In this document: positions 1 to 64,000 of the stretch, piece after piece | How positions within the stretch are numbered: the first letter of the stretch is position 1 | Layout of the letters: each line of letters starts with the position of its first letter | Source of the DNA: Ephemeroptericola cinctiostellae | GTDB lineage: Bacteria; Pseudomonadota; Gammaproteobacteria; Burkholderiales; Burkholderiaceae | DNA: 64,000 nucleotides | Direction of reading: 5' to 3' | NCBI RefSeq assembly: GCF_003339525.1 | Contig: NZ_CP031124.1 | Location: 930,001-994,000, forward strand | Notes under the pieces: model-generated | The model's input: the letters and a program-made list of their open reading frames with translations, nothing else | Told to the model about the DNA's origin: nothing | The model's database searches: none | Position numbers and translations under genes: made by a program

Positions 1-189
1 CGCATTGGCGTATTTCAAGTCATGCCTGTGTCCACCGACATGCAAAATTTAATTGCACGAAATTGCAGCGCGCAAGAGTTGCGTGATCAAGCGCGGGCAG
101 AGGGCGTGCTTAACTTGCGTGAGGCTGGCTTGCTGAAGGTGAAAGCGGGTTTGTGTGCGCTGAATGAAATCATGGTGGCGACGATATGA
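1..189 (+). CDS. pilB: Type IV pilus assembly ATPase PilB, C-terminal end (partial)
   Basis: The frame is open from base 1 and stops at 187-189. The last 62 residues (RIGVFQVMPV near the start, then a helical stretch with LIARNCSAQELRDQA and a final ALNEIMVATI) match the end of the GspE/PilB secretion ATPase family, where R-x-G-x-x-E/Q-V-M-P-V-x leads into the C-terminal helices. The catalytic Walker motifs lie outside the window. It is followed on the same strand by pilC and pilD, the usual betaproteobacterial pilus assembly cluster. PilB powers pilus extension from the cytoplasmic side of the inner membrane. Identification rests on the short C-terminus plus context. Confidence 0.85.
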   Translation, partial: RIGVFQVMPVSTDMQNLIARNCSAQELRDQARAEGVLNLREAGLLKVKAGLCALNEIMVATI

Positions 190-407
190 CCTTGTTTGAC
201 TCGGTTTGTGGTCAAAAACACGACATCATGCTGCGAATAATGTCAAAAATTCGTTAATGAAATTGCTTGCCTTTCACCACATGAATCGTTTTTTTGAAGA
301 AATGGGTCGATCATTCAAAATTTTGCTCATGGGTTTACATGGGTTTTTCTGAACTTTTAACACTCACAAAATGGTTTTTACTTTGTGACCAACGTATGAA
401 ATAAAAC

Positions 408-1616
408 ATGCTCGATACAATCAATGCACCCGTTAACCGTTATGCTTGGCACGGGCAGAACCGTGCGGGGCAAGTGTTGTCTGGGATTTTGTACGGTGAA
501 GATAAAAACAGTGTGCGAGAGCAGTTGGAGCAGCGAGGCATCATTGCCAAGAGTGTTTCCAGCCGGCGTGAGCCATGGCGTCGACCTGTTGCACAGCGGG
601 ATGTCACCAAATTTCTGCAAGAAATGGGCACCTTGTATGATGCTGGCGTGCCTTTACTGCGGGTGTTGGATGTGTTGTTATACAGCCAAAAAAATCTGCA
701 TTTTCGTGGCGTGATTCAAACCATGCGTTTGGACATTGAGCGTGGCGAATCGCTGCATCGTGCTCTGCGCCACCATCCTCGGGTGTTCGATGAGTTGACC
801 TGTAACTTGATCGAAAGTGGTGAAACGGCAGGGCGGTTGACGGAGGTGTTGAAAAACATTGTGTACACGCAGGAGCGCCGTCAGCAATTGGCGAGTCAAA
901 TCAAAACGGCTTTGTCATACCCTGTTTTTGTCATCCTTGTTGCTTCTTTGGTGTGGATATTGGTCTTGGGTTGGGTGGTGCCTGTATTTGAGGGGGTTTA
1001 TCGAAGCAGTGGCAAACCTTTGCCGTGGCTGACCCAGATGTTGATTGATGGCTCGCGCGCGATGCGGGTCAGTGGTTTGTGGGTGTTGTTGGCTGGCGTA
1101 TTAGGGGTGATGTTTTTGGCGCGCTGGGAAAATGTCCGTTGGCGCTATTTCATTGATAACTTAAAGTTGAAAATGCCTGTTTTTGGTGGCTTGCTGAGCA
1201 CCGCATGGCATGCGCAATTTGCCCGAACCTTGGGTTTGCTGTATCAATCAGGGGTGCCTTTGCACCAATCACTTGGCATTGCAGCACGCTCAGTATCGCA
1301 TCGTCCAATGCGTGATGCGATCAATGAGTGCACGCAACATGTGTTAAATGGTCACAGTTTATCTTTGTCTATGGCGCAGTACGCGTTGTTTGAAAGCAGT
1401 TTGGTGCAGCGCATTCAGATTGGTGAGGAATCCGGTATGTTGACGGAAATGTTGGCGCAACATGCGAGTCACAATGAGTTTTTGGTGGAGCAAACCATTA
1501 AACGTTTGTCTGCATTGGTCGAGCCGATGCTGATTGTCTTGATTGGCTTGATGGTCGGCGTGATGGTTGTGGCGCTGTATTGGCCTATTTTAAATTTAGG
1601 TACGGTGCTGCGATGA
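408..1616 (+). CDS. pilC: Type IV pilus inner-membrane platform protein PilC (type II secretion F family)
   Basis: 402 residues, the normal PilC length. It has two homologous T2SSF domains (about residues 60-190 and 265-390), each with the pattern F-x-x-x-(L/M)-G-x-L-x-x-x-G-V-P-L-x-x (QEMGTLYDAGVPLLRVL; ARTLGLLYQSGVPLHQSL). Hydrophobic segments lie near residues 168-190, 218-240 and 370-395. Each domain also has the conserved E-x-G-E/S-x-x-G-x-L-x-E motif (IESGETAGRLTEVL; IGEESGMLTEML). PilC is the inner-membrane platform on which PilB acts. It lies 218 bp after pilB and overlaps pilD by 4 bases (ATGA), implying translational coupling. Confidence 0.96.
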   Translation: MLDTINAPVNRYAWHGQNRAGQVLSGILYGEDKNSVREQLEQRGIIAKSVSSRREPWRRPVAQRDVTKFLQEMGTLYDAGVPLLRVLDVLLYSQKNLHFRGVIQTMRLDIERGESLHRALRHHPRVFDELTCNLIESGETAGRLTEVLKNIVYTQERRQQLASQIKTALSYPVFVILVASLVWILVLGWVVPVFEGVYRSSGKPLPWLTQMLIDGSRAMRVSGLWVLLAGVLGVMFLARWENVRWRYFIDNLKLKMPVFGGLLSTAWHAQFARTLGLLYQSGVPLHQSLGIAARSVSHRPMRDAINECTQHVLNGHSLSLSMAQYALFESSLVQRIQIGEESGMLTEMLAQHASHNEFLVEQTIKRLSALVEPMLIVLIGLMVGVMVVALYWPILNLGTVLR

Positions 1617-2395
1617 TGCTGTTTGTTTGGATGCTTGTGTTTGTGTTGGCTGCGGTGTTCGGTAGCTTTGCAAATGTACTGGTGTATCGTTTACCTCTGA
1701 TGGTGTTGAGTGAAGAGGCCAGTGATGAACGGGGATTGATGTTTAATTTGGCCTGCCCAGCATCACATTGCCCTGCATGCGAGACACCTTTGCGTTGGTG
1801 GCATAACATCCCTTTGGTGAGTTACATTGTGCTGAGTGGGCGATGTGGCTTCTGCGGTGCACCGATTCCACGGCGATACTTTTGGATTGAGTTGGGTTCG
1901 GTGATCATTGGGTTGTATTGTTATGGACAGTTTGGCTGGTCTGTCCATGCCTTGATGTGGTTTGTGTTTTTGTACCTTTTATGGGTGATGAGCTGGATCG
2001 ATGTGGCGCATTTTCTGTTGCCAGATGTTTTGACTTTATTGCTATTGTGGCTGGCTCTGGTGTGGAAGGCTTTGGTGATGCCAGAGCAGCTGGTTGATGC
2101 CGTTTTGGGTGCTGCTTTGGGTTATGTGCTTTTGCGGGTGGTGTATGAGGTGCATCATTATTTTACGGGTCGCCAAGGAATGGGCATGGGGGATATGAAG
2201 TTGATGTCAGCCATTGGTGCATGGTTGGGTTTGCTTCAGGTGCCCAATGTGTTGTTGGCCTCCTGTGCCGCTGCTTTGCTTTATGCGGCGTATGTTCGAC
2301 TGCGTTTTCAAACGGTTGTGATTCCTTTTGGCCCTTTTTTAGCTTTTGGTGGGGTGCTTGTGTTGTGCGCCCGTCAGTACTTTAACTTGGGTTAA
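1613..2395 (+). CDS. pilD: Prepilin peptidase / N-methyltransferase PilD
   Basis: An integral-membrane aspartic protease that cleaves type IV prepilin leaders and methylates the new N-terminal Phe. The start is taken at the ATG at 1613, which overlaps the pilC stop as ATGA. An upstream in-frame TTG at 1580 would lie inside pilC and is unlikely. The N-terminal cytoplasmic domain carries the two CxxC pairs of a zinc site (HCPAC then CGFCG). The catalytic aspartates are in SWIDVAHFLLPD and GMGDMKL (the GxGD motif). About eight hydrophobic segments fit the family. About 260 residues, slightly shorter than typical PilD (about 290). Confidence 0.95.
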   Translation: MMLFVWMLVFVLAAVFGSFANVLVYRLPLMVLSEEASDERGLMFNLACPASHCPACETPLRWWHNIPLVSYIVLSGRCGFCGAPIPRRYFWIELGSVIIGLYCYGQFGWSVHALMWFVFLYLLWVMSWIDVAHFLLPDVLTLLLLWLALVWKALVMPEQLVDAVLGAALGYVLLRVVYEVHHYFTGRQGMGMGDMKLMSAIGAWLGLLQVPNVLLASCAAALLYAAYVRLRFQTVVIPFGPFLAFGGVLVLCARQYFNLG

Positions 2396-2398
2396 GCC

Positions 2399-3091
2399 AT
2401 GTTTCCCTTGATTTTAAACAATCACTTACGGCCTATCGTACGACCCAATCGTTTGCCCAGCGGTCTAAATGTTGGTTTGACGGGCGGTATAGGGAGCGGC
2501 AAATCAATGGTGGCTCGACTTTTGGTTGAGCAAGGAGCAGCCCTGATCGACTTGGATGCGATTGCGCATGAATTGACTGCTGCGAATGGGAAAGCCATGC
2601 CAAGTATAGAGCGTGCGTTTGGTGCTCAGGTTGTGGCAGAAGATGGGGCTTTGAATCGCAGTGTGATGCGTGATCTTATTTTTAATGACTCACATCATAA
2701 AGCACGGCTTGAAGCCATCATTCACCCCTTGATTCTTTCGACGGCAATTGAGCTGGCGCATTTGAAAGCCAGAAACACCCCGCTGTGCGTGTTATACGAC
2801 ATTCCCCTGTTGGCAAGCAGTACAGAGTGGCTGCAATTGCTGGACTGGATCGTTGTTGTTGATTGTTCAGAAGAGGTCAGGGTGCAGCGCATTCGTGCCA
2901 GAGGTCCACATTTGACTGAGGAAATGGTGCATCGAATTATCTCTTCACAGGCCAGTACCGCTGAGATGAAAGCCGTTGCAAATGCAGTGTTGGATAACAC
3001 AGAAAACGATGTGAAACACTTGCAACTCAAGGGACAAGTCAATATACTGACTGGATATATTAGACGTATTAACTCCTCTTGCATGAAATAA
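2399..3091 (+). CDS. coaE: Dephospho-CoA kinase
   Basis: Catalyses the last step of coenzyme A synthesis, phosphorylating the 3'-hydroxyl of dephospho-CoA. The P-loop GLTGGIGSGKS lies at about residues 27-37, followed by the family hallmarks DLDAIAHEL, IHPLI and YDIPLLASS. The R-x-R-x-R arginine region appears as RVQRIRARG. 230 residues, slightly longer than usual because of about 20 extra N-terminal residues; a later start is possible but no internal ATG fits. It lies 3 bases after pilD and 7 bases before the ATG of zapD, so it belongs to the pil-coaE-zapD-yacG unit found across betaproteobacteria. Confidence 0.95.
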   Translation: MFPLILNNHLRPIVRPNRLPSGLNVGLTGGIGSGKSMVARLLVEQGAALIDLDAIAHELTAANGKAMPSIERAFGAQVVAEDGALNRSVMRDLIFNDSHHKARLEAIIHPLILSTAIELAHLKARNTPLCVLYDIPLLASSTEWLQLLDWIVVVDCSEEVRVQRIRARGPHLTEEMVHRIISSQASTAEMKAVANAVLDNTENDVKHLQLKGQVNILTGYIRRINSSCMK

Positions 3092-3098
3092 GTTGCCC

Positions 3099-3899
3099 AT
3101 GACACCTGTAGCGCCCCAACGCTCCGCGCACACCTTGTTTGAGTTCCCTTTGAACGAGCGTTTTCGCACGTATTTGAGGCTCGAAGCTTTGTATCGTAGA
3201 TGGCAGCACTTCTTGGCTCAAGACTCAGAGCAAGACCATCACAGTGCCATGTTGATTCTGTTTGAAATCCATGACTTTGCTTTTCGCTACGACATCAAAG
3301 GTGATTTGTTGCTTGATTTGAATCGCTATAAACAAGCTTTGAATCATTTGCGTCACTTGCCTGAATTGTCAGAACAAAAGCTGACTCAAACCTTGATGTA
3401 CTTGTCTGATGCACAAAAGCAAGTGGAACAATCAGCGAAGTTTGGCAGTACCTTGCCTGACAATGATTGGTTGTTGAATGTAAAGACTCGCATTGTTGTG
3501 CCTGGCGGAATTTGCAGTTTTGATGTTGCTTTTTATTACCAGTGGCTGCAGCAGCCTGCTAATGTCCGATGCGTGGATTTAGAAGCGTGGTTGATGCCCT
3601 TGATGCCCATGTTTGAAGCATTGAAGTTTATCTTGTTGATTGTCCGTGATGCTCGAAAACATAAGTCATGCATCACACAAGACAAAACTTATCAACAACC
3701 CCTTAACGGTGTGCGGTTTGACATGTTGCAGGTTGAGCTTGCTGACACATCCCCTTACCTTCCAGACATTAGTGCAAACAAACATGTTGTTTGGCTGCGT
3801 TTCTCGTTGCCGAGTTTCCGCTCTCAACCTCAACACCTTCGTGTTGATCCAAGCCAGCCTGAAATTAATTTCGAGCTTAATTTGTGCGGAATGCATTAA
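3099..3899 (+). CDS. zapD: Cell division protein ZapD
   Basis: ZapD (YacF) cross-links FtsZ filaments at the division ring. The N-terminus FEFPLNERFRTYLRLE is the family signature, followed by a mainly helical first half and a beta-rich second half ending in residues such as DINFELNLC (here PEINFELNLCGMH). About 266 residues, close to the E. coli protein (247). The ATG at 3099 is preferred; an in-frame TTG two codons upstream (3093) gives almost the same protein. It is preceded by coaE and followed by yacG, the conserved order. Confidence 0.93.
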   Translation: MTPVAPQRSAHTLFEFPLNERFRTYLRLEALYRRWQHFLAQDSEQDHHSAMLILFEIHDFAFRYDIKGDLLLDLNRYKQALNHLRHLPELSEQKLTQTLMYLSDAQKQVEQSAKFGSTLPDNDWLLNVKTRIVVPGGICSFDVAFYYQWLQQPANVRCVDLEAWLMPLMPMFEALKFILLIVRDARKHKSCITQDKTYQQPLNGVRFDMLQVELADTSPYLPDISANKHVVWLRFSLPSFRSQPQHLRVDPSQPEINFELNLCGMH

Positions 3900-3920
3900 C
3901 TAATTAAATGGTTATTCGTT

Positions 3921-4124
3921 ATGCCTCAAATTACATGTCCAACCTGCGGTGATCGCCATGAGTACGACACCACATCGCCATTTCGCCCTTTTTGCTCAGA
4001 ACGTTGTAAATTGATTGACCTCGGCGCATGGTCTCAAGAGTCGTATAAAATACCTGTAACGCAAGAACATATGGCGACTGACCTTGATGACCACGTTTTG
4101 GAACATACGCCAATCTCTCATTGA
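3921..4124 (+). CDS. yacG: DNA gyrase inhibitor / zinc-ribbon protein YacG
   Basis: A 67-residue zinc-binding protein. Four zinc ligands are visible as CPTCG (residues 6-10) and FCSERCK (around residues 25-31), together with the family signature F-R-P-F-C-S-x-R-C-K-x-I-D-L-G-x-W. In E. coli YacG binds GyrB and inhibits gyrase. It is the last gene of the pilus/coaE/zapD unit, 21 bases after zapD. Confidence 0.93.
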   Translation: MPQITCPTCGDRHEYDTTSPFRPFCSERCKLIDLGAWSQESYKIPVTQEHMATDLDDHVLEHTPISH

Positions 4125-4146
4125 GTCACGTATTTGAAAATACTTG

Positions 4147-4175
4147 TTGACAGTTAAGGCGAAAGTGTTCATAAT
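4147..4175 (+). promoter_or_regulatory. rRNA operon promoter P1 (upstream copy)
   Basis: TTGACA at 4147-4152 and CATAAT at 4170-4175 with a 17-bp spacer, a near-consensus sigma-70 promoter. The sequence after the -10 (TCTCGTTTCTCTGCTG) resembles that after the second promoter, so the two look like a duplicated promoter unit. Confidence 0.85.
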
Positions 4176-4276
4176 CTCGTTTCTCTGCTGCTGAGGCGGC
4201 GAGAAAAAGCGGTGTGAAGGGTTAGTTGGGCGTTCGAGTTTGTTGTTGATGTTAAAAAATAAACTTAAAAAAATGC

Positions 4277-4305
4277 TTGACGAACTGGTTTGAATGCTTC
4301 ATAAT
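4277..4305 (+). promoter_or_regulatory. rRNA operon promoter P2 (downstream copy)
   Basis: TTGACG at 4277-4282 and CATAAT at 4300-4305 with a 17-bp spacer. An A/T-rich tract at about 4250-4273 lies directly upstream, as expected of an UP element that contacts the RNA polymerase alpha subunit. A boxA-like GATCTTTAAAAATTAACA lies near 4368-4385, ahead of the 16S gene. Confidence 0.85.
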
Positions 4306-4562
4306 CTCGCTTCTGTGCTGATGACGGTGCAGCGAAAAAGAGCCAAGGTTCTGCTTCGGAAAGACAAGATCTTTAAAAATTAACAGCCGATAAGTGTGGG
4401 CGTTTGTGGTGTAGTCGAGAGCTTAGGTTCTAGACGTTAAACCATAGAGGCTCATACTTGACGAAACAAAGCAATGAGAATGGTGTTAAAGCCATTTGAA
4501 TTAAAATGTCAGTCAATACTTGAGTAGCCGTAGCGATACGGCAAATGCGAAAGCAATGAATT

Positions 4563-6109
<1,547 letters not shown>

Positions 6110-6175
6110 GAGATAGAAAAGCCATAAACGTCCACACTTATCGGAATGTTAAACAAAAGAACAGTAAATCCTAAT

Positions 6176-6251
6176 GGGGGATTAGCTCAGCTGGGAGAGC
6201 ACCTGCTTTGCAAGCAGGGGGTCGTCGGTTCGATCCCGTCATCCTCCACCA
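6176..6251 (+). tRNA. tRNA-Ala (anticodon TGC)
   Basis: 76 nt with CCA encoded at 6249-6251. The acceptor stem GGGGGAT pairs with ATCCTCC (one G-U). Anticodon TGC is at 6209-6211 and the T-loop GGTTCGATCC is present. It is the first of two tRNAs in the 16S-23S spacer. Confidence 0.98.
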
Positions 6252-6270
6252 AGAATGTTGGATCGAAGAC

Positions 6271-6347
6271 GGGTCTTTAGCTCAGTTGGTTAGAGCACTG
6301 TGTTGATAACGCAGGGGTCGATGGTTCGAGTCCATCAAGACCCACCA
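6271..6347 (+). tRNA. tRNA-Ile (anticodon GAT)
   Basis: 77 nt with CCA encoded at 6345-6347. The acceptor stem GGGTCTT pairs with AAGACCC. Anticodon GAT is at 6305-6307 and the T-loop is GGTTCGAGTCC. It lies 19 bases after tRNA-Ala, the reverse of the usual Ile-then-Ala order. Confidence 0.98.
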
Positions 6348-6750
6348 CATGACTGTTCTTAAAGTATTTATTGTTGTTTAATTTCGACTTGTCTTATTCC
6401 AAGTGAATCATTAAGTATCCGCATTGACAAGTGCTGATGCTTAATCCTTTACGAAGGATTATAGCGCAAACGCGCTGGCAGCAATGCCCGGCTGATCTTT
6501 AACAACTAGAAACCAAGCAAATTTAACAGTGATAATATGATGTGTTCAAGGAATTGAATGCATGTTTTAACACGGGTTAGATTGCATCAAAATAAAGTAG
6601 TTCTCAAGAAGTAGTATGAAGAATACGACGTCGATTCAGCAATGAATTGGCACTTGAAATTACGGCAAACAAACCGACACACATACTCATGTAAATGTGT
6701 GTGTCAAAACTAGTGCGAACACTTTATGACCTGAGCGATCAGAGTTATAA
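6348..6750 (+). other. rRNA operon internal spacer between tRNA-Ile and 23S
   Basis: About 400 bases of transcribed spacer with no gene. A boxA-like GATCTTTAACAAC is at 6494-6506, the usual antitermination element ahead of 23S. The stretch AACTAGAAACCAAGC (6502-6516) is nearly complementary to GCTTAGTTTCTAGTC near 9750, after the 23S gene, so the ends of the pre-23S transcript can pair. Confidence 0.75.
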
Positions 6751-9625
<2,875 letters not shown>

Positions 9626-9849
9626 ATAACTGTGGTTGTTCCAGTATAAGCGTCGCACTAATCGATGATCGAAAGATCACGGTTTGTTTGATTGATGTAA
9701 TTTAACTCGTTAAAACCCATCCTAATCAGATGGATGTCACTGTAAATATGCTTAGTTTCTAGTCTGTTGGACGAAAGTTCAACAAAAGACGCCCGATTTT
9801 ATGTTGGCTGTTTGAGGTTTCAACTACTCATAACAGGCAATGCAGGCTT

Positions 9850-9964
9850 TGCCTGACGACCATAGCAAGTTGGTCCCACTCCTTCCCATCCCGAACAGGA
9901 CAGTGAAACGACTTAGCGCCAATGATAGTGCGGATTCCCGTGTGAAAGTAGGTCATCGTCAGGC
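9850..9964 (+). rRNA. rrf: 5S ribosomal RNA
   Basis: Starts with TGCCTGACGACCATAGC and ends with GGTCATCGTCAGGC; the two ends pair as helix I. The conserved CCCATCCCGAAC loop lies at 9885-9896. About 115 nt. It is the last gene of the rRNA operon. Confidence 0.96.
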
Positions 9965-9974
9965 TTTATATACT

Positions 9975-10005
9975 AAACCCCAGCTCTTTGAGCTGGGGTT
10001 TTTTT
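9975..10005 (+). terminator. Rho-independent terminator of the rRNA operon
   Basis: A perfect 12-bp stem, AAACCCCAGCTC (9975-9986) with GAGCTGGGGTTT (9990-10001), around a TTT loop and followed by a T tract to 10005. It lies 10 bases after 5S rRNA. Confidence 0.95.
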
Positions 10006-10193
10006 ATGCGCATTTGAAACCATCAGATGCAACCCAATAAACCATCCATTGGCTGTGTTAGAACAAACACAAGGTATGGGCTATGTGAGCTCGGGGTTGA
10101 GGCAGGCCTGGCTTGGTGCGGTTTTTCTGGTTTGAAGGTCGAACCACTCACCGTTCTGGAGGCAATCATGCCCTGCATGATGATTGTGGCTTT

Positions 10194-10205
10194 TGTGGAT
10201 CCACA
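10194..10205. promoter_or_regulatory. Perfect palindrome upstream of the protocatechuate cluster
   Basis: TGTGGATCCACA is a perfect 12-bp palindrome about 90 bases before the first gene of the lig cluster. Its position suits an operator, but the binding protein cannot be named from sequence. Confidence 0.35.
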
Positions 10206-10298
10206 TTATATAAAAAATAAAGACCCATATCATTTTGTTATATCTGCTAGTCCAATGGCGCACTATTGTGTTTATATGACTGACGTTATGATGTGGTC

Positions 10299-11402
10299 AT
10301 GCAAACACCTCTTTCTACTCTCTTCATGCGCGGCGGCACATCTCGTGGTCCTTTCTTCAAAGAAAGTGATTTGCCTGCTGACATCGCATTGCGCGACCGT
10401 ATTTTGTTGGCGGTCATGGGCTCACCTGATCCCCGCCAGATCGATGGTTTGGGGGGGGCGCACCCACTGACCAGCAAAGTGGGCATTGTTGGTTTGGGAA
10501 CAACAGATGGGGTTGACCTAACTTTTTTATTTGCTCAATTACAGCCCAATAATGACAGCGTCGACACCACGCCGAATTGTGGCAATATGCTGGCGGCGGT
10601 CGTTCCTTTTGCTTTGGAAACGGGCATGGTCAAAGCACAAGGCGTGACCAGTACTTTTCGTGTGTTGACTCTGAATACCGATATGGCTTGCGATATCACG
10701 GTGCAAACACCCAATGGTCAAATCAGTTACGAAGGTGATGCGCGCATTGATGGTGTTCCAAGCACATCTGCGCCAATTACGATTAATTTTCTAGATACGG
10801 CGGGCTCTGTTTGCTCTGGCCTTTTGCCCACAGGCAAAGTCAAAGACACCGTTTCTGTGGATGGTGTTGGCACAATCGAGGTGACGTGCATCGATAATGG
10901 CATGCCATTGATCATCATGCGTGCAGCAGATTTGGGTCGTACAGGCTACGAATCCATTGTGGACATGAATGCGGATGCTGAGCTGAAAATAAAGCTGGAG
11001 GCTTTACGCCTTCATTGCAGTCACTTGATGGGTTTGGGTGATGTCACAAAAAAAAATTATCCAAAGATGACTTTAATTGCAGCACCACGTGATGGTGGCA
11101 GTTTGTCTACGCGCAGTTTCATCCCACATGTGTGCCATGACGCGATTGGTGTTTTGGCCGCAGTCACCGTCGCGACTGCATGTGTACTGGATGGTTCTGT
11201 GACGGAAGGCATTGCGCAGGTGAACGCTGGTCCATCGACATTGATTTCAGTTGAGCATCCAACAGGTGAGTTTTCGGTTGATTTGGCCATTGATCCAAGC
11301 AACCCTCAGAATATCGAGCGTGCAGCATTGTTGCGTACTGCTCGATTGATCATGCGTGGTGAGGCGATGGTATCACGTGCGATTTGGGATGGCTCATTGT
11401 AG
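10299..11402 (+). CDS. 4-oxalomesaconate tautomerase (LigU/GalD type, PrpF family)
   Basis: Interconverts tautomers or isomers of 4-oxalomesaconate between LigI and LigJ in the protocatechuate 4,5-cleavage and gallate pathways. About 367 residues. The N-terminal FMRGGTSRGPFF, PRQIDGLGG and the central NCGNMLAAVVPFA mark the PrpF/diaminopimelate-epimerase-like fold. The ATG at 10299 gives MQTPLSTLFMRGG, typical of the family; an in-frame GTG two codons earlier (10293) is possible. The family also contains aconitate isomerases, so the role rests on the ligJ-ligK-ligI neighbours. A terminator follows, so it may be made partly as its own transcript. Confidence 0.87.
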   Translation: MQTPLSTLFMRGGTSRGPFFKESDLPADIALRDRILLAVMGSPDPRQIDGLGGAHPLTSKVGIVGLGTTDGVDLTFLFAQLQPNNDSVDTTPNCGNMLAAVVPFALETGMVKAQGVTSTFRVLTLNTDMACDITVQTPNGQISYEGDARIDGVPSTSAPITINFLDTAGSVCSGLLPTGKVKDTVSVDGVGTIEVTCIDNGMPLIIMRAADLGRTGYESIVDMNADAELKIKLEALRLHCSHLMGLGDVTKKNYPKMTLIAAPRDGGSLSTRSFIPHVCHDAIGVLAAVTVATACVLDGSVTEGIAQVNAGPSTLISVEHPTGEFSVDLAIDPSNPQNIERAALLRTARLIMRGEAMVSRAIWDGSL

Positions 11403-11447
11403 GATGCTGCAACAGAGGTGGTCGTAAGGATCGTTGTATCGGTTTAT

Positions 11448-11470
11448 ACCCAAGTGGTTTTGGGTTTTTT
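11448..11470 (+). terminator. Probable Rho-independent terminator between tautomerase gene and ligJ
   Basis: Stem ACCCAA (11448-11453) with TTGGGT (11460-11465), a 6-nt loop, then TTTTT. The stem is only 6 bp, so it may be partial or an attenuator within the lig cluster. Confidence 0.6.
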
Positions 11471-11515
11471 ATTTAAAAAGTGATGGGCACACCCATCCAT
11501 ACACAGGAGATCACC

Positions 11516-12544
11516 ATGATTATTGATTGCCACGGTCATTACACCACCGCACCAAAAGCGCTAGAAGAATGGCGTAACCGTCAAATCGCAGGGATCAAAG
11601 ACCCCGCCATGATGCCAAAAGTGTCAGAACTAAAAATCAGCGATGATGAGTTATGCGAAACCATTGAGCTGAATCAATTGCGTTTGATGAAAGAGCGCGG
11701 CAGCGATTTGACCATTTTTTCACCACGTGCGAGTTTTATGGCGCATCACATTGGTGATTTCAATGTGTCGAGCACTTGGGCGGCGATTTGTAATGAGCTG
11801 TGCTATCGCGTCAGTCAATTGTTTCCAGATCATTTTGTTCCCGCCGCGATGTTGCCGCAATCACCGGGTGTTGATCCAGCGACTTGTATTCTTGAGTTGG
11901 AAAAATGCGTCAACGAGTACGGTAATGTGGGCATCAATTTGAATCCTGACCCAAGTGGTGGACACTGGACATCCCCACCCTTGTCAGACAAAAGCTGGTA
12001 TCCGATTTATGAAAAAATGGTCGAGTACGACATCCCTGCAATGATTCACGTCAGCACCAGTTGCAATGCTTGTTTCCACACCACGGGTGCACATTACTTG
12101 AACGCAGACACGACGGCATTTATGCAATGCCTGACCAGTGATTTATTTAAAGATTTCCCCACTTTGCGCTTCTTGATTCCACACGGCGGCGGTGCTGTGC
12201 CTTATCACTGGGGGCGTTTTCGTGGCCTTGCTCAAGAATTGAAAAAGCCCTTGTTAGAAGACCATTTGCTCAACAATATTTTCTTTGACACCTGTGTTTA
12301 TCATCAACCTGGTATTAACTTGCTCAATACCGTGATTCCTGTAAAAAATGTATTGTTCGCTTCTGAAATGATTGGCGCAGTGCGCGGCATTGACCCACAA
12401 ACGGGTCATTACTACGATGACACCAAACGATACATCGAAGCATCACCAATTTTGTCAAATGAAGACCGTTTCCAAATTTATGAGGGCAATGCCCGCCGCG
12501 TCTTTCCACGTTTGGATGCGAAGCTTAAAGCCAAAGGACAATAA
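11516..12544 (+). CDS. ligJ: 4-oxalomesaconate hydratase LigJ (amidohydrolase superfamily)
   Basis: Hydrates 4-oxalomesaconate to 4-carboxy-4-hydroxy-2-oxoadipate (CHA). 342 residues from the ATG at 11516, chosen because CAGGAGA lies just upstream; an earlier in-frame ATG at 11480 has no such site. Zinc-binding HxH appears at the N-terminus (IDCHGHY) and a further metal-site region is [14 protein letters not shown]. The body [18 protein letters not shown] stretch is typical of LigJ. It precedes ligK by 2 bases, so the hydratase and aldolase are co-translated. Confidence 0.93.
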
Positions 12545-12546
12545 TC

Positions 12547-13236
12547 ATGAGCATGAATAATTTAGGTGTTGTTAAACGCAACATCGTTCGCGCAGATCAA
12601 GCTGCTGTTGCACGTTTATCGAAACTCGGCGTAGCAACCATCCATGAGGCGATGGGACGGGTTGGGTTGATGAAGCCGTATATGCGCCCCATTTATCATG
12701 GCGCGAACATCTGTGGCACAGCAATTACGGTGTTGTTGCAACCGGGTGACAACTGGATGATGCACGTCGCTGCTGAGCAGATTCAAGTGGGTGATGTGGT
12801 GGTGGCCGCCTGCACGACTGAAAATGAAGATGGTTTTTTTGGTGATTTGCTCGCCACATCATTTCAAGCGCGTGGTGCACGCGGGCTGATCATTGATGGC
12901 GGCGTGCGTGATGTCAAAGATTTGACCGAAATGAATTTTCCCGTGTTTTCGAAGGCGATTCATGCCAAAGGCACGATTAAGGCGACCTTGGGTTCAGTTA
13001 ATATTCCCATTGTATGTGCTGGCGCGGTGGTGAACGCAGGTGATGTGGTGATTGCAGACATTGACGGCGTGGTGGTGGTGCCTGCGGCCATCGCTGAGCA
13101 GGTCGCTGATGCCGCTGAAAAGCGTGAAAGTTTTGAAGGTGAAAAACGTGCAAAACTGGCGGCGGGCGTGTTGGGCTTGGACATGTACAAGATGCGTGAG
13201 CCATTGGAAAAAGCAGGTTTGAAGTACATTGATTAA
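12547..13236 (+). CDS. ligK: 4-carboxy-4-hydroxy-2-oxoadipate aldolase/oxaloacetate decarboxylase LigK
   Basis: Cleaves CHA to pyruvate and oxaloacetate, the final step of the 4,5-cleavage pathway, and usually also decarboxylates oxaloacetate. 229 residues of the RraA-like class II aldolase fold. Visible motifs are [36 protein letters not shown] and [12 protein letters not shown], where the Arg and Asp of GGVRD bind substrate and divalent metal. It follows ligJ and precedes ligI. Confidence 0.93.
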
Positions 13237-13351
13237 CAAGTAAAAGCACATGCGCGATGCTTGATCGAGGTCAATCTAGAAGTCGATTGAAGTGTTCACA
13301 AGCAGGCGGCATGCCACATTTGAAAAATACAACAACACGTCAGGAGATGAT

Positions 13352-14260
13352 ATGCGCTTTGAAAAAACCGCAGGCTGGTTGGACTGGTACAGCAATCCGA
13401 GCACACCCCGTTTCAAATTGCCTGCAGGCGCGGTCGATGCACACTGCCATGTGTTTGGCCCGGGCGATGAATTTCCTTACGCACCTGAGCGCAAATACAC
13501 ACCGTGTGATGCATCAAAAGCGCAGCTATTTGCACTGCGCGATGCCCTTGGTTTTGATAAAAATGTGATTGTTCAAGCCACCTGTCATGGTGCGGACAAT
13601 GCAGCGCTGGTTGATGCACTCAAATCTTCCAATGGTAAAGCGCGTGGCGTGGCCACGGTCAAACGCACGGTCACGGACGCGCAATTGCAGGACATGCATG
13701 CGGCGGGCGTGCGTGGCGTTCGTTTTAATTTTGTCAAACGTTTGGTCGATTTCACACCCAAAGATGAACTTATGGAGATCGCCGCACGCATTGCACCGTT
13801 GGGTTGGCACGTGGTGATTTATTTTGAAGCCGTTGATTTACCCGAGTTGTGGGATTTTTTCACGGCCTTGCCAACAACGGTGGTGGTTGATCACATGGGT
13901 CGTCCCGATGTGAGCCAACCAGTGGATGGACCCGAGTTTGAGTTGTTCTTGAAATTCATGCGCGAGCACAGCAATGTGTGGAGCAAAGTCAGTTGTCCAG
14001 AGCGTCTGTCCACGACGGGGCCCAAGGCTTTGAATGGCGAGCAAAATGCGTATGCTGATGTGGTGCCCTTTGCGAAAAGAATCGTTGAGGCGTTCCCTGA
14101 TCGCGTGCTGTGGGGTACGGATTGGCCACATCCCAATTTGAAAGACCACATGCCAGACGATGGTTTGTTGGTTGATTTCATTCCCCATATTGCACCGACG
14201 GCTGAATTACAACACAAACTGTTGGTTGACAATCCTGTGCGCTTGTATTGGGCCGATTAA
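13352..14260 (+). CDS. ligI: 2-pyrone-4,6-dicarboxylate hydrolase LigI
   Basis: Opens the lactone of 2-pyrone-4,6-dicarboxylate (PDC) to 4-oxalomesaconate. 302 residues from the ATG at 13352, preceded by CAGGAGATGAT. An amidohydrolase TIM barrel: DAHCHVFGPG near residue 28, VVDHMGRPD, and the catalytic Asp in LWGTDWPHPN near residue 255. LigI works without a bound metal although it belongs to the amidohydrolases. The usual partner of LigC, which makes PDC. Confidence 0.93.
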   Translation: MRFEKTAGWLDWYSNPSTPRFKLPAGAVDAHCHVFGPGDEFPYAPERKYTPCDASKAQLFALRDALGFDKNVIVQATCHGADNAALVDALKSSNGKARGVATVKRTVTDAQLQDMHAAGVRGVRFNFVKRLVDFTPKDELMEIAARIAPLGWHVVIYFEAVDLPELWDFFTALPTTVVVDHMGRPDVSQPVDGPEFELFLKFMREHSNVWSKVSCPERLSTTGPKALNGEQNAYADVVPFAKRIVEAFPDRVLWGTDWPHPNLKDHMPDDGLLVDFIPHIAPTAELQHKLLVDNPVRLYWAD

Positions 14261-14284
14261 TTTTTTACTATTTTGGAGGCGTTC

Positions 14285-15584
<1,300 letters not shown>

Positions 15585-15592
15585 GATATGTG

Positions 15593-15618
15593 GGGAAAAG
15601 TACACACCTACTTTTCCC
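15593..15618 (+). other. Perfect hairpin after ligB
   Basis: GGGAAAAGTA (15593-15602) and TACTTTTCCC (15609-15618) form a perfect 10-bp stem with a 6-nt loop, 8 bases after the ligB stop. There is no T tract, so it is more likely a transcript-stabilising or partial termination structure between ligAB and ligC than a full terminator. Confidence 0.65.
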
Positions 15619-15807
15619 GTGCTCAATGACACGGATTTTTTCAAGAAAGCCTTGAAAACACACACGAAAAAACCACACATTGAGCCGCTCACTGTTTTCG
15701 AAGTGCAAGCATTTCAGCGCAACACATCAGGCAACACGACATTTTATTTTTCTTGATTTATTTTCTTAACGTAATGACTTATTCCATGTTTTCCTAAGGA
15801 TTTTTCA

Positions 15808-16770
15808 ATGAGCACAACCATTAAAGTCGCCCTCGCAGGCGCAGGCGCATTTGGCATCAAGCATTTGGATGGCATCAAAAACATCGATGGCGTTGAAGTC
15901 GTGTCGCTGATCAGTCGCGATTTAGAAAACACAAAAAAAGTCGCCGAACAATATGGCATTGGCCATGTGACCACAGAATTAAGCGAGGCTTTGGCTTTGC
16001 CTGAAGTGGATGCGGTCATTTTGTGCACGCCCACTCAAATGCATGCGGAGCAAGCGATTGCTTGTCTGAAAGCTGGCAAACACGTCCAGGTTGAAATTCC
16101 GATGGCTGACAATTTGGCCGATGCAGAAGAAATTGTGCGTTTACAAAAAGAAACAGAATTGGTCGCGATGGTCGGCCACACGCGCCGCTTCAATCCAAGT
16201 CACCAGTATGTGCACAACCAAATCACTGCAGGCCAATTTAACATCCAACAAATGGATGTGCAAACCTATTTTTTCCGCCGCACCAATACCAACGCCTTGG
16301 GGCAAGCACGTTCTTGGACTGATCACTTGCTGTGGCATCATGCAGCGCACACGGTTGATTTGTTCGCTTATCAAGCAGGCAGCCCGATTGTGCAAGCCAA
16401 TGCGATTCAAGGACCAATTCACCCCACACTGGGCATTGCGATGGACATGAGCATTCAGCTCAAAGCCGCCAATGGCGCAATTTGCACATTGAGTTTGTCG
16501 TTCAATAACGATGGCCCTTTGGGCACATATTTCCGCTACATCGGCGACACTGCAACGTATCTCGCGCGTTACGATGATCTGTTCACGGGTAAAGATGAGC
16601 AAATTGACGTGTCCAAAGTGGCGGTGTCCATGAACGGCATCGAGCTGCAAGACCGTGAGTTTTTCGCTGCGATCAAAGAGGGTCGCGAGCCCAACTCAAG
16701 CGTCGAGGGTGTGTTTGCCTGCTACAAAGTATTGCATGATTTGGAACAACAATTGAATGCAGCAGGCTGA
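15808..16770 (+). CDS. ligC: 4-carboxy-2-hydroxymuconate-6-semialdehyde dehydrogenase LigC
   Basis: Oxidises the LigAB product (cyclised CHMS) with NAD(P)+ to 2-pyrone-4,6-dicarboxylate. 320 residues of the Gfo/Idh/MocA family: Rossmann motif GAGAFGIKHLDGI at residues 11-23, then VEIPMADN in place of the usual EKP, then WHHAAHTVDLF as the family's GxHxxD-like segment. The ATG at 15808 is preceded by TTCCTAAGGA. It completes ligABC with the upstream ligI, ligJ and ligK. Confidence 0.94.
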   Translation: MSTTIKVALAGAGAFGIKHLDGIKNIDGVEVVSLISRDLENTKKVAEQYGIGHVTTELSEALALPEVDAVILCTPTQMHAEQAIACLKAGKHVQVEIPMADNLADAEEIVRLQKETELVAMVGHTRRFNPSHQYVHNQITAGQFNIQQMDVQTYFFRRTNTNALGQARSWTDHLLWHHAAHTVDLFAYQAGSPIVQANAIQGPIHPTLGIAMDMSIQLKAANGAICTLSLSFNNDGPLGTYFRYIGDTATYLARYDDLFTGKDEQIDVSKVAVSMNGIELQDREFFAAIKEGREPNSSVEGVFACYKVLHDLEQQLNAAG

Positions 16771-17767
16771 ACATATGAGGGTGCGCACACTCGGTGAGTT
16801 TAAAGTCAATGCGATTGGCTTGGGCTGCATGAATTTAAGCCACGCTTATGGCACACCGCCAGATGAAAAAACAGCAGAAACATTGCTACTGACCGCTTTT
16901 GATTCAGGGGTCAATCTGTTTGATACGGCGGCATTGTATGGTTTTGGCGCCAATGAGACACTGGTTGGACGCGTGCTCAAGCCACACCGCAAAGACATTG
17001 TTTTGACCAGTAAATGTGGCATGCAAGGGGTTAATGGTGTGCGCGTGATTGATGGTCGTGCTGCGACAATCAAGCAAACCTGTGAAGATGCTTTACGCCG
17101 TTTGCAAACCGATGTGATTGACCTGTATTATTTGCACCGTTTGGATAAAAACGTACCCATTGAAGACAGCGTCGGTGCATTGGCCGATTTGGTGCGTGAA
17201 GGCAAAATCCGCAACATTGGTCTGTCTGAAATGTCGGCAGCAACCTTGCGGCGCGCCTGTGCGGTGCATCCGATTGCGGCCATGCAAACCGAATATTCGC
17301 TGTGGACGCGCAATGCTGAAATTGCTGTGCTGGCCGCATGTCGTGAATTGGGTGTGGCGTTCGTGGCCTTTTCTCCAGTGGGCCGAGGTTTTTTAGCGGG
17401 CGGCATATCGAGCATGGCTGCTTTGGCGCACCTTGCGGAAAAAGACATTCGCCGTGGCATGCCGCGTTTTTATCCGGAGTATTTTGAACAGAATTTGGCC
17501 TTTTTAACGGCTTTTCAGGACTTGGCAAACTCTTGGGGTTATGCCCCTGCATCGCTGGCGTTGGCGTGGTTGCTGCATCAGAGCGAGCACATCATTCCCA
17601 TTCCGGGCACCACTCGAATCTCGCATTTGCTGGAAAATTTAACAGCGGCTGATCGGGTGTTGTCAAAAATAGACTTGGCACAAATGGATGCTGTGGTGCG
17701 TGCACATCCGATTGCTGGGGCGCGTTATAACGATGCCACTCAGCGTGAAATTGACACTGAAAATTAA
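16757..17767 (+). CDS. Aldo/keto reductase family oxidoreductase
   Basis: 336 residues of the NAD(P)H-dependent (beta/alpha)8 aldo/keto reductase family. The catalytic Asp-Tyr pair appears in NLFDTAALYGFGANE, the catalytic Lys in IVLTSKCGM and the His in YYLHRLD. The C-terminal IPIPGTTRISHLLENL is the phosphate-binding loop. It overlaps the end of ligC by 14 bases; an alternative ATG at 16775 would start just after the ligC stop. The substrate is unknown. Membership of the lig cluster suggests it reduces an aldehyde from a lignin-type or hydroxylated precursor, but that is inference. Confidence 0.88.
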   Translation: MQQAEHMRVRTLGEFKVNAIGLGCMNLSHAYGTPPDEKTAETLLLTAFDSGVNLFDTAALYGFGANETLVGRVLKPHRKDIVLTSKCGMQGVNGVRVIDGRAATIKQTCEDALRRLQTDVIDLYYLHRLDKNVPIEDSVGALADLVREGKIRNIGLSEMSAATLRRACAVHPIAAMQTEYSLWTRNAEIAVLAACRELGVAFVAFSPVGRGFLAGGISSMAALAHLAEKDIRRGMPRFYPEYFEQNLAFLTAFQDLANSWGYAPASLALAWLLHQSEHIIPIPGTTRISHLLENLTAADRVLSKIDLAQMDAVVRAHPIAGARYNDATQREIDTEN

Positions 17768-17924
17768 AGCAAAAACAGGTATTGGCAGTTGTATGAGCCG
17801 ATATCGCTTAAAGGGCGGTGATTAAGTGGCACGAGTAAGAACGTTGTGGTGATTGATCGTTTCAAGCATTAAAGATAAATGACAAACGATAAAAAAACAA
17901 AAGATAAAAAATAAGGAGATCGGA

Positions 17925-18365
17925 ATGGCAGGCATGCAAAATGTATTGGTCATCAATGGCCCCAATTTAAATTTATTGGGTACGCGTGAGCCTGCGGTGT
18001 ATGGTTCGGAGACATTGGCCGATGTGGTCAGTCACCTTGTGGCGGTGGGGCAAACGCTCAACATCAATGTGAGCCATGTGCAAAATAATATTGAAGGTGA
18101 ATTGGTCAATGCGATTCATGCGGCGCGTGGTCAGGTCGATGCGATCATCATCAATGCAGGGGCATACACGCACACCAGTGTGGCTTTGCGCGATGCTTTG
18201 GCGGGTGTCGAGATTCCATTTGTTGAGGTGCACATTTCCAATGTCCACAAACGTGAGGCTTTTCGCCATCATTCGTATTTATCCGATGCTGCGATCGGTG
18301 TGATTGTTGGACTCGGCTCGTATGGTTATGAGGCTGCACTGCGTTTTTTAGCACAAAAAAAGTAA
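17925..18365 (+). CDS. aroQ: Type II 3-dehydroquinate dehydratase
   Basis: Converts 3-dehydroquinate to 3-dehydroshikimate by trans-elimination. 146 residues, normal for the dodecameric type II enzyme. Hallmarks are [15 protein letters not shown], the catalytic Tyr in [24 protein letters not shown] with active-site His, and [24 protein letters not shown] lies 8-9 bases before the ATG. Its position beside the shikimate dehydrogenase-like gene, transporter and quiC suggests the catabolic (QuiB) role rather than aromatic amino acid synthesis. Confidence 0.95.
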
Positions 18366-18424
18366 AAGGAAGTGCGGCATCCGTCCGCTGCATTCGATAA
18401 AACGATTAAAAAAGCAGGCGAGTT

Positions 18425-18462
18425 AAAAGGCTTGCTTTCAACTGAAAAGGCTTGTTTTCAAC
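18425..18462. repeat. Two-copy direct repeat between aroQ and the shikimate dehydrogenase-like gene
   Basis: AAAAGGCTTGCTTTCAAC (18425-18442) recurs as AAAAGGCTTGTTTTCAAC (18445-18462), one mismatch in 18, 20 bases apart (about two helix turns). This could be a pair of activator sites or a simple duplication. Confidence 0.6.
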
Positions 18463-18571
18463 GGTCGGATTTTCTTCGATTTTTGTTGGTGGAATTCTTT
18501 GACGAAAATTCTAATTTAAATCTCGGGGCAAACAAGCGCTCACTTTTTTCATGTTCCTGAAGGAGACATTC

Positions 18572-19405
18572 ATGATTAATGGCAACACCCAACTGATTGC
18601 ACACATCGGTTATCCGACCCATGCATTTAAATCGTCTATGATTTACAACCCGTATTTCGAAAAAGAAAACATCAACGCGGTTGTTGTTCCTTTTGGATCT
18701 AAACCTGAGGATTACCCTGGCCTGTTGAGAGAAGTGTTTAAATTGAGCAATATTGCGGGTGCCCTCATCACCATGCCCCATAAAATCACCACCATGGGTT
18801 TGATCGACGAGATCAGTCCAACCGCTGAAATCGCTGGCGCGTGCAACGCGGTGCGCCGTACTGAAGAAGGGCGTTTACAAGGGGACATGTTTGATGGCGA
18901 AGGTTTTGTGCGGGGCGTGAAACGCAAAGGTGTTGATTTGGTCGGTAAACGGGTGTTGGTGGTGGGTAGCGGGGGAGTGGGCTCAGCGATTGCAGCCTCT
19001 TTGGCTGCGACAGGAGTCACCGAAATCAGTTTATATGATGTCAATCCAGCATCGGCATTGGCTTTGGGACAACGCTTAAGCAAACATTACCCTCAACTGG
19101 TGGTCAATACCGGTCTAAATGACCCAGAAGGACATGAGCTGGTGGTAAATGCGACCCCTATGGGCATGAACGAGGGCGAGCCGATGCCAATGGATGTGTC
19201 ACGTATCGCGCCCTCGACTTTTGTCGGTGAAGTGGTGATGAGAACGGAAATGACTGCATTTTTGACCGCAGCGCAAGCACGTGGATGCCCTGTGCAAATT
19301 GGTACGGACATGTTGTATGAACAAATTCCTGCGTATTTGGAATATTTTGGTTTTCCGACGACGACGCCCGATGTCTTGAGGGTGGGGTCTCGCATCAGTT
19401 ATTGA
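18572..19405 (+). CDS. Shikimate dehydrogenase family protein (catabolic AroE/QuiA-like)
   Basis: 277 residues from the ATG at 18572, preceded by GAAGGAGA. N-terminal substrate domain: HIGYPTHAFKSSMIYNP and catalytic Lys in ALITMPHKITTM. NAD(P) domain: VLVVGSGGVGSAIAASL, then LYDVNP, then VVNATPMGM. Where classical AroE has NTDxxG this protein has GDMFDGEGF, so the Asn is replaced while the Asp is kept. This suggests a divergent paralogue, probably oxidising shikimate (or quinate) to the 3-dehydro acid for the pathway encoded here. The substrate is not proven by sequence. Confidence 0.85.
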   Translation: MINGNTQLIAHIGYPTHAFKSSMIYNPYFEKENINAVVVPFGSKPEDYPGLLREVFKLSNIAGALITMPHKITTMGLIDEISPTAEIAGACNAVRRTEEGRLQGDMFDGEGFVRGVKRKGVDLVGKRVLVVGSGGVGSAIAASLAATGVTEISLYDVNPASALALGQRLSKHYPQLVVNTGLNDPEGHELVVNATPMGMNEGEPMPMDVSRIAPSTFVGEVVMRTEMTAFLTAAQARGCPVQIGTDMLYEQIPAYLEYFGFPTTTPDVLRVGSRISY

Positions 19406-19645
19406 GCTAATTGGGCACAAGATATAGCAAAAAAGCATAACAGAAAGTTGATTTGAGGTCTTCCCATTGGGAGTGCAAAACGTAGAATGAGGCCATGTCA
19501 GGCGTAAAGGAGATGGATACAGAGGATAGAGTATTAACCCCACCGAACATAAAAATGATGGATAAAGATTCACAACATAAAAAAGGTCAGCGGTTCAGTT
19601 TTTTAATTGAGCTGCATTGATTAAACTTCCAATTTGGAGACAACA

Positions 19646-21037
19646 ATGAGCACTACTTCAGCGCATGGTTCTAACGCCAGCCAGACCAAGAAAGCCACTT
19701 TAAGTGGTTGGATTGGTTCTGTTCTTGAATACTATGATTTTTTTATTTACGCCACAGCTGCGGCTTTGGTTTTCCCTCAACTGTTTTTCCCCAGTACAGA
19801 CCCAACCGTCGCCATCGTGGCCTCACTGGCAACTTATGGCGTGGGTTACGTCGCCCGTCCAATTGGGGCTTACTTCTTGGGGCAATGGGGGGATCGGCAT
19901 GGTCGTAAAACAGTATTGATTATTTGCATGTTTTTGATGGGCATTGCCACCATGGGCGTCGGTTTATTGCCCACTTATGCACAAGTGGGCATCTTGGCCC
20001 CAGTATTGTTGGTGCTCTTGCGTTTGGCTCAAGGCTTTGCGGTTGCGGGTGAGATCTCTGGCGCAAGCTCGATGATTCTTGAGCATGCACCGTTTGGTCG
20101 TCGTGGTTATTTTGCCAGTTTTACATTGCAAGGGGTGCAAGCGGGTCAGATTTTGGCTGCTGCGGTGTTTTTGCCTTTGGCCACATTCATGAATAAAGAA
20201 GATTTCATGTCGTGGGGCTGGCGCATTCCATTTTTGATGAGTTTTGTGGTGATTATTGTCGGTTATAAAATCCGTAAAGAAGTGGATGAAACGCCTGCAT
20301 TTGCGGAAGAGTCCTCTCACAATGAGGTGCCTAAAACGCCAATGGCTCAAGTGATTAAAGAAAACTGGCGTGACATGATTCGTGTGATGATTTGTTCATT
20401 GATGAATGTGACACCTGTTGTGGCCACTATTTTTGGTGCCGCATATGCTGTTCAACCTGGCTATGGCATTGGTTTTGATAAATCTGTTTATCTGTGGATT
20501 CCTGTGGTCGGTAATATTGTTGCGGTCTTGGTGATTCCTTTTGTTGGCAATTTGAGTGACAAAATTGGCCGCCGTATTCCATTCATTGTGGGCTCTGTGG
20601 GCTCTGGTCTGTTGTCTTTTGCTTATTTGTGGGCGATCAGCATCCACAGCATACCTTTGGCATTCGTTTTTTCTATTTTGATGTGGGGCATTGTGTATCA
20701 AGGTTATAACGCGGTCTTCCCAAGTTTTTATCCTGAAATGTTTCCAACCCGTACCCGAGTTTCAGGCATGGCGATTTCTCAAAACATTGGCACTGCGCTC
20801 ACTGCGATGTTACCCGCCTTGTTTGTTTCTGTTGCGCCTCCAGGCACTACGGCCAACATTCCTTTGACGGTCGGTTCAATTGCTTTGACCATCACCATCA
20901 TTGCTTCAATCTCTGCTTGGACTGCACGCGAGACATTCCGTGTGCCCATGAAAGATTTGGGTAATAAAGATGCCAAGCCTGTTTCTGAGGTGGAATACAA
21001 CAAGGCACGCACCGTTGCTTTTGCGGGCGACCAATAA
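19646..21037 (+). CDS. MFS transporter of the metabolite:H+ symporter type (shikimate-like acids probable)
   Basis: 463 residues with twelve hydrophobic segments. The loop 2-3 motif GQWGDRHGRKTVL and the start SVLEYYDFFIYATAAAL place it in the MHS group with ShiA, KgtP and ProP. A second copy of the loop motif, GNLSDKIGRR, opens the second half. The ATG at 19646 follows TTGGAGACAACA; an in-frame TTG at 19634 is less likely. Given aroQ and the shikimate dehydrogenase-like gene before it and quiC after it, uptake of shikimate, quinate or protocatechuate by proton symport is the likely job. A strong terminator follows. Confidence 0.88.
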   Translation: MSTTSAHGSNASQTKKATLSGWIGSVLEYYDFFIYATAAALVFPQLFFPSTDPTVAIVASLATYGVGYVARPIGAYFLGQWGDRHGRKTVLIICMFLMGIATMGVGLLPTYAQVGILAPVLLVLLRLAQGFAVAGEISGASSMILEHAPFGRRGYFASFTLQGVQAGQILAAAVFLPLATFMNKEDFMSWGWRIPFLMSFVVIIVGYKIRKEVDETPAFAEESSHNEVPKTPMAQVIKENWRDMIRVMICSLMNVTPVVATIFGAAYAVQPGYGIGFDKSVYLWIPVVGNIVAVLVIPFVGNLSDKIGRRIPFIVGSVGSGLLSFAYLWAISIHSIPLAFVFSILMWGIVYQGYNAVFPSFYPEMFPTRTRVSGMAISQNIGTALTAMLPALFVSVAPPGTTANIPLTVGSIALTITIIASISAWTARETFRVPMKDLGNKDAKPVSEVEYNKARTVAFAGDQ

Positions 21038-21066
21038 GCAGTTTCAATTGCTTGTTAGCCATGCAG

Positions 21067-21104
21067 CCCCATTGGGCGGGTGATGCCCGTCCAATGGGGT
21101 TTTT
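21067..21104 (+). terminator. Rho-independent terminator after the MHS transporter
   Basis: CCCCATTGG(G)CGGG and CCCG(T)CCAATGGGG form a long stem with one internal mismatch at 21067-21099, followed by TTTTT. It ends the transporter transcript. Confidence 0.9.
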
Positions 21105-21328
21105 CTCTCAGATTGAGTCACATTGAGTCACATAAGGTCTGCGGTCAATGGGCTGGTGATTCCTTTTTTTGTTTTTCTCAGATGGTTTTCTTGGTTTATT
21201 TGCGGGGTGTTTCACTTGTTTCGTTTATTTGATCGAAACGATGTGCGTTTGTGCTTTTGCATCAAACTTCTAATTTTTAACTTCTGTCCAGTAGATTTTA
21301 CTTGTCAGAGTCGCCATACGAGTCACAC

Positions 21329-22264
21329 ATGCTTTCAATCTTAACTGTCACACTGCCCATTTATATCTTGATTGCTTTGGGTTATTCGGTTGTGCGCTGG
21401 GGCTTGTTTCCACGTGATGGCATGAAAACGCTGGGCTTATTTGTCGTGCGGTTTGCATTGCCTGCTTTATTGTTTAAAGCCTTGTCACAAAGTTCTGTCG
21501 AAGATGTTTTGAACGGCCGTTTTTTATTGGCATATGCATTGGGTTCTTTGCTGAGTTTCGCTTGGGGGTGGTTTAGCGAGCGCCAGCATGAGGATTCGTT
21601 TCGTGCCATTCGTGGCATTGGGATGTCGGTTTCCAATACCGGTTTTGTGGGCGCACCGATTGTGTTGCAGTGGTTGGGGCCTTCGGTCAGTGTTGCATTT
21701 GCGTTGGCCATGATTGTTGAGAATTTATTGATTTTGCCTTTGACTTTGGTGCTGGCTGAGCGCAATCAAGGTGGAGATGCCTCACCGTCTCAGTTGTTGG
21801 GACAAACCTTAAAACCGTTGGTTAAAAACCCATTGATTTTGGCTATTTTTTCAGGTTTTTTATGTGCCGTTTTTGAAGTGGATTTACCTTCACCCATCAT
21901 CCGAGTGATTGATATGTTGGCGGGGGCATCGGGTGCTGTGGCTTTGATGGTCATTGGTGGTACGTTGGTTGGATTGAAAACGGATGGCATGTTGCCCGAT
22001 GTGGGCAAGCTTGTGGCTGGGAAATTGATTGTTCATCCACTGTGCGTGGGGGTGTTTATGTTTTTGCTCATGTCGAAACAGCCCACGTTGTGTGCCGCGG
22101 CCATTGCCTTGGCGGCCATGCCGATGATGGGGATTTATCCAATTATTGGTCAAAAATACAGGCATGACGGTTTCTGTGCTGCGGCATTGTTGATGACCAC
22201 GGTGACCTCGTTTTTTACTTTGCTTGGGTTGATGTCATTGCTCAAACATTTTGTTTTAAACTGA
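21329..22264 (+). CDS. AEC (auxin efflux carrier) family transporter
   Basis: 311 residues with about ten hydrophobic segments. LPIYILIALGYSVVRWG at the N-terminus and the NPLILAIFSGFL and GGTLVG segments in the second half are typical of the bacterial AEC/MdcF family, which moves small organic acids such as malate or malonate. The ATG at 21329 is used; the frame also has a TTG at 21302. It is separated from the MHS transporter by a terminator. The substrate is unknown; its place in the island suggests an organic acid of the pathway. Confidence 0.83.
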   Translation: MLSILTVTLPIYILIALGYSVVRWGLFPRDGMKTLGLFVVRFALPALLFKALSQSSVEDVLNGRFLLAYALGSLLSFAWGWFSERQHEDSFRAIRGIGMSVSNTGFVGAPIVLQWLGPSVSVAFALAMIVENLLILPLTLVLAERNQGGDASPSQLLGQTLKPLVKNPLILAIFSGFLCAVFEVDLPSPIIRVIDMLAGASGAVALMVIGGTLVGLKTDGMLPDVGKLVAGKLIVHPLCVGVFMFLLMSKQPTLCAAAIALAAMPMMGIYPIIGQKYRHDGFCAAALLMTTVTSFFTLLGLMSLLKHFVLN

Positions 22265-22373
22265 ACAGAAGGCTGCATCAAATGCAGCTGGGTGCGATTT
22301 ATAACAACAAGAAACAGGCGTGCCGCCTTGTCAGATGTTGCTGGGACGCACATAAACGTCAACCTCATTATTT

Positions 22374-22385
22374 ACTGTTTACAGT
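22374..22385. promoter_or_regulatory. Palindrome upstream of the quiC-type gene
   Basis: ACTGTTTACAGT is a perfect 12-bp palindrome (extending imperfectly to TTTACTGTTTACAGTGAAA) about 140 bases before the dehydroshikimate dehydratase start. It could be an operator; the regulator is not known. Confidence 0.35.
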
Positions 22386-22527
22386 GAAATTTGCCAATGA
22401 TTCGCTGTTCTCACTCGTGAGTTGATGTTCTTAAGTGGTGTGTGAGGTTCCGCTCAAAACGGCTCACTTTAAACAAGTGCAAAGCAAGGGTTACTTTGCG
22501 ATTAACGATAACAATGGAGAACATGCC

Positions 22528-24420
22528 ATGAAACACAGCATTGCCACCGTGTCGCTCAGCGGCACTTTACCCGAAAAGCTCAAGGCCATTGCCGCTGCTG
22601 GGTTTGATGGGGTTGAGATTTTTGAAAATGATTTATTGTATTTTGATGGTTCACCCAAAGAAGTGCGTGACATGTGCCATGATTTGAACCTTGAAATCAT
22701 GCTGTTTCAGCCGTTTCGTGATTTTGAGGGCGGGCCGCGTGATCGATTGCAACGCAATTTGGAACGCGCTGAGCGAAAGTTTGATTTGATGCAAGAGCTG
22801 GGCACTGACAAAATTTTGGTGTGCAGCAGCGTTGTGCCGAATGTGATCTGTGATGATGCGGTCATCGCCGATGACTTGCATCAGCTGGCGGAGCTTGCTG
22901 CCAAACGTGACATCATGATTGGCTACGAGGCTTTGGCGTGGGGCAAACATGTGTTTTCATACAAACATGCGTGGCAATTGGTTAAAACCATCAACCATGC
23001 CCATTTGGGCATTATTTTAGACAGTTTTCACACCATGTCTATTTTGGATGATTTGAGTGAGCTGGAAAATATTCCAGGTGAAAAAATTGTTTTTGTGCAG
23101 TTGGCCGATGCGCCGTACTTAAAAATGGATGTGATGGAGTGGAGTCGTCATTTCCGAAATTTCCCTGGACAGGGTGATTTTGGTTTGGCCTCTTTCCTTG
23201 CGCCTATTTTGGCATCGGGTTATCAAGGCCCTTTGTCATTGGAGGTGTTCAACGATGGTTTTCGTGCAGCACCGACGACCTTGACGGCGGCCGACGCACG
23301 GAAATCACTGCGGTATTTGGAAGAAATCACGCTCAATCGAATGGCGGCACATGTGCCACCGATTGCACCGACACAGCCCTTATTCAGCCCGCCACCCGCG
23401 GCCGAGTACAAAGGGGTGGAATTTTTGGAGTTTGCGGTGGATGAGGCGTCTGGTGAGCGTTTGGGTAAAGTGCTGGAGCAGTTCAGTTTTACCAAAACGG
23501 GGCAGCACAAGTCGAAAGCGGTGACGTTGTACCAGCAAGGCGACATCAATTTGATTTTAAACGCTGAACCCGACTCATTTGCGCATGCCTTTTTTGTTGC
23601 CCATGGCCCATCGCTGTGTGCCACTGCGTTTGCGATTGGTGAAGCGTCATCTGCGCTTGAGCGGGCGACGCAATATGGCTGTAAACCTTTTGAAAGTCGT
23701 GTCGGGCCGAAGGAACGCCACATCCCTGCGGTCCGTGCACCCGATGGCAGTTTGCAATATTTCGTCGATGCGGGCGATGGTAAGCGCTCGATTTACCATG
23801 CGGACTTTGAATTACAACCCACGGTCAACACCTTGTTGAAAAACATCGATCATTTCGCCATTGGCTTACCTGCTGAAACGATGGACAATTGGGTGTTGCA
23901 TTTTCGTACCGTGTTTGGCTTTGTCACAGAGCACGAGTGGACTTTGCCTGATCCGTATGGTTTGATGAAAAGCCGTGTGGTGCGCAGCACAAACAACACC
24001 GTGCGGATTCCATTGAATATTTCGGAAAATCGCAACACGGCCATTGCCCGCTCTGTATCAACATATAAAGGCTCTGGTTTACAACACATTGCTTTTTCAA
24101 CCCAAGATATTTTTGCCGCTGTGGCTTTGGTGCGCAGCAACGGTGTGGCTTTACTTGAGATCTCAGAAAATTACTACGATGATTTGCTGGCACGTTTCAG
24201 TTTGGAAGAGGCATTTGTCGATCGACTAAAAGCCCACAACATTTTGTACGATGCCGATCAATGGGGCGGTGGCTTTTTACACGTGTACTCTCAACCATTT
24301 GAAGAGCGTTTCTTTTTTGAAATTGTTCAACGCATGGATGGTTACGATCAATATGGTGCGGTCAACACACCTGTGCGCTTGGCGGCGCAGACCCAACACC
24401 GTAAAAAATCCTTGGAGTAA
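22528..24420 (+). CDS. quiC: 3-dehydroshikimate dehydratase QuiC (isomerase-like domain fused to HPPD-like domain)
   Basis: Dehydrates 3-dehydroshikimate to protocatechuate, linking the shikimate genes to ligAB. 630 residues from the ATG at 22528. Domain 1 (about 1-285) is a xylose isomerase-like TIM barrel with metal ligands in IGYEALAWGKH, LGIILDSFH, IVFVQLADAP and LSLEVFND. Domain 2 (about 305-625) is a vicinal-oxygen-chelate/4-hydroxyphenylpyruvate dioxygenase-like pair, with NIDHFAIGLP and LQHIAFSTQDI. The architecture and length match the Pseudomonas QuiC1 group. It may be annotated as a bifunctional isomerase/HPPD protein. Confidence 0.92.
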   Translation: MKHSIATVSLSGTLPEKLKAIAAAGFDGVEIFENDLLYFDGSPKEVRDMCHDLNLEIMLFQPFRDFEGGPRDRLQRNLERAERKFDLMQELGTDKILVCSSVVPNVICDDAVIADDLHQLAELAAKRDIMIGYEALAWGKHVFSYKHAWQLVKTINHAHLGIILDSFHTMSILDDLSELENIPGEKIVFVQLADAPYLKMDVMEWSRHFRNFPGQGDFGLASFLAPILASGYQGPLSLEVFNDGFRAAPTTLTAADARKSLRYLEEITLNRMAAHVPPIAPTQPLFSPPPAAEYKGVEFLEFAVDEASGERLGKVLEQFSFTKTGQHKSKAVTLYQQGDINLILNAEPDSFAHAFFVAHGPSLCATAFAIGEASSALERATQYGCKPFESRVGPKERHIPAVRAPDGSLQYFVDAGDGKRSIYHADFELQPTVNTLLKNIDHFAIGLPAETMDNWVLHFRTVFGFVTEHEWTLPDPYGLMKSRVVRSTNNTVRIPLNISENRNTAIARSVSTYKGSGLQHIAFSTQDIFAAVALVRSNGVALLEISENYYDDLLARFSLEEAFVDRLKAHNILYDADQWGGGFLHVYSQPFEERFFFEIVQRMDGYDQYGAVNTPVRLAAQTQHRKKSLE

Positions 24421-24531
24421 GCCAGACTGAGGCGTTATCATGGTGCACACGGCATTTGAGCGCTTGCATGCAACTGCATTGGCATTGTGAATGGCTTAAA
24501 CGCACCGATGGTCGAATCAAAAAGGATGAAC

Positions 24532-25467
24532 ATGGAACTGAAGCAGCTCGAATATTTTATCCATGTGGCTGAATCAGCCAGCTTCACTCGGGCTTCGATT
24601 GAGCTGGACATTGCACAACCTGCACTGAGTCGACAAGTGCGCTTGCTCGAAATTGAGTTACAGCAACATTTGTTCATTCGCAACGGGCGTGGCGTGACCA
24701 TGACCGATGCGGGCAAATTGTTACTTGAGCATGGCCGAGGGATTTTGCATCAAGTCGCTCGAACCCGTGAGGAATTGAGTCGCACCAATGGCACATTGGT
24801 TGGGCGGGTGGCATTGGGCATTCCACCGAGTTTGATGAAATCATTGGCCGTGCCCTTAACCCGCGCTTTTCGGCAGCATTTGCCGCATGCCTCATTGACG
24901 ATCAGTGAGGGTTTGTCCGTCACGATGCAGGAATTGTTGGCCTCGGGTCGTCTGGACATCGCATTGTTGTACAACATCGCCCCCTCACCTGAAATTGAAA
25001 CCACGCCGTTGATCGAAGAAGAAATGTTCTTGATTGAACCCATGGGGCAAAAGGTAAAAACGTCTGCACATCTGTCTCATCCCACATCCCGTGGTGTGGA
25101 CACTGTTTCTCTCAAAGAGTTGGCCGAGGTGCCCCTGATTGTGCCGTGCCGCCCCAACTCAATTCGCATGCTCATCGAATCAGAAATGGCCAACATCGGA
25201 TGCCGTCCCAAAATCGCTTTGGAAATTGACAGTGTATCGGCCATCCTTGCTTTGGTGGCCGACGGCCAAGGCAGTGCCATTCTGACACGCAATGCGGCCA
25301 ATTCGCTGGGTGACCCCCGATTGTTCACCATACGCCAGATCACATCCCCCCTGTTAAAAAGCAAACTGATGCTCGCCACGTGCATTCGCCATCCCACCAC
25401 CTTGGTTCAACAACGCTTCATCGCTGTGATTCAAAAAGAAATCGTTGCTTGGCTCAACACCGATTGA
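24532..25467 (+). CDS. LysR-type transcriptional regulator
   Basis: 311 residues. N-terminal winged helix: LKQLEYFIHVAESASFTRAS followed by the recognition helix AQPALSRQVRLLEIEL, then the dimerisation helix and a two-lobed effector domain starting near LVGRVALGIPPSLM. The ATG at 24532 is chosen because AAAGGA at 24521-24526 is well spaced; the ATG at 24526 overlaps that site. It lies downstream of quiC on the same strand, so it is the likely regulator of the island, possibly responding to protocatechuate or shikimate. The effector is inferred. Confidence 0.9.
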   Translation: MELKQLEYFIHVAESASFTRASIELDIAQPALSRQVRLLEIELQQHLFIRNGRGVTMTDAGKLLLEHGRGILHQVARTREELSRTNGTLVGRVALGIPPSLMKSLAVPLTRAFRQHLPHASLTISEGLSVTMQELLASGRLDIALLYNIAPSPEIETTPLIEEEMFLIEPMGQKVKTSAHLSHPTSRGVDTVSLKELAEVPLIVPCRPNSIRMLIESEMANIGCRPKIALEIDSVSAILALVADGQGSAILTRNAANSLGDPRLFTIRQITSPLLKSKLMLATCIRHPTTLVQQRFIAVIQKEIVAWLNTD

Positions 25468-25544
25468 AGTGGACGAGATCAAATGACCGTTGACACATCG
25501 AGGTTGTAGGGGCTGTGTCCATTCGTGTCCTTTGTTTCGGTGTC

Positions 25545-25687
25545 CTTGCTTCGTATCCTTGCTTCGTATCCTTGCTTCGTATCCTTGCTTCGTATCCTTG
25601 CTTCGTATCCTTGCTTCGTATCCTTGCTTCGTATCCTTGCTTCGTATCTTTGCTTCGTATCTTTGCTTCGTATCTTTGCTTCGTGTG
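25545..25687. repeat. 13-bp minisatellite, about 11 tandem copies
   Basis: CTTGCTTCGTATC repeated without spacers about 11 times. The first eight units are near identical; the last three carry a CTTTGC variant, and the final unit ends in GTGTG. It lies between the convergent 3' ends of the LysR and MarR genes. Because 13 is not a multiple of 3 the array reads openly in several frames, but these frames have no coding support. Confidence 0.95.
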
Positions 25688-25693
25688 CTTGGT

Positions 25694-26158
25694 CTACGGG
25701 GTGGGGTGCAACACCACACGTTCAATCGCTTGTTCATTGGCTTGATTGAATTGCTCTAAGGCCTTGAACAAATCATCCAATACGGGTTTACCCATGACCC
25801 GCTCAATGTATTGGTATTGCACATCAATTAATCCTGCCATTTGAGACACCAATTGATCACCCTTGGGTGCCAATCGAATCAGCATGCGCCGTTGATCTTT
25901 GGGGATTTTATGGCGAGAAATGAGACCGATTTGCTCCATCCTTGTCAGCATTCCGACCATGCTTGGGCTTTGAATTTGGCACAATTCGCACAATTGCCAT
26001 GGCTCCAATTGCCCCAGCTCATCCAATGACCGCAGAATTCGCCATTGTTGCTCTGTCAGCTCAAAATGCTGAAAAATAGGTCGAAAATGAGAAAGCAACG
26101 ACTCTCGGGTTTTGATGAGCAGTTGAGGGAGGTTTCGGTTGGTGATGTGTGGTTTCAT
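25694..26158 (-). CDS. MarR-family transcriptional regulator (HpaR-like)
   Basis: About 154 residues from the ATG at 26158 (MKPHITNRNLPQLLIK). The frame stays open to 26257, but the HpaR/MarR family normally starts close to R-N-L-P-x-L-L. The winged helix is visible in FELTEQQWRILRSLDE, LCELCQIQSPSMVGMLTRME and the wing KDQRRMLIRLAPKG. HpaR-type proteins repress aromatic acid catabolism. It is divergent from the CoA transferase gene, with a palindrome between them. Confidence 0.88.
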   Translation of the reverse strand: MKPHITNRNLPQLLIKTRESLLSHFRPIFQHFELTEQQWRILRSLDELGQLEPWQLCELCQIQSPSMVGMLTRMEQIGLISRHKIPKDQRRMLIRLAPKGDQLVSQMAGLIDVQYQYIERVMGKPVLDDLFKALEQFNQANEQAIERVVLHPTP

Positions 26159-26276
26159 CGCGGGTTTCTCTTGCTTTGGTTCTAAGGTGGCAATGGCATC
26201 GGTGGCATGTTGATTGATGCTGTGATGACGTGTTTGCATTATACGGATTGACTTCACAACGATGCTTGTGATTTAA

Positions 26277-26294
26277 TTGCTAATATATTAGTAA
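26277..26294. promoter_or_regulatory. Probable MarR operator between marR-type and CoA transferase genes
   Basis: TTGCTAATATATTAGTAA, an 18-bp palindrome with one mismatched pair, A/T-rich as usual for MarR sites. It lies in the divergent intergenic region, 59 bases before the CoA transferase start, where a bound dimer could repress both genes. Confidence 0.65.
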
Positions 26295-26353
26295 ATTATA
26301 CATTTGTTTTTTCAACTGCGATTGTTCAACTGTTTGTTTCAAAGGATTACTTC

Positions 26354-27862
26354 ATGCTTAATGCACACCATGACCGCATTCGTTTACCTCAATTGCAAGC
26401 TCGAATCACCGATGCAGCCACTGCTGCGGCGCTCATTCATGACGGTATGACTGTGGGCATGAGTGGCTTTACTCGATCGGGTGAAGCCAAAGAAGTGCCC
26501 TTGGCTCTTGCGGCTCGAGCACAAAAAGAGCGCATCAAAATCACCTTGATGACAGGTGCATCATTGGGCAATGATGTGGACAAAATCTTGACAGAGGCGG
26601 GCGCTTTGGCACGCCGCATGCCATTTCAGGCCGATCCTGTATTGCGCGCTGCCATTAACCGTGGCGAAGTGATGTACATCGATCACCACCTGTCAGAGAC
26701 GGTTGAATTGTTACGAACCAAGCAAATTGCACCCATTGATGTGGCGATTATTGAAGCGGTCGCCATCACCGAAACGGGAGCGATCATTCCAACCACATCG
26801 GTGGGCAACAGTGCAAGTTACGCAATTTTAGCAGATCAAGTGATTGTTGAGATCAATCTGTCTCAAGCACTTGAATTGGAAGGCTTGCATGATGTGTTTA
26901 TTCCAAAACACCGACCCAGTCGAGAGCCCGTGCCTTTGGTGGCGGTGGATCAACGCATTGGTTCGACAGCGATCCAAATTGACCCTGATAAAATCGCAGC
27001 TATAGTGTTTACTCACAAACTTGACAGTGCTTCACCCATCGCACAGCCCGACGAAGACACGGCGGCCATTGCACGGCATTTGATTGCTTTTTTTGAAGAA
27101 GAGGTGAACGCAGGGCGTTTGACAAAGCAACTGTTACCGTTACAAGCAGGCATCGGAAGCATCGCCAACGCCGTCATGATGGGGTTTGTCGACAGCCCAT
27201 TTGAAAAATTAACCATGTACTCTGAAGTCTTACAAGATTGCGCTTTTGATTTGTTTGATGCAGGCAAATTGGATTTTGCTTCAGCCTCATCCATCACACT
27301 GTCGGAAGAAAAAGGCAAAGATGTGTTCAGCCGCTTTGCTGCTTATAAAGACCGTTTGGTTTTGCGCCCACAAGAAGTCAGCAACCACCCAGAAGTGATC
27401 CGCAGGCTGGGCATCATCGCCATTAACGCCGCATTGGAAGTGGATATTTATGGCAATGTCAACTCTACGCATGTACAAGGCACACACATGATGAATGGCA
27501 TTGGGGGTTCAGGCGATTTTGCACGCAATGCCTACTTGTCTATTTTTGCAACCAAATCACTTGCGAAAGGTGGCGATGTGTCGAGAATTGTCCCCATGGT
27601 CACGCATGTTGACCACACAGAGCATGATGTGGACATTATCGTCACTGAAGTGGGCTTGGCCGATTTACGTGGACTTGCACCGCGTGAGCGTGCACAGGTG
27701 ATTGTGAATCATTGTGTGGCAGAACCGTACCGCTCAATGTTGAAAGCATATATTGCGGACGCCAATCAGAGGGGCGGGCAAACGCCCCATGTATTGGAAC
27801 GCGCATTTGAGTGGCATACACGGTATCGAGTGCATGGCAGTATGAAAAAAATTGAGGAGTGA
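26354..27862 (+). CDS. Acetyl-CoA hydrolase/transferase family protein (succinate CoA-transferase type)
   Basis: 502 residues, the length of succinyl-CoA:acetate and related CoA transferases. Visible motifs are VGMSGFTRSGEAKEVPLAL, the oxyanion-loop GIGSIANAVMMGF and the catalytic Glu in TMYSEVLQD. GTHMMNGIGGSGDFARNA is the C-terminal family signature. It probably moves CoA between succinyl-CoA or acetyl-CoA and a carboxylic acid. AAAGGATT precedes the ATG. The divergent MarR-type gene and palindrome suggest substrate-induced expression. Confidence 0.92.
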   Translation: MLNAHHDRIRLPQLQARITDAATAAALIHDGMTVGMSGFTRSGEAKEVPLALAARAQKERIKITLMTGASLGNDVDKILTEAGALARRMPFQADPVLRAAINRGEVMYIDHHLSETVELLRTKQIAPIDVAIIEAVAITETGAIIPTTSVGNSASYAILADQVIVEINLSQALELEGLHDVFIPKHRPSREPVPLVAVDQRIGSTAIQIDPDKIAAIVFTHKLDSASPIAQPDEDTAAIARHLIAFFEEEVNAGRLTKQLLPLQAGIGSIANAVMMGFVDSPFEKLTMYSEVLQDCAFDLFDAGKLDFASASSITLSEEKGKDVFSRFAAYKDRLVLRPQEVSNHPEVIRRLGIIAINAALEVDIYGNVNSTHVQGTHMMNGIGGSGDFARNAYLSIFATKSLAKGGDVSRIVPMVTHVDHTEHDVDIIVTEVGLADLRGLAPRERAQVIVNHCVAEPYRSMLKAYIADANQRGGQTPHVLERAFEWHTRYRVHGSMKKIEE

Positions 27863-28353
27863 GCCAGAATTGGCTTAAGTGTTCATTCATTTTTTCTGAC
27901 AATGACCAAAAGTGGAGCAGCACATAATTTGATACAAGCGTACCCTTTAAAATCAACAGTTTATATTTTTAATTTTATATTTGTTTTGAATCAAATGCTT
28001 ACCGTGTATCAAGTTATGTGTTGCTCCATTTTTCATGTGGAAAAAATGAATAAGGTTTTCTTTTATGTGTGTCAGATAATCCATCTTTTCTTTTGAAATG
28101 CCGTTCCCAATGTTATCAATTGACATTAACACACTAAGTTCAGGGGATTTTCCCCTAAAGAGTGCCAAATATCAGCAGCATCTTTCAATGTGTCGCATTC
28201 ATGATTTGATGCACTCTACAATTTTTGGGTTTCCAAGTTGAGATTTATTCATGACTCCCGCCTCTTTTTCGTAGTTACCTACTTTAGGTTTTTATAAAAA
28301 AATTATGCGTTTTGAAAGAGTTTCATTCAAAACAAAAGCACAGCCTGACGCAA
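27863..28353. other. Gene-free AT-rich segment holding an inverted-repeat element
   Basis: 491 bases between the CoA transferase and the 3' end of the interrupted NTPase gene. It holds the 116-bp inverted-repeat element and a small perfect hairpin AGGGGA-TTT-TCCCCT at 28142-28156. Otherwise I see no gene. Short open frames (for example 27902-28096) cross the repeat and look non-coding. Confidence 0.7.
27913..28028. repeat. MITE-like inverted-repeat element
   Basis: The left arm begins TGGAGCAGCACATAATTTGA (27913 on, running to about 27939). The right arm ends TATGTGTTGCTCCA at 28028 (from about 28002). Over about 27 bases the arms match as an inverted repeat with only a few differences, around a very A/T-rich centre of about 60 bases. 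No transposase is inside, and no clear target duplication flanks it. It could be a miniature transposable element or a large stem-loop. Confidence 0.7.
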
Positions 28354-29406
28354 CTAGTCTGCACCATGGGTATGCTCGTATTGCTCACCAATAAAACCGC
28401 CAATAATTTTATCCTTCGACTGCAATTTATAAATCGCCCCTTGATTGGCAATACCTCCCACATGTTCGTGTTTAGAATAGCTATATGCCATTTTCTCAGA
28501 GAGCCCACACCAAAAGAACGTTAGCTTATCGGCTGAGAGCCATTTCAATAAACTATCTTGTTCAATAAGTAGCATACGATTTTTACCTAATACAGAAACA
28601 AAAACAGGAAGGTTGTTTTGGTCTCGAATTTCTATCGTATTATTTTCTGAATTAAGAATTGGCGCGGAAAGGAAACCTAGCACGCTTTTCACTCCACGAT
28701 ACATTGCGGGATTAGGCAACAAAATATTTGCTATATCGCAGCTCAACAGAGAAACGCCTGAATACTTATCGTTTTTATTTCTCCAAAAACTATCGTTTTG
28801 TGCACAACCCTCTTCAATCTGAGTAAAAGTACTTTTCCAAGGGTATTCAGAAATCCAAGCTTGCCGGTCTTCTGCTAATTGAATTCCATTGCCGAAAAAG
28901 CGTTCCGTTCGCAAGTTGCTTAAAATCTTCTGATGTCCTTTTGAAGGAGTAGTCATAGCACGAATATGAGTCCATTGACTCATTTTTGCTTCTGCACTCA
29001 AACCGTAGTTATCTTCACCAAAATCTTTAGCTTCTTCAGCATCCCAATTACCCAATAAACATATCCAAGTTTTACCATCAAACTGTTGTGATAAGAAACT
29101 TGTTATGTCCTCAAAACCTGAGGCTACCCATTGTTTTCTATCCTCATCACTTAATGCTTTTGGCAAGGTTATTTCACGATTGATATTAAAAACATTTAGC
29201 GCATCTGCAAATTCTGAGTTACCCCATCCTTCTTCATCGTCTTGTGAAATATGGTTTGAGATTGCAATTGATGGATTGTAATTTCTTTGCTCAAGTTCAC
29301 TAAATGATTTTATCCAGCGTGGATCATTATCCCAACTTAAGTGCAAAGTTGAGTCTGCAAGTAACCCAAGGTACTCATAGAGTCCAATCCATTGATATTT
29401 TTTTGA
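28354..29406 (-). pseudogene. C-terminal fragment of the IS-interrupted STAND NTPase
   Basis: The frame is open from the IS end (29406) to a stop at 28354, about 351 codons. It continues the N-terminal gene exactly: after removal of the IS and one target copy the junction reads ERIS-KKYQWIGLYEYLGLL and then STLHLSWDNDPRW. The fragment has no good start codon; the first candidate is a TTG at 29346. By position it is the C-terminal part of the sensor region. I see no recognisable catalytic motif in it. GC is low like the N-terminal part. Confidence 0.8.
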
Positions 29407-30149
29407 GGGTCTTAGGAAGCAGAATTCAATAACGGCTCATCTCGCAGCATGTTAAGAAGCACTTTATACAAGTCGCTTTTGCGATGGTTAAACCTAAATT
29501 CAGTTTCCTTCAAATGCAGTAAAAATGTGTTTTTCGGAACGCCGTTAAACTGAACCAAACGACGTTTAGCATAGCTCCAGAATGATTCTATCCCATTCAC
29601 ATGATTAGAACCATTTACAAACTCATCGGCACCATGATTCACCCGGAAGTGTTTATCAAACCCGATGTCCACCAAGCCATTATAGCCGCGCCAACCATCG
29701 GTATGGATAACGCTGTTAATGTCTGCTTTCCCACGAATAATGGCTTGCAGGCTGGCTTTGGAAGCATCAGGCACAATCTCAGTGTAGATATTGCCATCAC
29801 GTTTGAGTAAACCAAACACGATGGTTTTACCTGAAGCACCACGTCCGCGTTTACCTCGAACACGATGCGGACCAAAATATGATTCGTCGGCTTCCAACTC
29901 TCCTTTGAGTGGTGAGCCTTGGAGACAAACAATCACCAAACGACGACGAATCTTGAGGTAAATGGTGTTGATTGAACGAACGGATATGCCGCTTAACGCA
30001 GCACATTCCGTTGCCGTTAAATCAAGGGCAAAATACCGTAAAATTTGGCGAAACTTCGCTTCGCTAATTTTTGAATGTTTGAAGTACTTGTTTTTCATTT
30101 GGTCTCAAGAGCTTAGCGCATATTTTAATGCGTTTGCTTCCTAAGACCC
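29407..30149 (-). mobile_element. IS1595-family insertion sequence (ISXO2/IS1016-like)
   Basis: 743 bp bounded by perfect 15-bp terminal inverted repeats, GGGTCTTAGGAAGCA at 29407-29421 and TGCTTCCTAAGACCC at 30135-30149. The 7-bp direct repeat TTTTTGA flanks it (29400-29406 and 30150-30156), within an A/T-rich run typical of targets of this family (usual duplication 8 bp). It holds one transposase gene in the same direction as the host gene it splits. Intact repeats and frame suggest a recent insertion. Confidence 0.95.
29412..30098 (-). CDS. IS1595-family DDE transposase
   Basis: 228 residues. The N-terminal helix-turn-helix region includes LTATECAALSGISVRSIN. DDE residues: Asp in ELEADESYFGPHR, Asp in VIHTDGWRGYNGL, and the third acidic residue in HVNGIESFWSYAKRRL, the ISXO2-like signature. 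It reaches almost to the right terminal repeat, as in short IS1016-like elements. The first 35 bases overlap the read-through tail of the interrupted NTPase. Confidence 0.95.
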   Translation of the reverse strand: MKNKYFKHSKISEAKFRQILRYFALDLTATECAALSGISVRSINTIYLKIRRRLVIVCLQGSPLKGELEADESYFGPHRVRGKRGRGASGKTIVFGLLKRDGNIYTEIVPDASKASLQAIIRGKADINSVIHTDGWRGYNGLVDIGFDKHFRVNHGADEFVNGSNHVNGIESFWSYAKRRLVQFNGVPKNTFLLHLKETEFRFNHRKSDLYKVLLNMLRDEPLLNSAS

Positions 30150-33100
30150 TTTTTGAAATACGTTCAATTTTAGAGCGTTGCCTCCCAATGTAACGCAAAT
30201 TTTTCTCAAAATCACCAAATTGCTCAGGGCTCCATCCCAAATCAATAACTCTTTGCCAAATATACCGTCTGGCTTTTTTATCATCTGCGCGTGCTTCATA
30301 CCAATTAATATTGCCCGTCTCTATCATTTCTAGCAACGCAGGTAAATCCACAAAATGATAAATAGCACTGCCCATTACATAACGACCAAAGTCACCATAC
30401 ATACCCATGTCTTTTGGTTTAAGTGAGCTCGATATTGTGAAGTAACCATCCTTACCCTCAAATTTGCTTACTTGCTCTTCTGACCAAATTTCAGGAAGTT
30501 TTTTTTCTGACCGATTTTCAATATCATTTATAGCTTCGCAATCTAACGCCCCTTGAGAACAAGCAAAGCGTATGATGAACTCAGCATAGTCCCTCATCAT
30601 AATATTGGGTTCAATAAGCTCTTTTGACCAAAAATTTTGGCGCACGTATTGACCTAGCTTGGTTACAACTTCGGGCTTGCATGCAGGCAATGCGCCACAC
30701 AATACTGCCAGTAGTCGCTCCTTAACATAAGGGTCATTAACATTAAAAAAGCTCTCACACAGACCCATGACACAAACCTCAGTGGGGTGCTTGTACAATA
30801 TGCGTATTGCAATATCGGTGGCCTTATTTCGTAAAATTCGATTAGTTGAACTGGTTAACCACAATAATGGGATAAGTGTTAGTTGTACCTGTCCTTCTGA
30901 AAGTAAATTGGCAGAGTTATCAACCCAATGCAAAAATTCTCCTACTATGCCTTCGCTCGTGTCTTCAATACTTTCATAAGCAAGTACAACACTCCAACGT
31001 TTGTCTCTTTCTGACAAGCTTAATGAGCACAGATGCTTATGCAGGAAATTTGCATTAAAAGGATGCTGGGGTATACAGGCATACTCAAATAATTTACTGT
31101 AGACCTCATAATCATCTCGCGCAATTGTATTTGCCCAGAGTAAGAAGTATGTTTTAACTTTTTCTGCATCTTTTTGAAAGTCTCGCCAATTTAGTGTATC
31201 GAGCCAAGCATTCCACATTTCTTTCTTATCATGGTCAAATGAATCCATAAAAGGCTGCTCATTTGGAGAACGATGAATGACAGGTCTAAGTGGACACTCT
31301 ACCAATTCAACACCTATTTTCTCTGGCAACAACAGTCCCAAAGCAAACAATCTTGGTTGCGCTCTCCAGTGTAAATGACGTTCTTCTTGATGATAGGTTT
31401 GTGTCAGATTAGGCAGGATTTTAGACTGCCATTTTTTTAGCAAATCGGTCTTTGTCTGCACATCTTTGAGCATGACTTCAACAGTCCGAATATCGGCAAA
31501 GCGCTCGTACTGTAATCTAACGTTCGTAATAAAAGATGATACCGTTGAGTTTTGACTATGCATTTCACACATAAAGCCTTCGGATAGGAGTTTATAATAA
31601 AGTCCTTTATTTTTTGTATCGTTACTAAAATATTGCTTACAAATTGTTTTTGCATCTACATCGCTAATCCACATATCATCTGATTCTGACATTTTATGAA
31701 TTATGTCTGTCATCGCTTGTGTGGTTGACTCGCTTGGACAATCAATTATCCTTTCGATGTTCTCAGCAATTCTTGCTTCCCACGCGCGTATAACGTTCAT
31801 AAAAGTTAGAGTGCCCTGCGGCAATACTTTTCCTTGATATGCCTCACATAAAGTCTTTAAAAATAATGGATTCTTAAATTCATTATTTAACGTTGGTTGA
31901 TGATGAGTTTTTACTTGATAACCATTAAAGTATGCTAATACCGCCTCGTTAAAATTCAAATCAAAACCGTGGTGCGATATTAAGAAATGTTTATTTTCTA
32001 GGCTTGGGTTGATGTTGGCTTTTAATAAATCATCTCGACAACTTAGGATTAATTTCACGTTGGAAAATTGGCTTATAGTCATTGCCAGTGCAGCTAAATG
32101 CGCATTCCAAAGAGTTCTTTCAGGGGTCTCATTAATTGCATCAATAAGCACATAAGCAGGTTTACCGCTTATATCTGCCAGTGAAGATAAACAAGACATC
32201 AATTGGTCAAATGTCCCTTGCCAATTAAGTTGCTCTACTATCTGTTGTTTGGGGTCGTTTGCATTCGTAAAACGCTCGCCAATTAACAATAGACAAGCAT
32301 TGCCAGCTTCAATCAAACCCTCTGCCGTCGAGGCCATTAAGTGGCTTTTCCCACTGCCTGCATTACCCGCAACAAGTAAAAACAGTGATGAATTTGATTT
32401 AATATATTGCTTAAGTTTTTCTTCTAGCTCTGTCTGTTCACTACGAAAGTTATATAAGCCAGATTCTCTTTCTAAATCCCATTTAATGGTATCTAATGGT
32501 TTCGGTTTGGATTCTTTTTGCTCTTGTATAGTCGATTCAAACTCGCTTAATGCGCTAATTAATTGCCTAACAGCTTCTTCCAAATCGTTTAATACCTCGA
32601 TTAATTGGCAAGATTGTAGTGTGATGTTGCCTTCAAACAGTTCCGTAGATAGGCTCGTCACAAGGCTTTGAACTTGCACCAGCTTTTCGTTGAGAGCGGC
32701 AACATTTGTTTCCTTAACTTTTCTAGCTACAAATTGAAACGTTTTTTGCCATCCTTTCAAAATATCAGAGCTCAGTTTTTTATAATCATCGATTATGTTT
32801 CCCCTCCCCATCAGAAGGTTCAGGGTTTGCTCTGATTGAGTTTTTTGATGGAGTTTTGGCGTATAACGATGATGTAGTTGATTAATACAGATTTTAGTTT
32901 GTTCAACGACCCATCTGTAATCAAAATATGAGCAATCAAACCAGTATGATTGGATGTGGCGTGTCTCTGGTCGTATAAGGTAGTCGAGTAATTCCGACTC
33001 ACCAATCCACTTAAAAACAATTGATGAATTTGTGGCTTTGCTTTTCCACGACTTTACCCTTGCCTCCCAAGTCTTTATTTGTGCAGGAGACCTATTAAGA

Positions 33101-33414
33101 GGGACGCACACATAGTACTCTACAATGTCGGGATGATTTTTTATCATTGTCTCAACCGACTTGTTTATTTGAGACCATTGGCTTGGGGTTAATTTCGAGA
33201 AATACTTAGCTTGTAACCCGATAATTCGCCCATCTTCTAAATGACATTTAGCCTCAACTCCGCCATCGCCGCCAGCCCCATTAATACGCTCCATCTTAGT
33301 GATTTTAGATTGAATTATAAAGGGGAATAATTGACAACAAAACTCCTCAAAACCACTGTTTTGAGAGCCATTGTGCACTTTGATATTCGTAAAACTTATC
33401 GATTTGTTCGCCAT
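30064..33414 (-). CDS. STAND-type NTPase with Mrr-like nuclease domain (Avs/AVAST-like), truncated by an IS
   Basis: A 1,116-codon frame. The first 1,087 residues are native; the last 29 (KRVLGSKRIKI onward) are read from the IS. Residues 20-75 look like a PD-(D/E)xK Mrr-type nuclease: FEEF at 22-25, GGDGGVE at 48-54 and QAK at 68-70. A helical region follows (200-330), then a STAND ATPase: Walker A GNAGSGKS at 350-357, Walker B YVLIDAINE at 421-429 and sensor Arg in LILSCRD at 455-461. The remainder is a long helical sensor-like region. Nuclease plus STAND ATPase plus long C-terminus is the plan of Avs antiphage proteins, which sense phage proteins and then degrade DNA. That function is inferred; no homology search was possible. 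Confidence 0.75.
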   Translation of the reverse strand: MANKSISFTNIKVHNGSQNSGFEEFCCQLFPFIIQSKITKMERINGAGGDGGVEAKCHLEDGRIIGLQAKYFSKLTPSQWSQINKSVETMIKNHPDIVEYYVCVPLNRSPAQIKTWEARVKSWKSKATNSSIVFKWIGESELLDYLIRPETRHIQSYWFDCSYFDYRWVVEQTKICINQLHHRYTPKLHQKTQSEQTLNLLMGRGNIIDDYKKLSSDILKGWQKTFQFVARKVKETNVAALNEKLVQVQSLVTSLSTELFEGNITLQSCQLIEVLNDLEEAVRQLISALSEFESTIQEQKESKPKPLDTIKWDLERESGLYNFRSEQTELEEKLKQYIKSNSSLFLLVAGNAGSGKSHLMASTAEGLIEAGNACLLLIGERFTNANDPKQQIVEQLNWQGTFDQLMSCLSSLADISGKPAYVLIDAINETPERTLWNAHLAALAMTISQFSNVKLILSCRDDLLKANINPSLENKHFLISHHGFDLNFNEAVLAYFNGYQVKTHHQPTLNNEFKNPLFLKTLCEAYQGKVLPQGTLTFMNVIRAWEARIAENIERIIDCPSESTTQAMTDIIHKMSESDDMWISDVDAKTICKQYFSNDTKNKGLYYKLLSEGFMCEMHSQNSTVSSFITNVRLQYERFADIRTVEVMLKDVQTKTDLLKKWQSKILPNLTQTYHQEERHLHWRAQPRLFALGLLLPEKIGVELVECPLRPVIHRSPNEQPFMDSFDHDKKEMWNAWLDTLNWRDFQKDAEKVKTYFLLWANTIARDDYEVYSKLFEYACIPQHPFNANFLHKHLCSLSLSERDKRWSVVLAYESIEDTSEGIVGEFLHWVDNSANLLSEGQVQLTLIPLLWLTSSTNRILRNKATDIAIRILYKHPTEVCVMGLCESFFNVNDPYVKERLLAVLCGALPACKPEVVTKLGQYVRQNFWSKELIEPNIMMRDYAEFIIRFACSQGALDCEAINDIENRSEKKLPEIWSEEQVSKFEGKDGYFTISSSLKPKDMGMYGDFGRYVMGSAIYHFVDLPALLEMIETGNINWYEARADDKKARRYIWQRVIDLGWSPEQFGDFEKNLRYIGRQRSKIERISKRVLGSKRIKICAKLLRPNEKQVLQTFKN

Positions 33415-33593
33415 TTATTCACTTCTTACAATTACTTGAATCAATCCGCACTAAACTTGTTAGCACACACCATACCTAATCTAAACCATTTTTAGGTACA
33501 TATAATTGTTTTTATAATATATGTATTTGCAATCGATTGGTAAGCAAATGCTGTTAAAAACTCCAAGATGACCAAAAACCGCCCAGTACAAAA
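33415..33593. other. Upstream region of the NTPase gene
   Basis: An A/T-rich stretch between the NTPase start and the tRNA-Phe terminator. It should hold the NTPase promoter on the minus strand, but I cannot assign -35 and -10 boxes with confidence. No partial copy of the tRNA-Phe 3' end (attachment site) is visible. Confidence 0.4.
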
Positions 33594-33626
33594 CAAAAAA
33601 GCCAACTCCTAAAAGTTGGCTTTTTC
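33594..33626 (-). terminator. Terminator of tRNA-Phe
   Basis: AAGCCAACT and AGTTGGCTT form a stem flanked by A and T runs, so it can act in both directions. On the minus strand it follows the tRNA-Phe gene with a run of T. Confidence 0.85.
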
Positions 33627-33636
33627 ATGTATTTCT

Positions 33637-33712
33637 TGGTGGCCTGGGGCGGAATCGAACCGCCGACACAAGGATTTTCAATCCTCTGCTCTACCGACTG
33701 AGCTACCTGGCC
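33637..33712 (-). tRNA. tRNA-Phe (anticodon GAA)
   Basis: 76 nt with CCA encoded. The acceptor stem GGCCAGG pairs with CCAGGCC, the D-arm is GCTCAGTCGGTAGAGC, anticodon GAA is at 33677-33679 in a TTGAAAA loop, and the T-loop is GGTTCGATTCC. The 3' end faces the AT-rich NTPase segment. Confidence 0.97.
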
Positions 33713-33758
33713 GTCTTGCTTTGCGCTGCAAATCAAGAAGTGCAAGTATACCTAGGTA

Positions 33759-35249
33759 TCAGTTGCTCGTCAACCATTTCAAGAGTTTTTCTTCAGTTTT
33801 TTTAATGACGGGGCTCCAGTCGCCGTCAATGTCTTGGCGCGCCAGTTCTAAACAATCGTACCAGTCGGAGTCTTGTCGTGTCCAGCCCCAGCGCCAGTCG
33901 CAATTTCTGCGCAATAGCATGAGTGCGGGTAGGCCTGCCGCTCCGCAGAGGTGGGCATATGAGGTGTCGATTGTGATGATGTGGTCGCAGCAGCTGGCGA
34001 GTGCGAGGGTGTCTGCGAATTGATCGGTGTATGGGCTCATGTCGATGATCGGGAGCAGGTCGTTGGTGTGTGCTTCTAGGGCTTGGTGGCCATATTGACG
34101 ATTTTGTAGGCTGACAAAAACAGCGTTGTGGTTTTTTGCGATCTGACCTAAACCGTGTAGTTGTTCAAGGTCGAGGCTTTTGGCGCGTCCATGGGGGTTG
34201 TCGAGGTTGCCACACCATGCGAGTGCGATGCGTTTTTTACCAATAAGGGAAATGCCTTGTTCTTCGGCGCGTGCATACAGGGTGTGTTCCATGTGGGTCT
34301 GATGGTTGGACTCAATGGTGAGGTAGGGGGTGCGAGGGAAAAGGCTGGTATCTCTGCGAAGGAGGCGGGCTAAGCTGCCCATGGGGATCTGGTAGTCGAT
34401 GTGAATGCCGTCATTTAACAGTTGGTGCCACCAGTTGGGCATGATGCCTTGTTGCCATTGTTCAATGTTGTTGAGGCCGCGCGGGTGTTCAATGACTGTG
34501 ATGTGGGGGAAGCTGGCGCGCATCAGGTGGGCTATGGCGGCATAGCAGGCGAGGATCACGTGTGCGCCTTGGGCGAGCAGGTCGGGCAACATGGAGGCGT
34601 ACATGATTTCGTCGCCAATGCCTTGTTCGCCATGAACAACGATGGTTTTATCTTTTAGCGATTCTCCCGTCCATGTGGTGGCTGGCAAGGGGCAGAGGTG
34701 GAGTTGGGCCCAACCGATGCTGTTCAGTCGTGCTTCGTGGCTGTCCCAGCCATCTGCGTAGTTGCCTTGCGTGAGTTGTTGCATGGCGTGTTCCCAACGG
34801 GTGTTGGCTTCTTCTTTTGAATTTTGGGTTGTCTGCTGCACGGCTTGTTTGAAATAAAAGTCGCTTTGGTCGAGGGCACGCTGGGCAAAGTGGATTTTTG
34901 CCAAGACCAAGTTGATGTTGGGCCAAGTGGGGTGGCTTTGGCTCAATGGGGTTAAGGTTCTAGTCGCTTTGTCCAGTTGGTTGGTGCGGTACAGCATTAA
35001 GCCGTATACCCAGCGTGCTTCTGGGGAGGCGGGCTGGGTGAGGAACCACATGTGTGCGTGTTGAAGCGCGGGTGCGTTGTCGAGTTGCTCACCGAAAGAC
35101 AGTGTGAGTTCGCGATGAACCATGGCGTTGTTGTGATCCAGTGCTATGGCTGCAATCCATAAGGCTCGGGCTACGGACTCTTGTCCTTGGGCTTTGGCAT
35201 GCTCGGCTCGAAGCATTATGTCTTGGAATTGCTTCTGTTTCGGATTCAT
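33759..35249 (-). CDS. TPR-repeat protein with glycosyltransferase-like C-terminal domain (paralogue 2)
   Basis: 496 residues. The N-terminal half (about 1-170) is helical TPR-like repeats (for example HNNAMVHRELTLSFG, NLVLAKIHFAQRALDQ). The second half resembles family 9 glycosyltransferases, with HGEQGIGDEIMYASMLPDLL near 205 and IITIDTSYAHLCGAAGLPA near 435, where IDTSxxHxxGAxG is the nucleotide-sugar binding region. It overlaps the next upstream gene by 4 bases and is clearly paralogous to it. It probably glycosylates a protein or surface glycan; the substrate is unknown. Confidence 0.8.
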   Translation of the reverse strand: MNPKQKQFQDIMLRAEHAKAQGQESVARALWIAAIALDHNNAMVHRELTLSFGEQLDNAPALQHAHMWFLTQPASPEARWVYGLMLYRTNQLDKATRTLTPLSQSHPTWPNINLVLAKIHFAQRALDQSDFYFKQAVQQTTQNSKEEANTRWEHAMQQLTQGNYADGWDSHEARLNSIGWAQLHLCPLPATTWTGESLKDKTIVVHGEQGIGDEIMYASMLPDLLAQGAHVILACYAAIAHLMRASFPHITVIEHPRGLNNIEQWQQGIMPNWWHQLLNDGIHIDYQIPMGSLARLLRRDTSLFPRTPYLTIESNHQTHMEHTLYARAEEQGISLIGKKRIALAWCGNLDNPHGRAKSLDLEQLHGLGQIAKNHNAVFVSLQNRQYGHQALEAHTNDLLPIIDMSPYTDQFADTLALASCCDHIITIDTSYAHLCGAAGLPALMLLRRNCDWRWGWTRQDSDWYDCLELARQDIDGDWSPVIKKTEEKLLKWLTSN

Positions 35250-36823
35250 GAGCGTGCTTTCTTTTTGTCGATGTGCGTGCGTAAAGCATCGTGCATGGAC
35301 TGAACGACGGTTTGCCAGTCGTTGGCTTGGGTTTGCCTAAAGTAACGCGTTTGATCGTACCAAATGCTGTGTTCACGTGTTCGGCCATGCCGCCAATCGG
35401 CTCGTTTCATCAATGGCACCCATGTTGGGATGCCCATGCCGCCAGCCAAGTGTGAGACCGATGTGTCGACAGAGATCACCAGATCGAGGTTGTCGATGAG
35501 TGCTGCGGTGTCGTAAAAATCAGTTTGGTCGAGGCTGAAATCAACGATGTCCAATTGGGGGGCTGTCGCTGCTTCTGAACCTCGTTCTTGATTTTGCAAG
35601 CTGATGAATTCAATGTCTTCGAGCATGTCGACCAAAGGCAATAGGGCGTTCAATGGGATGCTGCGTTGATGTGTCCAGCGAGAAAATTTGGCCGAGACTG
35701 CGGCTGGATTTGAACCCCACATGAGGCCCACCCGAAAGCGTCGTTTTCCGTCTACGGCTTCTCGGCCGAGGCGTTGGATGCGCTCGGCATAATAAGCGGC
35801 GCGCTCTGGGTCTGCTTTGAAGTAAGGCTGGCGGTGGGCCATGAAATCATCCATTTTTTTGCGGTATAAGTGCATTAAATGCCCCATGGGCAACTGGGCA
35901 TCGACGTGCACATCGCTCAGATCCGCTGGGCGGTCACCGACCATGTGGGTGCGCAGCTGCGCGCGAGGGAAATTGTCGGCGAACAATCGAGCCAAGCCTG
36001 GTTTGCAGGCAATGATGACTTGAGCGCTCACGGCTTCGGCATCGTCCAATAATTCAGTGAATAGGCTGGCGAACATCAGTTCGTCGCCCAAGCCTTGTTC
36101 GCCGTGGATGAGCAGAGTTTCATTGTGTTTAAATGTGCCTGACCATTGTGGGTAAGGGAAGTCATGGCAAAATACACTGTTTTTGCCTTCACACAGGAAG
36201 CGATCGTTGTAGTATTTGAAGCCTGTTTCAAAATCATCTAGAGAGAGTTTGTAAAGGGCGTATTCCCAATGTGCCAATGCGCCGCTGTGTTGAGCGGCGA
36301 ATGCGCGTTGGTACATGGCTTCTGCCTCCTCGTGGCGATTCAGTGCGGCGTAACAGACCGACATCCGATCCCACAGTGATTCATAATGCGTCACATCCAA
36401 TTGAACCAAGCGTTCAAAACAACCTAAAGCCAGTGTAAATTGTTCATCCAGGCGCAGGCACTCGCCATAGTTCCACAGGGCGTCAAGCAGATCTGGAGCC
36501 AGTCGTAAGGCTTGGGCATAATGCATCATGGCGCGTGGGGTATCGCCATCGACGCTCGCATTCACTGCGGCGTTGTAGTGATATTGAGGGTTGTCGGGTT
36601 CAAGTGCGATGGCGCGTTTGAGCATGACCCGTGCCATGAAGTCATCACCGTTTCCCCCGTATGCGTGGGAGGCCAAATGATGCGCCTCAGCGTGATTGGG
36701 GTTCAGTTTCAGCGCGGCCAATGCCGCTTCTAGGGCATGGGTGAATTGCTGCTGGTGGATGGCTGATAAGCAGAAGGTCAGCAAAGAAGGAACATTGTTT
36801 TCAACGTGGTAAATGTCACTCAT
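35246..36823 (-). CDS. TPR-repeat protein with glycosyltransferase-like C-terminal domain (paralogue 1)
   Basis: 525 residues, same plan as its neighbour. TPR-like repeats fill about 15-215 (HALEAALAALKLNPNHAEAH, PRAMMHYAQALRLAPDLLDA). The C-terminal domain carries HGEQGLGDELMFASLFTELL and LVISVDTSVSHLAGGMGIP. The 4-base overlaps on both sides (ATGA) link it to the methyltransferase-like gene before it and the paralogue after it. Proteins of this type often sit in flagellar or surface glycosylation loci, but no such genes are in view. Confidence 0.82.
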   Translation of the reverse strand: MSDIYHVENNVPSLLTFCLSAIHQQQFTHALEAALAALKLNPNHAEAHHLASHAYGGNGDDFMARVMLKRAIALEPDNPQYHYNAAVNASVDGDTPRAMMHYAQALRLAPDLLDALWNYGECLRLDEQFTLALGCFERLVQLDVTHYESLWDRMSVCYAALNRHEEAEAMYQRAFAAQHSGALAHWEYALYKLSLDDFETGFKYYNDRFLCEGKNSVFCHDFPYPQWSGTFKHNETLLIHGEQGLGDELMFASLFTELLDDAEAVSAQVIIACKPGLARLFADNFPRAQLRTHMVGDRPADLSDVHVDAQLPMGHLMHLYRKKMDDFMAHRQPYFKADPERAAYYAERIQRLGREAVDGKRRFRVGLMWGSNPAAVSAKFSRWTHQRSIPLNALLPLVDMLEDIEFISLQNQERGSEAATAPQLDIVDFSLDQTDFYDTAALIDNLDLVISVDTSVSHLAGGMGIPTWVPLMKRADWRHGRTREHSIWYDQTRYFRQTQANDWQTVVQSMHDALRTHIDKKKARS

Positions 36824-37491
36824 GCCATGGCCTTGCTTTTGCGGGCTCGTAAGGTGAAGCGGTATTGTAAGACCACATTGTTGAATTGTTTTTCCGCTTC
36901 AAACAGTTGCTGCTCGGTGAGCTCACCGCGTTGAAAACGATCCATCCATGTTTTTTCAAAATCAAAAATGGTGTTTTCGGTGGCAAAATCAATGTGGTAG
37001 TACAACGCCAATGTGGTGTTGGCATAATGGTGTTCAACCCAATATTCACATTGTTGACGATCCAACATGTTGATCGAAATAGGCGTGATTGGGCGCACGT
37101 GGGTGGGGTCCCCAATGAATGTGTCGTGCCTTGGATGAGGGACGATGATGCTCAGTTTTGCCCCATCGACGCAGACCCGATACAGCTCTTGCCAAATCGC
37201 CATGTATGTTGCAACATCTTGGCCGACATGTTCGAGCACGTGATGCATGTTCACCTCATCAACGCTGTTGTCGGGCAAATCCCATGGGGTCGCTTCCAAA
37301 TCCATTTGCCAATCGGGTTTTGCTTCAGCAAATTTGTCGACGTTGAAAAAACCATCAAAGCGGGTGTAGCCTGCGCCTAAATTCAATTTAATCGGCCCCA
37401 CACGAAGTGCATCTTGTATCGGCTGCGGTAGTGCAACACTTGTGCTGGGTATGTTTGGCATACTGGGTGTGTTGTTTGACATTGTGGTCAT
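36820..37491 (-). CDS. SAM-dependent methyltransferase-like protein
   Basis: 223 residues. The class I methyltransferase pattern is visible: motif I as IKLNLGAGYTRFDGFFNVD, then LEATPWDLPDNSVDEVNMHHVLEHV, then the acidic and hydrophobic strand LSIIVPHPRHD. Such LNLG(A/S)G proteins are common in glycan loci. It is the first gene of a three-gene minus-strand operon with 4-base overlaps and probably modifies the same glycan or protein as the two TPR glycosyltransferase-like proteins. The exact substrate is unknown. Confidence 0.82.
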   Translation of the reverse strand: MTTMSNNTPSMPNIPSTSVALPQPIQDALRVGPIKLNLGAGYTRFDGFFNVDKFAEAKPDWQMDLEATPWDLPDNSVDEVNMHHVLEHVGQDVATYMAIWQELYRVCVDGAKLSIIVPHPRHDTFIGDPTHVRPITPISINMLDRQQCEYWVEHHYANTTLALYYHIDFATENTIFDFEKTWMDRFQRGELTEQQLFEAEKQFNNVVLQYRFTLRARKSKAMA

Positions 37492-37746
37492 CCTTTGCGC
37501 ATGTACACATAATACAATACGGGGTTAAATATCAGAAGCGTCATTAAGAATCATTAAGCATCATTAAGGTCAGGTTCCATGTCAACGACATCCGGTTGAA
37601 CACAAGGCATCGGGATGCGTGATTGAAACCCACCAACGGACTCATCTGAGGCATGGTGTCGCCCGAAAGGCATATGAGCAATCCGATGTTGCGCTTGATG
37701 GTCCTTAATGTCCCTTGTTGGCTATGTTGGTTACATTTCATGTGTC
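37492..37746. other. Intergenic region upstream of the methyltransferase operon
   Basis: No gene. It has three close copies of TCATTAAG at about 37539-37566. It should hold the promoter of the minus-strand operon, but I cannot assign it firmly. Confidence 0.4.
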
Positions 37747-37778
37747 AAAAAGACCCATGAACATGCATGGGTCTTTTT
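37747..37778 (-). terminator. Terminator of the S41 protease gene
   Basis: AAAAAGACCCATG (37747-37759) pairs perfectly with CATGGGTCTTTTT (37766-37778), a 13-bp stem whose ends supply the T run in either direction. It lies 16 bases past the protease stop. Confidence 0.92.
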
Positions 37779-37794
37779 GATGTCTGATGACATT

Positions 37795-39231
37795 TTATTT
37801 ATTTTTCTTGGGTGTGTCAGTGGTTTCAGCGACTTTTTGATCGGTTTTCTTCGCCGATTGGACGGGCTCACCTTTCAAGTAATGCAAAGCCTGTTGCAGC
37901 GGGAAGTCGTTGGCATCACCAAATTTCGGTGGCTCATCCTTGTCTTTACCATCTTTCTTCTCGTCATCCGCCTCTTTTGCCCATTCGTCCCACACATCAC
38001 GAGGTTTGTCCACTGCCACGCCGCTGTCATTCGACAGATGCCCTGGCAAGTCGGATTCACGTGAGTAGCGGCCATTTTTACCGCTGGCGTAATCATCCAC
38101 CAGCACTTCGGGGATCACACCGCGAGCTTGAATTGATTTGCCGCTGGGGGTGTAGTAACGGGCGATGGTTAATTTCACGCCGGTTTTGCCCTCACGATCC
38201 AAAGGAATGACTTGTTGCACGGAGCCTTTGCCGAATGTTTGGCTGCCGATGATGGTGGCACGTTTGTGGTCTTGCAATGCGCCTGCGACAATCTCAGAAG
38301 CAGAGGCCGAGCCGCCATTGACCAGCACCACCAAAGGCACATCTTTCAAACCTTCGGGCAAATCTTTGAGCACATCTTTACCGCCGCGTGCGTAATCTTT
38401 GGGATCTGCTTTGCGGATTTCGGTTTCGGTGTGCATGCCTTTAGACGACACAACGGTGACTTCTGCGGGCAGGAATGCAGCTGAAATGCCCACTGCGGTG
38501 TCCAACGAGCCACCTGGGTCATTGCGTAAGTCCAATACAAGGCCTTTGACTTTGCCTTGGGCATACAGTTCTTTGGCCTTGGCAACAAAATCTTTTAGTG
38601 TGGGTTCTTGAAACTGAGTGATGCGAATCCACGCATAACCGGGCTCAATTATTTTGCCTTTGATGCTTTGGCTTTTGATGACCGCACGGGTGATGTTGAA
38701 CACCAAGGGCTTTGATTCACCTTTGCGCACCACCGTAATCCGCACATTGGTGCCTTCTTGACCGCGCAGTTTAGAAATGGCTTCGCTCAAGCCGCGCATT
38801 TCACTGACTTGGTGATCGTCGATTTTAACGATGGAATCGCCGGCTTGAACACCTGCTTTAAATGCAGGCGAGTCTTCAATGGGGGAGATCACTTGAATCG
38901 CACCTTTGCCCGGTTGGACTTCAAGGCCAACACCACTGAATTTACCAGAAATGCCTTCTTTTAAATCTTCAAAATCTTTTTCGTCGAAATACGATGAGTG
39001 AGGGTCAAGTTCTTTGACCATGCCTGAGATGGCATTTTCGATGATTTTTTTGTCCGCGACATCATCGACATAATTGCCTTTGATTAAACCCAAAACCTGT
39101 GAAAATTTTTGTAAATCTTCAATTGGAATTGCACTTTTGGCTTCTTCATTTTTATCGGCGTATGCCGTCAAGCCTAAGCTCAACATGACGCCCGCGACTG
39201 CGCCGCTCAATACCAAACCTGCTTTTTTCAT
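37795..39231 (-). CDS. S41 family carboxy-terminal processing protease (Ctp)
   Basis: A periplasmic serine protease. About 478 residues from the ATG at 39231, giving the signal peptide MKKAGLVLSGAVAGVMLSLG ending near TAYADK; in-frame starts at 39243 and 39264 would add 4-11 residues. A PDZ domain lies around 85-170 (GVGLEVQPGKG, GVQAGDSIVKIDD). The catalytic Ser is in NGGSASASEIVAGAL and the Lys in SQTFGKGSVQQV. The C-terminus is rich in Lys and Asp. Such proteases trim or degrade cell-wall and envelope proteins. gpmA lies upstream on the same strand, the usual neighbour in betaproteobacteria. Confidence 0.93.
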   Translation of the reverse strand: MKKAGLVLSGAVAGVMLSLGLTAYADKNEEAKSAIPIEDLQKFSQVLGLIKGNYVDDVADKKIIENAISGMVKELDPHSSYFDEKDFEDLKEGISGKFSGVGLEVQPGKGAIQVISPIEDSPAFKAGVQAGDSIVKIDDHQVSEMRGLSEAISKLRGQEGTNVRITVVRKGESKPLVFNITRAVIKSQSIKGKIIEPGYAWIRITQFQEPTLKDFVAKAKELYAQGKVKGLVLDLRNDPGGSLDTAVGISAAFLPAEVTVVSSKGMHTETEIRKADPKDYARGGKDVLKDLPEGLKDVPLVVLVNGGSASASEIVAGALQDHKRATIIGSQTFGKGSVQQVIPLDREGKTGVKLTIARYYTPSGKSIQARGVIPEVLVDDYASGKNGRYSRESDLPGHLSNDSGVAVDKPRDVWDEWAKEADDEKKDGKDKDEPPKFGDANDFPLQQALHYLKGEPVQSAKKTDQKVAETTDTPKKNK

Positions 39232-39365
39232 AGATTCAACCATTTCCTTTATCCAAGCATTCACCGTTTATTCCGCCGATATAATGTGCTCCGTCGATTT
39301 TGGTTGACGGAGCGAGTGCTTTATGTGGCATTTTTCGCGTGGATTGCGAAAAGTGCGGTTTTGCT

Positions 39366-39404
39366 TTCAAGCGCATGCGATCGGGTTGACCGCATGCGCT
39401 TGAA
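39366..39404. other. Strong hairpin between gpmA and the protease gene
   Basis: TTCAAGCGCATGCG (39366-39379) and CGCATGCGCTTGAA (39391-39404) are perfect 14-base inverted repeats with an 11-base loop. There is no T tract on the minus strand, so it is not a classical terminator. It could stabilise the gpmA 3' end or be a dispersed repeat. Confidence 0.7.
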
Positions 39405-39446
39405 TTGCTTCTTGCTTTTTACTGCTTGCTTCTTAGGACGCTTTGA

Positions 39447-40193
39447 TTACTTGGATTTGCCTTGATTCGCCACCGCCGCTTGTGCTGCAGCAATCGCATC
39501 GGCATCGCCCAAATAGTAGCTGCGAATCGGTTTCATGTTGTCATCCAGCTCGTAAACCAAAGGTTGAGCTGTTGGGATATTCAAGTTGACAATCTCGTCG
39601 TCGCCGATGTTGTCCAAATGCTTGACCAGTGCCCGCAAACTGTTGCCATGTGCAGCGATGACCACATTTTTGCCCGCTTTAATGAATGGCACAATCGACT
39701 CTTCCCAATACGGTACAACGCGCTCCACTGTGTCTTTCAGGCATTCGGTTGTTGGCAATAAATCTTTGGGCACATCTGCATAACGTTCGTCGTTGCCAGG
39801 CCAGCGTGGGTCGCTTTTTTCCAATGGATTGGGTGCAATCGCATACGCACGGCGCCAGATCAACACCTGCTCATCGCCATACTGAGCCGCAGTTTCTGAT
39901 TTGTTCAAACCTTGCAATGCCCCATAATGACGCTCGTTTAAGTGCCAATCAGGGTGCACGGGAATGTACATTTGATCCATTTCATCAAGTACGCCCCACA
40001 ACGTGCGAATCGCTCGGGTCAACACCGACGTGAAGGCTACGTCAAATTTGAAACCAGCTTCTTTCAGTAATTTGCCCGCACGCACGGCTTCAGCGCGACC
40101 ATTTTCTGTCAAATCCACATCGGTCCAACCTGTGAAACGATTGTCCAAATTCCATTGACTTTCGCCGTGGCGAAATAACACAACCTTATACAT
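39447..40193 (-). CDS. gpmA: 2,3-bisphosphoglycerate-dependent phosphoglycerate mutase
   Basis: Interconverts 3- and 2-phosphoglycerate in glycolysis and gluconeogenesis. 248 residues from the ATG at 40193 ([15 protein letters not shown]), the exact usual length, preceded by AAAGGGGA; the frame's earlier start at 40217 is not needed. The phospho-His motif [34 protein letters not shown] and the second His in [14 protein letters not shown] are all present. Confidence 0.97.
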
Positions 40194-40504
40194 AACATCC
40201 CCTTTAAAATTAACCATAGAATTTTACCCTCTTTTTGTGCCTCACAACAGATGCACTCGCATCAAGTTTGCATCAAGTGGTGTCGCTGGGCATGGCATCA
40301 GATGAACTCACCGTCGATTGGTCGTTGTTAATGGGCTGCCATTGGCAGTTGATTAAATGTTAAAAAGACCAAAATGGGTGACGCGATTGAAGAAAAACAG
40401 CGTTTTAGAGCATTTGACGCGCATGCCTTGGACGCGCGGCGGTTTATATTCTATAATGTTTCCTTTGTTTTTTAATGATTTTAATTGCGAGATAAGGATA
40501 CATT
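40194..40504. promoter_or_regulatory. Divergent region between gpmA and the rhodanese gene, with a promoter
   Basis: No gene. For the plus strand, TTGGAC (40428-40433) and TATAAT (40452-40457), 18 bases apart, make a good sigma-70 promoter about 50 bases before the rhodanese GTG. A small inverted repeat CTGCC-ATT-GGCAG is at 40336-40348. The gpmA promoter must also lie here but is not clear. Confidence 0.6.
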
Positions 40505-40915
40505 GTGGATTTCTTCTTACAGCCTATGAATTTAGCCCTTGCGGCCATTGCGGCGATTTCGGGAGGGGCCTTGCTTTGGCCCGCCTTGACGGGTTCACGG
40601 GCTTCACGAATCACCGTGACCGAGGCCACGATGCTCATCAATAAACGTGCGCAAATCATTGACGTGCGCTCTGCTGAAGCTTATGCTGCGGGTCATATTC
40701 AAAACGCCAAGTCCTTGCCTTTGAGTAACCTCAATGAGCAATTGCCCTTGTTGAAATTAAAAAAAGACAAGTCCGTGCTCGTGGTGTGTGACCGAGGGGT
40801 GAGTGCTGTGAAGGCGGCTGTGCTGTTGACTAAAGCAGAGTATGCTGATGTTCATGTCATTGAGGGCGGCTTGAATGCTTGGAAAGACGCGCAATTGCCG
40901 ATTGTTAAAAGCTAA
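40505..40915 (+). CDS. Membrane-anchored rhodanese-like sulfurtransferase
   Basis: 136 residues starting with GTG at 40505, preceded by AAGGATACATT. An N-terminal hydrophobic segment (about 8-28) anchors a single rhodanese domain: IIDVRSAEAYAAGHI and the catalytic Cys in LVVCDRGVSA near residue 96. It is first in the rhodanese-grxC-secB-gpsA unit widespread in betaproteobacteria. The sulfur acceptor is not known. Confidence 0.9.
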   Translation: MDFFLQPMNLALAAIAAISGGALLWPALTGSRASRITVTEATMLINKRAQIIDVRSAEAYAAGHIQNAKSLPLSNLNEQLPLLKLKKDKSVLVVCDRGVSAVKAAVLLTKAEYADVHVIEGGLNAWKDAQLPIVKS

Positions 40916-40952
40916 TTGAATTAAAATTACAGCAAAATGTAGGATTGAAACC

Positions 40953-41216
40953 ATGCAAAAAGTCACCATGTACACCACAGGCTACTGCCCATTCTGCACC
41001 CGTGCAGAAATGCTGCTCAAGCAAAAAGGTGTGGCCGAGATTAACAAAATCAGGGTTGATGAAGACCCCACATTGCGTGAGCAGATGATGGCGATCACCC
41101 AGCGCCGAACGGTGCCACAGGTTTTCATTGGCGATACCCATGTGGGCGGCTTTGATGACTTGTCCGCACTGGATCGGGCAGGCGGTTTATTGCCTTTATT
41201 GAACAGCGAAGCTTAA
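40953..41216 (+). CDS. grxC: Glutaredoxin 3
   Basis: 87 residues. The redox-active CPFC (in TTGYCPFCTRAEML), the cis-Pro motif TVPQVFIGDTHVGG and the C-terminal DDLSALDR are typical of GrxC. It reduces protein and glutathione mixed disulfides in the cytoplasm. It lies 37 bases after the rhodanese gene and 68 before secB. Confidence 0.96.
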   Translation: MQKVTMYTTGYCPFCTRAEMLLKQKGVAEINKIRVDEDPTLREQMMAITQRRTVPQVFIGDTHVGGFDDLSALDRAGGLLPLLNSEA

Positions 41217-41284
41217 TCGCCTGACTTATTTATAACTGTTTAAAAAATATTGCTTCATTTCATATACGACCTTTAGGAAAAAAC

Positions 41285-41734
41285 ATGCCAGAACAAGCAC
41301 AACAACCCACTTTTGATTTGCGCCGCGTTTACTTAAAAGACGCTTCTTTGGAAATGCCCAACGCGCCTGCTGTTTTTTTAGAAAATGAAGCACCGCAAGT
41401 CGCAGTTGAAGTGTCAACCGAAAACCGCCAACTCGACAGCGATGCGTACGAAGTTGAGGTCAGCGTGACATTGACGGCGCGTTTGAATGACAAAGTGTTC
41501 TTCTTGGTTGAGGCGAAACAAGCGGGTATTTTTGAAATCAGCAATTTGCCAGAAGACCAATTGCAGCCTGTGTTGCACATCGTTTGTCCATCCATGTTGT
41601 ATCCTTATTTGCGTGCCAACGTGGCTGATTTACTCACACGCGCCACATTGCCGCCATTGCATTTGACCGAAGTGAATTTTGAACAGTTTTACCAAGATAA
41701 AATCGCTGGTGCAGCCACACCAACGGTTCAGTAA
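41285..41734 (+). CDS. secB: Protein-export chaperone SecB
   Basis: 149 residues. FDLRRVYLKDASLEMPNAP and CPSMLYPYLRANVADLLTRA with LPPLHLTEVNFEQFY are the SecB signatures. The homotetramer holds preproteins unfolded and passes them to SecA. TTTAGGAAAAAAC precedes the ATG. Confidence 0.97.
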   Translation: MPEQAQQPTFDLRRVYLKDASLEMPNAPAVFLENEAPQVAVEVSTENRQLDSDAYEVEVSVTLTARLNDKVFFLVEAKQAGIFEISNLPEDQLQPVLHIVCPSMLYPYLRANVADLLTRATLPPLHLTEVNFEQFYQDKIAGAATPTVQ

Positions 41735-41927
41735 ATCTTCAATAAGCCTTCAATAAGTATTAAAGGGTGTGTAGAGTGGGTTTTTTAATTGCTGTTAAAT
41801 GCGGCCAGTCTAAAAAAGCTGATTTACACCCTAGTGTTTCATTTTTTTCAGGGCTTCTCTGTTAAAAACTCCAACTTTAAAGCACGGAAGAGGTGATTTC
41901 ACTTTTTCCGTTTTTTCTTAGGTACCG

Positions 41928-42923
41928 ATGAAAATAGCTGTTCTTGGGGCGGGCGCTTGGGGCACTGCCTTGGCGTCAGCGTTGGCCGCCCAACACCGTG
42001 TCACCCTTTGGGGGCGTGATGAGGTGCTGGTGTCATCTATGGCGCAAACGCACTACAACTCCGCGTATTTACCCAATGCGCGGCTTCACCCGCAGTTGCG
42101 CTTCAGCGAACATTTCGACAAAGTTTTGGCCGAACACAGCAGTGCAAATGACCTCATCATCATCGCCACACCGTTGTCTGCATTGCGCAGCATCAGCCAT
42201 AAAATTGCCGATGCGGGCATTGAGGCATCCTTGGTGTGGCTGTGTAAAGGGGTGGAACGTGGCACGCTGGCTTTGCCGCATCAGATCATGGCCGATGTGT
42301 TTGGGGCTGATGCCCCTGTGGGTGCATTGTCGGGTCCTTCTTTTGCAGCTGAGGTCGCCCAACATTTACCCTGCGCGTTGGTGCTTGCCTCGAGCCATGA
42401 ACGCCTTAACATGGGGTTTGTACAACAACTCAATCAAAGCACTTTACGGATTTATCACAGCACCGATGTCATCGGGGTGGAAATTGGTGGGGCGTTGAAA
42501 AACGTCTTGGCCATTGCTGCGGGTGTGTGTGATGGACTTGAGCTGGGCTCAAATGCCCGTGCCGCACTCATCACCCGCGGCATTGCCGAAATGATGCGTT
42601 TGGGGCTTGCCTTGGGTGCACAACCGACGACGTTGAGCGGATTGACGGGAGTGGGTGATTTAATTTTAACCGCCACGGGCAACCTGTCACGCAACCGCCG
42701 TGTGGGCTTGGCTTTGGGCGCTGGACGATCAATTGCAGACATCACGGCCCATTTAGGTCATGTGGCTGAGGGGGCTTTGTGTGCCCATGCGATGGCGGCT
42801 TTGGCGGCGCAGCATGGTGTTGACATGCCCATCACGAAAGCGGTGTGTGCGGTGTTGGATGGCTTGTCACCTGCAGATGCCGTACAGCAATTGCTGACCC
42901 GAGAGGCTTCCAGCGAAAACTAA
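41928..42923 (+). CDS. gpsA: Glycerol-3-phosphate dehydrogenase [NAD(P)+]
   Basis: Makes sn-glycerol 3-phosphate for phospholipids from dihydroxyacetone phosphate. 331 residues: N-terminal Rossmann motif VLGAGAWGTALA, WLCKGVERGT, GALSGPSFAAEVA, the catalytic Lys in GGALKNVLAIAAGVCDGLELG and GLTGVGDLILTATGNLSRNR. It lies 193 bases after secB in the conserved block. Confidence 0.97.
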   Translation: MKIAVLGAGAWGTALASALAAQHRVTLWGRDEVLVSSMAQTHYNSAYLPNARLHPQLRFSEHFDKVLAEHSSANDLIIIATPLSALRSISHKIADAGIEASLVWLCKGVERGTLALPHQIMADVFGADAPVGALSGPSFAAEVAQHLPCALVLASSHERLNMGFVQQLNQSTLRIYHSTDVIGVEIGGALKNVLAIAAGVCDGLELGSNARAALITRGIAEMMRLGLALGAQPTTLSGLTGVGDLILTATGNLSRNRRVGLALGAGRSIADITAHLGHVAEGALCAHAMAALAAQHGVDMPITKAVCAVLDGLSPADAVQQLLTREASSEN

Positions 42924-43247
42924 AGGATGTGGGGTGGAGCGAGGGGGATGCTTCTTGGTTCGCTCTATTTGTATTTTTATAATTTCATCTGTTGATTGAA
43001 AAAATGCATTGGTTTCACTTCCTTGATTTTTCTGGTTTTTTTGATGACTTGCGTGTGGGGTGCGTGATTAACACGGCACGGCCAATCATCGCTCATCAAA
43101 CATTGCCATCAAAGAAACTTAAAGAATTCTAAAGACTTAAAGAACTCTAAAATTGAATCACATCCCATTGCAGCCCCGCTTCAACGACCCAACCAAAGTT
43201 ACAATGATATGGATGCCATCGTGCCCCATTGATCAAAGAATGACACC
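42924..43247. other. Intergenic region between gpsA and hemH with an 18-bp tandem repeat
   Basis: No gene. ACTTAAAGAATTCTAAAG (43117-43134) is followed directly by ACTTAAAGAACTCTAAAA (43135-43152), a tandem repeat with two mismatches about 100 bases before hemH. It could be a pair of regulator sites. The rest shows nothing I can name. Confidence 0.55.
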
Positions 43248-44234
43248 ATGAACTCAACCCAACACGCTGTTTTACTGGTCAATCTGGGTTCGCCCGACGA
43301 ACCAACCGCCCCTGCCATTGCCCGTTATCTCGCTGAATTTTTGGGGGATCGCCGCGTTGTGGACATCCCTAAATTATTTTGGTGGCCGATTTTACATGGC
43401 ATCATTTTGCGCACGCGTCCACCCAAGCTGGTTGAGAAATACGCTGCCATTTGGCAAGCCGAAGGCGCGCCTTTGAAAGCCATCACCGCCGCGCAAGCGC
43501 GTGCACTTCATGCGCAGATGAATCAAGAGGGTGAAAAGGGCGTCAGCGTATATTGGGCAATGCGCTATCAAAATCCCGCTGTCGCCGATGTTTTGCAACG
43601 CATTGTCGCAGATGGTTTCAGTCATGTTCGTGTCATCCCGATGTACCCACAATATTCGATGACCACCACCGCCACGGTGGATGACGCGCTCAAAACAGCG
43701 ATGGCTCAAAACAAGTTTTCGCTCACTTATGACTTGGTCGAAGACTACCATGCTCATCCAGCATACATTGAGGCGCTCAAAGCCAGCGTGCTCAAACATT
43801 GGCAGGCGCATGGTCGCCCGGATTTTGCTGCGGGTGATGTGTTGTTGCTCAGTTTTCACGGTTTACCTGAGCGCAATGTCCAACGCGGTGATCCCTATCA
43901 AACACAATGCATTCACACGGCGGAGTTGTTGCGACAAGCACTGGGTTTGACTGAGAATGAAGTGAAACTCTCGTTTCAATCGCGTTTTGGGGCTCAAAAA
44001 TGGCTGCAACCTTACACACAAACCACACTTGAACGGTTGGCTGACAAAGGCACGCACCGTGTCGACGTGATGTGTCCTGGGTTCGCGGCCGACTGTTTGG
44101 AGACTTTGGAAGAGGTGAATATTGAGTTGCGCGAGGTCTTTATGGCACGTGGTGGCGTTGTTTATCATTATTTGCCTTGCTTGAACACTGAGCCTGAACA
44201 CATCGATTTGTTGCGTGATTTGGCATTGGCTTAA
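43248..44234 (+). CDS. hemH: Ferrochelatase
   Basis: Inserts Fe(II) into protoporphyrin IX, the last step of protoheme synthesis. 328 residues. LLVNLGSPDEPTAPAIARYLAEFL at the N-terminus, PMYPQYSMTTTATV, the active-site His in LLSFHGLPERNVQRGDPY, and LSFQSRFGAQKWLQPYT are all characteristic. The final part has CPGFAADCLETLEE. Confidence 0.97.
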   Translation: MNSTQHAVLLVNLGSPDEPTAPAIARYLAEFLGDRRVVDIPKLFWWPILHGIILRTRPPKLVEKYAAIWQAEGAPLKAITAAQARALHAQMNQEGEKGVSVYWAMRYQNPAVADVLQRIVADGFSHVRVIPMYPQYSMTTTATVDDALKTAMAQNKFSLTYDLVEDYHAHPAYIEALKASVLKHWQAHGRPDFAAGDVLLLSFHGLPERNVQRGDPYQTQCIHTAELLRQALGLTENEVKLSFQSRFGAQKWLQPYTQTTLERLADKGTHRVDVMCPGFAADCLETLEEVNIELREVFMARGGVVYHYLPCLNTEPEHIDLLRDLALA

Positions 44235-44335
44235 CTTTAAGCCCCATACATGCCGCATACAAGGCCTATAAAAATACCGTGCACCATGTAAAACAACGAT
44301 GCACGGTTAGAGGGAGTCACGATTGTGTGTATGTG

Positions 44336-44836
44336 TTATTGAGTCACAGCGGGCTGCTCAATCAAAGCACATGAGGTTTTGTCTTTGTTGGCCGCAACAA
44401 GCACTGCGGCATTGTTCATGATGGTAAAGCTCGCACCTGAGCCATCAGCGGCACTGTAACTCACACCCTGTTCGGTAGGGACATGGTTCATTTCGACGGT
44501 GCTGTTTTCAATTTCTATTAGGCCTTTGGTTTCATCGTTGGTCAACAACAATGGTGTGGCTTTCTCACCGCACAACCAATGGGTGATCGACTTGTTGGGC
44601 GTCACCGCCGTTGCTGGCGCTGTAGGTGCTTGGGGTGCAATGGGTGCGCTTGCTTCAGTTGGTGTGGCGGACTGTGTTGCTGCGGGGGCCGTTACCGATG
44701 GTGCAGTCGATGGTGCCACTGTTGTTTCTGTGGCGCTGGTTGAAGGGGGGAGGCTGGTGCCTAAAGTTTGCGCTTGTGCGGTGATGGCCATGTGCGCCAC
44801 CATCAGTGTTGAGAGTATCTGTAAAGACGTTCGCAT
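44336..44836 (-). CDS. Secreted Pro/Thr/Ala-rich protein with possible MliC-like C-terminal domain
   Basis: 166 residues. A signal peptide ends near residue 22 (MVAHMAITAQAQ). Residues 25-85 are low-complexity Pro, Thr, Ser and Ala. The C-terminal part has two Cys (THWLCGEK and KTSCALIE) and GVSYSAADGSGASFTIMNN, which resembles the MliC C-type lysozyme inhibitor pattern, where a disulfide and an S-G-A-x-Y/F loop are conserved. The match is by eye and weak, so a hypothetical periplasmic protein is the safe call. Confidence 0.7.
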   Translation of the reverse strand: MRTSLQILSTLMVAHMAITAQAQTLGTSLPPSTSATETTVAPSTAPSVTAPAATQSATPTEASAPIAPQAPTAPATAVTPNKSITHWLCGEKATPLLLTNDETKGLIEIENSTVEMNHVPTEQGVSYSAADGSGASFTIMNNAAVLVAANKDKTSCALIEQPAVTQ

Positions 44837-45143
44837 AAAAACTCCTGTATGGATTGAAAAAATAGAAAGAGTTGGGCAATATATGGCTGAATATTTCTTA
44901 AAATCAATGCGCTTGCCCGTGTGGCATTGAGAGTAGCCATAAAGATATATGAATATCCTTAAAGAAATATATCAAATTCTGAACTAATATGCAAGCCTGA
45001 AGGACTTTTTATTGCGCGGTCCTGTTTTATGTCTTTTCAAATGCCATCTCATCAACGAAAAAAATCCCGCTGAAGCGGGATTTTTGGTTTGAATGTTTGT
45101 TATGTCATGGCTCGATGGGGCTGGGGCCTCTTGCCCTCACACC
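44837..45143. other. Intergenic region holding the CBS-protein terminator
   Basis: No gene. A/T-rich repeats (ATATATG, AAATATAT) around 44940-44990 probably hold the promoter of the secreted protein gene. AAAATCCCGCT-GAA-GCGGGATTTTT at about 45060-45085 is a terminator for the minus-strand CBS-domain gene. Confidence 0.6.
45058..45085 (-). terminator. Rho-independent terminator after the CBS-domain gene
   Basis: AAAAATCCCGC and GCGGGATTTTT pair around a 4-5 base loop; A and T runs on both sides give a T tail in either direction. Confidence 0.9.
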
Positions 45144-45734
45144 TTATTTCAATGCATGTTCAACGTCCATGAATGTCCGTGCGACGTCGGCATGGTGCGA
45201 CAAGCCCAATTGGCGCGCAATCTGTGCTGCAGAGACGATACCACGCACAATCTCATTGCCAGCATCATCCTCTTCTAACACCAGTGTGTGTTGGCGACCT
45301 GATTGCTTCAATGTTTGTAACACATGCCCGACTTTTGCATTTTTCAAATCATCATAATGCACAAAAAATAACCGATCACTGGCTGTCATCACATCGTACA
45401 CGGTGATGTCTTGGTGACGCCCACCGCGCTGTTGTAGAACCTTCATCGGCTTCTCACCTAAAATATCCGTTGCCGTCATGATGCCGATGATCTGACCGCT
45501 GTTGTTTGTTACCAATAAGGAGCGAATTCCAAATGAAATCATTTTTGCATTGGCATCATCAATTGAAATATCCGACTGTATGGTGATCGCTGGATGATGG
45601 TGGAAATCGGTCATCACCTCTGTCGCGCTGGAGGTGAGGGACACCTCGCTGTGCGCACGCTTGGGTGGTTGTGCGTACACGGCAACACCTTTTAAATTGA
45701 TTTCAGTCAGGGCGGGGTAATGATCAATGGACAT
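45144..45734 (-). CDS. CBS-domain protein
   Basis: 196 residues with two CBS motifs: the first around ISIDDANAKMISFGIRSLLVTNNSGQIIGIMTATDIL, the second around LKNAKVGHVLQTLKQSGRQHTLVLEE and VRGIVSAAQIARQLG. CBS pairs bind adenosine nucleotides and sense energy state. There is no catalytic domain, so it is a stand-alone regulator whose partner is unknown. It has its own terminator. Confidence 0.88.
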   Translation of the reverse strand: MSIDHYPALTEINLKGVAVYAQPPKRAHSEVSLTSSATEVMTDFHHHPAITIQSDISIDDANAKMISFGIRSLLVTNNSGQIIGIMTATDILGEKPMKVLQQRGGRHQDITVYDVMTASDRLFFVHYDDLKNAKVGHVLQTLKQSGRQHTLVLEEDDAGNEIVRGIVSAAQIARQLGLSHHADVARTFMDVEHALK

Positions 45735-45968
45735 GATGGCCTCTTTTTAAATATGAAATAACGGGCACTGCGACCGCTGTGCCCAAGCAACATCGGAACG
45801 TCATGGCATCTCCAGCCACGTAAATATTCTAATCCCAAACACGCCATTCATGTAAAGTGAATTGTAATGAAATGTTATTTTTATGCCATGATATTTCAAA
45901 AAACTGAAGTCAAGATGCCGACACACCTTGACACTGAACATCCCTTCACCGATGCAATGGAAGCACAC

Positions 45969-46784
45969 ATGAGTACACCCCACATTGCCGTTATCATCCC
46001 ATGTTATAACGCTGCCGAAACCCTTGCCGAAGCGGTTTACAGCGCACTGATGCAAGTCGCCGTTAGCAGCATTTGGATCATTGACGATCAGTCCACCGAC
46101 CACAGCCGCAGCATCGCCGAACAACTGACATGCCAATACCCTGAGAAAATTAGGCTCCTCTGCATGCCCACCCGCAGTGGCGCATCCCTCGCACGCAATT
46201 GGGCTGCGCTGCATGTCAATGAACCTCACATTGCTTTTCTCGATGCCGACGATGTGTATGAGCGTTACGCCCTTGACGCCCCCGCCCACGCTTTTCGCGC
46301 CATGCCCGAACTCGCCGCCATTCGTCTTGCACTCCACCCTCTGGATTGGCCCGAACATTACACCGCACATGAACAATTCGCTCAAGCATGGTGGCGCATC
46401 GAAATGCTTGGCGCAGGCAATCTCATCATCAAACGCAATATCTACCTTGCCGCAGGTGGGTTTCCACATGACGATCTCTTTAAACGCTTTGGTGGTGAAG
46501 ATGTTTCCTTCAATCTTGCCTTATACAACCACAGTCTTACCATTGGCACCCTATTTGATCAACCGGGTGTCCACTACCGTCATAAAAAAGGCAGTCATGG
46601 CGAACGCATGCTCAATGCACTCCTTTATGCTCAACAACCCGAACACATCACTGCTGCCGACCTGCAAGCCGCCGATGCCGTCACTGAACGGATTAAGCAA
46701 AACCTCCGTGACATTCATCAAGCCCTTGACAATGGCAACGATGGCAAGGTGGTGCCGCTTGTGGTGGTGGAAAAAACACCGTAA
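45969..46784 (+). CDS. Glycosyltransferase family 2 protein
   Basis: About 271 residues from the ATG at 45969, chosen because homology (HIAVIIPCYNAAETLAEAV) starts there and GGAAG lies just before it; in-frame ATGs at 45867-45957 would add up to 34 residues without family support. A GT-A fold: IIDDQSTDHS, ASLARNWAAL and the metal-binding FLDADD. The second half has FKRFGGEDVSFNLAL, the acceptor-side E-D motif. The sugar and acceptor are unknown; it stands alone between the CBS-domain gene and gcvP. Confidence 0.85.
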   Translation: MSTPHIAVIIPCYNAAETLAEAVYSALMQVAVSSIWIIDDQSTDHSRSIAEQLTCQYPEKIRLLCMPTRSGASLARNWAALHVNEPHIAFLDADDVYERYALDAPAHAFRAMPELAAIRLALHPLDWPEHYTAHEQFAQAWWRIEMLGAGNLIIKRNIYLAAGGFPHDDLFKRFGGEDVSFNLALYNHSLTIGTLFDQPGVHYRHKKGSHGERMLNALLYAQQPEHITAADLQAADAVTERIKQNLRDIHQALDNGNDGKVVPLVVVEKTP

Positions 46785-46892
46785 TGTATGACCTGCTTCA
46801 AGCCCAACTCTTAACCCAACTGCTGAAAATTTTCGACTGATGTATGAAATGATGGCACATCTGATCTGGCTCTTAAAAGGGCAACCCATAAT

Positions 46893-46924
46893 AAAAAATC
46901 CCGCATTTTCATGCGGGATTTTTT
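46893..46924. terminator. Bidirectional terminator between the glycosyltransferase and gcvP
   Basis: AAAAAATCCCGCAT and ATGCGGGATTTTTT form a perfect 14-bp stem with a TTTC loop. It sits between two convergent genes and can end both. Confidence 0.93.
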
Positions 46925-46926
46925 AT

Positions 46927-49758
46927 TTACGCTTCATACTCACTCACAGGTATGCAGCTACAAAACAAATTTCGATCGCCGTACACATTGTCCACCCGAG
47001 CCACTGGCGGCCAGTATTTACGGGTGCGCAATGAAGCGACCGGATACGCGGCTTGCTCACGTGGGTAAGCATGTGTCCATTCGTTTGCACACACCACGGC
47101 TGCGGTGTGGGGGGCGTGCTTCAAAGGGTTGTCCTCCGCGGGTAATTCACCTGCTTCGACTTGGGCGATTTCGGCACGGATGGTGGCGAAAGCGGTGATG
47201 AAACGGTCGAGTTCAGCGAGAGGTTCGGATTCAGTGGGCTCAATCATGAGTGTGCCTGCGACGGGGAAACTCATGGTCGGGGCGTGGAAACCAAAATCCA
47301 TCAAGCGTTTGGCGATGTCATCAACGGTGATGCCTGCTGTGTCTTTGACGCCGCGCACATCGACGATGCATTCATGGGCAACGAGGCCATTTTCAGCAGT
47401 GTAGAGGATCGGGAAGTGCTCAGAGATGCACTTTGCCAAATAGTTGGCCGATAAAATCGCCACTTTTGACGCTTCAGTCAGACCCGCCGCACCCATCATG
47501 GCAATGTACATCCATGTGATTGGCAATACGCCTGCGCTGCCGTAAGGCGCAGCTGAAACGGCGCCGATCCCATGTGCATCGCGCTGGTAGCCAATGGCGT
47601 TGAGGTTGGGTAGAAATTGTTCCAAATGCGCCGCAACGCAAACAGGACCGATGCCAGGGCCACCACCGCCATGAGGGATGGCGAAGGTTTTGTGCAAGTT
47701 CAAATGCGAGACATCACCACCGAATTGGCCTGGGGCACACAGTCCGACCATGGCGTTCATGTTGGCGCCATCAACGTAGACTTGACCGCCGTGGGCGTGT
47801 ACGGTGTCGCAAATTTCAGTGATGCTTTTCTCAAATACGCCGTGGGTTGATGGGTAGGTGATCATCAAAGCGGCGAGGTTCGCACTGTGTTGCTCGGCTT
47901 TGGCTTTCAAATCGGCCACGTCAACGTTGCCGCGTTCATCACAAGCGACCACGACCACACTCATGCCCACCATTGCGGCGGAAGCGGGGTTGGTGCCGTG
48001 TGCCGATGAAGGGATGAGGCAAATGTTGCGGTGTGATTCGCCACGACTGGTGTGGTATTTTTGGATGATGAGTAAACCCGCGTATTCGCCTTGTGAACCT
48101 GCATTGGGTTGCAAACTGACCGCGGCATAGCCTGTTGCCGCGACCAGCATGGCTTCAACTTCTTGAATCATGGCGCGGTAGCCAACCGTTTGCGAATTGG
48201 GTGCGAATGGATGGATTTGTCCAAACTCAGGCCACGTCACGGGCAGCATTTCACTGGTTGCATTGAGCTTCATTGTGCACGAACCAAGCGGGATCATGGT
48301 GCGGTCGAGTGCCAAATCTTTGTCCGACAATTCGCGCAAATAGCGCAACATCGCGTGTTCTGAGTGATGCGTGTTGAAAATTGGATGCGTCAAAAATGCA
48401 CTTTCACGACGCAATGCGGCTGGAATGGTGTCGGCATCGTGGTGCACGGGAACGGCGTCAAACAAGGTGAGCAGGGCATGGACGTCTGCAGCTGTGGTTG
48501 TTTCATCGATTGAAATGCCGACGTGCTGCGCATCAATGGCGCGTAAATTCAAACCAGCCACGTGGGCGGCGTGGTGCAATGCCGATGCATCTTTGACTTT
48601 GAGTGTCAAGGTGTCGAACCATGTGGTGTTGACCACAGCGACATGGGCTGCGGTCAGTGCCGCGGCGACCGATGAGGTCAAACGGTGCACACGTGCGCCG
48701 ATTTTTTTCAAACCATCGGGGCCGTGATAGACCGCATACATGCTGGCCATGATCGCCAATAAGGCTTGAGCCGTGCAAATGTTTGAGGTGGCTTTTTCAC
48801 GACGAATGTGTTGCTCACGGGTTTGCAGTGCGAGACGCAATGCTGGGTTGCCTTGTGCATCAACCGATACCCCGACCAATCGGCCAGGCATGGAGCGTTT
48901 GAATGCATCTTTGGTCGCCATGAAGGCGGCATGTGGGCCGCCGAAACCGAACGGCACACCGAAACGTTGCGTGTTGCCAATGACGATGTCCGCACCCCAT
49001 TCCCCAGGCGATTTGAGTTGAGTTAAAGCGAGCAAATCTGAGCAGGCGATGACCGCTTTGCCTTGTGCGTGCGCTGCCGTCGCGAGTTCGCTGTAATCGT
49101 TCAGCGCACCACTGGCCGCAGGGTATTGTACTAAAACGGCGAAGCAGTCATTGGTGATCGCATCGTTCAAATTGGCCGATACGCGCACTTCAATGCCCAG
49201 CGGTTTGGCGCGGGTTTGGATGATTTCGAGGGTTTGCGGAAAAATGTCTTCGGAGACATAAAAAATGTCATTTTTTAATTTTGAATTGCGCAATGCGAGC
49301 GTCATCGCCTCTGCGGCCGCTGTGGCCTCATCCAGCATGGATGCATTGGCAATGTCCATGCCCGTCAAGTCGATGATCATTTGTTGATAATTCAACAACG
49401 CTTCGAGGCGACCTTGTGAAATTTCAGGCTGGTAGGGCGTGTAAGCGGTGTACCATGCTGGGTTTTCCAACACATTGCGCAGGATGACCGCAGGCGTGTG
49501 AGTGCCGTAGTAACCTTGGCCAATGAAGCTTTTCAGTACTTTGTTTTGATCGGCGTGTTCGCGCAGGCGAGCAATGGCGGCTTCTTCAGAATAGCCACGG
49601 GTGAATTCACCCAAAGCCATGTTGTCACGGCGAATGTTGTCGGGCACAACGGCGGCAATGAACTCATCCAGTGAGCCATAACCCAATGTGTGCAGCATGT
49701 GTGATTGATCGGAAATATCAGGCGCGATGTGGCGGGCGGCGAAGGTGGTGCTGGTCAT
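46927..49758 (-). CDS. gcvP: Glycine dehydrogenase (decarboxylating), P protein
   Basis: The PLP-dependent P protein of the glycine cleavage system decarboxylates glycine and passes the aminomethyl group to GcvH. 943 residues from the ATG at 49758 ([11 protein letters not shown]); the frame extends to 49887 without family similarity. [33 protein letters not shown] is the opening signature. PLP-binding Lys lies in [19 protein letters not shown] near residue 695. It is third in gcvT-gcvH-gcvP. A hairpin just before the start codon could hide its ribosome site. Confidence 0.97.
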
Positions 49759-49763
49759 AAGAG

Positions 49764-49790
49764 TCCCAAAAGTAAAACCTGCTTTTGGGA
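49764..49790 (-). promoter_or_regulatory. Hairpin overlapping the gcvP ribosome binding site
   Basis: TCCCAAAAG (49764-49772) and CTTTTGGGA (49782-49790) are perfect 9-base complements with a 9-base loop. On the minus strand the 3' arm contains TTTTGGGA, whose GGGA is the likely ribosome site 5 bases before the gcvP ATG (49758). The structure could lower or regulate GcvP translation relative to GcvH. Confidence 0.6.
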
Positions 49791-49915
49791 GACCCAAGCA
49801 GCAGGTGGGTGGGTTGTAAACGCGATGGGTTCGCTCGTGTATTGGGCGAACACGTTTTGCCTGGGATGGGTTAAGCACAGCCCCCATCCATTGACTTTTA
49901 ATTCATCGCTTTGAT

Positions 49916-50296
49916 TTATTCGCCAATATTGGCCGCATAGGCCTCAGCAGTTAACAAGCCATCAACATCGGCCAAATCGGTGGGCTTGATCTTGAACAAC
50001 CAGCTGTCGTATGGGTTGTTATTGATGTCTTCTGGTGTGTCGGCGATGGCATCGTTGCGTGCCAGCACTGTACCTGCAACAGGCGCATAAATGTCACTTG
50101 CGGCTTTGACTGACTCGACGACGGCAACCGCTTCTTCTTTTTCAACTTCACGACCTGCTTCTGGCAACTCGAGGAAAACGATGTCGCCCAAAGCCGCTTG
50201 GGCGTGATCAGAAATGCCCACGGTGATCGTGCCATCGGCTTCGACTTTGACCCATTCGTGGCTGGCGGCGTATTTGAGGTTTTGATTGACTGACAT
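49916..50296 (-). CDS. gcvH: Glycine cleavage system H protein
   Basis: The lipoyl carrier shuttling the aminomethyl group between the P, T and L proteins. 126 residues. The lipoylated Lys is in [14 protein letters not shown] near residue 63. [14 protein letters not shown] and [16 protein letters not shown] ([12 protein letters not shown]) ends are typical. It is between gcvT and gcvP on the minus strand. Confidence 0.97.
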
Positions 50297-50340
50297 GTGA
50301 AGTCCTTTTATGAAGTGGTGAGAGTAGAGATTGCGTTTAC

Positions 50341-50470
50341 AAATCCATCATTCCCGTGTAAACGGGAATCCAGAGGGGCGCAAAGTGCACTGTTAATGCC
50401 AATGTGGTTAACCGTGGTCAATACATGTGAACATTTGACTGGATTCCAGCTCACGTCGGAGTGACGGGCA
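50341..50470. repeat. Dispersed REP-like inverted repeat between gcvT and gcvH
   Basis: ATTCCCGTGTAAACGGGAAT (50350-50369) is a perfect hairpin followed by CCAG. CTGGATTCCAGCTC...GGAGTGACGGGC at about 50439-50468 is a degenerate inverted partner. This ATTCCCG...CGGGAATCCAG pattern is a common dispersed repeat in betaproteobacteria. It would form a large stem in the gcvT-gcvH transcript. Confidence 0.7.
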
Positions 50471-50481
50471 TGGTCATGATT

Positions 50482-51567
50482 TTAAACCAAAACTTTGCCA
50501 TTGCGTACGAACGGCAGTTTGACAACTTTTGCATTGAGTTTTTTATCGCGGATGATGACTTGAACGGTGTCACCGATTTCGACGCCGACGGGTACACGAG
50601 CGAATGCGATGGACTGTTGCATGGTGGGGCTGAATGTACCGCTGGTGGTTTCGCCCTCGCCATGCACTGTTTCAACGGTTTGATGGCTGCGTAAAACGCC
50701 TTTGTCCAATAAAACCAAGCCGACGAGTTGTGCTGATTGGCTGAGGGCTGATTTGCCGATGAAATCGCGCTCGCTGACCAAGTCAACCGTCCATGCCAAA
50801 CCTGCGTTGAGCGGGTTGATGTTTTCATCCATGTCTTGACCGTACAAATTCATTCCTGCCTCTAAACGCAGTGTATCGCGTGCACCGAGGCCTGCGGGGC
50901 GAACACCGTTGGCGGTCAGTTGAGTCCACACATCGGCCGCGATGGTCGCAGGAACAGCGATTTCAAAACCATCTTCACCCGTATAACCCGTGCGAGCCAC
51001 CATCCATTCGCCGCCATCGTGTTCAATGCGTGCGGTATTGAACGGTTTGAGGGGTTCGGATGGTGCTTGTGTGAATGGAAATGTTGCCCATACTTTGGCA
51101 CGTGCGTTGGGGCCTTGTACGGCGATCAGGGCAAAGTCTGGGCGGGGTTCGATGACCAAGCCAAACTGACCTTCAGCATTTTGTGCATTTAACCATTCGA
51201 TGTCTTTATCGGCGGTGCCTGCATTGACCACGAGGCGGAAAAAGTCCTCGCTGAAATAATAAACGATCAAATCATCAATCACGCCACCATTAGGGCGCAA
51301 CATGCACGAATACAGCGCTTTGCCTGCGATTTGCAACTTATCGACGTTGTTGGCCAAAACATAGCGTAAAAAATCGCGAACTTTATCACCTGTGATGTCC
51401 ACGACGCGCATGTGTGAGACGTCAAACATGCCCGCATCGCTGCGGACAGTGTGGTGTTCTTCGATTTGAGAGCCATAATTGACGGGCATGTCCCAGCCGC
51501 CAAAATCGACCATGCGCGCTTGAGCGGCAATGTGAGTGGAGTGTAAAACGGTGTGTTTTAAAGTCAT
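50482..51567 (-). CDS. gcvT: Glycine cleavage system T protein (aminomethyltransferase)
   Basis: Transfers the one-carbon unit from the lipoyl arm of GcvH to tetrahydrofolate and releases ammonia. 361 residues from the ATG at 51567 ([12 protein letters not shown]); the frame extends 8 codons upstream. [26 protein letters not shown] and the catalytic Asp region FDVSHM are at the N-terminus; [13 protein letters not shown] and [16 protein letters not shown] follow. First gene of the operon, behind a glycine riboswitch. Confidence 0.97.
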
Positions 51568-51620
51568 GGTGGTGCATCCCGGGAAAGCCACGCGGTGTGC
51601 TGTGGCTTGTGAATAAAGTC

Positions 51621-51813
51621 CCGTTCTGTCCTTGATACCTGAGAGATTGTGGCAAAGTCTGTTCTTTGCGCGCCCCTTCGGTGGTCAGCGCGTGCTGACG
51701 CTCTCCAGAATGATATGAATCTGTTCGATAGTCCTTTTGCCTGAGAGTTTTTGGGAATTCACCTTCGGCGACTGTGGGTCAGATTGACCCGACAATGCTC
51801 TCCTAACGAACGG
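51621..51813 (-). ncRNA. Tandem glycine riboswitch upstream of gcvTHP
   Basis: Two glycine aptamers in series on the minus strand. Aptamer 1 covers about 51727-51813 (GGAGAGC near 51797-51803, CACCGAAGG-type core near 51760, ACTCTCAGGCAAAAGGAC near 51731-51748). Aptamer 2 covers about 51621-51708 (GGAGAGCG near 51699-51706, ACCGAAGGGG near 51673-51682, ATCTCTCAGGTATCAAGGAC near 51629-51648). These are the gcvT-motif consensus blocks. Glycine binding turns on the cleavage operon. Confidence 0.95.
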
Positions 51814-51817
51814 TGTC

Positions 51818-51846
51818 ACTTTACGGGGAAAGCGAAGCGATGTCAA
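51818..51846 (-). promoter_or_regulatory. Promoter of the glycine riboswitch / gcvTHP operon
   Basis: On the minus strand TTGACA (51841-51846) and TAAAGT (51818-51823) are 17 bases apart. Transcription would begin just before aptamer 1. Confidence 0.8.
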
Positions 51847-52265
51847 ATGAAGATTGAGTTGAGCGCAACAGCAAACCGTCATTTTTGAGGTGTTTTAAAT
51901 GCAATGTTTTGAGATGGAAAACAAGCGCCGCACATCTTTTATGAGGCAAATGTGGTGAGTGATGTATTGAGTTTTCAGTGTTTCAGCGTGTTTGCCAATT
52001 GTTTAAATGAAGCAATCAGGATCTGGCTCACCCCTCATTAAAGCCACGAATGAACTGAGGATTTCACTTCGTGTAAATCATCATGCGTCAGGACTTTAAT
52101 TGAGCTCTTTTAGGATTTACAATGAATCATCAAAAACAGGTGAAAATGTATAAAAAATCATGTACGATTAAACGAATGTCGTATAAAAACACACATCGTA
52201 CTCGTATTTTAATTGAAACTCGGCGAAATGCACTCGATAGTCGTCGAACACATAAGGGGTCGCAC
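51847..52265. other. Divergent region between the gcv promoter and the nucleoside operon
   Basis: About 420 bases with no convincing gene. The frame of the BMP lipoprotein stays open upstream to 52122, but that stretch is basic, has no lipoprotein signal and is probably leader. It should hold the promoter of the nucleoside operon; I cannot assign it firmly. Confidence 0.5.
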
Positions 52266-53312
52266 ATGAATAACAAACACATCTTATTGGCTTCAGCGTT
52301 CACTGCTTTAACTTTGGCGGCATGTGGTGCCAAAGACAAACCCAAGGACGCTGCAGCACCCGCTGCCGCAGATGCGAAAACAGAAGCCAAAGCGGACTCA
52401 ACAGGCGGTCCAGCGATCATTTTTGATGCGGGTGGTAAGTTTGATAAATCGTTCAATGAGTCCGCTTACAACGGTGCAGAAGCTTTCAAAAAAGATACGG
52501 GTAAAAGTTACATGGATTTTGAGTTGAAAAATCCAACTGAGCTTGAAGGTGTATTGCGTAAAATGGCGCAGCGCGGCGGTAACCCAATTGTAACCATGGG
52601 TTTCAACAGCGCAGAAGCCTTGGATAAAATCGCCAAAGAATTGCCCAAATCAAATTTTGTGATCGTGGATTCTGAAGTCAAACAGCCCAATGTCAAATCG
52701 GTACAATTCCGCGAACAAGAAGGTTCTTTCTTGGTTGGTGCATTGGCAGCGATGAAGTCTGCGTCTGGTAAAGTGGGTTTCGTTGGCGGCATGGACATCC
52801 CCGTGATTCGCAAATTCTCGTGTGGCTACGAACAAGGCGCGAAATACGCCAATCCAAAAGCTGAAGTCATCAAAAGCACGGTCGGTACAACGGGTGAGGC
52901 ATGGAACAACCCAACCAAAGGTGGCGAATTGGCAAAAGCACAGTTTGACCGTGGTGTGGATGTGATTTTTGCAGCAGCAGGTGGCACGGGCAATGGCGTG
53001 TATCAAGCGGCAAAAGACAATAAAAAATTCGCAATTGGTGTGGACAGCAACCAAAACTACCTGTTCCCAGGCACGATGCTGACTTCGATGGTCAAACGCG
53101 TGGACGTGGCGGTGAAAAATGCATTCACCGAAGCGGCAGCAGGGCAGTTCAAAACCGGCCCTGTGTCCTTGGGCTTGGCTGAAAACGGTGTGGATTGGGC
53201 GGATGACGAGCACAATAAAGCGTTGATTACCGACGACATGCGCACCAAAGTGGCTCAGATCAAAAAAGACATCATCGAAGGCAAAATCAAAGTGGCTTGC
53301 GATGGTAAATAA
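52266..53312 (+). CDS. BMP-family ABC transporter substrate-binding lipoprotein (nucleoside)
   Basis: 348 residues from the ATG at 52266, preceded by AAGGGGTC. The signal peptide has lipobox LTLAAC with Cys at about residue 19, followed by an Ala/Lys-rich linker. The mature domain is PnrA/BmpA-like: IIFDAGGKFDKSFNESAYNGAE, EGSFLVGALAA, GKVGFVGGMDIPVIRKF and ADVIFAAAGGTGNGVYQA-type (VDVIFAAAGGTGNG). Such proteins bind purine or other nucleosides. It is first in an operon with the ATPase, two permeases, kinase and hydrolase. Confidence 0.94.
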   Translation: MNNKHILLASAFTALTLAACGAKDKPKDAAAPAAADAKTEAKADSTGGPAIIFDAGGKFDKSFNESAYNGAEAFKKDTGKSYMDFELKNPTELEGVLRKMAQRGGNPIVTMGFNSAEALDKIAKELPKSNFVIVDSEVKQPNVKSVQFREQEGSFLVGALAAMKSASGKVGFVGGMDIPVIRKFSCGYEQGAKYANPKAEVIKSTVGTTGEAWNNPTKGGELAKAQFDRGVDVIFAAAGGTGNGVYQAAKDNKKFAIGVDSNQNYLFPGTMLTSMVKRVDVAVKNAFTEAAAGQFKTGPVSLGLAENGVDWADDEHNKALITDDMRTKVAQIKKDIIEGKIKVACDGK

Positions 53313-53335
53313 ATAACACAACCAATGTCATCAAA

Positions 53336-53359
53336 ATGCCCGTCATGTTGTGCGGGCAT
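53336..53359 (+). other. Hairpin between the binding-protein and ATPase genes
   Basis: ATGCCCG (53336-53342) and CGGGCAT (53353-53359) pair with a 10-base loop. There is no T run. Such structures after substrate-binding protein genes often protect that part of the mRNA and reduce read-through, giving more binding protein than ATPase. Confidence 0.6.
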
Positions 53360-53499
53360 CCGTTGATAAAAAAGTAGGCAAGGTTTTCTCTCTTTAAACG
53401 TTGAGAGTTGACCTTTACTGTACTGCATTAACACTCCAAAATAGACGGTCATCGCTGTCCTCAATACCATATTAAAACTCTTAAAAATTGGAGATGCCG

Positions 53500-55098
53500 A
53501 TGTCCAATGCACAAGAAGGCACATCATCAGCACCCTTGGCGGTTGAACTGCGTCACATCAATAAACGTTTTGGCAGTGTGTGGGCCAACCAAGACATTGA
53601 TTTAGCCATTCCCAAAGGCACCATTCACGGCATCATTGGTGAAAATGGCGCAGGCAAGTCAACACTCATGTCCGTGCTCTATGGCTTTTATGAAGCCGAT
53701 TCAGGTGAGATTTTGATTGATGGGCAAGTCGTTAAAATGACCAACGCCATGCAAGCGATTGCGCATGGTGTGGGCATGGTGCATCAACACTTCATGTTGG
53801 TTGAGCCTTTGACAGCATTGGAAAATATTTTGTTGGGTGCGGAAGATTCATGGTCTCTGAATGTCTCAAAATCCAAAGCCCGCAAGCGACTGGAAGATAT
53901 TTCAAAACAATTTGGATTGGAAGTGCCGCTGGATGAAACCGTTGGTGAATTGGCGGTCGGTGTGCAGCAGCGGGTCGAAATTCTCAAAGCCTTGTATCGT
54001 CAGGCAAAAATTCTGATTCTTGATGAGCCTACGGGCGTGCTCACGCCGCAAGAGGCCGATCAATTGTTCGATGTGTTGCGCGATTTGCGAGCACAAGGTG
54101 TGACCGTGCTCATCATCACGCATAAATTACGTGAAATCATGGATGTGACTGACAATATTTCCATCATGCGGGGTGGCAAAATGGTCACGCATCGAAAAAC
54201 CAGTGAAACCAATGCAGAAGAGCTGGCTGAATTGATGGTCGGTCGTCCTGTGGCCAAAGATTTACCCAAAGGCAATCCAAATCAATCTCAAGTGTATCTG
54301 TCGGTTAAAAACCTGTCATACACCGATGCCAAAGGGTTGAAACGCTTAAAAAATGTGTCATTCGATTTGCATGCCGGTGAAATCGTTGGTCTGGCGGGGG
54401 TCTCGGGCAATGGGCAAACTGAATTGTTAAAAATCCTCGCGGGTGAGCTGCGTGGTGACCATGATGGTGTGGGCATGATTGATTTTGTCGCGGATGGTCA
54501 ACCCGCTTACAATTGCAAAACATGGCCCACACCAAAGGCGTTGCGTGTTGTGGGCGTGGCACACATTCCAGAGGATCGCTTGGGGCAAGGTTTGATCAAA
54601 AATTTCAGCATGGCGGAGTCAGCCATTTTGGGTTATCACCATGATGCATCGCTTGGCTCCCGTTGGTCTCTCAGTGTGCAAAAGGTGCATGATGCTGCGT
54701 TGAGCTTGATTAAAGCGTTTGATGTGCGTCCCAATTTACCTGAAATCCGTTCCGCCAATATGTCGGGCGGTAATCAACAAAAGCTCATCATTGCTCGTGA
54801 AATGACGCGTCGACCCAAGGTGTTGTTGGTGGGTCAGCCGACACGGGGTGTGGATATTGGTGCGATTGAATTGATTTATAAAGAGCTGATCAAAGCCCGC
54901 GATGCGGGGGCAGCCATTTTGATGGTTTCAGTTGAGTTGGATGAGGTGCTGACCCTGTCGGATCGCATATTGGTCATGAATCAAGGGCAATTGACCGGTG
55001 AGCTGAGTGGCGGCCAAGGTGCAGATCCTCGGACGATTGGCATGATGATGGCGAGCACAGACCGTATGGATGATAAGAATAAAAAAGGAGGTCAATGA
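53500..55098 (+). CDS. ABC transporter ATP-binding protein, two ATPase domains (nucleoside uptake)
   Basis: 532 residues. Domain 1: Walker A GENGAGKST, Q-loop near HQHFMLVEPL, Walker B ILILDEPTGVL. Domain 2 (from about 265): degenerate Walker A GVSGNGQTEL, Walker B-like VLLVGQPTRGVD and signature MSGGNQQKL. The first-domain signature is LAVGVQQRVEI. This is the carbohydrate/nucleoside uptake class (as RbsA, NupA). The ATG at 53500 is chosen with GGAG 6 bases before it; ATG 53494 overlaps that site. It overlaps the next gene by 4 bases. Confidence 0.94.
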   Translation: MSNAQEGTSSAPLAVELRHINKRFGSVWANQDIDLAIPKGTIHGIIGENGAGKSTLMSVLYGFYEADSGEILIDGQVVKMTNAMQAIAHGVGMVHQHFMLVEPLTALENILLGAEDSWSLNVSKSKARKRLEDISKQFGLEVPLDETVGELAVGVQQRVEILKALYRQAKILILDEPTGVLTPQEADQLFDVLRDLRAQGVTVLIITHKLREIMDVTDNISIMRGGKMVTHRKTSETNAEELAELMVGRPVAKDLPKGNPNQSQVYLSVKNLSYTDAKGLKRLKNVSFDLHAGEIVGLAGVSGNGQTELLKILAGELRGDHDGVGMIDFVADGQPAYNCKTWPTPKALRVVGVAHIPEDRLGQGLIKNFSMAESAILGYHHDASLGSRWSLSVQKVHDAALSLIKAFDVRPNLPEIRSANMSGGNQQKLIIAREMTRRPKVLLVGQPTRGVDIGAIELIYKELIKARDAGAAILMVSVELDEVLTLSDRILVMNQGQLTGELSGGQGADPRTIGMMMASTDRMDDKNKKGGQ

Positions 55099-56228
55099 TG
55101 GCAGAGCAAAAGCAAGTTAAAGCCAATTCACCTCAAAGCATGCCGTTGAACATGCCGTTGTGGTTGACTGGTTTTGGCATCCCGTTGGTGCAGCTGGTTT
55201 TGGCTTTTGGTTTGGCATCGTTGTTGGTGTTGTCGATTGGGCAAAATCCATTGCATGTGTTGGATGTGTTGGTGCGCGGTGCATTTAATTTGGATACGGG
55301 GTTGCCATCGACTTTGTACAATGCCACGTCTTTGATTTTCACGGGTTTGGCGGTGGTGGTGGCGTTTCATGCGGGATTGTTTAATATTGGTGGTGAAGGG
55401 CAAGCCTATTTTGCAGGGTTGGGTGTGACTTTGGCATGTTTGGCATTGGGGTCTTTTTTACCCGCACCATTGATGTTTGTTGTGGCCATTATCGCGGCTT
55501 TGGTTTTTGGTGGGCTGTACGGCTTTATCCCTGGGGTGCTCCAAGCGAAACGGGGTGCGCACGTGGTGGTGACGACGATCATGTTGAACTACATCGTGTT
55601 TGCATTCATGAATTATGCGATGCGTTTTTGGTTATCGAAAAGTGAGGGTTCGACGGATTCAGATAATTTTGCGGTCAACTCGGTGCTGCCGCGTCTGGCT
55701 GATATGATGCCGTTTCTTGGTTTTTCGGACACGCCGTTGAATTTTTCATTTTTCTTGGCTTTGGCCACGGCCGCGTTGGTGTGGTGGTTGATTTGGCGTT
55801 CACGCTTGGGTTATGAGATCCGAGTGGTTGGCCAGAATCCACAAGCCGCAGGCTATGCCGGTATTTCAGTGTCGCGTATCACCATCATTGCAATGGTCAT
55901 CTCAGGTGCACTTGCGGGCTTGATGGCGGTCAATGTGGTGTACGGTGCACAAGGTCGATTGAGTTTGTCGTTTACCTCAGGCGTTGGTTTTATGGGCATC
56001 GCCGTGGCTTTAATGGGTAGAAATCACCCTGTAGGTGTGGTGTTGTCCGCATTGCTGTTTGGTGCGTTGGCGCAAGGCGGCTCGGAAATGCAATTTGATT
56101 TGCCTGAGATCAGCCCTGAGTTCAATGTGGTGATCCAAGGGTTGATTATTTTCTTTGTGGCGGCGTTGGATGGTTTGGTTCGCAAGCCGATTGAGGGGTG
56201 GTATCAAAAAATACGGGGTGGGGCATGA
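55095..56228 (+). CDS. ABC transporter permease (nucleoside uptake, first)
   Basis: 377 residues with about nine to ten hydrophobic segments. The BPD_transp_2 family signature is visible in FNIGGEGQAYFAGLGV and GFMGIAVALMGRNHPVGVVLSALLFG. It starts ATGATG, overlapping the ATPase stop; AAAGGAGG lies 5 bases before it. Pairs with the next permease to form the membrane channel. Confidence 0.94.
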   Translation: MMAEQKQVKANSPQSMPLNMPLWLTGFGIPLVQLVLAFGLASLLVLSIGQNPLHVLDVLVRGAFNLDTGLPSTLYNATSLIFTGLAVVVAFHAGLFNIGGEGQAYFAGLGVTLACLALGSFLPAPLMFVVAIIAALVFGGLYGFIPGVLQAKRGAHVVVTTIMLNYIVFAFMNYAMRFWLSKSEGSTDSDNFAVNSVLPRLADMMPFLGFSDTPLNFSFFLALATAALVWWLIWRSRLGYEIRVVGQNPQAAGYAGISVSRITIIAMVISGALAGLMAVNVVYGAQGRLSLSFTSGVGFMGIAVALMGRNHPVGVVLSALLFGALAQGGSEMQFDLPEISPEFNVVIQGLIIFFVAALDGLVRKPIEGWYQKIRGGA

Positions 56229-57199
56229 ATGACTTAATCGTAACCATTGCCAATGTCATGGGAAGTGGTCTGCGTCAGGCTGTGCCCATGATTTTGGTTG
56301 CCATGGGGGGCTTGATTGCAGAGCGTTCAGGCACGGTGGACATTGGCTTGGAGGGTAAATTGCTCATGTCTGCTTTTGCGGGGGCTGCGGTTGCCAGTTT
56401 GTCGGGCTCGGTGCCACTGGCGGTGCTGGCTGCGGTGTTGACCTCTGTTGTGTTCTCAATGCTGCATGGTTTTGCCACCATCAGTCAAAAAGGCGATCAC
56501 GTGGTGTCTGGCTTGGCGATCAATGTGTTGGCTTCAGGGCTAACTTTGGTGTTGGGGCAGGCGTGGTTTCAAAAGGGTGGACAAACCCCGCTGTTGCCTG
56601 ATGAGCTGCGCTTTAAACCGATTGTTTTGCCTGGGGTGGAGGCTTTACACAACGTACCCGTGATTGGGCCTTTTTATGAAAAAGTCATTTCAGGGCACAA
56701 TGTTTTCACATACATTGCGGTCGCATCGGTGTTTTTGACGGCTTTTTTGCTGTATCGCACACGCTTGGGTTTGCGTATTCGTGCGGTCGGCGAAGAGCCC
56801 AATGCGGTTGATACCGCAGGTTTGTCGGTGGTGCGCTTGCGTTATTTGGCTTTGGTTTATACGGGCATCATGTGCGGTTTGGCGGGTGTGGCGCTTTCAA
56901 TGGCGCAAAATGGTGGCTTTGTGCGTGACATGAGTGCGGGCATGGGCTTTATGGCGTTGGCGGCCGTGATTTTTGGTAAATGGAAGCCTTGGCCTGCATT
57001 TTGGGCGTGTTTGTTGTTTGGCTTGCTGGGTGCGCTGTCGGATCGCTTACAAGGCGTGCCCATGTTTGGTCTGAAAGAAATTCCATCGCAGGTGTTCAGT
57101 GCCATGCCGTATGTGTTGACCATTGTGTTGCTGGCCAGCTTTGTCGGTCAAGCGGTTGCGCCCAAAGCGGTGGGTCGTCCTTATGTGAAAGAACGTTAA
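56225..57199 (+). CDS. ABC transporter permease (nucleoside uptake, second)
   Basis: 324 residues from the ATG at 56225, overlapping the previous stop as ATGA; an upstream in-frame GTG at 56198 lies inside the previous gene. Typical second-permease motifs: LIAERSGTVDIGLEGKLLMSAF and GMGFMALAAVIFGKWKPWPA. Eight or more membrane segments. The stop shares a base with the following kinase start (TAATG). Confidence 0.94.
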   Translation: MNDLIVTIANVMGSGLRQAVPMILVAMGGLIAERSGTVDIGLEGKLLMSAFAGAAVASLSGSVPLAVLAAVLTSVVFSMLHGFATISQKGDHVVSGLAINVLASGLTLVLGQAWFQKGGQTPLLPDELRFKPIVLPGVEALHNVPVIGPFYEKVISGHNVFTYIAVASVFLTAFLLYRTRLGLRIRAVGEEPNAVDTAGLSVVRLRYLALVYTGIMCGLAGVALSMAQNGGFVRDMSAGMGFMALAAVIFGKWKPWPAFWACLLFGLLGALSDRLQGVPMFGLKEIPSQVFSAMPYVLTIVLLASFVGQAVAPKAVGRPYVKER

Positions 57200-58065
57200 T
57201 GCATACTGTTTTGAATTTTGGCTCAATTAATATTGACCATGTTTATCAAGTGGATCATTTTGTGCAACCAGGTGAAACCTCATCCAGCTTGGCGTACAGC
57301 AAAGGCTTGGGTGGCAAAGGTTTGAACCAAACCATTGCAATACAGCGTGCAGGTGCTCGTGTGATGCATGTGGGTCATGTGGGCGCGGATGATGCGTGGC
57401 TGATGCAAGAATTGATCGCATTGGGTTTGAACATGGATGCGATTGTGGGCGTGAATGAAGCGACGGGTCATGCCATCATTCAAGTCAACCGTGAAGGGGA
57501 GAACTGCATTCTTTTACATGCAGGGGCAAACCATTGCATGACCGAAATGGAGATCAATGCGTTGTTGGGGGATACCGAGGTCGAGTGGGTGTTGTTGCAG
57601 AACGAGACCAACGCGATTGACATCATCATGCGTGCCGCACATGACCATGGTAAAAAAATCATGTTTAATCCAGCGCCTTGCCATGCGGGATTGGCGGCTT
57701 TGCCTTTGGCGTATGTGCACACTTTGGTGGTCAATGAGGTTGAAGCGGCGCAATTGTCGGGTGAAGAAAACATTGAGCGTGCATTGGGTGTTTTACGCAC
57801 CCAATGCGACAATGTGGTACTCACTCTGGGTGCGGATGGTGTGCGCTACTCAGGCGAGGCGGGGGGCTTTAGCGTGGCAGCACAAAAGGTTGAAGTGGTT
57901 GACACCACCGCTGCTGGCGACACATTCATTGGTTATTATTTGGCAAGCATCGCTGCTGGTATGGCGGTTGAGCAGGCTTTGATTCGCGCGACAAAAGCGG
58001 CCGCGATTACGGTGACGCGATTGGGGGCGGTGTCAGCGATCCCTGTCGCATCGGAAGTGATTTAA
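57199..58065 (+). CDS. Ribokinase / PfkB-family carbohydrate kinase
   Basis: 288 residues from the ATG at 57199. PfkB signature 1 is SKGLGGKGLNQTIAIQRAGA and signature 2 is VVDTTAAGDTFIGYYLAS with the catalytic Asp. NFGSINIDHVYQVDHFVQPGET is the ribokinase-like opening. Between nucleoside permeases and a nucleoside hydrolase, it most probably phosphorylates the ribose released by the hydrolase; phosphorylating a nucleoside is the alternative. A long open frame upstream in the permease gene is a shadow. Confidence 0.92.
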   Translation: MHTVLNFGSINIDHVYQVDHFVQPGETSSSLAYSKGLGGKGLNQTIAIQRAGARVMHVGHVGADDAWLMQELIALGLNMDAIVGVNEATGHAIIQVNREGENCILLHAGANHCMTEMEINALLGDTEVEWVLLQNETNAIDIIMRAAHDHGKKIMFNPAPCHAGLAALPLAYVHTLVVNEVEAAQLSGEENIERALGVLRTQCDNVVLTLGADGVRYSGEAGGFSVAAQKVEVVDTTAAGDTFIGYYLASIAAGMAVEQALIRATKAAAITVTRLGAVSAIPVASEVI

Positions 58066-58256
58066 GAAAAAGACACTGTAAAAACTTGTTTTTTTTGTGA
58101 TGGGCGTTGGTGTTTCTGTGAAGACAAATCAACACAAATAAACCCTCCAAAGTATTGTGAGTGAATCAATTCCTTTTAGGTTCTTCCCGTATTTAATCGA
58201 CCCATCTAGGAAAGCAAACGTGTTTCGTATTCTTTTAAAAATATTTAAGGATTATT

Positions 58257-59219
58257 ATGAATCAAAAAACCAAAATCATCATTGACACGGATCCAGGCGT
58301 GGACGACGCATTGGCTATTGCGTTTGCTGCGTTACACCCTGATTTAGAATTGCTTGGCCTGACCACAGTGTTTGGCAATGTGTCAGTTGATCAATCAACG
58401 GTCAATGCAGGCTATTTGGTGGATTTGTTGAACATCAAACATGTCCCTGTGGCAAAAGGTGAGGCTGTGCCTTCAGTGCAAGCACCGCACGGTTTTCCTG
58501 ATTTTGTGCATGGTAAAAATGGTTTTGGCGACATCGAGGTGAGTTACCCCAGTGATTTCAAACCGCATGCCTTGAGTGCGGCGGACTTTATCATCAAAAC
58601 CATTCATGAACACCCAAATGAAGTGGTGCTCGTGCCGATTGGACCTTTAACCAATATCGCATTGGCGTTGAAAAAAGACCCATCCATTGCACACAAAGTA
58701 AAAGAAGTGGTCATCATGGGCGGTGCGGCCCATGAGAAAGGCAATGTCTCGCCTGCTGCTGAAGCGAATATCTGGAATGACCCGCACGCGGCACAAATTG
58801 TCTTTGAAGCACCGTGGAAAATCGTCATGGTGGGCTTGGATGTGACGTGGAAAACCATTATGCCCGATGAGCCGATGGCGCGGATTGCTGAAAAATCACC
58901 TGTGGTGGGTGGTTTTTTGAAAAAGATCTGCGAATTTTATGCAAATTTTTACCGTAATGTGGCGGGGTTTGATGGCTTTTCTGTGCATGATCCAGCGACC
59001 GTGATGTATGTGACCAATCCAGAACTGTTCACCACAGAGCAAGGCCAAATTGAAGTGGTACAAAGTGGTGCTGGTGCAGGCAAGACTTTTTTTGCACCCA
59101 AAGGCCAGATTTATGCTGAAGATTACTGGTCAAAACGTGACAATGTGCATGTGTGTCTGGCTGTCGATAAAACGGGTGTGCTGACACTGATCGAAAACAT
59201 TCTGAGTACTTCACTGTGA
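58257..59219 (+). CDS. Nucleoside hydrolase (inosine-uridine preferring family)
   Basis: Splits ribonucleosides into base and ribose. 320 residues, AAGGATTATT before the ATG. The Ca2+-binding hallmark IIDTDPGVDDALAIAFAA is at the N-terminus. VLVPIGPLTNIALAL, EVVIMGGAAHEKGNVSPAAEANIWNDPHAA and FSVHDPATVMY complete the active site. It lies 191 bases after the kinase and 32 before the oxygenase. Base preference cannot be read from sequence. Confidence 0.95.
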   Translation: MNQKTKIIIDTDPGVDDALAIAFAALHPDLELLGLTTVFGNVSVDQSTVNAGYLVDLLNIKHVPVAKGEAVPSVQAPHGFPDFVHGKNGFGDIEVSYPSDFKPHALSAADFIIKTIHEHPNEVVLVPIGPLTNIALALKKDPSIAHKVKEVVIMGGAAHEKGNVSPAAEANIWNDPHAAQIVFEAPWKIVMVGLDVTWKTIMPDEPMARIAEKSPVVGGFLKKICEFYANFYRNVAGFDGFSVHDPATVMYVTNPELFTTEQGQIEVVQSGAGAGKTFFAPKGQIYAEDYWSKRDNVHVCLAVDKTGVLTLIENILSTSL

Positions 59220-59251
59220 TTGGGTGCAGACGTCATCTGTAGGAGGCTGAT

Positions 59252-60094
59252 ATGGCAATTTCAGTGATTGATTATCGCAGTCCAACTGCTGCGGCAGATT
59301 TTGCTGCATCACTGCATGAAACTGGATTTGGTGTGTTGATCAATCACCCCATCCCTGAACCATTGGTGCGCAGCATCTTTGAACGCTGGTTGGATTTTTT
59401 TCAAAACGGCAATAAAGAGGGGTTGGGGTTCAGCTCAGAGCGGTTTGATGGTTATTTTTCAACTGCTGTATCTGAAACAGCCAAAGGCGAAACAGTTAAG
59501 GATTTTAAAGAGTTTTACCATGTTTATCCGTGGGGGCGTGTACCAGAGCATTTGCGCGCAGAGGCCATGGATTATTACGCTCAAGCCAGTGCCTTGGCCG
59601 CAGAATTGTTGTCATGGGTGGAGCTATACACGCCACCAGACATCAGCCCGTTTTACAGTCAACCGTTATCGAGCATGATTGAAGGTTCGCAGCAAACATT
59701 GTTACGGGTTTTGCATTACCCTCCCCTGACTGGGGATGAGCCTGAGGGTTCAGTGCGTGCAGCCGCACACGGTGATATTAATTTACTCACCGTGTTGCCT
59801 GCGGCCAATGCACCCGGTTTGCAAGTGTTGGCCAAGGATGGCACTTGGATGGATGTGCCTTGTGATTTTGGCATGTTGATCATTAACATTGGAGACATGT
59901 TACAAGAGGCATCGCGAGGTTATTATCCAAGCACCATTCATCGGGTGGTGAATCCAACCGAATCCAAGTTCAATGTCAGTCGAGTGTCTTTGCCTCTGTT
60001 TTTGCACCCAAAAGGGGATGTGGTTTTGTCCGAGCGTTATACGGCCAAGTCATATTTGGCTGAACGCCTTCAAGAGCTGGGCATGAAAAAGTAG
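59252..60094 (+). CDS. Isopenicillin N synthase-like 2-oxoglutarate/Fe(II) dioxygenase
   Basis: 280 residues; AGGAGG lies 8 bases before the ATG. An N-terminal DIOX_N domain (LHETGFGVLINHPIPEPLV) is followed by the jelly-roll with the iron triad: His and Asp in AAAHGDINLLTVLPA (HxD) and His in STIHRVVNPTES; the 2-oxoglutarate Arg is in FNVSRVSLPLF. The family includes IPNS, thymine hydroxylase-like and gibberellin oxidases. As the last gene of a nucleoside operon it may oxidise the released base; that is inference. Confidence 0.9.
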   Translation: MAISVIDYRSPTAAADFAASLHETGFGVLINHPIPEPLVRSIFERWLDFFQNGNKEGLGFSSERFDGYFSTAVSETAKGETVKDFKEFYHVYPWGRVPEHLRAEAMDYYAQASALAAELLSWVELYTPPDISPFYSQPLSSMIEGSQQTLLRVLHYPPLTGDEPEGSVRAAAHGDINLLTVLPAANAPGLQVLAKDGTWMDVPCDFGMLIINIGDMLQEASRGYYPSTIHRVVNPTESKFNVSRVSLPLFLHPKGDVVLSERYTAKSYLAERLQELGMKK

Positions 60095-60279
60095 TCGGAT
60101 GTGTCATATAAAAGTAACAAATGCAACACTATGTGAATTTTTAAGGTGATTAGCCATTTAAAATGAACACCTGTTCGACAAAACCCTATGACCAACCCGC
60201 GCTTGCTGGTAAAATGGTCGCTTGATTTTTTACGCGGTCGATGTGATTCACTCACGCCGTGACCGTGCTTAAGGAGTGG

Positions 60280-61074
60280 ATGTTGAGTCCTCTGGTGAAA
60301 ACTATACAATCTCATGTGAATGACAGCCCCGCTGTGACTGGACGTCATGGTTTAGCTGAGTCTGTCACGGTCAGCTGGGCCACCACTCAGGCTGAGGTTG
60401 AAGAAGTGCAACGTTTGCGTTACCAAGTGTTCTCAGATGAGTTAGGTGTGCAGTTGTCGGGTCAAAATGGGCTTGATGAAGACAAATTTGACCCTTATGT
60501 TGAGCATGTCTACGTGCGGGACAACAAAACTGGTAAAGTGGTGGGTACATACCGCGCGTTGACGCCGGCCAGTGCCGCTCAAATTGGTTTGTATGCAGAT
60601 CAAGAGTTTGACATCAGTGATTTATTGCGTGACCGAGATCAGCTGTTGGAGGTTGGCCGCGCTTGTGTGCATAAAGACTATCGCAATGGCACTGTGTTGA
60701 TGACTTTGTGGAAGGCACTTTTACAATTTGCCGCGAAAAATAAGTTTGAGTTGATTTTGGGATGCACCAGTGTCCCGGTTTCTTCAAATACCCCAGCCAT
60801 TGCCGACATACAACAGTTGTTAATCGATGCAGGTGCGATGAGTGACGATTATGTTGTTACACCTCGAAATCCCCTTGTTGATGCGATGCAGCCCACCGTT
60901 CATGCGGATGTTAAAAAAGCGTTGCCCCCTTTGGTTAAAGGCTATTTGCGCTTGGGGGCTAAGTTCTGTGGTGAACCCAGTTATGATCCTGATTTTCAAA
61001 CAGCCGATTACTTGACCATTTTGCGCTTATCCAGCGTGTCATCTCGTTATGTGAAACATTTTGATTTGGCTTAA
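60280..61074 (+). CDS. OlsB-like GNAT/autoinducer-synthase-fold N-acyltransferase
   Basis: About 264 residues. VEEVQRLRYQVFSDELGVQ and LEVGRACVHKDYRNGTVLM match the L-ornithine Nα-acyltransferase and N-acyl-amino-acid synthase group that shares its fold with acyl-homoserine lactone synthases. OlsB makes lyso-ornithine lipid from acyl-ACP. The start is uncertain: GTG 60259, ATG 60280 or TTG 60283, with AAGGAG at 60271-60276. No partner acyltransferase (OlsA) is adjacent, so the product may be a simple N-acyl amino acid. Confidence 0.8.
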   Translation: MLSPLVKTIQSHVNDSPAVTGRHGLAESVTVSWATTQAEVEEVQRLRYQVFSDELGVQLSGQNGLDEDKFDPYVEHVYVRDNKTGKVVGTYRALTPASAAQIGLYADQEFDISDLLRDRDQLLEVGRACVHKDYRNGTVLMTLWKALLQFAAKNKFELILGCTSVPVSSNTPAIADIQQLLIDAGAMSDDYVVTPRNPLVDAMQPTVHADVKKALPPLVKGYLRLGAKFCGEPSYDPDFQTADYLTILRLSSVSSRYVKHFDLA

Positions 61075-61100
61075 TGTGTTTTAAGCTTTGTGTTTTAAAT

Positions 61101-61133
61101 AAAAAAAGCGAGCTTTTGTGGCTCGCTTTTGTG
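61101..61133. terminator. Bidirectional terminator between the acyltransferase and galU
   Basis: AAAAGCGAGC (61104-61113) and GCTCGCTTTT (61121-61130) form a 10-bp stem with a 7-base loop; flanking A and T runs serve both convergent genes. Confidence 0.9.
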
Positions 61134-61970
61134 TTATTTGTTCAAGTAACGTAAACCAAAATGTAAGTTGGCTTCTAAGAATCCGACTTTATTCCCGCAA
61201 TCAAAACGTTTACCTGACAGGGGTAAGCCAATCATTTTCTCAGTTTCGAGCAGTGATGCGATGCCATCGGTCAATTGAATTTCACCACCTGCACCACGTT
61301 GAACCTGTTCAAGCAAGCCCATAATTTTACCGCTTAAGACATAACGACCGACAACCGACCAATTGCTTGGTGCCACATCACGTTGAGGTTTTTCGACAAT
61401 GCTGTCAATCACAATGGGCGTGGTTTCATCGTTGGCAGGTTTGATGACACCGTATTTTTCAACTTCGCTCCAATTCACTTGCTCCAAGGCCAGTACGCTG
61501 CATTGTTCGCGATCATGTACTTGGAAAAGTTGTTTTAATGCCCCATGAGGATGTCCTGCGATTAAGTCATCTGGCAGCAAGACTGCGAAATATTCGTCGG
61601 GTGTAATCAATGGCGATGCACAATGCACGGCGTGTCCCAATCCAAGTGGCTCGGATTGTCGAACATAGACACATTTCACATGGGAGGGGATGATGTTGCG
61701 TACGATCTCAAGTGCTTCAAGTTTTTGCTTGGCTTCAAGTTCGTTTTCCAGTTCTGGATTTTTGTCAAAGTAGTCGGCGATTGCATTTTTTGTACGTCCC
61801 GTCACAAAAATTAAGGTCTCACACCCTGCCTCAACAGCTTCACGTACCGCATAATCAATGATGGGGCGGTCAACGACCGTCAGCATTTCTTTTGGAATGG
61901 CTTTTGTGGCGGGTAGAAATCGGGTACCCAGACCTGCAACAGGAAATACGGCTTTTTTAATCTTGTTCAT
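61134..61970 (-). CDS. galU: UTP-glucose-1-phosphate uridylyltransferase
   Basis: Makes UDP-glucose from UTP and glucose 1-phosphate for surface glycans. 278 residues from the ATG at 61970 (MNKIKKAVFPVAGLGTRFLP); an ATG 5 codons earlier is possible. The G-x-G-T-R-x-L-P-A-T-K-x-x-P-K-E-M nucleotide loop, FVTGRTKNAIADYFD, the LPDDL metal site and IDCGNKVGF-like RFDCGNKVGFLEAN are present. It starts inside the last codons of the upstream glycosyltransferase gene (14-base overlap), so the sugar supply is co-expressed with the transferases. Confidence 0.96.
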   Translation of the reverse strand: MNKIKKAVFPVAGLGTRFLPATKAIPKEMLTVVDRPIIDYAVREAVEAGCETLIFVTGRTKNAIADYFDKNPELENELEAKQKLEALEIVRNIIPSHVKCVYVRQSEPLGLGHAVHCASPLITPDEYFAVLLPDDLIAGHPHGALKQLFQVHDREQCSVLALEQVNWSEVEKYGVIKPANDETTPIVIDSIVEKPQRDVAPSNWSVVGRYVLSGKIMGLLEQVQRGAGGEIQLTDGIASLLETEKMIGLPLSGKRFDCGNKVGFLEANLHFGLRYLNK

Positions 61971-63102
61971 TGGATGCCTTTTCATTCGTTAACATGCGGT
62001 ACAGCTTAACATATTGCTCAGTTGTTGTTTCTGATGTGAATAGTTCATTATACCGTGCTTGTGCCGCGATGCCCATGTCCTGTGCCATATTTGGATGGTC
62101 CCATAAGCATTGCATGGCTTGTCGCAGCTCGCTTGGAGATTCTGGTGCTATGGCAAAACCTGTTTCTTGGTCAATGTTAATGTAAGTGGTTCCTGTGCCA
62201 ATTTCACAAGAAATCAACGGCTTTCCATACATGGCTGCTTCTAGGAGAGAAATGCCAAAGGCTTCTGAACGGAGGTGGGATGGAAAGACAAAAGAAAAGC
62301 ACAGTTGAAGTAAAGCAAATTTATCAAGCTCAGATACTTTACCTAAGAAAATAATGTTTTTTAAACCCAATTGTTTGGCCTGAAGTTGCAATTGCTGGGC
62401 TTCAGGACCTGCACCTGCTATAACGGTGGGGTAATCACAAGAGGCGAGTGCTTCCAATAAGGTGTGCAGGCCTTTGTAATAACGCAATACACCAACAAAT
62501 AGAAAAAATTTTGTTGGCAGTTTCGATTGCCACTCTATTAGACGTTCCTTTGAAGGCTGAGGGTAGCTGTTCTTGTCTAAACCAATGGGGATGATGCGGG
62601 TTTTGCGTTTAAAGTGTTGTAGGACTTCACTGGTTTCTAAATACTTGGGTGATGTGGCAACAATGCAATTGATGGATTTGAGGAATCGGTTCATCAATGG
62701 CCTATAAACCTTCAGTAGGTTTTTTTGTTTCACAATGTCTGAGTGATAGGTCAGCACCGTTGGTTTTCGTACTCGCGCCAGAAAATGAGCCATGTCCATG
62801 AAAGGCCATGGGAAATGGTAATGAACAACATCCACATCTTTGGCAAGTTGTCTCAGCATGAAAATGAATTGCCATGAAAAACCGGTCGATGCGAGTTCAA
62901 GGTCAAGGTGGGCGCGGTGTACGGTGACCGCATGGTGTTCAATGGGGTGAGCTTCTTGACTCAATGTGAGCACTTGACTTTGAATCCCCAAGGGTTGGCT
63001 TGCAGTGCAAATCTGTTCAATCACTGCTTCAACACCACCGACGGTGTCGGGGTAGTAAGTTTTATAAACGTGCAGCACCTTGATGGTGCGAAGGGCATTC
63101 AA
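61957..63102 (-). CDS. Glycosyltransferase family 4 protein
   Basis: 381 residues of GT-B fold. The N-terminal acceptor domain starts LHVYKTYYPDTVGGVEAVIEQ. The nucleotide-sugar domain contains FFLFVGVLRYYKGLHTLLEA and the E-x7-E region SEAFGISLLEAAMYGKPLISCEIGTG. Transfers a sugar, probably from a nucleotide donor, onto a lipid-linked or surface glycan. It overlaps the upstream glycosyltransferase by 4 bases and galU by 14. Confidence 0.92.
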   Translation of the reverse strand: MNALRTIKVLHVYKTYYPDTVGGVEAVIEQICTASQPLGIQSQVLTLSQEAHPIEHHAVTVHRAHLDLELASTGFSWQFIFMLRQLAKDVDVVHYHFPWPFMDMAHFLARVRKPTVLTYHSDIVKQKNLLKVYRPLMNRFLKSINCIVATSPKYLETSEVLQHFKRKTRIIPIGLDKNSYPQPSKERLIEWQSKLPTKFFLFVGVLRYYKGLHTLLEALASCDYPTVIAGAGPEAQQLQLQAKQLGLKNIIFLGKVSELDKFALLQLCFSFVFPSHLRSEAFGISLLEAAMYGKPLISCEIGTGTTYINIDQETGFAIAPESPSELRQAMQCLWDHPNMAQDMGIAAQARYNELFTSETTTEQYVKLYRMLTNEKASNEQD

Positions 63103-64000
63103 TTGGCTTTCCCGAGTATTTTTTCATACAATGCCCATGTGGCATCGGCAGTGCGCTGCCAAGTGTATTCTTGAGCGCGCTGCATGCCTTTGATGCGTAG
63201 ATTGTTGGCTATTTCAGGCGATTCAACCAATGTTTGCATCGCTTGGGCTATTGCGGATGGGCTGCAAGGGTCAACCAGCCAAGCGGCATCCCCAGCGACT
63301 TCGCTGAGTGAGGTGGTGTTTGATGTGACGACGGGTAAGTTGGATGCAAAAGCTTCTAATACGGGCAGACCAAAACCTTCATACAGTGAAGGGAAGACCA
63401 ATGCACAAGCCGATTGTAATAAAACGAGTTTCTCATTTGCACTCACGTAGTTGAGCCATCGCCCCAGCCCCTCAATTTCAAGTTGCTGAAGGGCTAGGAT
63501 TTCTTTGTCGGAACGCCAACCTTGACCGCCTGCGATGATGAGCGGGTGTTGTTTTTGAATGTCTAAGGGTAAAGAGCGAAAAGCCTCAATAAGGGTCAAT
63601 ATGTTTTTACGGGGTTGCAATGTGCCTATGAACAGAAAAAAGCCAGCCTGTAGTTTGAACTTATCTAAAACGGCTTGTTTTTCAGCTTGTGCGACTTTTT
63701 GGAAGTAAAGCGCATCAACGCCAAGGGGAATGACAGAAATTTTTTCCTCAGGGATTCTGAAATGCTCAACCAAATCTTTGACCACAAATTCTGAAATGGT
63801 GACGTAATGATCGGCGGATTGTGCGGAGCGTTTAAACAGCCAGTTTTTTAAAGGCCGAGTCTTGCCACCCGAAACCCATTCTGGATACATAATGGGCACC
63901 GGATCCATGAGTGTCGCAAGCACAGGGGTTTTTCTAAGTTTGGGGATAAAGTGATCGGTGGCGTGAAATAAATCATATGATTGATCTATCCGAGCACTGC
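63099..64000 (-). CDS. Glycosyltransferase family 4 protein (partial, 5' end outside window)
   Basis: The frame is open from the window edge (first codons read SARIDQSYDLFHATDHF) to the stop at 63099, about 299 codons; a GTG at 63923 is internal, not the start. HFIPKLRKTPVLATLMDPVP is the end of the N-terminal GT-B domain. GFFLFIGTLQPRKNILTLIEAF and YEGFGLPVLEAFASNLPVVTSNTT give the donor-site E-x7-E motif. It resembles mannosyltransferase-type GT4 enzymes. It is the first visible gene of a minus-strand glycan operon ending in galU. Confidence 0.92.
   Translation of the reverse strand, partial: SARIDQSYDLFHATDHFIPKLRKTPVLATLMDPVPIMYPEWVSGGKTRPLKNWLFKRSAQSADHYVTISEFVVKDLVEHFRIPEEKISVIPLGVDALYFQKVAQAEKQAVLDKFKLQAGFFLFIGTLQPRKNILTLIEAFRSLPLDIQKQHPLIIAGGQGWRSDKEILALQQLEIEGLGRWLNYVSANEKLVLLQSACALVFPSLYEGFGLPVLEAFASNLPVVTSNTTSLSEVAGDAAWLVDPCSPSAIAQAMQTLVESPEIANNLRIKGMQRAQEYTWQRTADATWALYEKILGKAN

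What the first reader, a model, noticed from the sequence alone, without database searches (positions are those of the whole stretch)
28354..33414. A large Avs-like defence NTPase split by an IS element and reconstructable as one frame
Seen directly: two minus-strand frames (30064-33414 and 28354-29406) are separated only by an IS1595-family element with perfect 15-bp ends and a 7-bp target repeat. Removing the IS and one target copy joins ERIS to KKYQWIG in frame, giving about 1,436 residues. The product has an Mrr-like nuclease motif set (D50, Q68, K70), a STAND ATPase (Walker A 350-357, Walker B 421-429, Arg sensor) and a long C-terminus. Known: Avs proteins combine an N-terminal nuclease, a STAND ATPase and a C-terminal phage-protein sensor. 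Inferred: this is an Avs-type antiphage sensor, of an unassigned or divergent subtype.
Basis: partly seen in the sequence, partly recalled or inferred. Interest (0 to 1): 0.8.

Follow-up and report, generated by a model that had tools for sequence, protein, structure and literature searches.

The report
Phage-defence Avs2 gene broken by transposon
This is a large bacterial anti-phage sensor gene of a known type (Avs2) that a small jumping DNA element has recently cut in two, so it is an ordinary, probably switched-off member of a known defence family.

Summary
Two minus-strand frames (30064-33414 and 28354-29406) flank a 743-bp IS1595-family element (29407-30149) with perfect 15-bp ends and a 7-bp target repeat. 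I compared the pieces apart and never joined them. Of 27 relatives, 16 are hit by both pieces, in order on one protein in 16 of 16; in three, N ends at residue 1057 and C starts at 1060. The cut falls in a motif, R-x-[GS]-[KE]-K-Y-[QG], present in 13 of 13 comparators.

The type can be named. Both pieces match PADLOC Avs2 profiles (3.6e-205 and 6.2e-15). The C-piece family profile matches the solved Avs2 (9o4e) at 3.4e-115. Residues 1-170 fold confidently as a PD-(D/E)XK-type nuclease, best PDB match Avs4. So it is a distant Avs2, not an unassigned subtype, though below NCBIfam's Avs2 equivalog cut-off.

The element has 12 full copies, 11 identical: the break looks recent. The gene as it stands cannot make its last 350 residues in the same chain and is most likely inactive (inference; phage sensing untested). 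New member of a known kind; low interest.

The parts
30150..33414 (-). 5' piece of the avs2 gene (N-terminal nuclease, STAND ATPase, start of the C-terminal region)
   Evidence: PADLOC Avs2 PDLC02164 E 3.6e-205 on the 1116-aa ORF, 3.4e-203 on residues 1-1085; PDB 9o4e Avs2 E 2.6e-65
32905..33414 (-). N-terminal PD-(D/E)XK (Mrr-like) nuclease domain, residues 1-170 as folded; E23, D50, E54, Q68, K70
   Evidence: AlphaFold2 mean pLDDT 89.7; best PDB fold match Avs4 8dgf E 7.0e-6, then restriction and repair nucleases; residues the same in 30 of 30 aligned rows, partly by construction for E23, Q68, K70
32344..32367 (-). Walker A GNAGSGKS, residues 350-357
   Evidence: read from the translation; G353, G355, K356 invariant in 14 of 14 rows
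32128..32154 (-). Walker B region, residues 421-429 (D425, N428, E429)
   Evidence: D425, N428, E429 invariant in 14 of 14 rows
32035..32037 (-). R460, possible sensor arginine
   Evidence: invariant in 14 of 14 rows; the role is inferred
29407..30149 (-). IS1595-family insertion sequence, 743 bp, 15-bp perfect ends
   Evidence: 12 full copies in the genome
29412..30098 (-). IS1595-family transposase, 228 aa
   Evidence: Pfam PF12762 E 6.4e-27; NCBIfam NF033547 163.7 bits, cut-off 75
30150..30156 (-). target-site repeat TCAAAAA, 5' copy
29400..29406 (-). target-site repeat TCAAAAA, 3' copy
28354..29406 (-). 3' piece of the avs2 gene (C-terminal 350 residues; begins in the conserved KKYQW motif)
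   Evidence: PADLOC Avs2 PDLC02164 E 6.2e-15 over profile 1195-1487 (from the TTG on); family profile A6 against 9o4e residues 1142-1481, E 3.4e-115
33637..33712 (-). tRNA-Phe(GAA) beside the gene
   Evidence: the same right-hand neighbour in G002 and G005, with other sequence or a contig end on the left

Best explanation
The locus is a distant avs2 gene, probably acquired horizontally, beside a tRNA-Phe, and cut by a recent insertion of a multi-copy IS1595-family element. As in characterised Avs2, an intact protein would bind a phage protein (the large terminase subunit in the published cases) with its C-terminal sensor, oligomerise through its STAND ATPase and switch on the N-terminal nuclease, killing the infected cell. 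Here the IS ends the chain about 350 residues early, so no full sensor is made and the gene is most likely inactive. Shown: family, domain order, nuclease fold (predicted), the insertion, identity of the IS copies. Inferred: acquisition, ligand, cell killing, loss of function.
For: PADLOC Avs2 profiles on both pieces and no other Avs type among the listed hits; solved Avs2 9o4e matched by the N piece and by the C-terminal family profile; predicted nuclease fold with Avs4 as best PDB match; C-terminal model best matches Avs3 bound to terminase, E 1.7e-4 (low-confidence model); the pieces are collinear on one protein in 16 of 16 relatives hit by both, of 27 tried; G+C 38% in the segment against 48% in the window; no match in 5 of 5 other genomes of the genus; 12 full IS copies, 11 identical, 11 with 7-bp repeats; IS insertion into defence genes is documented (PMC10359306: abstract and section 14 seen).
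Against: The pieces score 437 and 49 bits against NCBIfam's Avs2 equivalog cut-off of 1000 for a whole protein. Foldseek's best matches are Avs4 (N-terminus) and Avs3 (C-terminus), not Avs2; the N-terminal profile alone hits Avs4 (0.0018), not Avs2, in the PDB. The C-terminal model is poor (mean pLDDT 63.3). In 11 of 27 relatives the C piece gave no BLAST hit at 1e-3. Some Avs2 also bind another phage protein, Ksap1 (passages), so the ligand is uncertain. I did not check that PADLOC holds Avs1, 3 or 4 models. Ligand, killing and inactivity were not tested.
Confidence: 0.9

Rival explanations
1. The IS is a reversible off-switch: part of the population carries the gene without the IS and defends, while the rest is spared the cost of an abortive-infection gene.
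For: The element is complete, both pieces of the gene are otherwise open, and the near-identical copies point to recent activity.
Against: One assembled genome only; no IS-free form was seen. Eleven of 12 copies with ordinary target repeats in A/T-rich sites look like plain transposition.
Confidence: 0.05
2. The two pieces work as two proteins (a split Avs2).
For: Both pieces are long and open.
Against: The motif at the cut lies inside one open frame in 27 of 37 named-genome loci. Here the N piece ends with a tail read from the IS, and the C frame's first listed start is a TTG 19 codons past the first K of the motif. Translation signals there were not examined.
Confidence: 0.03
3. It is a new Avs subtype outside Avs2.
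For: Mostly 24-29% identity to the relatives over long matches; below the NCBIfam cut-off.
Against: Six Avs2 profiles match the N piece, 3.6e-205 to 1.3e-87; 14 of 14 members of alignment A3 match the same six; C-terminal profile against the solved Avs2 3.4e-115.
Confidence: 0.05
4. It is a non-defence STAND regulator, or the insertion is an assembly artefact.
For: Pfam names only generic P-loop families for the ATPase.
Against: Defence profiles and nuclease fold. The genome is one contig, and 11 of 12 copies of the IS lie in different flanks, each with its own 7-bp repeat.
Confidence: 0.01

Closest known systems
Avs2 (AVAST type 2), solved structure 9o4e
   Same: STAND ATPase and C-terminal region in one chain; N piece E 2.6e-65 over residues 167-1020, C-terminal family profile E 3.4e-115
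   Different: Low identity; the sequence match does not cover the nuclease domain; here the gene is cut by an IS inside the conserved R-x-G-K-K-Y-Q motif
Avs2 homologs in named genomes, e.g. L081 (Moorella thermoacetica), L086 (Pseudocitrobacter vendiensis), L109 (Methanophagales MAG), L073 (Rhodothermus marinus plasmid, annotated avs2)
   Same: Same order of parts; nuclease residues and motif kept
   Different: One open frame; 27-29% identity over the N piece, 30-42% in the nuclease domain for the 29 rows of A5
Avs4 (8dgf) and Avs3 (8dgc)
   Same: Nuclease fold like Avs4 (profile hit 0.0018); C-terminal model weakly like Avs3 bound to terminase
   Different: No Avs3 or Avs4 family among the listed PADLOC hits
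IS insertions into defence genes (PMC10359306)
   Same: Natural inactivation of a defence gene by an IS
   Different: The section seen on systems other than CRISPR covers IS1 and IS10; here an IS1595-family element in avs2

Membership tests
Avs2 (as profiled by PADLOC) | Match to Avs2 profiles along the protein | tested here: met
   N piece PDLC02164 3.6e-205 (profile 3-1008), C piece 6.2e-15 (profile 1195-1487)
Avs2 (as profiled by PADLOC) | N-terminal Mrr-like PD-(D/E)XK nuclease | tested here: met
   Predicted fold; E23, D50, E54, Q68, K70 in 30 of 30 rows. E23 and Q68-A69-K70 lie in the patterns used to find these loci, so only D50 and E54 are independent. In set A3, found otherwise, D50, E54, Q68 and K70 all stand in 9 of 11 comparators with letters there. 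No nuclease family of Pfam is listed at E 0.01 for any of 14 members
Avs2 (as profiled by PADLOC) | STAND ATPase with Walker A and B | tested here: met
   Pfam NPHP3_N 31.7 bits, cut-off 24.8; residues
Avs2 (as profiled by PADLOC) | C-terminal Avs2 region encoded directly after the rest of the gene | tested here: met
   The two pieces lie in order on one protein in 16 of 16 relatives hit by both; profile against 9o4e 1142-1481
A working Avs2 system | All parts in one continuous chain | tested here: not met
   Cut by the IS at 29407-30149; the claim is a broken member of the family, not a working one
A working Avs2 system | Recognition of the phage large terminase and ATP-dependent oligomerisation | not testable with these tools
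   From paper passages only (PMC12724215; PMC12931631)
NCBIfam Avs2 equivalog NF041813 | Whole-protein score of at least 1000 bits | tested here: not met
   437 and 49 bits for the two pieces scored apart; I do not file it as this equivalog
IS1595 family | IS1595/ISXO2-type transposase | tested here: met
   PF12762 94.9 bits, cut-off 27; NF033547 163.7 bits, cut-off 75
IS1595 family | 8-bp target repeat (recalled, from no call) | tested here: inconclusive
   7 bp in 11 of 12 copies; the 8-bp figure is from memory and may not bind

The most novel reading that the evidence does not exclude
The insertion is a reversible genetic switch that keeps a costly abortive-infection sensor off in most cells, with the A-rich KKYQ codons of the sensor's conserved motif acting as a built-in landing site for elements that prefer A/T-rich targets.
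Probability: 0.04. Interest if true: 0.5.

Novelty: new member of a known kind. Interest (0 to 1): 0.2.

Why it matters
It adds a clear case of an IS breaking an Avs sensor gene, and gives an aligned set of Avs2 relatives with a strongly conserved KKYQW motif of unknown role (all 25 rows of A6 by choice of rows; 13 of 13 comparators for the R-x-[GS]-[KE]-K-Y-[QG] pattern). It changes nothing fundamental about Avs biology.

Tried and rejected
A genome-contig scan with the N piece alone found no relative; alignment A1 was too diverse for that collection; alignment A4 gave 37 loci. I found no same-species strain: the genome collection searched holds one genome per species, so the site without the IS was not seen. 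In the nearest genus member (G002) contigs end on both sides of the site. A PDB sequence search with the C piece alone gave nothing at 0.01; the family profile did. Promoter-like sites were no more than in shuffles, 15 against a mean of 16.8. Five viral contigs match only from about residue 168 on, so they carry another N-terminus or none; not followed. Five papers in the library hold both 'Avs2' and 'AVAST'; the founding Avs paper (doi 10.1126/science.abm4096, recalled) is not held. 'KKYQW' hit one unrelated paper, so that one search found no mention of the motif in print.

A tRNA-Phe hot spot across the whole genus was considered and is not shown: only G002 and G005 share the right-hand neighbour of this tRNA-Phe; in G001 and G003 the tRNA-Phe found has other neighbours.

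Rows dropped: alignment A5 took the window and 29 of 37 loci (left out L092, L098, L104, L108, L110, L111, L115, L117). A6 took the window and 24 of the 27 loci with the motif (left out L082, L092, L110). One search used 27 of 37 loci, those with the motif.

Full report
Observation. The minus strand holds an ORF at 30064-33414 (1116 aa) and an open frame at 28354-29406. Between them lies an element of 743 bp (29407-30149) with 15-bp perfect inverted ends and the 7-bp repeat TCAAAAA on both sides. Its ORF 29412-30098 is an IS1595-family transposase.

One gene. I kept the two pieces apart. Against the 27 of 37 named-genome loci that carry the motif, the N piece hits 27 and the C piece 16 at 1e-3; in 16 of 16 hit by both, the C match follows the N match on the same protein, and in L086, L089 and L110 the N match ends at residue 1057 and the C match starts at 1060. 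The C piece missed 11 of 27. The cut lies inside R-x-[GS]-[KE]-K-Y-[QG], found in 13 of 13 comparators and, as a slightly looser pattern, in 27 of 37 loci. In the other 10 of 37 the frame at the match start ends early, runs off the contig, or is long but lacks the motif (L112).

What family. PADLOC lists Avs2 profiles for both pieces: six for the N piece (3.6e-205 to 1.3e-87) and five for the C piece (best 6.2e-15). Weaker hits to other families (DndF 1.1e-4, GajB 0.0059, PtuB1 0.0011) cover stretches of under 50 residues. NCBIfam's Avs2 model hits both pieces but below its cut-off. The solved Avs2 (9o4e) is the only PDB sequence hit of the N piece at 0.01 (2.6e-65). The C piece alone hits nothing in the PDB at 0.01, but a profile of it with 24 relatives hits 9o4e 1142-1481 at 3.4e-115. 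Those 24 rows were chosen for carrying the motif, so this says chiefly that the relatives are Avs2; the window's own row shares 17-26% identity with them. All 14 members of alignment A3 match the same six Avs2 profiles; one also matches PDC-S60.

Nuclease. A 30-row alignment of residues 1-170 gave a model of mean pLDDT 89.7 and pTM 0.85, in order helix, three strands, helix, strand. The best PDB matches are two chains of Avs4 (7.0e-6, 5.9e-5), then EcoO109I, a Pyrococcus repair endonuclease and MspJI. By sequence profile the same region hits Avs4 (0.0018) and LlaBIII (0.055) only. E23, D50, E54, Q68 and K70 stand in 30 of 30 rows; E23 and Q68-A69-K70 lie in the patterns that found the rows, so for them the count is partly by construction. 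In set A3, found otherwise, the four residues D50, E54, Q68 and K70 all stand in 9 of 11 comparators with letters there; two more comparators (L076, L013) have no letters at these columns; L016 and L017 are the two that differ. One of the 14 members of A3 carries DUF4062, which by its alignment I take to be L016.

C-terminus. The model is poor (mean pLDDT 63.3). Its only PDB matches at E 0.001 or better are two chains of Avs3 bound to a phage terminase (1.7e-4 and 3.3e-4). This fits a terminase sensor but is weak.

The insertion. The genome (2,723,407 bp, one contig) has 12 full copies, 11 identical and one with 2 differences; 11 of 12 have an exact 7-bp repeat with at most one G or C, and one copy (L023) has none. 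A thirteenth, partial copy exists. The expansion looks recent, and the A-rich codons of KKYQ fit the target preference (inference). Neither gene piece has another stop, as expected of a recent break.

Surroundings. The stretch from about 27911 to 33636, IS included, has 38% G+C against 48% for the window. In the nearest genus member, G002, similarity stops at window 27910, where a short frame runs off the contig end, and its other contig starts inside tRNA-Phe. In G005 the same tRNA-Phe and right-hand neighbour are followed on the left by a transposase-like stretch (by eye). In G001 and G003 a tRNA-Phe lies among other neighbours, so those two do not bear on this site. The N piece has no match at 0.001 in 5 of 5 other genomes of the genus. 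The Avs2 profile matches 6 of 399 genomes of the order, own included, and the N piece 5 of 369 of the class, own included, both at 1e-20. In the own genome the only other matches of the 1116-aa ORF are to its IS-derived tail, so no second avs2 was found.

Mechanism. For Avs2 the passages that I saw say that the C-terminal sensor binds the large terminase, ATP-dependent oligomerisation follows and the N-terminal effector kills the cell (PMC12724215; PMC12931631); a Klebsiella Avs2 also binds another phage protein, Ksap1 (same passages). An intact form of this gene probably worked so (inference). As it stands it yields an N piece without the last 350 residues; I expect it to be inactive (inference). 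IS inactivation of defence genes is known (PMC10359306: abstract and section 14).

Verdict. Real, well explained, ordinary: a distant Avs2 gene broken by an IS. Interest 0.2.

Noticed in passing
window 29407-30149 and loci L023-L034: The IS1595-family element has 12 full copies in the genome, 11 identical, with 7-bp A/T-rich target repeats in 11; one copy (L023) lacks a repeat.
   Followed up: yes
L012 1459-5975: An Avs2 homolog in genome G251 whose C-terminal part lies in another, overlapping frame: a second broken or frameshifted avs2, or a sequencing error.
   Followed up: no
L101 4971-8250 and L103 4977-7751: The open frame at the match start ends well before the Avs2-like match does (583 and 509 codons), so these MAG copies may be broken too.
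   Followed up: no
L068-L072: Five viral contigs encode relatives that match only from about residue 168 of the N piece: the ATPase and beyond without this nuclease domain, so perhaps another effector.
   Followed up: no
L066 1204-8190, beside tRNA-Phe 8848-8923: In genome G001 of the same genus, genes that look phage-like by eye lie beside a tRNA-Phe, but its other neighbour differs from that in the window.
   Followed up: partly
window 51616-51815 (-): Two adjacent glycine riboswitches just upstream of ORF 50482-51591; the glycine cleavage P-protein gene lies at 46927-49887.
   Followed up: no
window 6176-6347: The rRNA operon spacer has tRNA-Ala before tRNA-Ile, the reverse of the usual order (usual order recalled).
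   Followed up: no
window 27953-28168 (-): A 71-aa frame between the gene and the acetyl-CoA hydrolase gene, perhaps a gene remnant in the low-G+C segment.
   Followed up: no
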